This document shows, piece by piece, positions 1 through 64,000 of a DNA stretch of 64,000 bases. The stretch's first letter is position 1. Each line of letters opens with the position of its first letter. A program made the translations under genes and the position numbers. The stretch covers positions 248,001 to 312,000 of the forward strand of contig NZ_AP027080.1 in the NCBI RefSeq assembly GCF_030295405.1, in the 5' to 3' direction. Source of the DNA: Mesoterricola silvestris. Lineage in GTDB: Bacteria > Acidobacteriota > Holophagae > Holophagales > Holophagaceae. The notes beneath the pieces are model-generated. The model was not told where the DNA came from. It ran no database searches and was given only the letters and a program-made list of their open reading frames with translations.

Positions 1-949
1 GCTCCACCCGGCGCGCGGTGCGCAGGGCCTTGAGGGCCTTTTCCATGTCGGCGGGCATGGGGGCCGAAGCGGTTACGGATTCGCCGGTGACGGGGTGGCG
101 GAAGCCCAGCAGCTCGGCGTGGAGGGCCTGGCGGTCGATGAGGGGGCTGGGGGTGCCGTACACCTGGTCGCCCAGGAGGGGGAAGCCCCGGTCGGCGAAC
201 TGCACGCGGATCTGGTTGCGCCGGCCCGTCTCCAGCTTCACCTCCACCACGGTGTGGCCCGGGAGGCGCTCCAGCACCCGGTAGTGGGTGATGGCCACCT
301 TGGCGCCCTTGATGTCCTGCTTGGCCTTGGAGTTCTCGGGCACCACCTGCATGCGCAGGGACTTCCGCTCCACCAGCTTGTCCGAGAGGGTCCCGGCGTT
401 CTCGGGGAGCTCGCCCACCAGGATGGCCTTGTAGATGCGGTGGAGGTGGTGCTCGTCGAAGATGCGCTTGAGGCCGTTGAGGGCCTCGGGGGTCTTGGCG
501 AAGACCAGCACGCCCGAGGTGTACCGGTCCAGGCGGTGGGCGATGAAGAGCTGGAAGCGCTTGAAGCCCCGGCGGCGGTACAGGTCCGTGAGGGCCTCGG
601 CCAGGCAGGGGTCGGTGTTCTTTTCCGCGGGCACCGTCAGGAGTCCGGCGGGCTTGTCCACGAAGACCAGGTGCTTGTCCTCCAGGAGGACCGTGAAGGG
701 GCAGTCCGCGCTCCGGCTGGGCTTGGGCAGGGCGCTGTAGACCATGTCCGGGTCGAAGACCACGTGGACGGTGTCCGTCGCGGCCAGGCGCAGGCCGTAG
801 GTGCGGGCCTCGGCGCCGTTGACCTTGACGCAGCCCGCGTCGATGAGGCCCTTGGCCTGGCGGTGGCTGACCTCCAGCTTGCGGTGCAGCTCCGCGGCAA
901 GGGCGGTACCTTCCGTCGCGCCGGTCCAGGTTTCATTCGATCGGGCCAT
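1..949 (-). CDS. RluA-family pseudouridine synthase (3' end outside window)
   Basis: Converts specific uridines in 23S rRNA or tRNA to pseudouridine. The 316 visible residues begin with an S4-like RNA-binding segment (about residues 15-70; the stretch around EVSHRQAKGLIDAGCVKVNG is typical). The catalytic domain follows, with the RluA signature HRLDRYTSG at residues 138-146 and the catalytic Asp at 141. The late motif GRRNQIRVQF is also present. The ATG at 949 is preceded by a strong GGAGGAG ribosome site. The gene runs off the left edge of the window, probably within a few dozen residues of its end. The family is certain; the exact target (RluC, RluD or other subfamily) cannot be decided from the sequence. 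Confidence 0.9.
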   Translation of the reverse strand, partial: MARSNETWTGATEGTALAAELHRKLEVSHRQAKGLIDAGCVKVNGAEARTYGLRLAATDTVHVVFDPDMVYSALPKPSRSADCPFTVLLEDKHLVFVDKPAGLLTVPAEKNTDPCLAEALTDLYRRRGFKRFQLFIAHRLDRYTSGVLVFAKTPEALNGLKRIFDEHHLHRIYKAILVGELPENAGTLSDKLVERKSLRMQVVPENSKAKQDIKGAKVAITHYRVLERLPGHTVVEVKLETGRRNQIRVQFADRGFPLLGDQVYGTPSPLIDRQALHAELLGFRHPVTGESVTASAPMPADMEKALKALRTARRVE

Positions 950-1037
950 GGGCTCCTCCAGTGCCCGGCGTCCATTGAAACGCTGGGCTTGCTGGAAAGG
1001 AGACCATGAAAACCTTTATTTATCAAGCGAAAGGGTG

Positions 1038-3809
1038 CTACCGCTTGGCGGCCTTCTGGAAATCGCCGGCCTTCACCAGGGTGATGCGGGCGGGATCCAG
1101 GTGCTTTTTCAGGGCGGCGACGATCTGGTCGCTGGTGAGGGCGGCGACGCGCCTTTCCAGGTCGGCCTGGAAGGCCATGGTGCGCCCGGCCTCCAGATCG
1201 CGCTGGATCATGCCGGCCAGCTGCGGGTCCTGGGACCGGCCCTGCTCCTCGGCCTGGAGCCAGCCCGTCTTGGCCTCGGCGAGCTCCTTGGCGGTGAAGC
1301 CCGAGGCCAGGGCCAGGGCCAGCTCCTCGCGGATGGCGGCCTCGGCCTTGGCGGCGTTCTGGGGCGCGCAGATGGCGTAGAAGGTCCACTGGCCGAAGGC
1401 GTCCAGCGCCCCGGCCTGGAACTGGGAGCCCACGCCGTAGCTGAGGCCCTCCTTCACCCGCACCCGGGCCCCCAGCCTGGAATTGAAGGTGCTGCCGCCC
1501 ACCATGTAGTCACCCAGCACCAGGGCCGCGAAATCGGGATCGGATTCCTTCAGCGCGAGGTTCAGGCCCCCGAGGATCACCGCGTTGGCCTTGTCGGGCG
1601 TCTCGATCACCTCGGACCGGCCCGGCTCCGGGCGGTAGACGTTGGTGATGCGCTTGTAGGGCGCCGGGCTCTTCCAGGAGCCCAGGAGGCTCTCCACCAG
1701 GGCCCGGGCCTCCTTGGGGTCCACGTCGCCCACGATGGTCAGCTCCCCGTTGGAGGCGCCGTAGAAGGCGTCGTGGAGGGCCTTGACGTCCTCCACCTTC
1801 ACGGCCTTCATGTCGGCGATGGATTCGTCCAGGGTGGCGGCGTAGCGGGGATGGCCCTTGGGCCAGGCATTGAGGGCCCTGCGGTAGGTGATCCCGGCCA
1901 GGGCCTGGGGATCGCTCCGCTGGCTCTCCAAGCCGGCCAGGAACTGCTGGCGGAGCAGTTCGAATTCCTGGGCGGGGAAGCTGGCCTCCTTCAGGGCCTC
2001 GGTGACCAGGCCCAGGACGGCGGGCAGGTTCTCCCGCACCGTCTCGATGGTGCCCCGGACCCCCTCCGCGCTGCCCCCCAGGCGCACGTTGGCCTTGAGC
2101 TTGTCCAGGGTGTCGGCCAGCTCCTGCCGGGTGTGGCGGGCGGTGCCGCGCAGGAGCATGGCGCCCGCGAGGGTGCCCCGGGGGCCGAGGTCCTGGAGCG
2201 CCGCCTCGGTGCCGAAGTGGAGGTTCAGGGCCACGTTCACGGCGGCGCCCCGGGTCTTCTTGGGCACCAGGGCCACCTTCAGGCCCGCCGCGGTGGTGAA
2301 CCGCACCGTCTGGCGGTCGATGGAGGCCGGGGACACGTCGAAGGCCTCGCCCTGGCTGCGCACCTCCTGCCCCTTGTAGTCCTGGACCATGGCCGCCACG
2401 TCGCGCATGGGGGGGATCTCCACCCGCTCGGGCTTGGGCGTGGGCACGAAGAGCCCCAGGGTCCGGTTGCTGGACTTCAGGTAGGCCTTGGCGACCCGCG
2501 CCACGTCCGCGGGGGTCACGGCCTTCACCCGGTCCCGGTCCAGGAAGAAGGTGCGCCAGTCGCCGTTGGCGATGGCTTCGCTCAGGGCCAGGCCCACCTG
2601 GTCGGACTGGTTCAGGGTCAGGTCCACCTGCTTGAGGATGGCGGACTTGGCCCGCTCCACCTCCTCGGGGCCGAAGGGGGTGGCGGCCACGGCCTCCGTG
2701 GTGTCGAGCACCAGGTCCCGGGCCTCGTCCAGGTTGCCCTCGGGCCGGACCATGGCCCCCACGTAGAAGAGGCCAGGCTCGCGGGTCGCCTCGGCGTTGC
2801 AGAAGACCTGGGCGGCCTTCCTGGGCTCCACCAGGGCCTTGTAGAGGCGGCCGGAGGGGGCCGATCCCAGCACCTTGGCCAGGACCGTCAGGGGCGCCAG
2901 GTCCGGGTCGGTGGCGGCGGGCATGTGGTAGGCGGCCATGGCCAGCTTCACGTCGCCCACCCGGCGCACGGTGACGCTGCGCTCCCCGTCCTGGGTGGGT
3001 TCCACCGTGTAGGTGGGCTCGAGCTTCCGGGAGGGCCTGGGGATGGGGCCGAAGGTGGTGTTGATGAGCGCGAGGGTCTTCACGGGATCGAACCGCCCGG
3101 CCACGGTGAGCACGGCGTTGTCGGGCTGGTAGTACTTCCGGAAGAAGGCGGAGAGGTGCCAGATGTTGACGTTCTCGATGTCGGCGCGGCAGCCGATGGT
3201 GGGCTTGCCGTAGTTGTGCCACAGGTAGGCGGTCTCCATGACCCGCTCCATGAGCACGCTGAAGGGCTGGTTCTCGCCGCTCTCGAACTCGTTGCGCACG
3301 ACGGTCATTTCCGTCTTGAGCAGTTCGGCGGCCTTGGCGGGCTTGATGGCCACCCAGCTGTTGATCATGCGGTCCGCTTCCAGTTCCAGGGCCCACTTCA
3401 GGTTCGCCTCGGAGGCCTTCATGGACTCGTAGTAGTTGGTGCGGTCGAAGCTGGTGGAGCCGTTGAAGTCGGCGCCGTGGAGGGAGAGTTCACCGGGGAT
3501 GTCGGGGTGCTTCGGGGTCCCCTTGAAGATCATGTGCTCCAGAAGGTGGGCCATGCCGGTCTCGCCGTAGCTCTCGTCCCGGCTCCCCACCAGGTAGGTG
3601 ATGTTCACGGTGACGTTGGCCTTGGAGGGGTCGGGGAAGAGCAGGACCTTGAGGCCGTTGCCCAGGCGGTACTCGGTGATCCCCTCCACGGAGGCGGCCT
3701 TCTCGGGGGGCCTGGGGACGGCTCGGGAGGCGGGGGCCTTCGCCGCGGCCGGCAGCCCTCCCAGGATGAGGATGGCGGCGAGGGGCAGATCGAAACGGAA
3801 ACGGGACAT
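1038..3809 (-). CDS. M16 family zinc metallopeptidase, secreted
   Basis: A 923-residue pitrilysin/insulinase-family peptidase. The inverted zinc motif HLLEH lies at residues 88-92, and a downstream RNEFESGEN segment supplies the third metal-ligand region. The length fits two tandem M16 halves, the N-terminal one catalytic and the C-terminal one inactive, as in single-chain bacterial members. Residues 5-25 form a hydrophobic segment ending in alanines, consistent with a signal peptide and a periplasmic or outer-membrane location. The start at 3809 was chosen because GGAG lies 8 bases upstream and the signal peptide begins there; an in-frame upstream start would prepend 21 residues before it. 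Likely role: degradation of oligopeptides in the envelope. The substrate is unknown. Confidence 0.92.
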   Translation of the reverse strand: MSRFRFDLPLAAILILGGLPAAAKAPASRAVPRPPEKAASVEGITEYRLGNGLKVLLFPDPSKANVTVNITYLVGSRDESYGETGMAHLLEHMIFKGTPKHPDIPGELSLHGADFNGSTSFDRTNYYESMKASEANLKWALELEADRMINSWVAIKPAKAAELLKTEMTVVRNEFESGENQPFSVLMERVMETAYLWHNYGKPTIGCRADIENVNIWHLSAFFRKYYQPDNAVLTVAGRFDPVKTLALINTTFGPIPRPSRKLEPTYTVEPTQDGERSVTVRRVGDVKLAMAAYHMPAATDPDLAPLTVLAKVLGSAPSGRLYKALVEPRKAAQVFCNAEATREPGLFYVGAMVRPEGNLDEARDLVLDTTEAVAATPFGPEEVERAKSAILKQVDLTLNQSDQVGLALSEAIANGDWRTFFLDRDRVKAVTPADVARVAKAYLKSSNRTLGLFVPTPKPERVEIPPMRDVAAMVQDYKGQEVRSQGEAFDVSPASIDRQTVRFTTAAGLKVALVPKKTRGAAVNVALNLHFGTEAALQDLGPRGTLAGAMLLRGTARHTRQELADTLDKLKANVRLGGSAEGVRGTIETVRENLPAVLGLVTEALKEASFPAQEFELLRQQFLAGLESQRSDPQALAGITYRRALNAWPKGHPRYAATLDESIADMKAVKVEDVKALHDAFYGASNGELTIVGDVDPKEARALVESLLGSWKSPAPYKRITNVYRPEPGRSEVIETPDKANAVILGGLNLALKESDPDFAALVLGDYMVGGSTFNSRLGARVRVKEGLSYGVGSQFQAGALDAFGQWTFYAICAPQNAAKAEAAIREELALALASGFTAKELAEAKTGWLQAEEQGRSQDPQLAGMIQRDLEAGRTMAFQADLERRVAALTSDQIVAALKKHLDPARITLVKAGDFQKAAKR

Positions 3810-3900
3810 CGTATTTCTCCAAGTTCCAGGGGTGGGTGCCCCAAGGGTCTCACACCCCGCGAAGGCCTTCAACGATCCGTAATTTAACCAAAATTAACGT

Positions 3901-4680
3901 TTACCAGAGGCTGAACACGGCTAGGGCCCCGCCCAGCAGGGCCATGGCGGTGGCGGCCCAGCCCACCTGCTTGAGCTGGCGCGGGGCGGGCGGGGCCGCC
4001 CACACCCAGAGCGCCGCCAGGGTCATGGGCAGCAGGGCGGCGCCGGCGGCGCGGGGCAGGCTTCCGTGCAGGGCGGCCAGGCCCGTCCAGGTGCACAGGG
4101 CCGCCCCCAGGGCGAAGGCGGCGAAGCGCGGAAACCAGGCGCCGCCCCGCTTCAGGGCGAGGATGTGGCAGTGGACGACGGCGGTGGCGAGGGTGAACAT
4201 CCCGCCCAGGAGAAGGGCCAGGAGGAGCGCCCTGCGGCCGCCCCCGTCCCCCAGGAGCACCACGCTGCCCGCGGTGGCGGAAAAGGCCCAGGCCGCCACC
4301 ACCTCGCCGGCGGCCGTGCGCTCCTGCCGGATCAGGAACAGGAAGAAGAGGATGGCGCCCAGGGCCGCGGCGGGGAGGAGCCCCAGGAGGTGGGCGGCGG
4401 GGGCGCCGATCCAGGCCCCGAAGATGGCCAGCAGGAGGACGGAGCCCAGGATCACCAGGCGCAGGGCCGCCCGCACCTGGGAGGCCCCCCGGGCGGCTTC
4501 TCCCCGGCGGCCCAGGAGCACCAGGACCGGTTCGCTGGCCAGGAAGAGGGCCACCGCCAGCACCGCCTGGAAGATGCCCCGGGAACCGTGCCCCAGGACG
4601 GCCCCGCACGCCAGGGCCACGCCCAACTGGGCATAGGCGCCGTGTTCGCGGGGCCAGAGGGGAAGGGTTTCCTTGGGCAT
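3901..4680 (-). CDS. YwiC-like integral membrane protein
   Basis: A 259-residue protein that begins with the PREHGAYAQLG segment characteristic of the YwiC-like family. It consists almost entirely of hydrophobic stretches, about eight to ten membrane helices. The molecular function of the family is not established. It starts 4 bases after the stop of the uracil-DNA glycosylase-like gene, and its ribosome site (GGAG) lies inside the end of that gene, so the two are probably co-transcribed. The functional link between them is not obvious. Confidence 0.75.
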   Translation of the reverse strand: MPKETLPLWPREHGAYAQLGVALACGAVLGHGSRGIFQAVLAVALFLASEPVLVLLGRRGEAARGASQVRAALRLVILGSVLLLAIFGAWIGAPAAHLLGLLPAAALGAILFFLFLIRQERTAAGEVVAAWAFSATAGSVVLLGDGGGRRALLLALLLGGMFTLATAVVHCHILALKRGGAWFPRFAAFALGAALCTWTGLAALHGSLPRAAGAALLPMTLAALWVWAAPPAPRQLKQVGWAATAMALLGGALAVFSLW

Positions 4681-4684
4681 GGTC

Positions 4685-5287
4685 TCAGGTCTCCAGCAGG
4701 GCGGCGAGCCGGGCTTCCCACTCGCGCCGAAGGTCTTCCAATTTCAATCCTTTGCCCTTCCCCGGAGCCGCCTGGAGGAGGCCCTGGGAGGAGGGGTGGG
4801 GCAGGACGTCCAGGTGGATGTCCGGGGCCCCGTCGATGCGGGCGAAGACCCACTGGGCCCTGCGCCCCATGGCGATGACCCGCAGGCGGCCCGGGCAGCG
4901 CCCCGCGGCCTCCCGCAGCTCCCCCCGGAGCCGATCCAGGTTGTCCGGGGCCAGCAGTTCCTTATCCGTGGGGGCCCGGAAGGTCTGGAAATCCCGGGTG
5001 GGGCACACGGGGAAGGCGTTGCTCAGGGCTACCCCCCGGAGCACCGGCGCCAGGCCCTCGGCCCGGAACCGCGCGCCGTCCCAGTCCTGGAAGGCCCCGG
5101 CCGGGACCCGGGCAAGGCCCGCGGCCTCCAGGGCCCGGTACACGCAGGTGCCGGCCCGGTCCCCCCAGAAGGGGATCCCGCTCTGGTCGGCCCCCCGGGG
5201 TCCCGGGGCCTCGCCGAACAGCATGATCCGCACGGGTCCCCGGGGAGGAAAAAGGGGGGCGACCTGGGTTTGAAGAATCCGTGCCAT
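4685..5287 (-). CDS. uracil-DNA glycosylase superfamily protein
   Basis: A 200-residue protein with the superfamily's N-terminal loop motif GEAPG (residues 25-29) and the C-terminal HPS motif in LPHPSSQGL. The family removes uracil from DNA to start base-excision repair. I do not see the four cysteines that bind the 4Fe-4S cluster of family 4 and 5 enzymes, so it is a cluster-less member. Some proteins of this kind have poorly characterised activity, so glycosylase activity is likely but not certain. It is the first gene of a probable two-gene unit with the YwiC-like gene. Confidence 0.72.
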   Translation of the reverse strand: MARILQTQVAPLFPPRGPVRIMLFGEAPGPRGADQSGIPFWGDRAGTCVYRALEAAGLARVPAGAFQDWDGARFRAEGLAPVLRGVALSNAFPVCPTRDFQTFRAPTDKELLAPDNLDRLRGELREAAGRCPGRLRVIAMGRRAQWVFARIDGAPDIHLDVLPHPSSQGLLQAAPGKGKGLKLEDLRREWEARLAALLET

Positions 5288-5347
5288 GGCATCAGATTGC
5301 CAGAGGCTTATCTTGGGGGATGCGAATTTGACGTGCGGGAGGCGGGC

Positions 5348-5533
5348 ATGAATTCGACCCCTGGCCTGGATGTGGGCATAAAAAGAATGGTGGAATCAGG
5401 TACTTACATTCCGGCCACCGGGAAGGTGGAGGACTTGAAAATTTCCTGCCCCCCGCGCCTGAAGCGGAGCGATCTGGACGACCCCACCGGTTTCCACGTG
5501 CGTTTGGTTGAATGGCTCATGCAACAGAAGTGA
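5348..5533 (+). CDS. small hypothetical protein (61 aa)
   Basis: The ATG at 5348 follows a good ribosome site (GGGAGGC, 4 bases away) and the frame runs 61 codons. It has no membrane segment. The middle carries the segment ATGKVEDLKISCPPRLKRSD with one cysteine, and the protein ends in a mixed helix-like tail. I do not recognise the family. It points away from the uracil-DNA glycosylase-like gene and ends 14 bases before the convergent metH stop. It fills a gap that would otherwise be empty, and its ribosome site argues that it is real. Confidence 0.55.
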   Translation: MNSTPGLDVGIKRMVESGTYIPATGKVEDLKISCPPRLKRSDLDDPTGFHVRLVEWLMQQK

Positions 5534-5547
5534 CCGGGGTCCGCTTC

Positions 5548-8500
5548 TCACACGGAGAAGTACCGGGCCTGGGGGTGCCAGGCGATCAGGGCGGAGGTGG
5601 TGTACTCCGGGTCCATCTGGAACTGGTCGGTGATTGAGACGCCGATGCGGGAGCCGCCCAGGAGCTCCAGGAGGGCGGCGTTGCCCTCCAGGTCCGGGCA
5701 GGCCGGGTAGCCGAAGGAGTACCGGGAACCCTGGTAGCCCTGGCTGAAGAGCTGGCGCAGCTGGGCCGCGTCCTTGCCGTGGATGCCCAGCTCCCGGCGG
5801 ACCCGGGCGTGGAGGTGCTCGGCGAAGGCCTCGGTGAGCTCCGTGGCCAGGCCGTGGAAGAGGAAGTAGTCCGCATACCGGTCGGAGCGGTACAGTTCCG
5901 CGGCCAGGTCCGCGGCCCGGCTCCCCAGGGTGACCACCTGGAGCGCCAGCACGTCGAAGCGGCCCGAGGCCTCCGGTTCGAAGAAGTCGGCCACGCAAAG
6001 GCGCCGGCCCCCCTCCTGCCGGGGCAGGGCAAGGGTGGCCAGGAGGGTCGCGCGGTCCGGGGCGAAGACCCGCAGCGTATCGCCCCGGGCCTGCACCGGC
6101 AGGTAGCCGTACAGGGCCCTGGGCTCCAGCAGGCCCTCCTCCAGGATGCGGCGCTTCCAGGCCGCCAGGAGGGGCTCGGCCTTCTCCCGCAGCACCGCCT
6201 CGAAGGCCTCGTCCGTGAGCTGGCCCTGGGTGAAGGACCACCGGTTCCGGATGACCACGAAGGTGTCCAGGAAGGCGAAGATGTCCTCCAGGCCCGTCCC
6301 CGCCTGCCGCACCCCCCAGAAGGGGGGCTCCGGCACGGGCAGGTCCCGCTTCACCCAGGAGCTCTGGCCGGCGGCGGTGAGTTCCACCTGGGCGGCGCCC
6401 CGGTGGAGGACGGTGATGGCGGGGGTGCCCGGCGGGGCCGGGGCGGCGGCGGCCGGGGCGGCCCCGCTGGTGAGGAGGTCCATGTGGCGCAGCCCCTCGA
6501 AGGCGTCCTCGGCGTAGAGCACCCGGCCGCCGTAGGCGCTCTGGCACTGCTCCTCCACGAAATCCCGGGTGAGCGCGGCCCCGCCCAGGATCACGGGGAT
6601 GTCGAAGCCCTTGTCGGCCATGAAGACCAGGTTCTCCCGCATGACGGTGGTGGACTTCACCAGCAGCCCCGAGAGGCCGATGGCGTCGGCGGGGTAGCTC
6701 TCCAGCGCGGCCAGGATGGCCTCCACGGGCTGCTTGATGCCCAGGTTAAGGACGTCGTAGCCGTTGTTGGAGAGGATGATCTCCACCAGGTTCTTGCCGA
6801 TGTCGTGCACGTCCCCCTTCACCGTGGCCAGGATGACCTTGCCCTTGGTGATGGAGGACTCCCTGGGGATGTGGGGCTCGATGCGCTTGACGGCCGTCTT
6901 CATGGCCTCGGCGCTCTCCAGCACGAAGGGCAGCTGCATCTCGCCGGCCCCGAACCGCTCCCCGACCACGCGCATGGCGTCCAGCAGGATCCGGTTGATG
7001 ATGTCCAGGGGGGGCAGGGTGGCCAGGGCCTCGTCCACGTCGTCCAGGATCAGGCGCTTCTCCCCGCCCAGGATGTCCTGCTTCAGGCGCTCCTCCACCG
7101 GGAGGTTCCGGCCCGAGGGGCCCGCCTCCGGGGCGGCCCTGCCGTCGCCGAAGAGGGCCATGACGGCCTTGAGGGGATCGTAGCCCTCCCGGCGCCGGTC
7201 GAAGATGAGGTCCTCGGCCGCCGCGCGCTTTTCCGGGTCGATTTCGGCCACCGGGATCACCTTGGCCGAGTTGAAGATGGCCAGGTCCAGGCCGGCCTTC
7301 ACGGCGTGGTAGAGCATGAGGGCGTTCACCACGTGGCGCACCCCCGGGGCCAGGCCGAAGCTGATGTTGCTCACCCCCAGCATGGTGAGGACGCCGTGGT
7401 GCCGGGCCTTGATGAGCCGGATGGCCTCCAGGGTCTCCAGGGCGGAGCGGCGGAAGGCCTCGTCCCCGCTGCCCAGGGTGAAGGTCAGGGGGTCGATGAT
7501 CAGGTCCGAGGGGTTGAAGCCGTACTCCCCCACCACCAGGTCCACGAGCCGGCCCGCGACGGCGGCCTTGGCCTCGGCGGTCTTGGCCATGCCCTTCTCG
7601 TCGATGGTCAGGCCCACCACCGCCGCGCCGTAGGTGCGGCAGAGATCCAGCACCTTTCGGGCCTTGGCCTCCCCGTCCTCGAAGTTGATGGAATTGACCA
7701 CGCACTTGCCCGGGGCGGTCTGGAGGGCCTTCTCGATGACCGGCACCTCCGTGGAGTCGATCATGAGGGGCAGGAGCACCTGGCCCACCGCCTTCTTCAG
7801 GAAGGCCTCCATGTCCGCGCTCTCGTCCCGGCCCACGTAGGCCACGCACACGTCCAGCATGTGGGAGCCCTCCCGCTGCTGGTCCCGGGCGATGTCCACC
7901 AGGCCGTCGATGTCCTGGACCGCCAGGAGGTCCCGGAACTTCTTGGAGCCGTTGGCGTTGGTGCGCTCCCCAACGATGAGGGGCCGGGGCTCCTGGCGCA
8001 GGGGGACGCTCTGGTAGAGGCTCGAGACGCAGCGGTCCACGGCGGGGGTGCGGTGGGTGACGCCCGAGGTGCCCAGGCGCGCCCGCAGGGCGCGGATGTG
8101 GTCGGGGGTGGTGCCGCAGCAGCCGCCGACGATGTTCAGGTTGAACTCCTTGGCCAGGTGGGCCACCTTGGCGGCGAAGGCCTCGGGCTCCAGGGGGTAC
8201 ACCAGGGCCCCGTCCCGGTTCACCGGCAGGCCCGCGTTGGGCAGGCAGCTGATGCGGCAGGGGGACTGCTCCACCAGGGCCTGGAGGGGGGCGTGCATCT
8301 CGTCGGGGCCCGTGCCGCAGTTCAGGCCGATGACGTCCACGCCCAGCATCTCCACGCTGGTGATCACCGACTGGATCTCCGTGCCCAGGAGCAGGGTGCC
8401 CGTGGTCTCCACCGTGGCCTGGACCCACAGGGGGCATTCGCGCTTGAGCTGGGCCATGGCGTCCTTGGCCGCGCGCACCGCCAGCTTGATCTGGCCCAGG

Positions 8501-8979
8501 TCCTGGCTGGTCTCGACGAGGATGCTGTCCACCCCCCCCAGCAGCAGGCCCCGCATCTGGGCCAGGTAGCTCTCGTACAGCGGTCCGTAGGCGATGTGGC
8601 CCAGGGTGATCAGCTTGGTGCCCGGGCCCACGGAGCCCACCACGTAGCGGCGCCGGTCGTAGGACCGGGCCACGTCCAGGGCGAGCCGGGCGGCGATGAT
8701 GTTGAGTTCCTCGGCCCGTTCCGGGATGCCGAATTCCCCCAGGACCACCTGGTTGGCGCCGAAGGTGTTGGTCTCCACCGCGTCGGCCCCCGCGTCCAGG
8801 TAGGCCGCATGGATGTCCCGGATCCACTCCGGGCGCCGTTCGCACAGGAGTTCCATGCAGCCTTCCAGGGCCGGGCCCCCGAAGTCGTCCACGGAAGGTT
8901 TCCGGGCCATGATCTGGGTGCCCATGCCCCCGTCCAGGAGGAGGGTCCGTTCCAGGAGAAGTGCCGAAAGGGAAGTCAC
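5548..8979 (-). CDS. metH: cobalamin-dependent methionine synthase
   Basis: Transfers the methyl group of 5-methyl-THF to homocysteine through cobalamin. The 1143-residue protein has all four modules. The homocysteine domain (about 1-320) has its zinc cysteines in GLNCGTG and GGCCGTTP. The pterin-binding domain (about 340-620) contains GERTNANGSKKF. The cap and B12 domain (about 640-870) has the cobalamin motif DVHDIGKN. The AdoMet-binding reactivation domain (about 900-1143) has FGYPACPD. The start is GTG at 8979, whose last two bases fall in the TGA stop of the ferredoxin gene (GTGA overlap); an upstream start would add a segment unlike MetH. It is the last gene of the SAM-riboswitch operon. 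Slightly shorter than the 1227-residue E. coli protein. Confidence 0.96.
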   Translation of the reverse strand: MTSLSALLLERTLLLDGGMGTQIMARKPSVDDFGGPALEGCMELLCERRPEWIRDIHAAYLDAGADAVETNTFGANQVVLGEFGIPERAEELNIIAARLALDVARSYDRRRYVVGSVGPGTKLITLGHIAYGPLYESYLAQMRGLLLGGVDSILVETSQDLGQIKLAVRAAKDAMAQLKRECPLWVQATVETTGTLLLGTEIQSVITSVEMLGVDVIGLNCGTGPDEMHAPLQALVEQSPCRISCLPNAGLPVNRDGALVYPLEPEAFAAKVAHLAKEFNLNIVGGCCGTTPDHIRALRARLGTSGVTHRTPAVDRCVSSLYQSVPLRQEPRPLIVGERTNANGSKKFRDLLAVQDIDGLVDIARDQQREGSHMLDVCVAYVGRDESADMEAFLKKAVGQVLLPLMIDSTEVPVIEKALQTAPGKCVVNSINFEDGEAKARKVLDLCRTYGAAVVGLTIDEKGMAKTAEAKAAVAGRLVDLVVGEYGFNPSDLIIDPLTFTLGSGDEAFRRSALETLEAIRLIKARHHGVLTMLGVSNISFGLAPGVRHVVNALMLYHAVKAGLDLAIFNSAKVIPVAEIDPEKRAAAEDLIFDRRREGYDPLKAVMALFGDGRAAPEAGPSGRNLPVEERLKQDILGGEKRLILDDVDEALATLPPLDIINRILLDAMRVVGERFGAGEMQLPFVLESAEAMKTAVKRIEPHIPRESSITKGKVILATVKGDVHDIGKNLVEIILSNNGYDVLNLGIKQPVEAILAALESYPADAIGLSGLLVKSTTVMRENLVFMADKGFDIPVILGGAALTRDFVEEQCQSAYGGRVLYAEDAFEGLRHMDLLTSGAAPAAAAPAPPGTPAITVLHRGAAQVELTAAGQSSWVKRDLPVPEPPFWGVRQAGTGLEDIFAFLDTFVVIRNRWSFTQGQLTDEAFEAVLREKAEPLLAAWKRRILEEGLLEPRALYGYLPVQARGDTLRVFAPDRATLLATLALPRQEGGRRLCVADFFEPEASGRFDVLALQVVTLGSRAADLAAELYRSDRYADYFLFHGLATELTEAFAEHLHARVRRELGIHGKDAAQLRQLFSQGYQGSRYSFGYPACPDLEGNAALLELLGGSRIGVSITDQFQMDPEYTTSALIAWHPQARYFSV

Positions 8980-9275
8980 GCGTCCACCCCCAGGTATTCG
9001 ATGTCCACGTCCCCGTTCACCGCGAACTGGCAGGCCAGTCGCTGGTCGGGGGGGGCCTCCACGCCCCGGAGGAAGTCCCGCTCCTCCGGGCCCTTGGGGG
9101 AGCAGTGCTCCAGCCCCGCCAGGATCCGCACCCGACAGGTGCCGCAGGACCCGTTCCGGCACCCGAAGGTGATGTCGGCGCCGGAGGCGTCGGCGATGGC
9201 CTGCAGGGGCGTGCCCGCAGGCGCCTCCACCAGCAGGTCCTCGGGGAGGAAGCGCACCCGCGCCAGCTCAGCCAT
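8976..9275 (-). CDS. 2Fe-2S ferredoxin inside the methionine operon
   Basis: A 99-residue plant-type ferredoxin. The cluster ligands follow the C-x4-C-x2-C...C pattern at Cys39, Cys44, Cys47 and Cys82. It starts inside the end of the reductase fusion gene (8-base overlap) and ends over the GTG start of metH (4-base overlap), so it is translated together with both. MetH needs reductive reactivation, normally by a flavodoxin, and methylene-THF reductase needs an electron donor; either role would explain the position. This is inferred from gene order only. A housekeeping ferredoxin placed here by chance is unlikely given the overlaps. Confidence 0.9.
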   Translation of the reverse strand: MAELARVRFLPEDLLVEAPAGTPLQAIADASGADITFGCRNGSCGTCRVRILAGLEHCSPKGPEERDFLRGVEAPPDQRLACQFAVNGDVDIEYLGVDA

Positions 9276-11112
9276 GGTCCACCCCCGCTTCCAGGAGGGT
9301 GTCCAGCAGCTCCACCTGCCCCAGGGGGGCCGACAGCTGCAGGCCGCGCACCCCGGGGCGCACCTTGGCGATGATCTCCCGGGCGATGTCCAGGCCCTCC
9401 TTGAGCTGGTCCTCCGCCGACTGCCACCTGGCCATGCGCTTGAGGAGGACGTCCGGCAGGGTCACCCCGGGCACCTCGTTGGCCATGAACTCGGCGTTGC
9501 GCAGGCTCTTCAGGGGCCAGATGCCGGCGATGACGGGGATCCCCAGGGGCTCGGCGAATTCCAGGAAGCGGAACAGCGCCTCGGCGTCGAACACCGGCTG
9601 GGTGATGGCCCATTCCGCGCCCGCGTCCACCTTGTACCGGAACCGCGCCTGCTCCCGGTCCACGTCCACGGCCACGGGGTTGGCCCCCACGCCGATGCTG
9701 AACCGGGTGGGCACGCCGATGTGGCTGCCGCCCAGGTCCAGGCCCGAATTCAGGCAGCGCAGGATGTTCACCAGGCCGATGGCGTCCACGTCGAAGACCG
9801 CCGTGGCGTTGGGGTAGGGCCCCAGCTTCGGGGGGTCGCCCGTGATGGCCAGGACGTTCTGGACGCCCAGCCCCGCCGCGCCCAGGAGATCGCTCTGGAT
9901 GCCCAGGAGGTTCCGGTCCCGGCAGGCGAAGTGCATGAGGGCCTCCATGCCCACCCGCTGCTGGATGATCACGGCCGTGGCCAGGGCCGACATGCGGGCC
10001 ATGGCCCGGGGCCCGTCCGGGACGTTGATGGCGTCCACCCCCCGGTCCCGGCAGAAGCCGGCCTTCTCCACCAGCTTGTCGGCGCTGATGCCCTTGGGGG
10101 GCACCAGCTCCACCGTGACGACGAATTCCCCCGCGGCGATCTTGCGGCTGAAGGCGCTGCGCTGGGCCTGGGGCACCGGATCGTGGCTGCCCTCGGTCGC
10201 GGGCCGCTCCGTGGCGCCCTCCACGAAGGCCTTCTCCTGGCGCAGGGCGCCGCGCATGGAACGGGTGTGGGCCGGCGTGGTCCCCGCGCAGCCGCCCACG
10301 GCCCGCACCCCGAGCTGGAAGGCCTGGCGCGCGAATTCGCCCAGGTACTCCGGGCTGGCCATGTACAGGAGACGTCCGTCCACCATGCGGGGCAGCCCCG
10401 CGCTGGGCTGGAGGATGAGCGGGGTGGCCGTCACGGCCCGGAACCGCTTCAGCAGGTCCAGGAGCGGCGCGGGGCCGCTGCCGCCGTTGACGCCCAGGAG
10501 ATCGGCGCCCCATTCCGCCAGCTTGGCGATGTACCACTCCGGCTCCGTGCCGTAGAGCGTCTGGCCCTCGTCGTTGGGCGTCATCTGGGCCACCACGGGC
10601 AGGTCGCAGATCCCCTTGATGGCCAGGATGGCCTGGTGGATCTCGTTGAGGTCGGCGAAGCTCTCCAGCACGAAGAGATCCACGCCGCCCTCCAGGAGGG
10701 CCCGGGCCTGTTCCGCGAAAAAGCCACGGGCCTCCTCGAAGGACGTGGGCCCCCAGGGCTCGATGCGGACCCCCAGGGGCCCGATACACCCGGCCACCCA
10801 GCCGGGATCGCCGTCCCCCAGGGCCGCCCGGGCCAGGAGGGCGCCCTTGAGGTTGATGGCCTCCAGGTTCTCGGCCAGGCCGTAGCCCTGGAGCTTCACC
10901 CGGTTCGCCGCCCAGGTGTTGGTGGTGAGCACCTGGGCCCCCGAGGCCCGGAATTCCTGGTGGATGGCCCCCACCAGCTCCGGCGAGGCCAGGTTGGCCT
11001 CGTCGAAGGAGCGGTTGATGTAGATCCCCCGCTCGTAGAGCACCGTGGGGGTGGAACCGTCGAAGAGGAAGCACTGGCCGGATTGAAGGGCTTCCATGAA
11101 AGTCTGGGTCAT
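9268..11112 (-). CDS. fused homocysteine S-methyltransferase-like / methylenetetrahydrofolate reductase
   Basis: A 614-residue fusion of the YitJ type. Residues 1-300 match the homocysteine S-methyltransferase fold and residues about 310-614 are a MetF-type flavin reductase that makes 5-methyl-THF for MetH. The methyltransferase half is odd: the first zinc cysteine (NC motif) is Gly210 in GVNGGSG, and the usual GGCC pair reads GGCAG (Cys275, Ala276). Two of the three zinc ligands are therefore missing and this half may not methylate homocysteine. The ATG at 11112 has AGGAG 7 bases upstream and overlaps the aspartate kinase stop as ATGA. The MetF half looks complete. Confidence 0.9.
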   Translation of the reverse strand: MTQTFMEALQSGQCFLFDGSTPTVLYERGIYINRSFDEANLASPELVGAIHQEFRASGAQVLTTNTWAANRVKLQGYGLAENLEAINLKGALLARAALGDGDPGWVAGCIGPLGVRIEPWGPTSFEEARGFFAEQARALLEGGVDLFVLESFADLNEIHQAILAIKGICDLPVVAQMTPNDEGQTLYGTEPEWYIAKLAEWGADLLGVNGGSGPAPLLDLLKRFRAVTATPLILQPSAGLPRMVDGRLLYMASPEYLGEFARQAFQLGVRAVGGCAGTTPAHTRSMRGALRQEKAFVEGATERPATEGSHDPVPQAQRSAFSRKIAAGEFVVTVELVPPKGISADKLVEKAGFCRDRGVDAINVPDGPRAMARMSALATAVIIQQRVGMEALMHFACRDRNLLGIQSDLLGAAGLGVQNVLAITGDPPKLGPYPNATAVFDVDAIGLVNILRCLNSGLDLGGSHIGVPTRFSIGVGANPVAVDVDREQARFRYKVDAGAEWAITQPVFDAEALFRFLEFAEPLGIPVIAGIWPLKSLRNAEFMANEVPGVTLPDVLLKRMARWQSAEDQLKEGLDIAREIIAKVRPGVRGLQLSAPLGQVELLDTLLEAGVDHG

Positions 11113-12457
11113 GGTCCGCTCCTGGGTGCAGCCTCTATGCAATGCGAATGAAGCCTGGGAATCAACAGGGAAAGTCGGTGGTCGGGCACCAGGAAGGCCA
11201 GGGAGACGCCGGTGTCGCCGGCCAGGATGGCCGCCACCGGTTCGTCCACCAGGGGACCCAGGAGGCTCAGGGCCCGTCCCGGCGCCTCCCGCAGGCCCTC
11301 GCCCACCAGGGCCACCGCCGCCCAGCCCCGTTGGACCGATAGGCCGGAGGCCGCCAGGTCCCGGAGCACGGCTTCGGAATCCGCGGTCTCCCCCTTGGCC
11401 ACCAGCAGGCCACCGTCCGGGGTGGCCAGGAGCCCGTACAGGGAGGCCCCCGCCTCCAGCAGCCGGGTGGAGGCCTGGAAGAGCAGCTCGGAATCCTGGG
11501 CGGGGGGCACCCGCAGGCAGGAGACCCCCTCCTTGTAGGCCACGGAGGTGATCTCCCCCGGGCGGCGCGCGGGGGCCTCGGCGCGGATCTCCGTGCGGGA
11601 GCCCTCGGGGCGGTGGGTGTTGGCCACCACCAGCCCGAAGCCGGCGCGGCTCACGGGCGCCAGGGCGTCGGCGTGGAGCACCTTGGCCCCGAAGGCCGAA
11701 AGGGCCGCCGCCTCCCGCAGGCTCATGACCGGAATGGGCCGGGCCTCGGGCACCAGGCTGGGATCGGCGCTGAGCACGCCGTCCACGTCCGTCCAGATCT
11801 GCACCTCCTCGGCCCCCAGGGCCTCCCCCAGGAGGGTGGCGGTGGTGTCGGATCCGCCCCGGCCCAGGGTCGTGGTGGACCCGTCGGGGGCCGTGCCCAG
11901 GAAGCCCTGGGTGACCCACAGGGCCCCCTTGGCCAGGCCCTCCCGCCAGGGCCCCGCGGCCTCCCGGATGCGCTCCAGGTCCGGCCGGGCCCGGCCGTGG
12001 CGGGCGTCGGTGCGCAGCACCTCCCGCACGTCCCGGAAGTGGGCCGGCAGGCCCCTGCGTTCCAGCAGGGTCTCCAGGAGCCGCGCCGAGAGGGTCTCCC
12101 CCAGGGCCAGCGCCGCGTCCCGGGAGCGGGGGGAGGCCTCCCACAGGAGGCCCATGCCCTGCAGGAGCCCGGCCAGGGACTGGAACAGCGGTTCCCAGTG
12201 GGGCCGCACCGCCTCGTCCACCCCCAGGGCCCGGGCCGCGGCCCAGTGCCGGGCCTCCAGGGCGATGCGGGCCGCGCCCGCGGCCTCCAGGTCCCCCTTG
12301 GCGGAGGCGTGGATGGCCTTCAGGATCAGGTCCGTGGTGCCCGACAGGGCCGAGACCACCACGAGCCCCCCCTGGGGCAGCTCCCGGCCGATGATCTCCG
12401 CGGCCAGTTCCAGGGCCTCCCGGGTGCCGACGCTGGTTCCTCCGAACTTGAGTACTT

Positions 12458-12461
<4 letters not shown>
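11109..12461 (-). CDS. aspartate kinase
   Basis: Phosphorylates aspartate, the first step toward methionine, threonine and lysine. The 450-residue protein opens with the kinase motif KFGGTSVG (residues 5-12) and contains the typical GRGGSDTTATLLG and TDVDGVLSADP segments. A C-terminal regulatory region of about 150 residues (ACT type) follows. The start is TTG at 12461: it has a near-perfect AAGGAGGT site 8 bases upstream and overlaps the metX stop (TTGA). It has no homoserine dehydrogenase part. Its place in a SAM-riboswitch operon suggests a methionine-dedicated isozyme. Confidence 0.93.
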
Positions 12462-14775
<2,314 letters not shown>

Positions 14776-14779
14776 CTAC

Positions 14780-14828
14780 ACATAGACGGAGAGGGGCCCG
14801 ATTGGTTCGGGCCCCTCTCCGTCTGTGT
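14780..14828 (-). terminator. long hairpin downstream of the SAM aptamer
   Basis: The arms 14780-14801 and 14807-14828 pair over about 22 bases, including one G-T wobble, around a 5-base loop. The stem core is GGAGAGGGGCCCG. In the minus-strand transcript it lies directly 3' of the S-box aptamer, where a terminator or anti-terminator partner is expected, but no run of U follows. It may act as a terminator without a U-tract or belong to a different switching arrangement. Confidence 0.55.
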
Positions 14829-14849
14829 CTTGGCAGTCACATCAGTTCG

Positions 14850-14960
14850 GTATCTATCCGGCTCGACGCATGCGTCCACCGGCAGGAATTGGCACCTTGC
14901 TCATCGCAGGTTGCCAAGGTTTCACAGGGCCCGTCCCTCCACCTTTCGTGATAGCTCACT
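14850..14960 (-). promoter_or_regulatory. SAM-I (S-box) riboswitch aptamer
   Basis: Read on the minus strand, the conserved S-box core appears in order: CTATC (P1 5' arm, 14954-14950), AAAGGTGGAGGGAC, TGTGAAACC, GGCAACC, AAGGTGCCAATTCC, and GATAG (P1 3' arm, 14858-14854). This is the SAM-I consensus including the kink-turn and J3/4 elements. When SAM is bound, riboswitches of this class normally shut off the downstream gene. The downstream genes here are the methionine operon, which makes the assignment secure. The outer limits are approximate. Confidence 0.93.
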
Positions 14961-14989
14961 ATGGAACTGACAAAGAACTCAGAACCATC

Positions 14990-15018
14990 ATGATGCGTGT
15001 TCCGTGCCCGGGAGTCAA
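14990..15018 (-). promoter_or_regulatory. candidate promoter of the methionine operon
   Basis: On the minus strand TTGACT (15018-15013) is followed after 17 bases by CATCAT (14995-14990, four of six positions matching TATAAT). Transcription from it would begin about 25 bases before the riboswitch aptamer, a usual leader layout. It lies just upstream of the divergent recN start. Confidence 0.45.
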
Positions 15019-15040
15019 CCCCTCAGGGTAGGCTTGACCC

Positions 15041-16804
15041 ATGCTCTCTTCGCTCCGCATCCAGAATCTGGCCCTGGTGGAAGATCTCGCCCTGGACTTC
15101 CAGGACGGCTTCACCGTCCTCACCGGCGAGACCGGGGCCGGCAAATCCCTCCTGGTGGACGCCCTGTCCCTCCTGGTGGGGGCCCGGGGCGACGGCGACA
15201 TGGTGCGCCAGGGCACGGCCCGGGCCGTGGCCGAGGCGGTGGTGGACGGCGCCTTCGAGGCCTGGCGCACCCTCCTGGTGGACCGGGGCCTCCCCGAGGA
15301 GCAGCCCGTGGTGCTGCGCCGGGAAGTGGGCGCCAACGGCCGCAGCCGCGCCTGGATCAACGGCGGCGCCTGCAGCCTCGCCGACCTGCGCGAAGCCGGC
15401 CGCATCTGGATGCGCCTCACCAGCCAGCACGACCACCAGTCCCTCCTGGCCGAGGACCGCCACCTGGGGCTCCTGGACGAGGTGCTGGGGGTCCGCACCG
15501 ATCTCTCCGCCCAGGCGGGCGAGGTCCGGGAGGCCCAGGCCCGGCTGGCGGCCCGCAAGAAGAGCGAAAGCCAGCGCGCCGAACGCCTGGAGTGGCTGGC
15601 CGAGCAGATCGCCGATCTGGAGAAACTGGCCCCCCGCACCGGGGAATGGCTCCAGCTGCGCAACGAGCGGGAGCCCCTGCGCCACGCCGTGCACCTGGAG
15701 GCCGCCTTCCGGGAGGGGGCCGAGGCCCTGCGGGAGGCCCTGCGCCTGGTGGAGGACGCCCACCGCGCCCAGGCCCGCGCCGCCGCCATCCTTCCCGCCG
15801 CCCAGGTGGAGGTGGACCGCACCCGGTCGGCCCTGCTGGAGCTGGAGGACATCCAGGCCCTGGCCCAGGACCAGGCCATCCGCTGGTCCCGGGAGGGCGT
15901 GGACCGCATCGAGGCCCTGGAGACGCGCCTGGCCCAGTTCGAGAAACTGGCCCGGCGCCACCGCTGCGAACCCGAGGAGCTCGCGGGCCGCCTGGAGGCC
16001 CTGCGCCGGGAGCAGGACGAACTGAACAACCACAGCTCCAGCCTGCGCGACCTGGAGGCGGGCCTCGCCAAGGCCTGCGCCGCCTACCTGGAGGCCGCCG
16101 GGGCCCTCCACGCCCACCGCGCCGGCCTCGTGCCGCCCCTGGAGAAGGACGTGCACCAGCGCCTGGGGCGCCTGGGCATGGGGGGCTGCCGCATCCAGCT
16201 GCGCCTTTCCGTGGCCGAGGAGCCCGCGAGCCCGGTGCTCCTTTCGGGCCTGCCCGTGAAGGTCTCCCCCCAGGGCTACTCCTCCGTGGTCATCTGGATC
16301 GAGCCCAACGTGGGCGAGGGTTTCCGCCCCCTGGCCAAGGTGGCCTCGGGGGGCGAGCTGAGCCGCCTCATGCTGGCCATGCAGGGCGCCGGCATGGCCC
16401 TGGGCGCCGGCCACCGGGACCCCCTGGTCCTGGTGCTGGACGAAGTGGACGCCGGCATCGGCGGGGAGACCGCCATCGCCGTGGGCGCCGCCGTGCGCGA
16501 ACTGGGCCGGAGCCACCAGGTGCTGGCCGTGACCCACCTGGCCCAGGTGGCCGCCCGGGCCCAGCACCACGGCCAGCTGCGCAAGGAGGTCAGCGACGGC
16601 CGCACCCGCAGCGGCCTCACCTGGCTCGCCGGCGATCCCCGCGTGCGGGAACTGGCCCGGCTCCTGTCCGGCCACCCCGACCGCCCCGAGGCCGTGGCCC
16701 ACGCCCGGATCCTGCTGGAAGGGGCCGTGGCCGCGCCGCTGCTGGACCTGGACGAAGCCGCCCCCGGTGCCGGGAAACGGAAGCGGACCGGAGCCGGGAA
16801 ATAG
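15041..16804 (+). CDS. recN: DNA repair protein RecN
   Basis: An SMC-like ATPase that acts in double-strand-break repair. 587 residues; Walker A GETGAGKS at residues 29-36 follows the typical N-terminus LRIQNLALVEDLALDF. A coiled-coil middle (about 160-380) is followed by the ABC signature ASGGELSRLMLA and Walker B LVLVLDEVDAGIGG near the C-terminus. The GGETA/HLAQVAA region is also present. The length is slightly above the usual 550-560 residues because of an extended C-terminal tail. It is transcribed divergently from the methionine operon and ends before an AT-rich gap. Confidence 0.96.
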   Translation: MLSSLRIQNLALVEDLALDFQDGFTVLTGETGAGKSLLVDALSLLVGARGDGDMVRQGTARAVAEAVVDGAFEAWRTLLVDRGLPEEQPVVLRREVGANGRSRAWINGGACSLADLREAGRIWMRLTSQHDHQSLLAEDRHLGLLDEVLGVRTDLSAQAGEVREAQARLAARKKSESQRAERLEWLAEQIADLEKLAPRTGEWLQLRNEREPLRHAVHLEAAFREGAEALREALRLVEDAHRAQARAAAILPAAQVEVDRTRSALLELEDIQALAQDQAIRWSREGVDRIEALETRLAQFEKLARRHRCEPEELAGRLEALRREQDELNNHSSSLRDLEAGLAKACAAYLEAAGALHAHRAGLVPPLEKDVHQRLGRLGMGGCRIQLRLSVAEEPASPVLLSGLPVKVSPQGYSSVVIWIEPNVGEGFRPLAKVASGGELSRLMLAMQGAGMALGAGHRDPLVLVLDEVDAGIGGETAIAVGAAVRELGRSHQVLAVTHLAQVAARAQHHGQLRKEVSDGRTRSGLTWLAGDPRVRELARLLSGHPDRPEAVAHARILLEGAVAAPLLDLDEAAPGAGKRKRTGAGK

Positions 16805-17135
16805 ACCCCTTTTTCAGCCCTTCCCATCCGTGCCTCTGGGCAAGGGTGGGCTCAGGGCCTTGGCATTAAGCTGGCATATCCCCAAAAAAACATTACATTT
16901 TGTAAAGAATTTTGCCGAGGCGTATTCGATTTTGTCTTTCGGGGCGAATTCCGCCGGGCTGTATCCTAATTGTTAAATTATTTTATTTTAGTGTTCCAAG
17001 CTCGAGGCCCCGGCCCTTTCTCCGCCCGGAATTTCCTTCAATTGGGACCCCCGTCACAGCATCCCCCGTCAATTGGCAGATGCTGGTTTGGTAGCATTTT
17101 TGATCACGAACGAAATCCCGACTCGGAGGTATCAA
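16805..17135 (+). promoter_or_regulatory. AT-rich leader of the dehydrogenase/CoA-transferase operon
   Basis: This 331-base gap is much richer in A and T than its surroundings and holds no convincing gene. Just before the next gene are two direct repeats: CCCCCGTCA at 17048-17056 and 17063-17071, and TCAATTGG at 17038-17045 and 17069-17076. CAGCAT (17057-17062) can pair with ATGCTG (17080-17085), and the competing hairpin ATGCT...AGCAT is followed by TTTTTG near 17096. The arrangement suggests operator repeats or an attenuator. I cannot place a promoter securely. Confidence 0.4.
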
Positions 17136-18251
17136 ATGACCTACAAAATCGCTTGGCTCCCCGGTGACGGCGTGGGCGTCGAAGTCATGGAAGCGACCCG
17201 GATCTGCCTGGACGCCCTGAAGTTCGATGCGACCTACACCCACGGCGACATCGGCTGGGAGTTCTGGTGCAAGGAGGGCGAGTCCTTCCCCCAGCGCACC
17301 ATCGATCTGCTGGGCAGTTCGGACGCCGCCATGTTCGGCGCCATCACCTCCAAGCCCGCCAAGGACGCCGAGCGCGAACTGGTCCCCGAACTGCGGGGCA
17401 AGGGCCTGGTGTACCGCAGCCCCATCGTGCGCATGCGCCAGATGTTCGACCTCTACACCTGCCTGCGGCCCTGCAAGGCCTATCCGGGCAACCCCCTGAA
17501 CTTCAAGGAGGGCATCGACCTGGTGGTGTTCCGTGAGAACACCGAAGGCCTCTACTCCGGCGTGGAATTCAGCCCCGTGCCCGCCGAAGTGGCCACGGCC
17601 CTCAAGCACAACTCCAAGCCCTTCGCCCACTTCGCGGAGAACGCCCCCGAGGATTACGCCATCACCTGCAAGATCAACACCCGCAAGGGCTGTGAGCGCA
17701 TCATCCGCGCGGCCTTCGAGTACGCCAAGAAGTTCGGCTACCCCAAGGTTACGGCCATCCACAAGGCCAACGTCGTGCGGGCCACCGAAGGCATGTTCCT
17801 GGAGATCGCCAAGCAGGTGGCCAAGGACTACCCCGGCATCCAGCTGGACGACGCCAACGTGGACGCAATCTGCATGTGGCTGCTGAAGAACCCCAAGAGC
17901 TACGGCGTCATGGTGGCCACCAACCTCTTCGGCGACATCATCAGCGACCTGAGCGCGCAGCTGGTGGGCGGCCTGGGCTTCGGCTGCTCGGGCAACATGG
18001 GCCAGAAGCTGGCCGTGTTCGAACCCAGCCACGGATCGGCCCCCAAGTACGCGGGCCAGTACAAGGTCAACCCCATCGCCACCATCCTGGCCGCCAAGAT
18101 GATGCTGGACTGGCTGGGCGAGACGGCCATGGGCAGCCGCCTGGAAGCCGCCACCGCCGCGGTCATCGCCGAGGGCAAGGTCCGCACCTACGATATGGGC
18201 GGTTCCTCCACCACCCTGGAGATGGGCGAAGCCATCGCCCGGAAGCTGTAG
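17136..18251 (+). CDS. isocitrate/isopropylmalate dehydrogenase family beta-decarboxylating dehydrogenase
   Basis: 371 residues of the NAD(P)-dependent beta-decarboxylating dehydrogenase family. Visible motifs are LPGDGVGVEV at the N-terminus, the substrate segment FDLYTCLRPCK, RENTEGLYSG, the metal-binding TNLFGDIISDLSAQLVGG and the cofactor loop EPSHGSAPKYAG. The family oxidises and decarboxylates 2-hydroxy-3-carboxy acids. The start at 17136 has CGGAGGT upstream. It heads a five-gene operon with LeuC/LeuD-like and CoA-ester enzymes, so the substrate is probably a malate derivative such as 3-methylmalate rather than isocitrate; this is inference. A plain NAD isocitrate dehydrogenase remains possible. 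Confidence 0.88.
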   Translation: MTYKIAWLPGDGVGVEVMEATRICLDALKFDATYTHGDIGWEFWCKEGESFPQRTIDLLGSSDAAMFGAITSKPAKDAERELVPELRGKGLVYRSPIVRMRQMFDLYTCLRPCKAYPGNPLNFKEGIDLVVFRENTEGLYSGVEFSPVPAEVATALKHNSKPFAHFAENAPEDYAITCKINTRKGCERIIRAAFEYAKKFGYPKVTAIHKANVVRATEGMFLEIAKQVAKDYPGIQLDDANVDAICMWLLKNPKSYGVMVATNLFGDIISDLSAQLVGGLGFGCSGNMGQKLAVFEPSHGSAPKYAGQYKVNPIATILAAKMMLDWLGETAMGSRLEAATAAVIAEGKVRTYDMGGSSTTLEMGEAIARKL

Positions 18252-18253
18252 CC

Positions 18254-19141
18254 ATGACCATCGTCATCCACGAGGTCGGCCCCCGCGACGGGCTCCAGGT
18301 GGAGCGCCAGGTGGTGCCCACCGATATCAAGGAAGGCTGGATCCGGGCCCTCATGGGCTCGGGGGTGGACATCGTCCAGGTGGGCTCCTTCGTGCATCCG
18401 GAAAAGGTGCCCCAGATGGCCGACACGGACGAGCTGTTCCGGCGCCTCGCCGGCGCCAAGGGCGCCCTGCTCAGCGGCCTCGTGCTCAACGAGAAGGGCC
18501 TGGAGCGGGGCGGGGCCTGCGGCGTGGGAATGTTCTGCATGGGGGTCTCGGCCTCCGACACCCATTCCCGCAAGAACACCGGCATGGGCAGCCTGGAGGC
18601 CCAGGCGCGCATCATCGCCATGGGCCGCTCGGCCCTGGCCGCGGGGCGGAAGGTGCAGGTGAGCGTCCAGAGCGCCTTCGGGTGCGGCTTCGAGGGGCGC
18701 ATCCCCGACGAGCGGGTCCTGGAGATCGTCCGGGCCTACGTGGACGCCGGGCTCCTGAACATCAGCCTCGCCGACACCGCCGGCCACGCGCACCCGGAGC
18801 AGGTGAAGCGCCTCTTCGGGCAGATCCTCGCCCTGGGGCCGATCCAGGCCACGGGGCACTTCCACGACACCTACGGCCTGGGCATGGCCAACGTCTACGC
18901 CGCCATGGAAGCCGGGGTGAAGGTCTTCGAGACCAGCTTCGCGGGCCTCGGGGGCTGCCCCTTCACCAAGGTGGCCGCGGGCAACGTGGCCACCGAGGAT
19001 CTGGTGCACGGCCTCAATCGCGTGGGGGAGCGCCGGGACATCGACGTGCCCCGCCTCGTGGAGATCGCCAAGGACGTCGCGGGCTTCTTCGGCCGCGAAA
19101 TGACCGGCCGGGTGCATCGCACCGGCCCGCTGGGGTATTGA
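18254..19141 (+). CDS. HMG-CoA lyase-like acyl-CoA lyase (DRE-TIM metallolyase)
   Basis: 295 residues. The N-terminal EVGPRDGLQVE carries the metal and catalytic region of HMG-CoA lyases. GHFHDTYG provides the HxH metal ligands, and FAGLGGCPFTKVAAGNVATE matches the HMG-CoA lyase signature with its catalytic cysteine loop. The family cleaves 3-hydroxy-3-methyl acyl-CoA thioesters to acetyl-CoA plus a keto compound. In this operon a citramalyl-CoA lyase role (giving acetyl-CoA and pyruvate) would fit the neighbours; HMG-CoA cleavage in leucine breakdown is the alternative. It starts 2 bases after the dehydrogenase stop. Confidence 0.88.
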   Translation: MTIVIHEVGPRDGLQVERQVVPTDIKEGWIRALMGSGVDIVQVGSFVHPEKVPQMADTDELFRRLAGAKGALLSGLVLNEKGLERGGACGVGMFCMGVSASDTHSRKNTGMGSLEAQARIIAMGRSALAAGRKVQVSVQSAFGCGFEGRIPDERVLEIVRAYVDAGLLNISLADTAGHAHPEQVKRLFGQILALGPIQATGHFHDTYGLGMANVYAAMEAGVKVFETSFAGLGGCPFTKVAAGNVATEDLVHGLNRVGERRDIDVPRLVEIAKDVAGFFGREMTGRVHRTGPLGY

Positions 19142-19142
19142 C

Positions 19143-20345
19143 ATGGAAAAGCGCCGCATGCTCGAGGGCGTCAAGGTCCTCGATCTCACCAACGTCCTTT
19201 CGGGCCCCTTCGCCACCCTGCACCTCGCCCTCCTGGGCGCGGACGTCATCAAGGTGGAGAACCCCAAGGACGGCGATCTGGCCCGCAAGCTGGGCATCGT
19301 CCCGGCCTTCAACAAGGCCCTGATGGGCACCAGCTTCCTGGCCCAGAACGCCAACAAGAAGTCCGTCACCCTCAACACCAAGAGCCCCGAGGGCAAGGAG
19401 ATCTTCCGCAAGCTGGTCAAGGACGCGGATGTCCTGGTGGAGAACTTCCGCCCCGGGGTCATGGACCGCCTGGGCCTGGGCTACGCCTCCCTCAAGGAGA
19501 TCAACCCCAAGCTCATCTACTGCGCCATCTCGGGCTTCGGCCAGACCGGCCCCGACGCCCTGAAGCCCGCCTACGACCAGATCATCCAGGGCCTCTCGGG
19601 CGAGATGGCCGTCAACGGCGACGAGCGCCTCAACCCCCTGCGCACGGGCTTTCCCGTGTGCGACACCGTGGGCGGCCTCAACGCGGCCTTCGCCCTCATG
19701 GCCGCGCTCTACCACCGGGAGCGCACCGGGGAGGGCCAGTTCATCGACATCTCCCTCCTGGATTCCATCATGCCCCTCATGGGCTGGGTGGCGGCCAACC
19801 TCCTCATCGCCGGCCAGGAGCCGGTGCTCATGGGCAACGACAACTTCACGGCGGCCCCCTCCGGCACCTTCCGCACCCGGGACGGCTTCATCAACATCGC
19901 CGCCAACAAGCAGGAGCAGTGGGAGTCCGTGTGCAACGTCCTGGGCGTGCCCGAGCTCAAGACCGACCCCCGCTTCCAGGAGCGGGACACCCGCAAGAAG
20001 AACCGCAAGGAGCTGACCCCCCTCCTGGAGGCCCGGCTCGCCGGCGAGGACACCGACGTGTGGGTCGAGAAGCTCAATGCCAACGACGTGCCCAGCGGCG
20101 CCATCCTCAGCCTCAAGGAGGCCCTGCGCCAGCCCCAGGTGCGGCACCGGGGCGTCCTGCAGAAGACCGAGGTGCCCGGGGTGGGCGAGATCGAGGTGTT
20201 CGGCCTCACCGCCCTGTTCGAAGGCTGCTCCGGCGACGTGGCCACCCCGCCCCCCACCCTCGGCCAGCACAATGCCGAGATTTACGAACGCGCCGGCCTG
20301 GACGAGGCCGCCCGCGCTGAACTCAAGTCCAAGGGCGTCATCTAG
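19143..20345 (+). CDS. class III (CaiB/BaiF) CoA-transferase
   Basis: 400 residues of the formyl-CoA transferase / CaiB-BaiF family. N-terminal VLDLTNVLSGPFAT, the GADVIKVE element and the catalytic aspartate in FPVCDTVGG are all seen. These enzymes move CoA between carboxylic acids; succinyl-CoA:citramalate and itaconate transferases belong to this family. It begins one base after the lyase stop, so the product of the transfer is probably the lyase substrate. The acceptor acid cannot be read from the sequence. Confidence 0.9.
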   Translation: MEKRRMLEGVKVLDLTNVLSGPFATLHLALLGADVIKVENPKDGDLARKLGIVPAFNKALMGTSFLAQNANKKSVTLNTKSPEGKEIFRKLVKDADVLVENFRPGVMDRLGLGYASLKEINPKLIYCAISGFGQTGPDALKPAYDQIIQGLSGEMAVNGDERLNPLRTGFPVCDTVGGLNAAFALMAALYHRERTGEGQFIDISLLDSIMPLMGWVAANLLIAGQEPVLMGNDNFTAAPSGTFRTRDGFINIAANKQEQWESVCNVLGVPELKTDPRFQERDTRKKNRKELTPLLEARLAGEDTDVWVEKLNANDVPSGAILSLKEALRQPQVRHRGVLQKTEVPGVGEIEVFGLTALFEGCSGDVATPPPTLGQHNAEIYERAGLDEAARAELKSKGVI

Positions 20346-20366
20346 AACCCGAACGGAGGAACCCCC

Positions 20367-21653
20367 ATGGGAATGACAGTTGTTGAGAAGATCCTCGCCC
20401 GCGCCGCCGGGCGCGACGCGGTCAAGGCCGGCGACGTGCTGGAGCCGAAGGTGGACCTGGCCATGTCCCACGAGAACGCCGCCCTGGTGATCAACCAGTT
20501 CGAGGCGATCCACGAGGGCACCGGCATCGAGGCCCGCCCCTGGGACTCCAGCCGCATCGCCATCATCTTCGACCACCGCATCCCCGCGGAGAGCCCGAAG
20601 ACCGCCACCAACCACAAGAAGATCCGCGGCTTCGTCGCCAAGCACGGCATCTCCAAGTTCCACGACGTGCGCGGCGACGTGGGCGGCATCTGCCACCAGA
20701 TCCTGCCCGAGTACGGCTACGTGCGCCCCGGCTTCGTGGTGGTGGGCACCGACAGCCACACCACGAGCCACGGCGCCCTGGGGGCCTTCTCCTTCGGGGT
20801 GGGCGCCACGGAAATGGCCTCGGCCTGGACCCTGGGCTACGCCGTCAACATCGAAGTCCCCGCCACCATCAAGGTGGTGGTCAAGGGCGACTTCGCCCCC
20901 ATGGTGGGCCCCAAGGACCTGATCCTCCACCTCATCGGCGTGCTCACCGCCCAGGGCGCGAACTTCCGCGTGCTGGAGTACCACGGCGAGACCATCCGCA
21001 AGATGACCACCTCCGGGCGCCTTGCGATCTGCAACATGAGCGTCGAGGCCGGCGCCACCAGCGGCATCGTCCCCGCCGACGGCGAGACCATGCGCTACCT
21101 GCGCGAGGAGGCCGGGGTCACCGACGCCATCACCCCCGTCACCCCCGACCCCGACGCCGTGTACGAGCGCGTGGTGGAGATCGACGTGAGCCGCCTGGCC
21201 CCCCAGATCGCGTGCCCCCACACCGTGGACAACGTCAAGGACATCGGCCTCGTGGCCGGCAAGCCCGTGCAGCAGATCGTCATCGGCTCCTGCACCAACG
21301 GCCGCCTCGACGACCTCGCCATCGCCGCCGGGATCCTGCGGGGCAAGAAGGTGGCCCCCGGCACCCGCATGCTGGTCTTCCCCGCCTCGGGCAAGATCTT
21401 CGGGCAGGCCATGGACAAGGGCTACATCCAGGACTTCATGAAGGCCGGCGCCGTGGTCATGAACTCGGGCTGCGGCCCCTGCCTGGGCGTGCACGAAGGC
21501 GCCCTGGGCGATGACGAGACCGCGCTGTCCACCACGAACCGGAATTTCAAGGGCCGCATGGGCAACCCCAAGTCCGAGGTGTACCTCTGCAGCCCCGCCG
21601 TGGCCGCGGCCTCGGCCATCACCGGCGTCATCACCGACCCCCGCCACGCCTGA
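20367..21653 (+). CDS. aconitase-family isomerase, large subunit (LeuC-like)
   Basis: 428 residues with the 4Fe-4S ligands of the aconitase superfamily, one in IGSCTNGRLDD and two in NSGCGPCLG. GTDSHTTSHGALGAFSFGVG is typical. Together with the next gene it should form the two-subunit hydro-lyase that moves a hydroxyl group (2- to 3-position) in a malate derivative: isopropylmalate, citramalate/methylmalate or homocitrate types. A strong CGGAGG ribosome site precedes the ATG. The operon has no 2-isopropylmalate synthase, so leucine synthesis is not the obvious role. Confidence 0.9.
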   Translation: MGMTVVEKILARAAGRDAVKAGDVLEPKVDLAMSHENAALVINQFEAIHEGTGIEARPWDSSRIAIIFDHRIPAESPKTATNHKKIRGFVAKHGISKFHDVRGDVGGICHQILPEYGYVRPGFVVVGTDSHTTSHGALGAFSFGVGATEMASAWTLGYAVNIEVPATIKVVVKGDFAPMVGPKDLILHLIGVLTAQGANFRVLEYHGETIRKMTTSGRLAICNMSVEAGATSGIVPADGETMRYLREEAGVTDAITPVTPDPDAVYERVVEIDVSRLAPQIACPHTVDNVKDIGLVAGKPVQQIVIGSCTNGRLDDLAIAAGILRGKKVAPGTRMLVFPASGKIFGQAMDKGYIQDFMKAGAVVMNSGCGPCLGVHEGALGDDETALSTTNRNFKGRMGNPKSEVYLCSPAVAAASAITGVITDPRHA

Positions 21654-21665
21654 GGAGCAGCCAAA

Positions 21666-22160
21666 ATGAGCAAAGTCATCATCAAGCTGGAAGCCGACAT
21701 CTCCACCGACGACATCTACCCCGGCCGCTACATGGCCACGGTGCTGCCCACCGAGACCCCCCAGTTCTGCTTCGCCAACCGCACCGAACTGAACGAGAAG
21801 CTCCGCGCCGGCCAGTTCCCCAAGGGATCGGCCATCGTCGCCGACCACAACTTCGGCTGCGGCTCCTCCCGGGAGCAGGCCGCCTCCGCCCTCAAGGGGT
21901 ACGAGCTCACCATCGTCGCCCGCAGCATGAGCCGGATCTTCCTGCAGAACTCCATCAACCTGGGCCTCAACGTCGTCCTCTGCCCCGGCATCGAGGCCGA
22001 GGAGGGCCACGACCTGGACATCCAGATCGACAAAGTCACCAACCTCACCACCGGAAAGACCTTCGAAACCGTGAGGCTGCCCGAAGCCCGGCAGGTCATC
22101 ATCGACGCGGGGGGGCTGGTGCCGTACACCCGCAAGCGCCTGATGGAGACTGTCCGCTAG
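21666..22160 (+). CDS. aconitase-family isomerase, small subunit (LeuD-like)
   Basis: 164 residues forming the swivel domain that pairs with the large subunit just upstream. The substrate-binding loop DHNFGCGSSREQA is intact, and STDDIYPGRY is the family's N-terminal element. The ATG follows GAGGAG. This short form (about 165 residues) is the type seen in archaeal-like LeuD/HacB/DmdB subunits, which handle varied malate derivatives. It is the last gene of the operon. Confidence 0.9.
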   Translation: MSKVIIKLEADISTDDIYPGRYMATVLPTETPQFCFANRTELNEKLRAGQFPKGSAIVADHNFGCGSSREQAASALKGYELTIVARSMSRIFLQNSINLGLNVVLCPGIEAEEGHDLDIQIDKVTNLTTGKTFETVRLPEARQVIIDAGGLVPYTRKRLMETVR

Positions 22161-22188
22161 GCGGTTGACGAGCTTTCCCTGCCGGGGG

Positions 22189-22312
22189 CCGCGGGTTGGG
22201 TCCGCGGGGTTCCTGGGGGGGATGGCGACCCATAGGGGTTCCAGATTCCTGTTTCGACCCACCGGTACCGCCGTTCCCAGTCCTCGCTTCGCTGCGGGCT
22301 GGGAACGGCGGT
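22189..22312. repeat. inverted repeats in the LeuD-antitoxin gap
   Basis: The 267-base gap 22161-22427 has no gene. CCGCGG recurs at 22189-22194 and 22202-22207 and can form a hairpin. A stronger pair, ACCGCCGTTCCCAG (22267-22280) and its exact complement (22299-22312), encloses an 18-base loop. Neither is followed by a T-run, so they look more like REP-type palindromic repeats than terminators. Confidence 0.5.
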
Positions 22313-22414
22313 TAGCCGTGGACCGGGGTGCGGAGGCTTTGGGGGGGAAGGGGGGAGCTTGGCAAACGGTTCTTTGGGGGGGGAGCCCAAACAAGCGTGC
22401 AATCAGGGATCAAG

Positions 22415-22434
22415 AGCCTGACGGAGGTCAGGCT
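22415..22434. terminator. short hairpin at the antitoxin stop
   Basis: AGCCTGAC (22415-22422) and GTCAGGCT (22427-22434) form an 8-base stem with a 4-base loop. It overlaps the antitoxin stop codon and could end transcription from either side. No proper T-run follows. Confidence 0.4.
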
Positions 22435-22769
22435 TTGACCGTGGTGTGGAGTTGCAACCCAAGGGCGTGGACAACCTTGATGAAGGTGTCCAGTTCGGGG
22501 TTTCCCTCGCCGGAGAGCGCACGGTAGAGGGATTTCGGGTTCAAACCCGTGTCCTTGGCGATCTTCGCCATGCCTTTGGCGCGGGCGATGGTGCCCAGGG
22601 CGGCAGCGATGACCTGGGGGTGGCCGTCTTCCAGGGCGGCTTCCAGGAGCGCCGCCATGCGTTCATCCGTGGTGAGGTTCTCGGCGGCGTCGTAGGGGGT
22701 TGTCACGGTCTTGGAAACCCGCGCCGGGGTGCTGGCAGTTCGGGCGGTTCGGCGCTTGGTGGGTTCCAT
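22428..22769 (-). CDS. HigA-like addiction module antidote (HTH) protein
   Basis: A 113-residue DNA-binding antitoxin. The family core is easy to see: about residues 25-50 contain PYDAAENLTTDE and residues 55-110 form an HTH with IARAKGMAKIAKDTGL and SLYRALSGEGNPELDTFIKVV. The N-terminal 24 residues are an extra basic tail. It starts 10 bases after the toxin-like stop, with GAGG upstream, as expected for the second gene of a toxin-antitoxin pair. The antitoxin appears intact while its toxin is not, so it may be a leftover, a repressor, or an anti-toxin against related toxins elsewhere. Confidence 0.85.
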   Translation of the reverse strand: MEPTKRRTARTASTPARVSKTVTTPYDAAENLTTDERMAALLEAALEDGHPQVIAAALGTIARAKGMAKIAKDTGLNPKSLYRALSGEGNPELDTFIKVVHALGLQLHTTVKA

Positions 22770-22779
22770 GGGATTGTCC

Positions 22780-22980
22780 TCAAAGGGAGTGAGCTAATTT
22801 CTGTGCGATTCGGATGTCTTTTCCCTGGGTGGTCTTGTCGCCACTTCCAACGGGTTTCACGTCGCCGGGAAGCCCAAGGGCCAGACGAAATATCCGTGTC
22901 TCGATGCGGGCGTAAGCCCGCGCATCTTTCAACCCATCCAACCAATTCTGAAATACCTGGGTCCTTCGAACCTCGCCCAT
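22780..22980 (-). pseudogene. HigB/RelE-type toxin with internal in-frame deletion
   Basis: A 66-residue product that keeps the beginning of the addiction-module killer family (FQNWLDGLKDARAYARIETR, then GLPGDVKPVG) and its end (GDKTTQGKDIRIAQKLA). The central segment of about 30 residues, which normally forms the RelE-fold beta sheet and active site (the region around RxxYGPGYRVYF), is missing. The frame is kept across the junction near 22850. A working RNase is therefore unlikely. The start is ATG at 22980. Most likely a decayed toxin; an alternative function as a short partner of the antitoxin cannot be excluded. Confidence 0.75.
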
Positions 22981-22988
22981 GGCACATA

Positions 22989-23004
22989 GTCGCTTAAAAG
23001 CGAC
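22989..23004. promoter_or_regulatory. palindrome just upstream of the toxin-antitoxin pair
   Basis: GTCGCTT and AAGCGAC face each other around two bases. The site ends 8 bases upstream of the toxin start. This is where the HTH antitoxin would bind if the pair is autoregulated. No other support. Confidence 0.35.
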
Positions 23005-23173
23005 CCTTCGGCAAGTCCCAGGCGCCCATTCCCAACAAAGATGGCACCGGCCTCCATTCCTCCGCGACGGTGACCCGGTCTTGCCCCTCGCTGATCTCCA
23101 TGCGTAAATCGGCGCCCTTGAACCATCACGTGAATGCATCGTAATGATAGGCTAGGGGATTCCTGGAGGTACG

Positions 23174-25273
23174 ATGAGAACGTTCCTTTCCTGTCTGGCG
23201 GCGACGGCCCTGGTGGCGGCGGCGCCGGTGCCGGCCACCCGCAAGTGCGATCAGGTGGACGACTACTTCGGCACCAAGGTCGCGGATCCCTATCGGTGGC
23301 TGGAGGACGACAACGCGCCCGAGACCAAGGCCTGGGTGGCGGCGCAAAACCAGGCGACCTTCGCCCACCTGGCGGCCATTCCCCAGCGCAAGGCCATCCT
23401 GGAGCGACTGCGGGCGCTGCAGGACTACGAGAAGTACTCGGCGCCCCGGAAGGAGGGGAAGAACTACTTCTATTCCTACAATTCCGGGCTCCAGAACCAG
23501 GCGGTGGTGTACGTGACGCCGGATCCGGCCAAGGCGGGCAAGGTCCTGCTGGATCCCAACGGGCTCAGCAAGGAGGGCACCATGGCCCTGGCGGGCATGA
23601 GCCCCAGCCCGGACGGGCGGCTCGTGGCCTACGCGGTGGCGGCGGCGGGCAGCGACTGGAAGACCTGGAAGGTGCGGGACGTGGCCACGGGGCGGGACCT
23701 GCCGGACGAGCTCCAGTGGACCAAGTTCGCCAACGTGGCCTGGAACCGCAAGGGCACCGGGTTCTTCTACGTGGCCTACGCGGCCCCGGGGCAGGGGGAG
23801 GCGCTCAAGGGCGTGACCAAGAGCCCCAAGGTGCGCTTCCACGCCATGGGCACGCCCCAGGCGGACGACACCCTGGTGTACGAGCGGCCCGACCAGCCGG
23901 AATGGTATCTCTCCCCGGACGTGTCCGATGACGGCCGCTGGCTGACCATCCACATCTCCAAGGGCGACGCGCCCGAGCAGTCGGTGCTCCTCAAGGACCT
24001 GCGCAAGCCGGGGGCGAAGATGACGCCGTTCCTGGATCGCTTCGACGCCCGCTATTCGCCCGTGGGGAACAAGGGCGACGTCTTCTACTTCAAGACGGAC
24101 AAGGGGGCGCCCCGGGGTCGGCTGGTGGCCATCCGGGCCGGCCACCCGGATCCCAAGGAATGGACCGAGCTCATCCCCCAGGCCGCGGGGACCGACGTCC
24201 TCCAGAACGTTTCCCTGGTGGGCGGCCGCTTCGTGGCCACCTGGATGCGGGACGCCCATACCGCCATCACCTTCCACAGCCTCAAGGGGGCCCGCCTGGG
24301 CGAACTGGCCCTGCCGGGCGTGGGTTCGGCCAGCGGGTTCCGGGGCCGCATCGGGGACCGGGAGGCCTTCTACACCTACACCTCCTTCAACACGCCCCCG
24401 GCGGTGTACCGCTACGACTTCGCCACGGGCGCCTCCACGGTGCTCCACGCCCCCAAGGTGGCCTTCGACCCGGCGGCCTACGTGGTGACCCAGGTCTTCT
24501 ACCCCAGCAAGGACGGCACGAAGATCCCCATGTTCCTGGTGCACCGCAAGGGCCTCGTGCTGGACGGCACCAACCCCACCCTCCTGTACGGTTACGGCGG
24601 CTTCGATGTGTCCCTCACCCCCTCCTTCTCGGCTCCTCGGGTGGCCTGGCTGGAGATGGGCGGGGTGTATGCCCAGCCGAGCCTGCGGGGCGGCGGCGAA
24701 TACGGCAAGGCCTGGCACGACGCCGGACGCCTGGCCCACAAGCAGAACGTGTTCGATGACTTCATCGCCGCCGGCGAATGGCTCATCGCGAACCGCTACA
24801 CCTCCACCCCCAGGCTCGCCATCAATGGCGGCAGCAACGGCGGCCTCCTGGTGGGCGCCTGCCTGACCCAGCGCCCGGACCTCTGGGGCGCCGCGGTGCC
24901 CGAGGTGGGCGTCATGGACATGCTGCGTTTCCACAAGTTCACGGTGGGCTGGGGGTGGAAGGGGGACTACGGCTCCAGCGAGACCCCCGAGGGCTTCCGC
25001 ACCCTCATCGCCTATTCACCCCTGCACACCATCAAGGCCGGGGCGGTGTACCCCCCCACCCTGATCCTCACCAGCGACCACGACGACCGGGTGGTGCCCG
25101 CCCACAGCCACAAGTTCACCGCCACCCTCCAGGCGGCCCAGGCCGGTCCCGCCCCCATCCTCACCCGCATCGCCACCAACGCGGGCCACGGGGCGGGCAA
25201 GCCAACGGCCAAGGTCTTGGAGGAGAAGGCGGACGTCTACGCCTTCCTGGTGGAAGCCTTGAAGGTGAAATAG
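23174..25273 (+). CDS. prolyl oligopeptidase family serine peptidase (S9A), secreted
   Basis: 699 residues. A signal peptide (about residues 1-20, ending AAAPVPA) is followed by the N-terminal propeller entry segment VADPYRWLEDDNAPE. A seven-bladed propeller region (about 75-420) comes next, then the alpha/beta-hydrolase domain. The triad is visible: Ser in NGGSNGGLL, Asp in SDHDDRVVP and His in NAGHGAG. The family cleaves small proline-containing peptides; here it probably acts in the periplasm. The ATG has CTGGAGG upstream and a clear terminator follows, so it is likely monocistronic. Confidence 0.95.
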   Translation: MRTFLSCLAATALVAAAPVPATRKCDQVDDYFGTKVADPYRWLEDDNAPETKAWVAAQNQATFAHLAAIPQRKAILERLRALQDYEKYSAPRKEGKNYFYSYNSGLQNQAVVYVTPDPAKAGKVLLDPNGLSKEGTMALAGMSPSPDGRLVAYAVAAAGSDWKTWKVRDVATGRDLPDELQWTKFANVAWNRKGTGFFYVAYAAPGQGEALKGVTKSPKVRFHAMGTPQADDTLVYERPDQPEWYLSPDVSDDGRWLTIHISKGDAPEQSVLLKDLRKPGAKMTPFLDRFDARYSPVGNKGDVFYFKTDKGAPRGRLVAIRAGHPDPKEWTELIPQAAGTDVLQNVSLVGGRFVATWMRDAHTAITFHSLKGARLGELALPGVGSASGFRGRIGDREAFYTYTSFNTPPAVYRYDFATGASTVLHAPKVAFDPAAYVVTQVFYPSKDGTKIPMFLVHRKGLVLDGTNPTLLYGYGGFDVSLTPSFSAPRVAWLEMGGVYAQPSLRGGGEYGKAWHDAGRLAHKQNVFDDFIAAGEWLIANRYTSTPRLAINGGSNGGLLVGACLTQRPDLWGAAVPEVGVMDMLRFHKFTVGWGWKGDYGSSETPEGFRTLIAYSPLHTIKAGAVYPPTLILTSDHDDRVVPAHSHKFTATLQAAQAGPAPILTRIATNAGHGAGKPTAKVLEEKADVYAFLVEALKVK

Positions 25274-25302
25274 ATCACGATTTCACTTCTGGTTAAGTGC
25301 GT

Positions 25303-25340
25303 CAGGCCGCCCAAAGGTTCCCCGGGCGGCCTGTTTTTTT
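25303..25340 (+). terminator. intrinsic terminator after prolyl oligopeptidase
   Basis: CAGGCCGCCC and GGGCGGCCTG pair perfectly over 10 bases and are followed by seven T residues (25334-25340). The clearest rho-independent terminator in the window. Confidence 0.92.
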
Positions 25341-25449
25341 ATAAAAAAGTCACAGCTTGGGCATTCAAATTCATGGGAAACCATGGACAATCACTCAACT
25401 AATCCACGGCCCAACAGCCAAACCATCAACCTCCATTGGGGAGCCTCTT

Positions 25450-28400
25450 TTGAAAAAGACAAGATACGGTCTCTTGCTTCTGACTCCGCTTGCCTGTTTG
25501 ACCGTCGCCCAGGCCCAGGTGAGCCAGACCACCGGCGCCGTCCGCGGCACCGTCCTCAACCACCAGAAGGCGCCCGTCCCCGCCGCCACCGTCGTGGTGC
25601 GCAACGTCGAGACGGGGTACAGCCAGACCGCGGTCACCGGCGCCAAGGGCGACTTCCAGCTGCCCCTCCTGCCCACGGGCGCCTATGACATCACCTTCAC
25701 CGCCAAGGGCATGAAGACCCTCAAGGACCTCAAGGTCCGGGTCACCCTGGGCAACGCCACCACGGTGAACCCGGTCATGGATTCGGAGGAAGTGGGCGCC
25801 ACGGTCTCCGTGGTGGCCACCACCACCGACATCGACCCCAGCCGCACCGTCACCATGACCCAGGTGGACCAGAAGCTCGTGGAGCAGGTGCCCCTGGTGA
25901 GCCGCAACTTCACGGACATGGCCCGCCTCACGCCGGGCGTCACCGCCGGCCAGGGTTCGGGCGGCACTCCCCGCCTCATCGTGGAAGGCGGCCGCCAGAT
26001 CTTCAACGCGGTGCAGATCGACGGCGCCTCCAACAACTCCGCCTTCTTCAACGAGCAGCGCGGCGGCGTCTACACGCCCTTCATCTTCGGCGCGGACACC
26101 ATCAAGGAACTGCAGGTGGTCACCAACGGCTACGACGTGCAGTACGGCCAGGCCGGGGCCACCATCAACGCCATCACCAAGGGCGGCACCAACGAATTCA
26201 CCGGCACCGCCCTCTACGAGATGCGCAAGACCAGCTGGTCCGCGGCCCCCAAGGGCGTCCCCTACGATCCCGCGGGCACCTTCAACACCCCCATCAACCT
26301 GCAGCGCTTCAACGACTCCACGAACATCAACTTCAACGTGGGCGGCCCGATCATCAAGGACAAGCTCTACTACTTCCTGGGCGTCGAGCGCTTCCACAAG
26401 AGCATCACCTCCAACCCCATCCCCACGCCCATCACCGCCGCCGCGGGCATGAGCCAGGCCGATTTCGACCGGATGTACGCCTCGCGCCTGGGCCACATCG
26501 TCACCAACAAGAGCGGCCTGACCCTGGACGACGAGTTCGGCAACCCGGGCCAGCGCATCGCCGCCCACCCGTACCCCATGGAGAACACCAACACGGTGTA
26601 CTTCGCCCGGTTGGACTACAGCCTCAACGCCAACCACCGCTTCGTGCTGCGCACCAACTACCAGAACATGACCGATACGCTGACCAACACCAGCGCGGTG
26701 CCCAACAACGCCGAGTCCAACAACATCCCCACCCGCGTCCAGTCCATCAGCTGGGTGCTGGAGGCCAACGACATCTGGACCTCCGAGCTCTTCACCGAGA
26801 GCCGCATCCAGTTCGCCCGGGAAGCCCGGCCCATGACCGGCAACGCCTTCCCCGGCACCCCCTCCATCTCCATCCCCCAGAGCACCTCCTTCATGGCGTT
26901 CGGCACCAAGACGTCCACGCCCCGGGAGAGCAACGAGCTCACCACCCAGTTCTACACCTCCACCACCTGGAACCGCGGCGACTGGCAGGTCAAGGGCGGC
27001 CTCGACCTCACCAAGGTGGACGAGGACAACCAGTTCTTCCAGAACAACGCCGGCGCGTGGAACTTCGGGACCTACGGCTCCGCGGCGGACTGGGCCAACG
27101 GCGTGCTCTCCTCCACGGTCAACAACGGAAGCGTCCAGTACAACGGCGCCGTCAGCGCCTATAACGGCCGCATCCCCATGACCACCAAGTGGGCCTCCGT
27201 CTTCGGCCAGGCCCAGTACTCGGGCCTCCTGGACCACCGCCTCCTGCTCACCGCGGGTTTCCGCACCCTGAGCCAGAGCTTCTCCGACAACCCCCACCCC
27301 AACCCGAACTTCCAGGGCCTGGACCAGGGCATGGGCGGCCACACCATCGATCCCCGCTTCGCCTTCAGCTTCGACGTGGACGGCAAGGGCCGCACCGTGG
27401 TGCGCGGCGGCCTGGGCTACTTCACCAGCCCCACCCCGCTCCTCCTGCACTCCAACACCATGACCGGCAACGGCCAGATCATCACCAACTACAGCTTCAC
27501 CCTCAACCGGGCCAACGCCACCAACCTGGCCCTGTTCAACAGCGGGCTGCTCAGCGCGAACAACGTCATCGGCTCCACCGCCAACATGCGCAAGCTCACG
27601 GACGCCGAACTGGCCACCCTGGCCTCGGGCACCGCGTTCACCGCCGGCTCCTCCCCCACCTCCCTGTGGGACCCCACCAACAAGCTGTCCCGCTCCCGCA
27701 AGATCAGCGTGGGCGTGGAGCATGACCTGGGCAACAACCTCACGGTCGGCCTCACCGCCAGCTACGTCAACTACTACAACCTGCAGCGCTTCGAGAACAT
27801 CAATCTGACCCAGACCGGCGGCACGCCCTACAACGACGGCTACACCCCCGGCATCAACGTCTGGAGCACCGCCACCCGTCCCGGCACGGCCACCATCCGC
27901 GGCCGCGTCGTGAACTTCGGCAAGGGCAGCGTCGTGCCCGGCAACCCCGTGGGCGGCTTCAGCGACGTCTACCTGGTCAAGGCCGACGGCTACGGCTTCT
28001 ACCGGGGCCTGAGCGCCTCCATCAAGAAGACCTGGGCCGAGAACCTGGGCGTGCTGGCCAACGTGACCTGGTCCAAGGCCCAGGACACCGGCTCCTTCGA
28101 GCGCGGCACCTACACCTCCTCCGGCAACTACTCCAGCGAACTGGGCGCCTCCCTCACCCCGGACCCCCAGGACGTGGGCTCCAACTTCGGCTACGGCGAC
28201 AGCGACCGCCGCTGGGTGGCCAACGTCGTGGCCTACTTCCCCATCGTCCTGGGCATCGAGGGCTCCGTGCGCGGCCTGTTCAACACCGGCCTGCCCTTCA
28301 CGGCCTACGACGCCCGCAACCTCAACGGCGACGGCATGATCAACAAGATCTACGCCGGGCACGTCCGCAACGACATGCGCCAGCCCAACTACACCCAGTT

Positions 28401-28623
28401 CGACGTGCGCCTCAGCCGCACCTTCCAGGTGTACAAGCAGCTCCGGCTCCAGGGCATCATCGACGTCTACAACCTCTTCAACAAGGCTGACTTCCAGGTG
28501 CCCACCGGCAACTACCAGGCCGTCACCTCCGCGGGCCTGCCCAGCGCGTCCTTCGGACAGCTGGCCACCGTGGACAAGAACCGCACCCGGGAAATGCAGA
28601 TCGGCATCAAGGCCATCTGGTAG
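25450..28623 (+). CDS. TonB-dependent receptor with carboxypeptidase-regulatory-like domain (Oar type)
   Basis: Outer-membrane transporter of 1057 residues. The order is signal peptide (about 1-23, ending VAQA), a carboxypeptidase-regulatory-like beta-sandwich (about 28-110), a plug (about 120-290, containing VPLVSRNFTDMARLTPGVT) and a large beta-barrel ending in KAIW, with the terminal aromatic residue required by the barrel assembly machinery. Oar-type receptors of this architecture are abundant in Acidobacteriota; substrates are usually unknown. The start is TTG at 25450 because LKKTRYGLLLLTPLACL then forms a signal peptide and GGGGAG lies upstream; the earlier TTG at 25357 would bury it behind 31 residues. 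Confidence 0.92.
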   Translation: MKKTRYGLLLLTPLACLTVAQAQVSQTTGAVRGTVLNHQKAPVPAATVVVRNVETGYSQTAVTGAKGDFQLPLLPTGAYDITFTAKGMKTLKDLKVRVTLGNATTVNPVMDSEEVGATVSVVATTTDIDPSRTVTMTQVDQKLVEQVPLVSRNFTDMARLTPGVTAGQGSGGTPRLIVEGGRQIFNAVQIDGASNNSAFFNEQRGGVYTPFIFGADTIKELQVVTNGYDVQYGQAGATINAITKGGTNEFTGTALYEMRKTSWSAAPKGVPYDPAGTFNTPINLQRFNDSTNINFNVGGPIIKDKLYYFLGVERFHKSITSNPIPTPITAAAGMSQADFDRMYASRLGHIVTNKSGLTLDDEFGNPGQRIAAHPYPMENTNTVYFARLDYSLNANHRFVLRTNYQNMTDTLTNTSAVPNNAESNNIPTRVQSISWVLEANDIWTSELFTESRIQFAREARPMTGNAFPGTPSISIPQSTSFMAFGTKTSTPRESNELTTQFYTSTTWNRGDWQVKGGLDLTKVDEDNQFFQNNAGAWNFGTYGSAADWANGVLSSTVNNGSVQYNGAVSAYNGRIPMTTKWASVFGQAQYSGLLDHRLLLTAGFRTLSQSFSDNPHPNPNFQGLDQGMGGHTIDPRFAFSFDVDGKGRTVVRGGLGYFTSPTPLLLHSNTMTGNGQIITNYSFTLNRANATNLALFNSGLLSANNVIGSTANMRKLTDAELATLASGTAFTAGSSPTSLWDPTNKLSRSRKISVGVEHDLGNNLTVGLTASYVNYYNLQRFENINLTQTGGTPYNDGYTPGINVWSTATRPGTATIRGRVVNFGKGSVVPGNPVGGFSDVYLVKADGYGFYRGLSASIKKTWAENLGVLANVTWSKAQDTGSFERGTYTSSGNYSSELGASLTPDPQDVGSNFGYGDSDRRWVANVVAYFPIVLGIEGSVRGLFNTGLPFTAYDARNLNGDGMINKIYAGHVRNDMRQPNYTQFDVRLSRTFQVYKQLRLQGIIDVYNLFNKADFQVPTGNYQAVTSAGLPSASFGQLATVDKNRTREMQIGIKAIW

Positions 28624-28628
28624 GTCCT

Positions 28629-29840
28629 TCACCGCCCCCCGGAAAGCCCCCCGCGGGGGGCTTTCCGCTGTACGGCGTTCCACGCCAGGAGCCCCGCCAT
28701 GGCCGCCAGGGCCAGGGCGGCCTCCACCCCGAAGGCCACCCGGGCCCCGGCCCGGGCCATGAGGAGGCCCATGAGCGGGCTGGACACCAGGGCCCCCAGG
28801 CCCAGCACCGACTGCAGCGCCCCGAAACCCGTGCCCCGGGACGCGGCCGGAAGCAGGTCCGCCAGGAGGGCCTTCTCCACCCCCTCCGTGAAGCCGTAAA
28901 ACGCGCCGTAGCCCAGGAGGGCCGCCGCGAAGGGCGCGGGGGAGGTGGCGGTGCCCATCACCGCGTAGGCGGCGGCGTACACCGCCCAGCCCATGGCCAG
29001 GAAGGGCACCCGGCCGTACCGGTCCGAGAGCCGGCCCACGGGCAGGGCCAGGGAGGCCGCGAGCAGGTTGAAGAGCAGGAAGACCCCGAGGATCTCCCGG
29101 ATGGAGAACCCCGCCTGCCGGGCCCGCAGCACCAGGAAGGCGTCGCTGGAATTGGCCAGGGCGAACAGGAAGACCAGGGCCAGGTAGCCCCGGGCCTCCC
29201 GGGGCACGTGCCAGGAGAGGCGACGGGAGGAGGTGGTGGCCCGGGGGATCCGGGGGACCCACACCACCAGCAGGGCCACCGTGGCCAGGCCCAGGGGCAG
29301 GGCCAGCCACACGCAGGTGCGGAAGGTCTGGGCCGTCATGGGTCCCCGGCCCACCCCCGCGGCCAGGGCCAGGGCGATGCCGGCCATGGCGCCGAGGGTG
29401 TCCAGGAAGCGGGTGACCCCGAAATCCCGTCCGGACCGCCCGGCCGCAGCGGCGTCGGCGATCATGGCGTCCCGGGGGGCCGCCCGCAGGCCCTTTCCCA
29501 CCCGCTCCAGCACCCGGCTCAGCCCCACCAGTGCCGGGGTGAAGGTGAGCAGGTACAGGGCCCGGGCCGCGACGCTCAGGGCGTAGCCCCCCACCACGAA
29601 CCCCTTGCGGCTGGGCATGCGGTCCGAAAGCCACCCGCTGACGCCCTTCAGGAACACCGCCGCGCTCTCGGCCACCCCCTCCACCACGCCCACCAGGGCG
29701 GGGGAAGAGCCCAGGGCCACCGTCAGGTAGAGGGGCAGCATCCGGGCCAGCACCTCCCCCGCGCAGTCGTTGAGGAAGGCCACCCAGCCCAGCCGGGTGG
29801 AAATGCTAAGGGAAGGGGAGGATGGTTCCGGCGGGGCCAT
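28629..29840 (-). CDS. MFS transporter
   Basis: 403 residues with about 12 hydrophobic helices. The MFS loop motif appears twice, as GWLSDRMPSRKG after helix 2 and GRLSDRYGRVPF after helix 8. The segment RVGKGLRAAPRDAMIAD is typical of a broad, poorly characterised MFS group in bacteria. The substrate is unknown. The ATG at 29840 was chosen by fit to the family; no strong ribosome site is seen, and a GTG at 29924 would add 28 polar residues. It converges on the receptor gene, with a hairpin inside its 3' end. Confidence 0.85.
   Translation of the reverse strand: MAPPEPSSPSLSISTRLGWVAFLNDCAGEVLARMLPLYLTVALGSSPALVGVVEGVAESAAVFLKGVSGWLSDRMPSRKGFVVGGYALSVAARALYLLTFTPALVGLSRVLERVGKGLRAAPRDAMIADAAAAGRSGRDFGVTRFLDTLGAMAGIALALAAGVGRGPMTAQTFRTCVWLALPLGLATVALLVVWVPRIPRATTSSRRLSWHVPREARGYLALVFLFALANSSDAFLVLRARQAGFSIREILGVFLLFNLLAASLALPVGRLSDRYGRVPFLAMGWAVYAAAYAVMGTATSPAPFAAALLGYGAFYGFTEGVEKALLADLLPAASRGTGFGALQSVLGLGALVSSPLMGLLMARAGARVAFGVEAALALAAMAGLLAWNAVQRKAPRGGLSGGR
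28641..28666. terminator. GC-rich hairpin between convergent genes
   Basis: GGAAAGCCCCCC and GGGGGGCTTTCC form a perfect 12-base stem with a 2-base loop, 18 bases past the receptor stop and within the last codons of the MFS gene. It may stop transcription from the receptor; no T-run follows. Confidence 0.6.
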
Positions 29841-29959
29841 GGGGAGAGAATAGCCTCTTGGTCTTGGGCGGTCTTCAGGCCATCCTGAAGGTTCGTTGTT
29901 GAACTTATGGGTCGTCTGCGCCACTTCGTTGACATGGACACCATGTGGGAGGTTTGGGT

Positions 29960-31336
29960 ATGGCGAGGACGACGTTGAGGATCGGATTGGGCGCGCTCGG
30001 GCTCCTGGCGGGCCTGGGGACGCCCCTGGCGGCCCAGACCCTCTGGGTGCCGGCTTCCGACCCCGTGGGCATCGCCCGGGGCGGAGCGGGGGTCGCCTTC
30101 GGCCAGAGCCTGGAGGCCGCGGCCCTGAACCCCGCCCTCCTGGTCACCCTGCGGGAGGACGCCAGCGCCTTCCTGGCCGCGGGCATGGAACTGCAGTCCT
30201 CCCAGGCCACCCTCCAGGCCAATTCCAGCGTGCAGTACAGCACGGACCGGAACCGGTTCCTGCCCGCCCTGGGGGCCGCCTGGAAGCTCAAGCCCAACCT
30301 CTACCTGGGGCTGAAATTTGATAATCCTTTCATGCGCCATGCCGAACTGCCCAGCGTGTACACCGGCCGGTTCGAGGCCCAGGGCATGGATCTCACCACC
30401 CGCCGCGCGGAGATCCAGCTCTCGTACGCCCTCACCCCCGGCCTCTCCTTCGGGGCCAGCCTGGGCATGACGCACGTGAAGTATTCCTTCACGAATTCCG
30501 TGCGGGTGGAGGTGCCGGGCAACCCCCTGGCCCCCGTCGGCACCGCCAACCCCGTGCAGGGCCTCCTGGAGCTCAACGCCCTGCAGGAGGGCTCCAAGAA
30601 CCTCCCCAGCTACGCCCTCGGCTTCCGGTGGGCCATGAATCCCCGATGGACCATCGCCGGGGCGTACCAGGGCTCCATCACCGGGACCCTGCCCGTGAAG
30701 GCGCGCCTGGACGACAGCCACCGGGCCCTGGTGGGCAAGAGCGGCTTCGGGGACCCCAACGCCATCGCCGTGCCCGCCGCCCAGACCCTGCAGGGGATCC
30801 TCACCGTCACCCCGGGCTCCGGGGACATCACGCTTCCCGGCCGCTTCACCCTGGGCGTCCGCCAGCGCATGACCCAGACCTTCACCTGGGAGGCCGACCT
30901 GCGCTACGTCCTGGGCGGCAGCCTGAAGCTGCCCGGCTACGCCACCGTCACCGGTCCCACCGGGACGGTGAGCGGGTCGGGCTTCCCCGGGGAGGTGCAC
31001 AGCGGCTTCGGCATCAGCCTCGCCGGCGAGGTGACCTTCACCAAGAACCTCACGGGCCGCCTCGGCCTCTCCTCCGACCCGGGCCTGCGCAAGGATCCCA
31101 CGGTGGAGCCCGTCCTGGGCGGATCCCGCACCGCGGCCTTCTCCGCGGGCCTCGGCTGGAAGGTGCTCAAGGGCGAGGTGAACCTCGGCTGGCAGATCCG
31201 CCAGAGCCAGGACCGCGAAGTGAAGAACCTCGACTTCCGCTGGGGCACCGGCGGCGTCCCCACCACCACCGGCACCCTCACCCGGGTGGAGGGCATGGGC
31301 CACCTCTGGTCCATCGGATACAAGAAGGCCTTCTAG
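29960..31336 (+). CDS. OmpP1/FadL family outer-membrane protein
   Basis: 458 residues. The signal peptide covers about 1-26 (ending PLAAQ). The next segment, SDPVGIARGGAGVAFG...AAALNPALL, is the N-terminal plug region typical of FadL-type porins, where NPA is the family hallmark. A beta-barrel with alternating hydrophobic strands follows and ends in a terminal Phe (GYKKAF). These proteins take up long-chain fatty acids or aromatic hydrocarbons. The start at 29960 has GGGAGG 8 bases upstream. It ends one base before rlmB. Confidence 0.85.
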   Translation: MARTTLRIGLGALGLLAGLGTPLAAQTLWVPASDPVGIARGGAGVAFGQSLEAAALNPALLVTLREDASAFLAAGMELQSSQATLQANSSVQYSTDRNRFLPALGAAWKLKPNLYLGLKFDNPFMRHAELPSVYTGRFEAQGMDLTTRRAEIQLSYALTPGLSFGASLGMTHVKYSFTNSVRVEVPGNPLAPVGTANPVQGLLELNALQEGSKNLPSYALGFRWAMNPRWTIAGAYQGSITGTLPVKARLDDSHRALVGKSGFGDPNAIAVPAAQTLQGILTVTPGSGDITLPGRFTLGVRQRMTQTFTWEADLRYVLGGSLKLPGYATVTGPTGTVSGSGFPGEVHSGFGISLAGEVTFTKNLTGRLGLSSDPGLRKDPTVEPVLGGSRTAAFSAGLGWKVLKGEVNLGWQIRQSQDREVKNLDFRWGTGGVPTTTGTLTRVEGMGHLWSIGYKKAF

Positions 31337-31337
31337 C

Positions 31338-32072
31338 ATGCGATTCCTGGGCCCCCACGCCTGCGAGGAGGCGCTGTCCCGCGGCGAGCTCCAGACCCTG
31401 CGCATCGCCCCCACCGCCTGGGAGCGCTGCGCCAAGCTGCGTTCCGACGCGCGGGAGCAGGGCGTCGTCATCCACCGCGAACCCATGGACAGCCTGGACC
31501 GCCGGGCCCAGGGCCAGCGCCACCAGGGCGTCCTGGGCGAAGGGGAGGCCATCGTCCTGGGCACCCTGGCCGAACTGGCCCAGCGGGTGCGGGAGAAGGG
31601 CTCCTCCGCCCTGGTGCTGGCCCTGGACGGCGTCACCGACCCGCACAATTTCGGCGCCATCCTGCGCTCCGCGGCGGGAGCCGGCGTGGACGGGGTGGTC
31701 TTCCCCGAGCGCCGCGCCGCCCAGGTGAACGAGACCGTGGTGCGCGCCAGCGCGGGCACCGTGGGCCGCGTCCCCCTGATCCGGGTGGTGAACCTCGCCC
31801 GGGCCCTGGAGGACCTCAAGGAGGCCGGGGCCTGGGTCTACGGCCTGGCCGCGGGCCCTCGCAGCGGCGACTACCTGGCGGAGAAGTTCGACCGCGCCAC
31901 CGTCCTGGTCCTGGGATCCGAAGGGGAGGGGCTCCACCAGAAGATCCAGGAGCACTGCGACGGCCTCCTGGCCATCGGCATGCCGGGGGGAATCGAAAGC
32001 CTGAATGTTTCAAGCGCCGCGGCCGTCATGCTTTTCCGGGTCCTGGCCCAGCGCGGAGCGGTCCCCCGGTGA
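31338..32072 (+). CDS. rlmB: TrmH/SpoU-family rRNA methyltransferase (RlmB-like)
   Basis: 244 residues. The SPOUT knot motifs are DPHNFGAILRSA, VLGSEGEGL and SLNVSSAAAVMLFR. The N-terminal 75 residues form the L30-like substrate-binding domain (HACEEALSRGELQTL). RlmB 2'-O-methylates G2251 of 23S rRNA. It directly follows the FadL-type gene and precedes the tRNA/tuf promoter region. The family is certain; RlmB rather than another SpoU member is the likely call. Confidence 0.88.
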   Translation: MRFLGPHACEEALSRGELQTLRIAPTAWERCAKLRSDAREQGVVIHREPMDSLDRRAQGQRHQGVLGEGEAIVLGTLAELAQRVREKGSSALVLALDGVTDPHNFGAILRSAAGAGVDGVVFPERRAAQVNETVVRASAGTVGRVPLIRVVNLARALEDLKEAGAWVYGLAAGPRSGDYLAEKFDRATVLVLGSEGEGLHQKIQEHCDGLLAIGMPGGIESLNVSSAAAVMLFRVLAQRGAVPR

Positions 32073-32079
32073 ATCTTTT

Positions 32080-32108
32080 TTGTTGTGCCCCTCCTGCGGG
32101 CGTGTTAT
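32080..32108 (+). promoter_or_regulatory. candidate promoter of the tRNA-tuf operon
   Basis: TTGTTG (32080-32085), a 17-base spacer and TGTTAT (32103-32108; four of six). It sits right after rlmB and about 65 bases before tRNA-Tyr, as expected for a strong stable-RNA promoter. Confidence 0.5.
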
Positions 32109-32172
32109 CTTTGCAGTTCCCTGTCAGGAAAGCTTTGCCTCACAGAGCGCCGAAACAGGGATCCTTTGACAT

Positions 32173-32260
32173 TGCCTAGATGGCCGAGTGGTTAATGGCA
32201 GCAGACTGTAAATCTGCCGGGCTCCGCCCTACGGAGGTTCGAATCCTTCTCTAGGCACCA
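32173..32260 (+). tRNA. tRNA-Tyr (GTA)
   Basis: Acceptor arms GCCTAGA and TCTAGGC pair fully, anticodon GTA sits in loop CTGTAAA, and a long variable arm (type II tRNA) follows the anticodon stem. TTCGAAT is the T loop and CCA is encoded. Confidence 0.96.
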
Positions 32261-32287
32261 GTTCTTTCGCGGAAGACTGGTTGTTTT

Positions 32288-32363
<76 letters not shown>

Positions 32364-32373
32364 GAAAAGCATG

Positions 32374-32448
32374 GCCCACATAGCTCAGTGGCAGAGCGCG
32401 TCCTTGGTAAGGACGAGGTCGGCGGTTCAATCCCGCCTGTGGGCTCCA
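32374..32448 (+). tRNA. tRNA-Thr (GGT)
   Basis: Acceptor arms GCCCACA and TGTGGGC, anticodon GGT in loop TTGGTAA, T loop TTCAATC, CCA encoded. It lies 63 bases upstream of tuf in the common Tyr-Gly-Thr-tuf order. Confidence 0.97.
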
Positions 32449-32511
32449 CTTTTCACCGCGCACCACCCAACTCAGCAACTTCACAATCCCCACCACCTCC
32501 AGGAGGCACCT

Positions 32512-33705
<1,194 letters not shown>

Positions 33706-33716
33706 AGGAACACGCC

Positions 33717-33866
33717 ATGCGTGACATCGTTCAGCTCCTCTGCACCGAGTGCAAGCGCAAGAACTACACCACCACCAAGAACAAGCGCACCACCACGGGC
33801 AAGCTCGAGTTCAAGAAGCACTGCCGTTCCTGCGGGGGCCACAAGCTCCACCGGGAAGGCAAGTAG
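33717..33866 (+). CDS. rpmG: ribosomal protein bL33, zinc-binding form
   Basis: 49 residues, the normal size. Two cysteine pairs (LLCTECK near residues 9-12 and KHCRSCGG near 36-39) make this the zinc-binding (C+) form. A cysteine-free paralogue is sometimes used under zinc limitation and is not in this window. The ATG follows AAAGGAA. It lies between tuf and tRNA-Trp as in many genomes. Confidence 0.96.
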   Translation: MRDIVQLLCTECKRKNYTTTKNKRTTTGKLEFKKHCRSCGGHKLHREGK

Positions 33867-33878
33867 GAAGGGTCGAAG

Positions 33879-33900
33879 GGACCCCGCTCCGGCGGGGTCC
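33879..33900 (+). terminator. hairpin between rpmG and tRNA-Trp
   Basis: GGACCCCGC and GCGGGGTCC form a 9-base stem with a 4-base loop, followed by TGCTTCCTT. It may be a weak terminator or a processing site ahead of the tRNA. Confidence 0.5.
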
Positions 33901-33919
33901 TGCTTCCTTGGAAGCCCAT

Positions 33920-33995
33920 AGGGGAGTAGCTCAGCTGGTAGAGCAGCGGACTCCAAATCCGCAGGTCGCGGGTTCGAAACCTGTCTCCCCTGCCA
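33920..33995 (+). tRNA. tRNA-Trp (CCA)
   Basis: Acceptor arms AGGGGAG and CTCCCCT, D-arm AGCTCAGCTGGTAGAGC, anticodon CCA in loop CTCCAAA, T loop TTCGAAA, encoded CCA end. Located before secE, its usual place. Confidence 0.97.
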
Positions 33996-34070
33996 TTCTT
34001 GCTCGGCCCCAGCCCACGACAGCTGGGGCCAATTGCATAAAATTCGCCCTTTGATAGCCGGGAGATCCCG

Positions 34071-34262
34071 TTGATTTCAGCCATCAAGCATCAAGCCAAG
34101 GAGCTTCTCGCGGAGCTCAAGCGCGTTGATTGGCCCGGAAAGCCGAAAGTGCTGAGCGCCGCCTATTCGGTGGTGTTCGTCTCGGCCTTCGTGGGCCTGT
34201 TCCTGTGGGCGTGCGACAAGGCCATCTCCTGGGGGATGGCGTTCATCCTCCCTCACCACTAG
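34071..34262 (+). CDS. secE: protein translocase subunit SecE
   Basis: 63 residues with one membrane helix (about 27-55). The cytoplasmic amphipathic part ends in ELKRVDWPGKPKVLSA, the family hallmark. It stabilises SecY in the Sec translocon. The start is TTG at 34071 with GGGAG upstream. It is followed 13 bases later by nusG. Confidence 0.95.
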   Translation: MISAIKHQAKELLAELKRVDWPGKPKVLSAAYSVVFVSAFVGLFLWACDKAISWGMAFILPHH

Positions 34263-34275
34263 TCCGGAGGACCCG

Positions 34276-34908
34276 ATGACCGATCTGCTGGGTATGCCCG
34301 GAGAAACCTTGGCACCCCCCACCAACGAACGGAAGATGGCCTGGTTCATCATCCACACCTACTCCGGCTACGAGGCCAAGGTGATGGAGAGTCTCCGCCA
34401 GCGCATCAAGATGGAAGAACGGGATGAGCACTTCGGCGACATCCAGATCCCCGAGGAGACCTACGAGGAGATGAAGGTCGACGCCAAGTCGGGGCGGAAG
34501 GAGCGGGTGCTGAAAAAGCGCAAGTCCTTCCCCGGCTACCTGCTGGTTCAGATCGCGGTCACCAAGAAGGGTGCGAACTACGAGATGGAGGATGCCGATT
34601 GGCACCTCGTCCGCAACACCCCCAAGGTCACCAGCTTCGTGGGCGCCAACAAGAAGCGCCCCACGCCCCTCACGGACGACGAGGTGCGGCAGATCATGAA
34701 CCACACCGAGGAGACCCAGGAGAAGCCCAAACCCAAATACCACTTTGAAAAGGGCGAAAAGGTCCGTATCATAGACGGCCCGTTCGCCAACTTCGAAGGG
34801 GATGTGGAGGAAATCCACGAAGAGCGCTCCACCATCAAGGTGATGGTGACGGTGTTCGGTCGCAGCACCCCCGTGGAGCTCGACTTCATCCAGGTGGAGA
34901 AGCGCTAG
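34276..34908 (+). CDS. nusG: transcription termination/antitermination factor NusG
   Basis: 210 residues. The NGN domain starts at about residue 22 (WFIIHTYSGYEAKV) and contains KSFPGYLLVQ. The KOW domain is at about 155-205 (EKVRIIDGPFANFEGDV). The protein has about 20 extra residues before the usual NusG start; the ATG at 34276 was kept because it has GGAGG 5 bases upstream, but the internal Met just before WFII (residue 21) could be the real start. NusG binds RNA polymerase and couples it with the ribosome or Rho. Confidence 0.96.
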   Translation: MTDLLGMPGETLAPPTNERKMAWFIIHTYSGYEAKVMESLRQRIKMEERDEHFGDIQIPEETYEEMKVDAKSGRKERVLKKRKSFPGYLLVQIAVTKKGANYEMEDADWHLVRNTPKVTSFVGANKKRPTPLTDDEVRQIMNHTEETQEKPKPKYHFEKGEKVRIIDGPFANFEGDVEEIHEERSTIKVMVTVFGRSTPVELDFIQVEKR

Positions 34909-34971
34909 CTTCCCGCCCTACAAGGCGACAGTCGCCGGCATGCGCCGGAATCCGTCGCGGGAGAACAAGAC

Positions 34972-35403
34972 ATGGCCAAGAAGGTAACCGGATACATCAA
35001 GCTGCAGCTTCCCGCCGGCGAAGCCACCCCGGCGCCCCCCGTGGGTCCCGCCCTGGGCCAGCACGGCGTGAACATCATGGAGTTCGTGAAGCAGTTCAAC
35101 GCCAAGTCCGTCACCCAGGTGGAGAAGGGCACGATCCTGCCCGTCGTCATCACCGTCTACGGCGACCGCAGCTTCAGCTTCATCCTCAAGACCCCCCCCG
35201 CCGCCGTGCTCATCAAGAAGAAGCTCGGCCTGGAAAAGGGCAGCGCCGTCCCCAACAAGACCAAGGTGGGCAAGATCACCCAGGCCCAGCTGGAGGAGAT
35301 CGCCAAGATCAAGATGCCCGATCTCAACGCCGGCAGCCTCGAGGCCGCCATGCGCTCCATCGCGGGCTCCGCGCGCTCCATGGGCGTGGAAGTCATCAAG
35401 TAG
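34972..35403 (+). CDS. rplK: ribosomal protein uL11
   Basis: 143 residues, standard size. N-terminal [32 protein letters not shown] is the conserved segment of the factor-binding stalk base (only its first part is needed for recognition), and the C-terminal RNA-binding domain ends [20 protein letters not shown]. Binds 23S rRNA near the GTPase centre. Lies between nusG and rplA as usual. Confidence 0.98.
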
Positions 35404-35489
35404 GACCGATTCCAACGGAGGCCCGCATCGTGCGGGAAACCCGGCAACCGCGACCGTCATCGCGGAAGATCTTTTGAACAGGAGTTAAA

Positions 35490-36179
35490 ATGGCAAAACC
35501 TGGAAAGAAGTACCAGGCCGCCGCCTCCAAGATCGAAGATCGCCCCTACGACCTCAGCGAGGCCCTTGGCGTGATCACGAACCTGGCGTTCGCCAAGTTC
35601 GATGAGACCGTGGAAGTGCACATGAGGCTCGGCGTCGACCCCCGGCACGCGGACCAGATGGTCCGTGGCACCATTGTCCTGCCCCACGGCACGGGCAAGG
35701 CCATGCGGGTAGCCGTCATCGCCACGGGCGAAAAGATCAAGGACGCGGAGGCCGCCGGTGCGGATATCGTGGGCGGGGACGATCTCGTGGAGCGCATCGC
35801 GGGTGGTTTCCTGGAATTCGACGCCCTCGTCGCCACGCCGGACATGATGAAGGGCGTCGGCCGTCTCGGAAAGGTGCTGGGCCCCCGCGGCCTCATGCCC
35901 AACCCCAAGACGGGCACCGTGACCTTCGACGTGGCCAAGGCCGTCAAGGAGATCAAGGCCGGCAAGGTCGAGTATCGCGTTGACAAGACCGGCATCATCC
36001 ATGCCGGCGTCGGCAAGATCTCGTTCGGAGTCGAAAAGCTCATCGAGAATGCCAAGGCCCTCATCGACGCCGTCCACAAGGCCAAGCCGTCCGCCGCTAA
36101 GGGCAAGTATGTGAAGGCCATCCACATGGCTTCCACGATGGGCCCCAGCGTCTCCGTCAGCCACGTTGTGGAAAAGTAG
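35490..36179 (+). CDS. rplA: ribosomal protein uL1
   Basis: 229 residues, standard size, with the L1 signature region [20 protein letters not shown]. Forms the mobile L1 stalk at the E site and in many bacteria represses its own rplK-rplA mRNA. The 86-base rplK-rplA gap has no hairpin strong enough to call an L1 site. The ribosome site is AACAGGAG. Confidence 0.98.
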
Positions 36180-36188
36180 GAGCGGACC

Positions 36189-36692
36189 ATGGAACGCGAA
36201 CAGAAACGCACCGAAGTGGCCCAGCTCAAGGGGACGTTCACCACGGCCAAGTCCGCGGTCGTCCTCGGGTTCAAGGGCCTTACCGTCGTCAAGGACACCT
36301 CCTTCCGGAAGTCCATCCGGGAGAGCCACGCCCAGTACCGGGTTTCCAAGAACACGCTGCTCAAGCTGGCGGTGAAGGAATCCCAGTTCGAAAGCCTGTC
36401 CGAGCACTTCAAGGGCGCCACCGCCGTCGCCACCACGGAAAACGACGTGGTCGCCCTGGCCAAGGCCGTCAACAACTTCCTCAAGGACAATCCGGCCGCC
36501 AACCTCAAGGGCGCCATCCTTGACGGAAAGGCCGTCAGCATGGCGGAGTTCAAGCAGATCGCCGAACTCCCCTCCCGCGACGTCCTCATCGGCAAGCTGC
36601 TCTACCTCATGATGTACCCCATCTCCGGCATCGCAGTGGCTCTGGAGGCGATCCGCAAGCAGAAGGAAGACGTGGCCCCCGCCGCCGAATAG
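36189..36692 (+). CDS. rplJ: ribosomal protein uL10
   Basis: 167 residues. N-terminal rRNA-binding domain with [18 protein letters not shown] and [11 protein letters not shown], then the C-terminal helix that carries the L7/L12 dimers. It begins 9 bases after rplA, so the classic long L10 leader that binds L10/L12 is absent between these two genes. Confidence 0.97.
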
Positions 36693-36750
36693 GCCCGCGA
36701 CCCCCCCGTCTCCACCCACCCCGAAACCAATCATTCGAGAGGAGAACTAC

Positions 36751-37131
36751 ATGGCTCTCACCGCTGATATGTTGATCAAGGAAATCGAAACCATGACCGT
36801 CCTCGACCTGGCCAACCTGGTCAAGGCCCTCGAGGAGCGCTTCGGCGTTTCCGCCGCCGCTGTCGCGGCCCCCGCCGCCGGCGGCGGTGCCGCCGCGGCC
36901 GCTCCCGCCGAGGAGCAGACCGAGTTCAACGTCGAACTCGTCGAGGCTGGCGCCCAGAAGCTGAACGTCATCAAGGCGGTCCGCGAAATCGTGGCCGGCC
37001 TGGGCCTCAAGGAAGCCAAGGACATGGTCGACGGCGCCCCCAAGGTCGTCAAGGAAGGCGTGTCCAAGGACGAAGCCGCCAAGATCAAGGAAAAGCTCGA
37101 AGCCGCCGGCGCCAAGGTCGCGATCAAGTAA
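36751..37131 (+). CDS. rplL: ribosomal protein bL12 (L7/L12)
   Basis: 126 residues. N-terminal dimerisation domain (about 1-33), Ala/Gly-rich flexible hinge (about 38-54) and C-terminal factor-binding domain containing [21 protein letters not shown] (conserved helix). Recruits elongation factors. Its GAGAGGAG ribosome site is strong, as expected for the multicopy stalk protein. Confidence 0.98.
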
Positions 37132-37468
37132 AAAGCCGACCGGCCGCGTCGAATCCAAAGCGCGAGGTGTCTTTGTACACCTTGCGCTTTGTGGTTTGTG
37201 AAAAAGTGGTATGCTTATTTCTTGCCCCCGGACCCACGTCCGGGCATTTCGATCCCAGCCACCACAAAGGGCCCCGGTTGCCTCATTTTCCGTGTGCCAG
37301 AACATCGCGATCCTTCGGGTCAGCTTCCGCCGGTGACGGCGGGTGGCTGACCCCAGGTCCGTCGCTGGCCGCGAATCCGGTGCGCCCGGATCGATCGTTT
37401 CCGTCCGACCTCTCCACGTTTTCCCTGCAGTCCCCCAAGGCCTGCGCGGGTGTCTCCCGGAGTGAACC
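37132..37468 (+). promoter_or_regulatory. structured rplL-rpoB intergenic leader
   Basis: The 337-base gap has no gene but three hairpins. One is at 37156-37191 (arms CAAAGCGC / GCGCTTTG, further inner pairing). A second is at 37227-37244 (CCCGGAC / GTCCGGG), followed by CATTTC. The third is at 37318-37352 (GGTCAGC / GCTGACC enclosing CGCCG / CGGCG). In other bacteria an attenuator between rplL and rpoB lowers rpoBC transcription relative to the ribosomal genes; the first hairpin is the best candidate. A TATGCT at 37210-37215 resembles a -10 box but has no well-spaced -35. Confidence 0.5.
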
Positions 37469-41860
<4,392 letters not shown>

Positions 41861-41906
41861 GGTCGCGACATTCTGGTGAATCCACAACGATTTAGAGAGG
41901 TCTGAA

Positions 41907-46145
<4,239 letters not shown>

Positions 46146-46231
46146 TCCTCTCCCCATTCCTCGACTGGAACAGCAAGTACCTTTTCCCAATATTCTCCTG
46201 AATTGGAACGGCTCCAGGAAATCACCGGAGG

Positions 46232-47179
46232 ATGATGGTGTTCTCAAGCGCCAGAATCAGAGGACTAGTCGTGCCTGCCAAGGCCGCACTGGTAACAATG
46301 GTGGCGGTTGCACTACTGACGCTTACCGTACCCAACAGCTATACGTCCCAGGCCCGGATCCTTCCGGCAGAGAGTAAAGTCGCGGGTGGGGGGCTAGGAG
46401 CGCTGGCCGCTGCTGTGAATGCGGCTGGCTTCTCGGTGCCTGGAGAGGGATCAGATGCGAACTTTGTCGAGATTCTCCAGAGTCGTACGCTTCTTCAGCA
46501 GCTTTTGGAAACTCGGTTCAATTTTCATGAGGCCCGCTTTATGTTTCAGACTGCGGGCCCAAAGGAAATGACCCTTCAGGAGTACCTAGGCGAGAAGAAC
46601 CTGGACCGCGCTCTTAAGCGAGTCAGAAAGACCCTAGCCGCAGACCGAGACCTAAAATCCAAGATACTTGTCATAACGGTAGAAACCCATTCTCCGGACC
46701 TGTCGCAGGCCGTGGCGGCACGATCATTGGAAATCCTGGGTCGATTTGTCCTTGAGAAGAACCAAACCCGAGGTGGCCTGAAAGCTGCCTACCTGGCAGG
46801 GCGCCTGGTCGATGCCGAGAAGGAAACGAACGCAGCGCAGACTGCCATGGAGCAGTTCCTCTCTACGAATCGAAACTGGTCTTCCAGCCCGGATCCGTAC
46901 GTTCGCTTACATGGCGCCAAGCTGGAAGGTGAATTGAAATTTAGACAACAAATGCTTTATTCCTTGGCAATGAATAGGGAGCAAGCCCTTCTTGAGGAGA
47001 AGAACGACCTGCCGATTGTCAATGTGATGGACAAACCGAACCTACCCGTCCTGAAGAGTGGGCCAGCTCGTTCACTTTTCACGCTGGCCGCCGGAATCCT
47101 TGTCTTTCTTTCAATGTGGGGTTGGAGGAGTCGGTCTGAACTCATCGCCTTCCTCAAATCAAACAAGAATTTGATTTAG
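46232..47179 (+). CDS. Wzz-like chain-length determinant protein
   Basis: 315 residues. One membrane helix near residues 15-33, a periplasmic coiled-coil region (about 40-280, with YTSQARILP at its start as in Wzz/GumC proteins), and a second helix near 283-300. There is no attached tyrosine-kinase domain, so it resembles an O-antigen/EPS length regulator. Start choice is open: ATG at 46232 and 46235 lie 0 and 3 bases from the GGAGG site, GTG at 46238 lies 6 bases away. First gene of the polysaccharide island; a Wzy-like gene follows. Confidence 0.75.
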   Translation: MMVFSSARIRGLVVPAKAALVTMVAVALLTLTVPNSYTSQARILPAESKVAGGGLGALAAAVNAAGFSVPGEGSDANFVEILQSRTLLQQLLETRFNFHEARFMFQTAGPKEMTLQEYLGEKNLDRALKRVRKTLAADRDLKSKILVITVETHSPDLSQAVAARSLEILGRFVLEKNQTRGGLKAAYLAGRLVDAEKETNAAQTAMEQFLSTNRNWSSSPDPYVRLHGAKLEGELKFRQQMLYSLAMNREQALLEEKNDLPIVNVMDKPNLPVLKSGPARSLFTLAAGILVFLSMWGWRSRSELIAFLKSNKNLI

Positions 47180-47209
47180 AAAAGGAAAACCCGGGCTTGG
47201 AAAGCTGAC

Positions 47210-48424
47210 ATGATCGCTGGGGCGAAGACCTTCCAGGAAATCCAGGTTGAAGACGGAGGAACTCTACTCGTCCTGGATAAGTTGCGTTGGCTCGCGGTTC
47301 TGATCTCTCTGAGCTTTCCGCTTCTGTTTTTCCCATTCCCCTTCCCTTTTGGTGATTTGGCCCGCACCGTTTTGATCCTATTCCTATTCCCGGGGATTTC
47401 GCTGGCTGGTATGGCAATACCAGTGCTGGTGTTTCTAGTTGCCAAGGATGATTACTTAAGCTACCTTTGGGCTTGTTCAATTTCGAGCTTTTTAGTCTTC
47501 TATCGCATTTCTCGACTTTCATATGATCAGGACTATTTTCGAGCCCTGATCGGCTGGGTTTTCCAGGCGATGAGCTTGATCTTGGGCTTGGTGATCTTCA
47601 TTCAGGCAGTCCAGGTGGTGGATCTCTTTTCTGTGAACTCTCTGATATTAGGCCTGTTCCCGAATATTTCGGGTCTGGCGGAAGGTAAAGGCTGTGCTTT
47701 TTTTACGGAACCTTCCGTTATGGCCGGACCGCTCCTTTTGTATGGCGCCCTTTGTGATCTATACGTGCGCCTTTCAAATGACGTAGGCGTCGAGCGCGCA
47801 AAGGTACGTTGGTTGGTGCTGATGATCTCCACTTTAGCCCTTTCCCGGAGCCTCACCTGTGGTCTTGTGGTTGCATTTTTCTTCTTCCGCCTGTTTTCTC
47901 CCCTACAATTGATCCTTGCGGGTGCATCCTTTGTTTTCCCCGCCTCTCTGTTATTCTTCGACCGGTTATTAGTTGCCGAATCAAGTTTTAATGCCTTTTC
48001 CATATTTAACATAACAACTGCTCTTGGGTCCTGGCGGTCGATCCCGGATCTCGCGATTGTGGCAAATTTTACCGGGTACTTGCTACCCAGTCTCACACCA
48101 GGGGTTAGGGAGCGGATCATGGCCCAGGCAAGTGAGATCAGTCCCGTCTTTACGTGGCTCCAGAACGTTTATTCATATTTTGCCTGCTTTGCAGCGAGCT
48201 TTGGATTACTGCTATCTCTCAGCGTCTTCTTCTTTCTCGGAAGGAGACTCATTGGGAAGTCGCGGGAATTCTCGACAATTCTATACGTGGCGTTGCTCTT
48301 GTTCGCAATGCTCTTCCTCTTGCCCAAATATGACGTGTCATGCTGGGTCGTTTTTGGTTTGATGGCCTTTCAGCGTCGGAACTCTTCAACGGCGCCGGAG
48401 GCGCCTGCAGCCTCATTGCCGTGA
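47210..48424 (+). CDS. O-antigen polymerase-like (Wzy) membrane protein
   Basis: 404 residues, about 10-12 hydrophobic helices with a larger polar loop (around residues 270-315), the usual plan of Wzy polymerases. Sequence identity within this family is low, so the call rests on topology and the neighbouring Wzz-like and Wzx-like genes. It would polymerise repeat units at the outer face of the inner membrane. Codon use is less GC-biased than rpoC next door, as in the whole island. Confidence 0.6.
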   Translation: MIAGAKTFQEIQVEDGGTLLVLDKLRWLAVLISLSFPLLFFPFPFPFGDLARTVLILFLFPGISLAGMAIPVLVFLVAKDDYLSYLWACSISSFLVFYRISRLSYDQDYFRALIGWVFQAMSLILGLVIFIQAVQVVDLFSVNSLILGLFPNISGLAEGKGCAFFTEPSVMAGPLLLYGALCDLYVRLSNDVGVERAKVRWLVLMISTLALSRSLTCGLVVAFFFFRLFSPLQLILAGASFVFPASLLFFDRLLVAESSFNAFSIFNITTALGSWRSIPDLAIVANFTGYLLPSLTPGVRERIMAQASEISPVFTWLQNVYSYFACFAASFGLLLSLSVFFFLGRRLIGKSREFSTILYVALLLFAMLFLLPKYDVSCWVVFGLMAFQRRNSSTAPEAPAASLP

Positions 48425-48518
48425 TGACCGCCTGGAGAGAATTGGCTGAATCATTGGCCAAGGGAATTCTAGGGGACTTGGTGAACGGTCAGGGATAATT
48501 CAACGATTTTGCCAATCC

Positions 48519-49697
48519 ATGGGAGTTGTTTTGAGTAGGTCATCAGCCCAAAAGACCCCGGCAACCCTCACTAATTTGGGGTCTTCGCGCTGGGCTTTCA
48601 TCCTGGAACTCTTCCGTGCTTACCTCGGATCGGCCGTCTCGGTGGGGGCCACCCTTGCGCGCGATAGTGTTGCCTTGCTCATCCATGCGCCCGGAGAAGT
48701 GGTTGTCTTTTTTGCTGGTTTCAATATGGCGACCCTCGCCTCCATGGTGCCTAGCGACTACATAATGACCAAGTTGTTGGCCACAAAAGGCAGCCACATT
48801 CGTGTCTCAGTCCTGGATCTGGTATTCAATGTGCTATTTTCGGCCACCTTTGCACTTGCGATGGGATTCCAAGCAGAAGGCCGTATTTGGGCTCTCGTCG
48901 CAGCGGGAAATTTGCTTCTGGCGTATCCGACGGGAGTGTTCTATGCCAGAAAACAGTACTTTTTTGCGCGAGCCTTTGCGGGCGGCGTTTCGGCGATATC
49001 GGCTGCGCTTTTCCTCCTGCATTTTCGGCTTGACCGGATGTATGCGTGCGCGGTGGTTAGTCTCGTCATCCTTGGGTGGACGATCGTGCTCATTGCCGGC
49101 GGGATTCGGTTTGAATGGAGAAAGAGCATCGATTTCAAGACCCTGCTCCGATTCACGGTTTCCTCCACCCCGTTTGCCCTCTTCTATGGGGGCAATTTTC
49201 ATCTTCTGAAGGCATCAGAGGGAATGGGGAGGCTTCCGCTCCTGGGGAACCGAAGTTGTTACTATGTTTATGCGGTGATGATGATGGCGGCACCGGTTGT
49301 GCTCAAGGCTGTCTCGGAAAAACCGGAATGGTTCCTGGGCTTCATTCACCGTCAACGTCGGCGTGCTCTTGTGTTACTCGTGTCCACCGCGGCCCTGCCA
49401 GCTATTTTGGTCGCCTTTGGCTCTCTCCGGCTCCAATTAATAGGAGCAAACGTGATCCTCCTGGTTTCTGCAATCCTGCTTTATTTTCTTTATAAATTGA
49501 TAATCATTCGTGACGAAGTAGCCCTTTTGGCAAGGTCTACGCTCGCCGTAAGCGTTGTTCTTTATATCCTTTTCCTCGTCCCACTGGCGTTGCATCTGGG
49601 ATTGCGGATATTTGCGACTGCACTTGTTGCAATCGAATTGATCGGCTTGTTTCATCTTCTCGGCCTCGCTAAGCCGAAAACGAAGATGGGAATGTGA
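48519..49697 (+). CDS. multi-pass membrane protein, possible Wzx-type flippase
   Basis: 392 residues with about 10-12 hydrophobic segments. Size, topology and position after Wzz-like and Wzy-like genes suggest a repeat-unit flippase, but I see no diagnostic motif. The ATG at 48519 has no ribosome site, while the in-frame TTG at 48531 has GGGAG about 5 bases upstream and may be the real start. It ends exactly against the convergent hddC gene (no spacer). Confidence 0.5.
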   Translation: MGVVLSRSSAQKTPATLTNLGSSRWAFILELFRAYLGSAVSVGATLARDSVALLIHAPGEVVVFFAGFNMATLASMVPSDYIMTKLLATKGSHIRVSVLDLVFNVLFSATFALAMGFQAEGRIWALVAAGNLLLAYPTGVFYARKQYFFARAFAGGVSAISAALFLLHFRLDRMYACAVVSLVILGWTIVLIAGGIRFEWRKSIDFKTLLRFTVSSTPFALFYGGNFHLLKASEGMGRLPLLGNRSCYYVYAVMMMAAPVVLKAVSEKPEWFLGFIHRQRRRALVLLVSTAALPAILVAFGSLRLQLIGANVILLVSAILLYFLYKLIIIRDEVALLARSTLAVSVVLYILFLVPLALHLGLRIFATALVAIELIGLFHLLGLAKPKTKMGM

Positions 49698-50432
49698 TCA
49701 ACTCGTTGGGCGCTCTCCTGGGAGGAGCGGAATCATGTCTTGGGCATGGCGGTAATCCTCAGGGATGCCGATATCAATGAACGGGGCATCAAATTCCCGA
49801 CCAAAAAGCGACCCTTGTGGGCAGCGGGGTGCGAAGACATCGGTTTCCAAGGAGAAGGGGCGGTCTGCCGGGGTAACCTGAAGGAAGTCTCTTGATAGGA
49901 CGTAGATGCCTCCGTTGATGAGGCCCTCCTCGAGGGCCGTCTTTTCCCGGAAGGAGTAAATGCGTCCATCGGGGCCAAGTTCCACGGTCCCGTATCGGTC
50001 AGCCGGACTCATACGTTTCAAGGCCAGGCAGGCTAGAGCCCCTTGGTGGCCCAGAAAATCCTGGGCTAGATCGTGAAGCGGAATGGGGAAGTATGAATCC
50101 CCGTTCATTACGAACACCGGCCCTGGGGTTGGGGGAAGGGTAGCCAAGGCAAATCGAACCGCACCGCCGGTCCCTAAGGGGCGATCCTCGTGGACGTAGG
50201 ATAGGCTCAGTGGGCCAAAGGAGTATCCAAGGTCTTTCTCAATCTTTTCCCCGAGGTAACCCACGGAGAGCACGGCATTCCGGATACCCTGGCTGGCAAT
50301 TTGGCTCAGGAGATGCTTCAGGAATGGAATACCGCGGATGGGCGCAAGGGGCTTTGGGAGGTCTGATACGACGGCCCGAAGCCGGGTCCCGAACCCACCT
50401 GCCAAGACGATGGCCGTTGAAGCCGTGTTCAT
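49698..50432 (-). CDS. hddC: D-glycero-D-manno-heptose 1-phosphate guanylyltransferase (HddC-like)
   Basis: 244 residues. N-terminal nucleotidyltransferase motif LAGGFGTRLR with DLPKPLAPI, then MNGDSYF (metal-binding Asp). It would attach GMP to heptose 1-phosphate to give GDP-D-glycero-D-manno-heptose. Its start overlaps the gmhA stop by 4 bases and the order hddA-gmhA-hddC is that of GDP-heptose clusters. A hexose-1-phosphate nucleotidyltransferase is the alternative if read in isolation. Confidence 0.85.
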   Translation of the reverse strand: MNTASTAIVLAGGFGTRLRAVVSDLPKPLAPIRGIPFLKHLLSQIASQGIRNAVLSVGYLGEKIEKDLGYSFGPLSLSYVHEDRPLGTGGAVRFALATLPPTPGPVFVMNGDSYFPIPLHDLAQDFLGHQGALACLALKRMSPADRYGTVELGPDGRIYSFREKTALEEGLINGGIYVLSRDFLQVTPADRPFSLETDVFAPRCPQGSLFGREFDAPFIDIGIPEDYRHAQDMIPLLPGERPTS

Positions 50433-51001
50433 GCGAAGAGGCCCTTTTCAACGAGTTCGCAGAGGATGTGCCCGATAAGGATGTGGCCTTCCTGAATACG
50501 TGGTGTGTCGTTGGAGGGGACCTCAAGGAGTATGTCTGAAAGTCCTTTGAGCTTGCCCCCTCCTTCCCCAGTCATTCCGACTGTGACCATGCCGACTTCT
50601 TTGGCCTTTTCAAAAGCGGCGAGGATGTTTTTCGAGTTTCCGGACGTGGTGATGCCTACGAGGACATCGCCTGGGCGTCCTTTCGCCAGAACAAGTCTTG
50701 CGTAGGTGACGTTGTAGTCATAGTCATTGGCAACGGCCGTTAGGAAGGAGGTGTTTACGTGAAGCGCTTCAGAGTCCAAAGGGGGGCGGTCAAAATAGAA
50801 CCGTCCGGAAAATTCGGCGGCAAGATGCTGGGCGTCGGCTGCACTGCCACCGTTTCCGCAGAATAGAACCCTACCGCCCGATCGGAAGGCCGTGATCATG
50901 GCCTCGACGGCCTTTCCCATGCAAGAATGCAGTTCGACATTTCGGCGGAGCTTTTCGGCATTAGCTGCGGATTCGGCAAACACATCATTAATGCGGGTCA
51001 T
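50429..51001 (-). CDS. gmhA: sedoheptulose 7-phosphate isomerase
   Basis: 190 residues of the SIS-domain GmhA family. GRVLFCGNGGSAADAQHLAAEF is the family signature (phosphate loop within it), with SSxTxGNS-like GITTSGNSKN later. It turns sedoheptulose 7-phosphate into heptose 7-phosphate, the first committed step. The start overlaps the hddA stop (ATGA) and has TGGGAGG upstream. Confidence 0.93.
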   Translation of the reverse strand: MTRINDVFAESAANAEKLRRNVELHSCMGKAVEAMITAFRSGGRVLFCGNGGSAADAQHLAAEFSGRFYFDRPPLDSEALHVNTSFLTAVANDYDYNVTYARLVLAKGRPGDVLVGITTSGNSKNILAAFEKAKEVGMVTVGMTGEGGGKLKGLSDILLEVPSNDTPRIQEGHILIGHILCELVEKGLFA

Positions 51002-52023
51002 GCTTCCTCCCAGGTAATGAGGCCAGTGTTGGTGAACTGGAAGCGGCAGACGGTTCCGAGTTCAGGTGAGAGTGCTCTGGAGACTGCATGCCAGGCATTG
51101 TCTGGGCAGTAGAAGATCATATGGCCGCCGCCACCGGCGCCGGACAGCTTACCTCCGGTCGCTCCAGCCTGGATGGCCGTTTCGTAAATTTTGTCGATGG
51201 CAGGGTTTGTGATCCCATCCGCCATCTTCTTTTTTGACTGCCAACCAAAATCCAGGATTCTACCCAGGTCAGCAAGTCTGCCCAAGAGAAGGGCTTCCTT
51301 CATTTCGACCGCTTGGGTTTTCAATTTGTGCATCGCTTCGATCGCGGTGGCCTTTTTATCGAGGGCGTTGCGGCTCTGTTTCTCAATGATGGTGGATGAA
51401 AGGCGACTCGCTCCCGTATAGAAGAGCAGCAAGTTGTTCTCCAATTGGAGAATCCGCGAGTCCTTAAGTCGGAGCGGGTTTACGATGACCTTGTCGTTTC
51501 CATAGAACTCCATGAAATTGAACCCGCCAAAAGTCGCGGCATACTGATCTTGTTTGCCGCCAGCCATGCCGAGGTCCTCGCGTTCAATCTCATAGGCAAG
51601 CCTAGCGATCTCATACTCTCCAAGAGGTAGCGAGAGCCATTCTGCGAAGGCACCCACCAGTGCCGTTACCAGGGTGGATGAAGATCCAAGACCCGAACCC
51701 GGCGGGGCATCCACGTGGGTGCTGAGTTCGAAGGCAAGAGGGCGCTTGACGTACTGTGAGACAACCCGGTTGTAGACGCCCTTCAGGAGTTGGAGGGGGC
51801 CTTCCGGGGCGAGGAAATCCCTGCTCTCGTGTTCCTCAACCAGACCGTGGTCGAGGCTCTTGAGGACGATACGATTCCCATCGAGAGGACGAATGGAGGC
51901 CGTGGCGAAAAGATTGATGGTTGCGTTTAGGATGCTCCCGCCATACAGGTCTGAGTATGGACTGACGTCCGTGCCGCCTCCTGCGAGGCCGATTCTGAGG
52001 GGAGCACGGGAATGAACCAGCAT
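50998..52023 (-). CDS. hddA: D-glycero-D-manno-heptose 7-phosphate kinase (GHMP family)
   Basis: 341 residues of the GHMP kinase fold. The N-terminal SRAPLRIGLAGGGTDVSPY, the ATP loop PPGSGLGSSSTLVTAL and the C-terminal GGKLSGAGGGGHM are all present. It phosphorylates heptose 7-phosphate at C1. The 1,7-bisphosphate must then lose its C7 phosphate (GmhB) before HddC; no gmhB is seen in this window. The ATG follows CAGGAG. First gene of the three-gene heptose unit. Confidence 0.92.
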   Translation of the reverse strand: MLVHSRAPLRIGLAGGGTDVSPYSDLYGGSILNATINLFATASIRPLDGNRIVLKSLDHGLVEEHESRDFLAPEGPLQLLKGVYNRVVSQYVKRPLAFELSTHVDAPPGSGLGSSSTLVTALVGAFAEWLSLPLGEYEIARLAYEIEREDLGMAGGKQDQYAATFGGFNFMEFYGNDKVIVNPLRLKDSRILQLENNLLLFYTGASRLSSTIIEKQSRNALDKKATAIEAMHKLKTQAVEMKEALLLGRLADLGRILDFGWQSKKKMADGITNPAIDKIYETAIQAGATGGKLSGAGGGGHMIFYCPDNAWHAVSRALSPELGTVCRFQFTNTGLITWEEA

Positions 52024-52184
52024 GCATCTTCTCCTGAGGGAATCGTCGGTTGTCCGACGGGTGATGAATTGTTACGGAAAATCTGAAGGGATTAGGCGAA
52101 CAGGAGACACCCAAAAGGAGCATTCGTTCCGGGAAGGGAATTATCTCGCTTGTTGTAGCGGAAAATCCGGTTGTATCAGATGTT

Positions 52185-52940
52185 TCATCTGGGGCGTTTT
52201 ACAAACTGAAATAGGCGGGAGGTGAATTTTCGGAGAAAATACAGTGGGCTGACGTGGATTCCATGATCCCGGAAGGCACGCCAATTCTCACCGTTCATCC
52301 GCAGAATATTGCCAAGGTTCCGGTTGGAAGCGCCGCCCATCCGCATTCTAACGAGAATCCCGGGAATATGAGTTGTCCGGATTCCGTTGATCGCGATGAA
52401 GCGAAGCATGAGTTCCATGTCCGCGGCGATTCGATATTCGGTGTTGAATCCCCCGAGTCTCACATAGACTTCTCGTCGGGCATAGAAGGTCGGGAAGGGT
52501 GGAAGCCAGCCTGACTCAAAGGAGCCCAATTTGTAAGGGCTAGACTTCCAGTATCTGATGATTCGGTTAATGTCATCGGAGGCGACATAGGCTAGGTCTC
52601 CAAAGACGGCGTCGCAGGTGCCTGCTTCAAACGTTTCCGCAATTCGCTGGAGGACGCCGTCATTGTCCAGCACATCATCAGAATTGAGTGTGCCGAGGAT
52701 GTCCCCCGTAGCGGCGGCGATGCCTTTGTTCATGGCATCGTAGAGTCCCTTGTCGGGTTCTGACACGAAATAAGCGATCCTGGGCAGGAATGGTCGAATA
52801 GCCTCAAGGGTGGGTTCGGCGGACCCTCCATCGATGACCACCAGTTCGACCTCATGGGACGTTTTCTGTTCCAGGATCGATTTCAGGGCCTCCGCCACCT
52901 GCGGGTTGTTCCATACGACCGTGATGACGCTGATTTTCAT
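52185..52940 (-). CDS. family 2 glycosyltransferase
   Basis: 251 residues of the GT-A type. N-terminal ISVITVVWNN, then LVVIDGGSAEPT, PDKGLYDAMNKGI and the metal motif in LNSDDV are typical of the WcaE-like group of GT2. It would add a sugar to the polysaccharide repeat unit on the cytoplasmic side. Start at 52940 with GAGG upstream. A 161-base low-GC gap separates it from hddA, so it may have its own transcript. Confidence 0.88.
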   Translation of the reverse strand: MKISVITVVWNNPQVAEALKSILEQKTSHEVELVVIDGGSAEPTLEAIRPFLPRIAYFVSEPDKGLYDAMNKGIAAATGDILGTLNSDDVLDNDGVLQRIAETFEAGTCDAVFGDLAYVASDDINRIIRYWKSSPYKLGSFESGWLPPFPTFYARREVYVRLGGFNTEYRIAADMELMLRFIAINGIRTTHIPGILVRMRMGGASNRNLGNILRMNGENWRAFRDHGIHVSPLYFLRKFTSRLFQFVKRPR

Positions 52941-53353
52941 GTTTCGAGTCCTCTTTGGCCAACCAGGGGCGCACCTTTAGGGCTTCGCGCCGGATGATAC
53001 TGGCCTGATTCTTCCAAGCATACCAAAGAATCAACGCCACTTCGACAATTTGGGGAAGGATGGGGGACTGGTCTCAAATTCCCCGACCCCTGGCGACAGC
53101 GAAGCTCCATAAGGGTTTCCTGGAAATTCTCAAGGCGGGGTTCATAGGGTGGCGCCGATCCAGGATGCGGGTTAACGGGTGTTCTCGGAATGGAAACCGT
53201 TCCTGGAGATATAGGTCTCATTTCAAATAGTGACGACGCCTGTTGCTGTGCGAAATTTTCCAATTGCCTGTATTGAAGTTGTGTGTAGAATTGACTGTCT
53301 AAGATTGGATTGTCTTGACATTATTTCAAACGATAGGTGAGGAGGTACTGGTT
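52941..53353. other. 413-base gap between divergent genes
   Basis: The left half is still moderately GC-rich and holds only weak minus-strand open frames without ribosome sites. The right third (about 53220-53350) is AT-rich and should carry the gmd promoter: TTGTGT (53279-53284) with TAAGAT (53300-53305) is possible but the spacer is only 15 bases, and TTGACA (53315-53320) has no matching -10. I see no convincing gene. Confidence 0.35.
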
Positions 53354-54439
53354 ATGGCCAAGGTCGCTCTGATTACGGGAGTCACGGGTCAAGATGGAGC
53401 CTACTTGGCAGAATTTCTGCTCAACAAAGGCTATGAAGTACATGGTATCAAGCGAAGGTCATCTTCGTTCAATACGGCCAGAATCGACCATCTTTTTCAC
53501 GATTTGCACGAGTCCGGGAGATCCTTTTATCTCCATTACGGAGATATGACGGATTCTTCTGGTCTTACCCGTATTATCCAGGACGTACAACCTGATGAAA
53601 TATATAACTTAGCTGCACAAAGCCATGTTCAGGTGTCATTCGAGGAGCCGGAATATACTGCCAATTCAGACGCCCTGGGCGCTCTTCGGATCCTGGAAGC
53701 GATTCGCCTGCTTGGGTTGTCGAAGAAGACGCGATTTTACCAGGCTTCCACTTCCGAGCTGTACGGTCTGGTCCAGGAAGTGCCTCAGCGTGAGACGACG
53801 CCCTTCTATCCGCGCTCGCCTTACGCCGTGGCCAAGCTTTATGCATATTGGATCACGGTGAATTATCGGGAGGCCTATGGCATCTTCGGGTGCAACGGCA
53901 TTCTTTTCAACCACGAGAGTCCGCTTCGGGGCGAAACGTTCGTGACCCGGAAGATCACTCGTGGTTTGTCACGTATCAAACTGGGCGTTCAAGAATGCCT
54001 TTATCTTGGAAACCTGGATGCGCTGCGTGATTGGGGCCATGCCCGAGACTACGTCGAAATGCAGTGGCTCATGCTCCAGCAGGAGCGCCCCGAGGACTTC
54101 GTCATCGCCACAGGGATGCAGTACAGCGTGCGAGACTTTGTGAACGCGGTGGCGAAGGAGCTGGGCATGGCCATTACCTGGCGAGGGGAAGGAAAGAACG
54201 AGCAGGGATTCGACTCGGACGGCAAGTGCGTTGTGGCGGTGGATCCGAGGTACTTCCGCCCGACAGAAGTTGCCTCCCTGCTTGGAGACGCATCCAAGGC
54301 TCGGGAAAAATTGGGTTGGGTGCCTGCCACGGATTTCAATACTCTGGTCAAGGAGATGACCCGGGAGGATCTACGGGCGGCAGAGCGAGATGAACTCGTC
54401 AAGCGGCACGGTTATCAGATTTTTCAGCAAGCCGAATAG
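53354..54439 (+). CDS. gmd: GDP-mannose 4,6-dehydratase family protein
   Basis: 361 residues of the short-chain dehydrogenase fold. NAD-binding [15 protein letters not shown] is at about residues 9-23, catalytic residues lie in STSELYG and [12 protein letters not shown] (YxxxK), and [20 protein letters not shown] is the Gmd hallmark. It makes GDP-4-keto-6-deoxy-mannose. Because GDP-heptose genes lie next to it, it could instead act on GDP-manno-heptose, as the related DmhA/WcbK enzymes do. The ATG at 53354 has AGGAGG 8 bases upstream. Confidence 0.9.
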
Positions 54440-54472
54440 GTAATCCAGGGGTTATATGGTTTGGGAGGTGGC

Positions 54473-55396
54473 TTGAAAATTCTTCTAACGGGTGCCGCTG
54501 GCATGGTCGGCAAGAACTTGCTTGAGCACCCTGCTGCACGTTCTCACGCTTTCCTTACACCCCGCCAAGATGAACTGGATCTTCGCGACTACCCTGCTCT
54601 TCTTGCATACCTAAAAACCAATTTGCCCGATCTTGTGATCCACGCAGCGGGGAAGGTTGGGGGAATTCAGGCCAACATGGCGGATCCCGTCGGATTCCTC
54701 CTTGAGAACTTGGATATGGGGCGGAACCTGGTGTGGGGGGCGAGGAACGCCGGTATTCCCCGCTTGCTCAACCTGGGCAGCTCCTGTATGTATCCCCGCA
54801 ATATCTCGGAGCCGCTTCGGGAGGAAATGGTCCTGAAGGGGGAATTGGAGCCAACGAATGAAGGGTACGCCCTGGCCAAGGTGACGACGGCCCGGCTTTG
54901 CGAGTACATCACAAGGGCTGAACCCAAATTTCAGTACAAGACGTTTATTCCTTGCAATTTATATGGCAGGCACGACAAATTCGATGCCTTTGCCGCCCAC
55001 CTGATTCCCGCCGTCATCCGCAAAGTGGACGAAGCGGTCCGTACGGATGCAGAGGTGATCACGATTTGGGGGGACGGCACCGCGCGAAGGGAATTCATGT
55101 ACGCTGGTGATATGGCTGATGCGCTCATTCAAGGTGTCGAGCGGTTTGATGCATTACCAGAAACGATGAACGTAGGCCTCGGAACGGATTGGTCCGTGAA
55201 CGAATACTACGAAGCCGTCGCCGACGTGATGGGCTACAGGGGCAGGTTTGACCACGACCTGACAAAGCCTGTTGGAATGGCACGCAAGCTGGTCTCCACC
55301 GAGCGCCTGGAGGCTTGGGGCTGGAGGGCAGGCACAAGCCTTCGGGATGGTGTTCAGAAGACGGTGGATTTTTTCAAAAAGGAGTGGCAAGGATGA
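54473..55396 (+). CDS. GDP-L-fucose synthase-like NAD-dependent epimerase/reductase (Fcl/ColC type)
   Basis: 307 residues. The Rossmann motif LLTGAAGMVGKNL opens the protein. HAAGKVGGIQANMADP and LGSSCMYP (catalytic Ser/Cys region) and YALAKVTT (YxxxK) are typical of Fcl. It epimerises and/or reduces a GDP-4-keto sugar. Next to a ColD-like protein it could be the ColC-type enzyme that finishes GDP-colitose or a heptose equivalent. The start is TTG at 54473, preceded by GGGAGG. It overlaps the next gene by 4 bases. Confidence 0.85.
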   Translation: MKILLTGAAGMVGKNLLEHPAARSHAFLTPRQDELDLRDYPALLAYLKTNLPDLVIHAAGKVGGIQANMADPVGFLLENLDMGRNLVWGARNAGIPRLLNLGSSCMYPRNISEPLREEMVLKGELEPTNEGYALAKVTTARLCEYITRAEPKFQYKTFIPCNLYGRHDKFDAFAAHLIPAVIRKVDEAVRTDAEVITIWGDGTARREFMYAGDMADALIQGVERFDALPETMNVGLGTDWSVNEYYEAVADVMGYRGRFDHDLTKPVGMARKLVSTERLEAWGWRAGTSLRDGVQKTVDFFKKEWQG

Positions 55397-56559
55397 GCTT
55401 TCGCTTCCCTCTGGCAACGACGTCCTGGGGCACGGAGGAGATAGACGCGATGCACCGCGTCATCGATTCCGGAATGTACACAATGGGTCCGAACGTCAAG
55501 GCCTGCGAGAAGGCATTTGCCCAGGCGATGGGCAGCCGCTCTTGCGTAATGGTGAATTCTGGTTCTTCTGCGAACCTCTTGATGATTGCGGCACTGTTTT
55601 ACACAAAGGACCCTTTGCTCAAATTAAAGGCGGGGGATGAGATCATTGTTCCCGCCGTTTCCTGGAGCACAACCTACTATCCACTTCATCAGTACGGCCT
55701 GAAGTTGAAATTTGTAGATATCGACCTTGAAACGCTGAATCTCGACCACTCGGCCCTTGAGAGGGCGCTCACGGACCGCACGCGGGCGATCCTTGCCGTC
55801 AATCTTTTGGGTAACCCCAATGATTTTAATAAAATACAGCAGCTTATCGCAGGACGGGATATCCTGTTGCTCGAAGACAACTGCGAGTCGATGGGAGCCC
55901 GATTCCAGGGCCGCATGGCGGGGACCTTCGGTCTGATGGGAACCTACAGCTCCTTCTTCAGTCATCACATCTCGACGATGGAGGGCGGGTTCGTGGTGAC
56001 TGACAACGAGGAACTCGACCAAATTCTTCGCTGCCTACGGGCCCATGGCTGGACCCGGGATTTGCCTAAGTCCAACCTTGTCTGTGGGGACAAGGGAGAA
56101 GATCCCTTCGAAGAGTCCTATCGCTTTGTTCTGCCAGGCTATAACTTCCGGCCCCTGGAAATGGAGGGCGCTTTGGGCATCGAGCAGATTCGGCGCCTGC
56201 CTTCGATTGTTGCCGAGCGCCGCAAGAACGCGGCTCTCTTCCAGGCCAAGATGGAAAGCCATCCGGACCTCATGATTCAACGGGAAACCGGAGAGAGCAG
56301 CTGGTTCGGGTTCAGCCTCGTCATCCGCCCAGGGCGAGCCCTCACCCGAAAAGCACTGGTTAAAAGGCTTAACGAATTGGGCTTTGAATGCCGCCCCATT
56401 GTCGCCGGCAATTTCGCTAAGAATGAAGTGGTTAAATTCTTCAATGCGGAAGTGGCCAGTCCGCTTCGCAACGCCGAGCACATCGACCAGTTTGGGCTTT
56501 TCATTGGGAATCACCACTTCCCGATTGCGGAAGCGTTTGAGCAACTTGGTAGGGTCTAA
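55393..56559 (+). CDS. ColD-like PLP enzyme: GDP-4-keto-6-deoxysugar 3-dehydratase
   Basis: 388 residues of the DegT/DnrJ/EryC1 fold. In aminotransferases of this family a lysine that binds PLP sits in a SFHxxK...EGG motif. Here the segment reads SSFFSHHISTMEGG, with His191 at the lysine position. A Lys-to-His change is the known mark of 3-dehydratases (ColD; the CDP-sugar E1/RfbH group), which remove the C3 hydroxyl instead of transferring an amino group. LRAHGWTRDLP also fits the ColD branch. The start overlaps the preceding stop (ATGA). The GDP substrate could be a mannose or a manno-heptose derivative. Confidence 0.85.
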   Translation: MSFRFPLATTSWGTEEIDAMHRVIDSGMYTMGPNVKACEKAFAQAMGSRSCVMVNSGSSANLLMIAALFYTKDPLLKLKAGDEIIVPAVSWSTTYYPLHQYGLKLKFVDIDLETLNLDHSALERALTDRTRAILAVNLLGNPNDFNKIQQLIAGRDILLLEDNCESMGARFQGRMAGTFGLMGTYSSFFSHHISTMEGGFVVTDNEELDQILRCLRAHGWTRDLPKSNLVCGDKGEDPFEESYRFVLPGYNFRPLEMEGALGIEQIRRLPSIVAERRKNAALFQAKMESHPDLMIQRETGESSWFGFSLVIRPGRALTRKALVKRLNELGFECRPIVAGNFAKNEVVKFFNAEVASPLRNAEHIDQFGLFIGNHHFPIAEAFEQLGRV

Positions 56560-56563
56560 GGCC

Positions 56564-57616
56564 CTACAGGGTCTGCCGGATTCTCTCTAGGTTTGCTTGG
56601 AAGTGAAAGGTGTTGAGGAAATTTGACCGGCAATTTGCCGAGAATTGGTCTTGGTTTTCTCGGATCTTGCTGGCGGCCTCCATGATGGCCATGGGGGAGG
56701 GGTCCTTCACGAAGATCCCTTCCTGGCCGTCGCGCATGAATTCGGGAAGCGAGCCAACAGGTGATGCTAAGCTTGGTGCGCCCAGCATTTGGGCCCGCGG
56801 TAGTACGCCGCTCTGGGTTGTGCGTTTATAGAGATTCCAGGTGCAGACGCTCTGAAGGTATAGATTGTTGATTTCCTCGTTGGTGAGCGGACGCCCGCAC
56901 TGAACCCGGAGGCGGTTTCCGAGCTTTCGCAGAGCTCGTTTGAAGGCCGTTGAGGTCGGCGTCGGGGAACGTGAAGCGAGAAGGAAGGTAAGGGAGGAAT
57001 CCTGGTCCGCCGCGAATTCCATGAAACGAACGAAGGCGTCAAAGGCATGCCCCGGGCAAATGGTGCCGATGTAGCTCACAAAGCGGCGCTCCGGTAGTTC
57101 CCCCTTGGGGCACTCATCCGTGAGTAGAAGCGGAATATACTCTACGTGGTGGTTGTACCGAACGTCGCCCTGGTGATAGAGTTCCATCGCCCGCTTTGAT
57201 GAGAGAATGACCAGGTCCGACAGTTTGAGGAGGTCCACTGAGAACCTGTGGGCTAGGGTCAGCTTTAGGGTGGAGTAGGGACCTTCGGTTCGCAGATAGG
57301 TGGGAATGGATTCCCAAGGTTCATGATAGACGTAGGCCACTTTTAGGCCACAGCCCTTCATTCGCCGCGCCAAGGTGGCATTGTTCGGGGCCATGTTATA
57401 GAAGAGCGCTAGATCGAATGACCTCAGATCGATTGCGCCCGGACCCTCGGCCTCAAGGATCGGTGCTGTCTCGGCCAGTTCCTTGAAGAGTTTGTAAGAC
57501 GGATGCAGCAGGAACGCTACGGAATGCCCCAATGCTTGATAACCCAGGGCATAGGCCATCAAGTGAGAGGCATGTGCGGGCGAGAAGTGGAGTGAGACGA
57601 GAAGTACCTTTGGCAT
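56564..57616 (-). CDS. GT4-like (GT-B fold) glycosyltransferase
   Basis: 350 residues. The N-terminal half (VLLVSLHFSPAHASHLMAYA) and the C-terminal half with RAQMLGAPSLASPVGSLPEF and GQEGIFVKDPSPMAI are typical of GT-B enzymes, where the latter region binds the nucleotide sugar. It is a likely heptosyl- or hexosyltransferase of the island; the acceptor is unknown. It is on the opposite strand, with its stop 4 bases from the ColD-like stop. The upstream ribosome site is weak. Confidence 0.78.
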   Translation of the reverse strand: MPKVLLVSLHFSPAHASHLMAYALGYQALGHSVAFLLHPSYKLFKELAETAPILEAEGPGAIDLRSFDLALFYNMAPNNATLARRMKGCGLKVAYVYHEPWESIPTYLRTEGPYSTLKLTLAHRFSVDLLKLSDLVILSSKRAMELYHQGDVRYNHHVEYIPLLLTDECPKGELPERRFVSYIGTICPGHAFDAFVRFMEFAADQDSSLTFLLASRSPTPTSTAFKRALRKLGNRLRVQCGRPLTNEEINNLYLQSVCTWNLYKRTTQSGVLPRAQMLGAPSLASPVGSLPEFMRDGQEGIFVKDPSPMAIMEAASKIRENQDQFSANCRSNFLNTFHFQANLERIRQTL

Positions 57617-57894
57617 AATCGCTTTCGTAACGGAGATGATTCCGCCTGGGGCGGCTCAGGGTTCCCGGTGGGGGAATCGTGCCTTCGCGTGGGATACGAA
57701 GTTTCGATTCGAGCGTTAAAGAACATCCTAGCATCAGAGGAACGCACCTGTACCGATGTTCGCCGTAACCAAAGCCCGCACGGCAGATCGAATGCCAGCT
57801 CGTCAATGCATCGATTGGTTTGCGGTTCGATTTACGCTGTCAATGCCGTAAAGTTGGGATTATTATTGTATATAGAGAAGCTCGGGGAGGGCAT
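57617..57894 (+). promoter_or_regulatory. gap before the small-peptide operon
   Basis: 278 bases between divergent genes with no recognisable gene. The right end is strongly AT-rich and has a TATATA (57869-57874), 20 bases upstream of the next start, but I find no well-spaced -35. It probably contains promoters in both directions. Confidence 0.3.
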
Positions 57895-58023
57895 ATGTAC
57901 ACAGATCCAGGCTCTGGTTCAATGATAATTCAGGTCCTTATTGCGGCAGCCGTAGGAGGAGCGATTACTCTTATTGCGAAAATCAAAACGCTCTTCCATC
58001 GGAAACAGGGGAAGGGTGAATGA
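57895..58023 (+). CDS. 42-residue single-pass membrane peptide (DPGSGS type)
   Basis: It begins MYTDPGSGSMIIQVL, followed by a hydrophobic helix (about residues 10-30) and a basic tail (KIKTLFHRKQGKGE). The ATG has a strong GGGGAGGG ribosome site, and the stop overlaps the next start (ATGA), so translation is coupled to the methyltransferase. Short proteins with a Y-x-DPGxGS start and one helix occur in other polysaccharide clusters as I recall them; I know of no assigned function. It may be a small membrane partner of the last gene in the unit. Confidence 0.75.
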   Translation: MYTDPGSGSMIIQVLIAAAVGGAITLIAKIKTLFHRKQGKGE

Positions 58024-59417
58024 CTCATATCAAGGGAATGAGGGCTTCCTTTCGAGATCCTGCCGGGAAATTAATTCGGCACGATAATAAGATAATTAGG
58101 TGGATTGCTCCAGAATCAGAAGATGCCTTCCGTCTAATTGAATCTTCCAGTGAAATTAAAGGCTTTATTAGTCGAAATTCGATTATTCCATATGATCGAG
58201 TAGATGGCGATCTAAGTTTAAATTTTGCGGGGATTGGTAAGGGAGGAGTATGGGTTGAGCACCCGCGAATTGCATTTCCCACCTACCCGGAAGAGTGGAC
58301 GTTCGGCATGTTAAAGGCTGCGGCGTCCCTCAGTTTGGAATTAGCGGACGCCATCCTGGCTGATGGATTAGAACTAAAAGACTGCACCCCCTACAACGTC
58401 CTATTCCGGGGGGCTGAACCTACTTTCGTTGATCTCCTCTCCTTCACTCCATTCACCGGAAGATCAGTATGGGGGGCCTATGGGCAGTGCCTCCGGACGT
58501 TCATGCTTCCGCTCTGGCTATGCAAGGATTTTGGCTTGCGTCTTGACCGACTCTTCCTGTGTGAAAGAGAAGGTATAAGCCCGGAGGAGGCAGGCCGTTT
58601 GGTGGGACTGGGTCGAAAACTCCTTCCACCCTACCTTTACTGGCTTGCAATTCCGGGGCTTCTTGCGAAATTCCTTCCGGCAATACGCGAATCCTCTCTG
58701 GAAGTAGAGGTCTCAAAACGCCTCCATCGGATGAGGATCCGATCTCTGGTACAGGCACTGAGTTCCTGCCGGAGGCATCAAGGCTCGTCCAACTGGACGG
58801 AATATACGGCCGATCGTAATTACGGCGATTCGGACCTCGCGGGCAAATTGGCTATGGTTTGCGCTGCGTTGGATGGGCTTGGCCCAAACGATGTTGTATT
58901 GGACGTCGGCGCGAATACGGGAGAATTTTCCGTGCTGGCCGCCCAGCGGGGGATGCAGGTGGTCTCCCTTGATTCCGACGAGCAATCTTTGGACCTCCTT
59001 TGGGAAAAGGCAAGGACCCATGGGTATAATATCCTTCCCCTTGTGATGAATATTGCTCGTCCAACGCCTGCCACAGGGTGGAAGGGTGAAGAACAAATTT
59101 CCTTCATGGACCGCGCCTCGGGGGCCTTTGACCTGATTTTGGCCTTGGCCGTAATCCATCATCTTCGATTCACAGAGGGGGTGCCGCTTGCCCTGCAGGT
59201 TGACCTATTCTCTACGCTCACCAAAGGACGGCTATTGGTGGAATGGGTGGGCACAAAAGATGAAAGAGTTGTGGAATTGATTAGGCGTTTTGGGTATCTC
59301 CCCGCAGATTATACTAAGGCCCAGTTCGAAGCCGCGCTGGAAGACAAATTTCAAGTGCTGAGTCATGAACAAGTCGGTCAGACAGACCGGTGGATATACT
59401 TATGCGAGAAACGCTAA
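58020..59417 (+). CDS. class I SAM-dependent methyltransferase with extra N-terminal domain
   Basis: 465 residues. The C-terminal half is a Rossmann methyltransferase: motif I VVLDVGANTGEFS at residues 292-304 and an acidic end of strand 2 in VVSLDSDE. The N-terminal half (about 1-240) starts with SFRDPAGKLIRHDNKI and contains LELKDCTPYNVLF then PTFVDLLSF (residues 117-142). That pair resembles the catalytic and metal loops of aminoglycoside-phosphotransferase-like kinases, and similar N-termini are found in NoeA-like methyltransferases. A kinase-like fold is inference. It overlaps the small peptide gene by 4 bases and the next gene by 16. Confidence 0.75.
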   Translation: MTHIKGMRASFRDPAGKLIRHDNKIIRWIAPESEDAFRLIESSSEIKGFISRNSIIPYDRVDGDLSLNFAGIGKGGVWVEHPRIAFPTYPEEWTFGMLKAAASLSLELADAILADGLELKDCTPYNVLFRGAEPTFVDLLSFTPFTGRSVWGAYGQCLRTFMLPLWLCKDFGLRLDRLFLCEREGISPEEAGRLVGLGRKLLPPYLYWLAIPGLLAKFLPAIRESSLEVEVSKRLHRMRIRSLVQALSSCRRHQGSSNWTEYTADRNYGDSDLAGKLAMVCAALDGLGPNDVVLDVGANTGEFSVLAAQRGMQVVSLDSDEQSLDLLWEKARTHGYNILPLVMNIARPTPATGWKGEEQISFMDRASGAFDLILALAVIHHLRFTEGVPLALQVDLFSTLTKGRLLVEWVGTKDERVVELIRRFGYLPADYTKAQFEAALEDKFQVLSHEQVGQTDRWIYLCEKR

Positions 59418-60979
59418 AACGATACTGGAGACAGGCCCTTTCGGCCATGGTGCTGGGCCATTTGATTTTCTTGCACTCTTGGATTCTCCTTCTTGGACCT
59501 TCCCCGCGAGAATTTCTGATTGCTAGACCTCCCGGGGGTATTGCCTTTCTGGGTTTGTCCCTCAATATCTTGATCTCGACCATCGGCACCTTCCTCGTGC
59601 TGCGACGGGCGGAGGAAAATTCCAAGGCCTATGGTGCCCTGGCAATCGCTTTGGTATGCCTTGGCTGTCTCTCCTTGGCGCGAGCCGTCGTGCCTAGCCT
59701 TCCTGCGAGACTCGCTATATTGGCCTATTCAAAATGGAGGCCCTTTGCATTTGCAATTCCGGTGATCGCCCTTGTTTTGGCCATTGTGATCCAGGGCCTG
59801 GGAAACCTCCTCAGGGCTTGCGTAAGAGGCCTCCTGGTGCTTTCGCCGCTGGTGCCTGTTCTGTGGTTTCAGGCGTTCGAGTCCTTGACCAAAAGAATCC
59901 TGTTCCCGGTCACTCCATTCTCACCTGTGATCGAAGTTCAGCCCGTGCCAGAGGGAAAGGATGTCTGGATTCTAGTTTTCGATGAGCTTGATTACCGAAT
60001 ATGTTTTGAGACGCCTGGAACCCGGGGCCGTTACCCGGAGTTAAATACACTTCGTGACCAAGCGTTTTCCGCCGATCGGGCCTATCCGCCGGCCGGCGAC
60101 ACCATCATTTCCGTTCCTGCGATGATGAGAGGCGAGGTAATTGAAAATACTCAGCCGCTCAACGCCTCAACCCTCCTTTTCAAGGCTCCTGGGCGGTCTC
60201 TGCAAACCTGGGATCCGAGCGAGTCCCTCATTGGCGATTTACATGGTGCTGGCTACCGCATCGCCGTCGCAGGCTGGATGATCCCCTACAACCGCCTATT
60301 TAGCCGCTATGCGGAGGAATCAAAATTCCTGCTGTATTACCGTTACGGAATTTGGCAAGAATTGAATCAATCCCTGACAGGCTCCATGATGACTCAGGCG
60401 GTGGACCTCTACCCCTTTATCAAGGACGGACTTAATTCCTATCTGGCTTCCCCTGCCATTGAAAGTCGGCAGCAGCGCAAGACCGAGGAAGAGTTGGAAT
60501 CCTTTGTAGACCATCTGGTCGAGGGGAGCCGATTAGACTTCTATTGGGTTCATTACCCTATCCCCCATGGTCCCGCGATCTCAGGTCCCAGCGGTAGCTA
60601 CCTGGAGAACATTGGGTACATGGATCAGGCGCTGGGAAGATTCCGGAAGGCGATGTCGGCTAAAGGGCGGTGGGATTCTTCCACGGTCATTCTTATCGCG
60701 GACCATTGGTTGCGTAAGAACTCGGACCCTACCCTGAAGTTGTTCCAGTTGGGTCTTGCGGGGCGTTGGGACAAGGTCGACCACAGGATTCCATTCATTG
60801 TGAAGTTCCCTGGGAGCAAAGTGGCGATGAGGTACAGCCACCCTTTCAACCTGACCCTGCTCCGCAAGCTGATCCCGGAAATGATGGGCGGAAAAGTCCG
60901 AACACCGAGTCAGCTTGCGGAGTGGATTGAGACCCAAAAAGGATTTGGGGAAAGCCCGGTGACTTCCACCTTGCCTTAA
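59402..60979 (+). CDS. membrane-anchored alkaline phosphatase/sulfatase-superfamily enzyme
   Basis: 525 residues. Four to five hydrophobic helices (about 12-165) are followed by a periplasmic domain with superfamily metal-site segments: WILVFDELDYRI, GDTIISVPAMMRGE (nucleophile Thr/Ser region), HYPIPHGP and VILIADHWLRK. The plan is that of lipopolysaccharide phosphoethanolamine or phosphoglycerol transferases, so it may decorate the polysaccharide or a lipid. The ATG at 59402 lies inside the methyltransferase end, with GGTGG about 8 bases upstream; a GTG at 59390 is also in frame. Substrate unknown. Confidence 0.75.
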   Translation: MRETLKRYWRQALSAMVLGHLIFLHSWILLLGPSPREFLIARPPGGIAFLGLSLNILISTIGTFLVLRRAEENSKAYGALAIALVCLGCLSLARAVVPSLPARLAILAYSKWRPFAFAIPVIALVLAIVIQGLGNLLRACVRGLLVLSPLVPVLWFQAFESLTKRILFPVTPFSPVIEVQPVPEGKDVWILVFDELDYRICFETPGTRGRYPELNTLRDQAFSADRAYPPAGDTIISVPAMMRGEVIENTQPLNASTLLFKAPGRSLQTWDPSESLIGDLHGAGYRIAVAGWMIPYNRLFSRYAEESKFLLYYRYGIWQELNQSLTGSMMTQAVDLYPFIKDGLNSYLASPAIESRQQRKTEEELESFVDHLVEGSRLDFYWVHYPIPHGPAISGPSGSYLENIGYMDQALGRFRKAMSAKGRWDSSTVILIADHWLRKNSDPTLKLFQLGLAGRWDKVDHRIPFIVKFPGSKVAMRYSHPFNLTLLRKLIPEMMGGKVRTPSQLAEWIETQKGFGESPVTSTLP

Positions 60980-60988
60980 TGGCCTTCG

Positions 60989-63085
<2,097 letters not shown>

Positions 63086-63274
63086 GGATTCTCCTGGGAC
63101 CTCGGTCCCGAAGTGGCTCCCTGATTGCGATCCCTCCATGAAACCCTCCGCCGGAACGTATGGGAGGAGGTGGGCTTCCTGCAGAGGTCGCTGCCGACGG
63201 GAGCGAACGGATCGGCACGTCAATCCTATCACATTGGGAAATAAGAGGCCCGTCTTCCCTGCCCCCGGGGAGGG

Positions 63275-64000
63275 TCAGGGCAGGTACCAGGCCACCGTCC
63301 TGCGGAGGCCTTCCCGGAAGTCCACCTGGGGCTCCCAGCCGAGCTCGGTCCGGATCCGGGTGGAGTCGATGGCGTAGCGGCGATCGTGGCCGGGGCGGTC
63401 CCGCACGAAGGTCAGCAGCCGGTGTCCGGTTCCCTGGGGCCTGCCCAGCCGGCTGTCCACCGCCTCGCACAGCTGGTTGAGGAGCTCCAGGTTCCTCCAT
63501 TCGTTCCGGCCGCCCACGCAGTAGGTCCGTCCCGGGATGCCCCGGAGGGCCGCGGCTTCCAGGGCGGCGCAATGGTCCTCCACGTAGAGCCAGTCGCGGA
63601 CCTGCTGGCCATCGCCGTACACGGGCACGGGTTCCCCCTTGGCGAGGCGGTCGATGGCCAGGGGGATGAGCTTTTCGCGGTGCTGCCGGGGGCCATAGTT
63701 GTTCGAGCAGTTGGTCGTGATGGCCGGGAATCCGTAGGTGTGGTGGTAGGCCCGGACCAGATGGTCGCTCCCGGCCTTGGTGGCGCTGTAGGGGCTGTTG
63801 GGGGCGTAGGGGGTCGTTTCCGAGAAGGCGCCGGTCTCTCCCAGCGCGCCGTATACCTCATCGGTGGACACGTGGACGAAGCGGCACCCGGTATCCCCGG
63901 CCCAGACCTGGCGGGCCGCCTCGAGCAGCGAGAAGGTGCCGAGGAGGTTGGTCGCCACGAAGGCGGCTGGACCCGTGATGCTGTTGTCCACATGGCTTTC
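63275..64000 (-). CDS. rfbB: dTDP-glucose 4,6-dehydratase (5' end outside window)
   Basis: The visible 241 residues begin at the ESHVDNSI segment and include VSTDEVYG and [15 protein letters not shown] (catalytic YxxxK), NCSNNYGP and the C-terminal [12 protein letters not shown], all diagnostic of RmlB. It forms dTDP-4-keto-6-deoxy-glucose for rhamnose or related sugars. The N-terminal NAD-binding part lies beyond the right edge. It sits upstream of pnp in the same direction, suggesting that sugar-nucleotide genes continue outside the window. Confidence 0.95.

Follow-up and report, generated by a model that had tools for sequence, protein, structure and literature searches.

A conserved small membrane peptide accompanies NoeA and NoeB homologues in Mesoterricola silvestris and in other bacteria

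Three plus-strand genes with overlapping ends, the first encoding only 42 residues, raise the question of whether so short a frame is a genuine protein and what it might do beside the two enzymes that follow it. The genes lie in a 64,000-nucleotide stretch of the Mesoterricola silvestris genome (NZ_AP027080.1, positions 248,001 to 312,000; hereafter the window, in whose coordinates all positions are given). The initial annotation had described a peptide, a methyltransferase and a membrane enzyme in this order with overlaps of 4 and 16 bases, and the layout is borne out as follows:

57895–58023, + strand: small membrane peptide, 42 aa; ORF begins MYTDPGSGSMIIQVL...; N-terminal YTDPGSGS motif, one membrane helix containing Gln, basic tail
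58020–59417, + strand: gene 2, NoeA homologue, 465 aa, with homology over its full length
58020–58769, + strand: gene 2 N-terminal kinase-like domain, residues 1–250; R27, D121, N126 and D138 invariant
58785–59414, + strand: gene 2 C-terminal class I SAM-dependent methyltransferase domain, residues 256–465, with Pfam methyltransferase matches
59402–60979, + strand: gene 3, NoeB-like membrane enzyme of the alkaline phosphatase superfamily, 525 aa, from ATG 59402
59402–59911, + strand: NoeB membrane domain of about five helices, residues 1–170; model helices 2–31, 45–71, 75–96, 113–146 and 150–167
59948–60976, + strand: NoeB predicted periplasmic catalytic domain, residues 183–525; D194, T234, H384, H389, D434, H435

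An in-frame GTG at 59390 offers an alternative start for gene 3, which would extend its overlap with gene 2 to 28 bases. Shine-Dalgarno-like sequences precede the peptide start (GGGGAGG) and the gene 2 start (GGGGAAGG). In the 4.99-Mb one-contig genome the peptide is single copy, its sole other match being insignificant, and gene 3 likewise occurs once, besides one remote sulfatase-domain match.

Comparison by tblastn relates gene 2 to NoeA of Sinorhizobium, Ensifer and Rhizobium plasmids with 28–33% identity over 96–100%, and relatives in Singulisphaera, Novosphingobium, Gemmatirosa and one deltaproteobacterium fall in the same identity range. Against Sinorhizobium NoeA the coverage reaches 98% at about 28% identity, in keeping with the NoeA-family architecture. 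The two-domain organization proposed earlier is upheld by a C-terminal methyltransferase domain (residues 256–465) behind an N-terminal domain of about 250 residues (AlphaFold model pLDDT 92.7). Invariant positions in all 60 NoeA relatives are found in both halves: R27, D121, N126 and D138 in the N-terminal half, and D295, G297, N299, G301, H380 and H381 in the C-terminal half. The methyltransferase domain gives Z scores up to 19.0 (179 residues, rmsd 2.8; VIA-align), and in a structure search with whole NoeA the match list was filled by this domain alone. For the N-terminal domain of the Legionella NoeA homologue, a kinase fold is reported in a 2022 study (PMC9758233). The spacing of D121-x4-N126 and D138 in the present family fits a kinase, while the profile did not score above shuffled controls against APH kinases and found no match among PDB sequences at E up to 10. 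We describe this domain as kinase-like, the kinase fold being taken from the literature on the homologue.

WbdD of Escherichia coli O9a, an O-antigen chain terminator, likewise combines kinase-like and class I methyltransferase domains and is linked to an envelope polysaccharide. However, its methyltransferase domain matches that of gene 2 no better than many others do (Z 16.9, 185 residues, rmsd 2.9), and the domain order is reversed: in WbdD the methyltransferase comes first and then the kinase, so that residues 256–465 of gene 2 align to WbdD chain residues 5–211. The two are also treated as separate kinase-methyltransferase proteins in the 2022 study (PMC9758233).

Gene 3 was expected to encode a membrane enzyme of the phosphatase superfamily, and it matches Pfam Sulfatase (PF00884) with E 6.6e-11, above the Pfam cut-off. 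In its AlphaFold model (pLDDT 84.9), the catalytic domain resembles sulfatases and phosphonate monoester hydrolases with Z of about 22.8–25.1 (Z 25.1 over 302 residues, rmsd 3.6; VIA-align), and full-length PDB matches include the membrane protein PbgA/YejM. D194, H384, H389 and D434 are present in 40/40 relatives, and T234 and H435 in 39/40. A type I (formylglycine) sulfatase was considered and rejected, the Cys/Ser-x-Pro/Ala-x-Arg signature being absent and the nucleophile position being Thr in 39/40 relatives, in a T-x-x-S-x-P-like context. The predicted layout and site are those of an LtaS/EptA-type phosphotransferase, with N-terminal membrane helices, a Thr nucleophile and Asp-His metal ligands; we take the Thr position and the Asp-His pair to be as in LtaS/EptA. 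Similarly to NoeB, LtaS/EptA and PbgA/YejM carry membrane helices followed by an outside domain of alkaline-phosphatase fold, but their sequence similarity to NoeB is low, as it is between gene 3 and lipoteichoic acid primase (E 5.8e-5). A scan of genome contigs with the single gene 3 sequence found no relatives, the query being too divergent, and NoeB relatives were searched by alignment instead. On plasmids, tblastn with gene 3 gave no match although true NoeB genes are present there. NoeB diverges faster than NoeA.

The peptide belongs to a family whose mature N-terminus carries the motif Y-x-D-P-G-[ST]-G-S-x3-Q. All 86 members have Q12; Y1 is found in 85, D3 and G7 in 84 each, and Ser/Thr at position 6 in 82. 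In 49 of the 86 the motif follows a signal-peptide-like sequence, and in others, the window peptide included, it follows a short start. The segment past the helix averages +4.3 charges across the family, and this charge suggests a topology with the N-terminal motif outside and the basic tail inside. pN/pS values of 0.18, 0.16, 0.23 and 0.35 in four clades indicate purifying selection. No Pfam or NCBIfam model matched above cut-off in the 32 members scanned, which gave only scattered weak matches of single members. Upstream of NoeA in one locus (L038), the peptide frame runs on for about 120 residues of membrane-like sequence, a possible fusion.

We assessed how constant the three genes are as neighbours by searching genome contigs with a nine-row NoeA alignment, which added 80 further loci and brought the set to 90 loci in more than 20 phylum-level groups. 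A peptide profile places a relative within 1 kb and on the same strand in 82 of these. Of the remaining eight, three have the peptide adjacent on the other strand, one has it across NoeB, two loci are truncated by contig ends and two have no local copy; in both genomes of the last kind it is present elsewhere. Overall, peptides adjoin the NoeA homologue in 86/90 loci, S. meliloti among them, and NoeB relatives stand next to NoeA in 75/90. From this adjacency to gene 2 homologues and the pN/pS range of 0.16–0.35, we conclude that the peptide is no chance frame. The usual order is peptide-NoeA-NoeB, as in the Legionellales loci L148, L150 and L152, with the peptide commonly right upstream of noeA and the ends overlapping. 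Two Holophaga-group loci (L006, L024) have NoeA-peptide-NoeB, L075 has peptide-NoeB-NoeA, and the peptide lies downstream of noeA in L006, L020, L059, L088, L097 and L147. Rare adjacency of the three genes, or a peptide frame lacking conservation, would have spoken against the initial proposal; neither is seen, as the trio is adjacent in the majority of genomes and conservation of the frame is strong.

The association survives where linkage is lost. Of 247 Acidobacteriota genomes, 52 carry the peptide and precisely these 52 also carry full-length NoeA; the count ignores relatedness, while the 52 genomes span more than 20 families and one family (f1) contains genomes with both and genomes with neither. 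Peptide and NoeA are at most 300 bases apart in 46 of the 52 and unlinked in six. In four of these six (G139, G203, G196, G269) all three genes are dispersed, with peptide, NoeA and a single strong NoeB (E of about 1e-68 to 1e-70) each at a different site, and in the other two (L134, L137) the peptide stands beside NoeB though parted from NoeA. Strong NoeB (above about 140 bits) was found in 34 genomes, 32 of them within the NoeA set; with six candidates scored per genome, five of the 52 NoeA-bearing genomes have NoeB-like genes under the cut-off. The phylum of the Shewanella locus, covered with 299 genomes, has NoeA in seven and the peptide in those seven plus one (G413, locus L159), a genome without NoeA in which the peptide stands beside a NoeB-like gene on the opposite strand; it is the sole exception to the peptide-NoeA pairing. 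The identical 52-genome sets, together with the unlinked and dispersed cases, indicate that the trio very probably forms one functional unit. The initial annotation had proposed one unit from overlap; the coupling proves far stronger than a sequence-only reading could show, and the novelty lies in a nearly inseparable membrane micro-protein. We note two further arrangements: in L142 (G090:C20:119000-131000) a further peptide copy is found next to a NoeB-like gene, some 17 kb away from the copy linked to NoeA, possibly a separate pairing, and in L143 (G139:C1:1747000-1760000) NoeA stands alone between nadD-like and rsfS-like genes, a housekeeping-like position.

The view that the set has no described function does not hold, since NoeA and NoeB are known from Medicago nodulation, and the bioinformatic description of 2022 is also on record. 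The S. meliloti operon nodL-noeA-noeB was described in 1995. Its three genes are reported to set the host range on particular Medicago species, and alfalfa-nodulating rhizobia need NoeA and NoeB to nodulate certain Medicago hosts (PMC4053727 and PMC9048898, which both cite Ardourel 1995). noeA is described as truncated in a strain failing on 17/27 Medicago, and nodL encodes an O-acetyltransferase acting on Nod factor (PMC9048898). The annotation of Ensifer canadensis places a hypothetical protein between nodL and noeA, with noeB, a sulfatase-like hydrolase/transferase, coming last, and Rhizobium sp. T1470 has the same order. On Sinorhizobium plasmids, weak peptide matches sit immediately upstream of noeA. 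The rhizobial hypothetical protein between nodL and noeA is the peptide: a signal peptide, then YLDPGTGSMLVQ. From the NoeA homology and this position of the peptide, the window trio represents the NoeA-NoeB module together with this peptide, genes 2 and 3 being the NoeA and NoeB homologues.

The S. meliloti operon thus resembles the window in its NoeA homology (about 28%), its downstream NoeB-like enzyme and a peptide of the same family. In contrast, the window holds neither nodL nor nodulation genes, and its host, a relative of free-living Acidobacteriota, carries the module in a polysaccharide island. The published operon, as described in citing papers, names three genes and the peptide is not among them. 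Between nodL and noeA it also encodes an unnamed fourth protein, about 70 residues long. A system taken to consist of two proteins probably has three, and a necessary component may have been missed since the 1995 host-range description; the question is directly testable in S. meliloti, a symbiont with known phenotypes. In Legionella anisa, the 2022 kinome paper describes the NoeA homologue as a kinase-methyltransferase with conserved genes on both sides (Lani_1193-1194-1195), Lani_1195 being NoeB-like (PMC9758233). The peptide lies directly upstream of noeA in the three related Legionellales loci, and Lani_1193 is therefore probably the peptide; in the main text of that paper it is not presented as a peptide family, and the Lani genes are seen as possible effectors (PMC9758233). 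Because this survey already gave the NoeA neighbourhood, the advance made here lies in the identity of the peptide, its motif, its topology and its near-absolute co-occurrence.

In the window, the module stands at the end of a surface-polysaccharide island that lies between rpoC and pnp and is low in GC (46200–61000, where GC falls from about 0.66 to 0.52–0.56); the island was probably acquired or is fast-evolving. The neighbours of the trio are a glycosyltransferase gene and pnp, with no nodL beside it:

49698–52023, − strand: hddC- and hddA-like GDP-heptose genes (best NCBIfam matches, below curated cut-offs)
53315–56559: gmd-like, GDP-fucose-synthase-like and DegT-family genes, the GDP-6-deoxy-sugar genes of the island
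56564–57616, − strand: glycosyltransferase gene, neighbour of the trio
60989–63232, − strand: pnp, neighbour of the trio

Where a DegT enzyme usually carries its PLP lysine, this one reads SHHIS, pointing to a GDP-colitose-type pathway for a 3-deoxy sugar. Elsewhere, 98 flanking proteins of other loci show no dominant family and are mostly unrelated to glycans, so that the case for a glycan substrate comes from the nodulation operon and from this window. Modification of a glycan or lipid by the trio, as first suggested, is plausible, with most loci beyond the window lying outside glycan clusters. The module also occurs in Gram-positive Micromonospora, and with such a spread its chemistry may hold for bacterial envelopes in general. 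The text of a paper on Actinoplanes exopolysaccharide clusters contains no NoeA, NoeB or sulfatase.

We lean, by a little better than an even chance, towards a single envelope-modifying NoeA-NoeB module with the small membrane peptide as its constant third subunit. NoeA, soluble on the cytoplasmic side, would phosphorylate and/or methylate a precursor, and NoeB, with five membrane helices and an outside catalytic domain, would catalyse a phospho-transfer or phospho-cleavage reaction through a metal-dependent, LtaS/EptA-like mechanism with a Thr nucleophile. The peptide, its YxDPGSGS end outside and basic tail inside, would couple or position the two enzymes; the assembly or anchoring role first proposed is one of several options. 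The product here would probably be the surface polysaccharide of the adjoining island or the lipid carrier of that polysaccharide. Homology, co-occurrence, conserved residues and predicted folds come from the present analysis and the N-terminal kinase-like fold from the literature, while the topology, the coupling role, the reaction order and the substrate are what we infer. A rather unlikely alternative is that the target is a membrane lipid or polyprenyl carrier, not a specific glycan, NoeB moving a phospho-headgroup that NoeA makes or methylates. The presence of the module in more than 20 phylum-level groups, mostly outside glycan clusters, suits so general a substrate, and the LtaS/EptA-like layout of NoeB also speaks for this reading, but in rhizobia, the source of the only genetics, noeA and noeB lie beside nodL and are tied to host-specific nodulation (PMC9048898).

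The peptide could also be the substrate or carrier, NoeA and NoeB modifying its exposed YxDPG[ST]GS end or using it as an acceptor to yield a modified membrane micro-protein. The motif at the mature N-terminus would lie outside, where the NoeB catalytic domain lies, with Ser/Thr at position 6 nearly constant (82/86), no other partner of NoeA is conserved as tightly as the peptide, and the module is often free-standing, without glycan genes. However, a NoeA that is cytoplasmic, as predicted, would have no access to the outer end once the peptide is inserted, and the invariant Gln within the membrane helix suggests packing, not modification; we consider this reading distinctly improbable. A broader proposal, which we regard as doubtful, makes the micro-protein with its outward YxDPG[ST]GS an obligate third NoeA-NoeB component across more than 20 phylum-level groups that was overlooked in the rhizobial operon. 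In that case a new membrane-spanning kinase/methyltransferase/phosphotransferase pathway would have the micro-protein itself as its modified product or as a catalytic cofactor. That the peptide is merely a translational leader or anchor, preceding noeA by chance, would fit its frequent place directly upstream with overlapping ends, but it is hardly credible: the peptide is conserved at the protein level and shares its genomes with noeA even when the two lie far apart, these unlinked cases already contradict it, and in six loci the peptide follows noeA.
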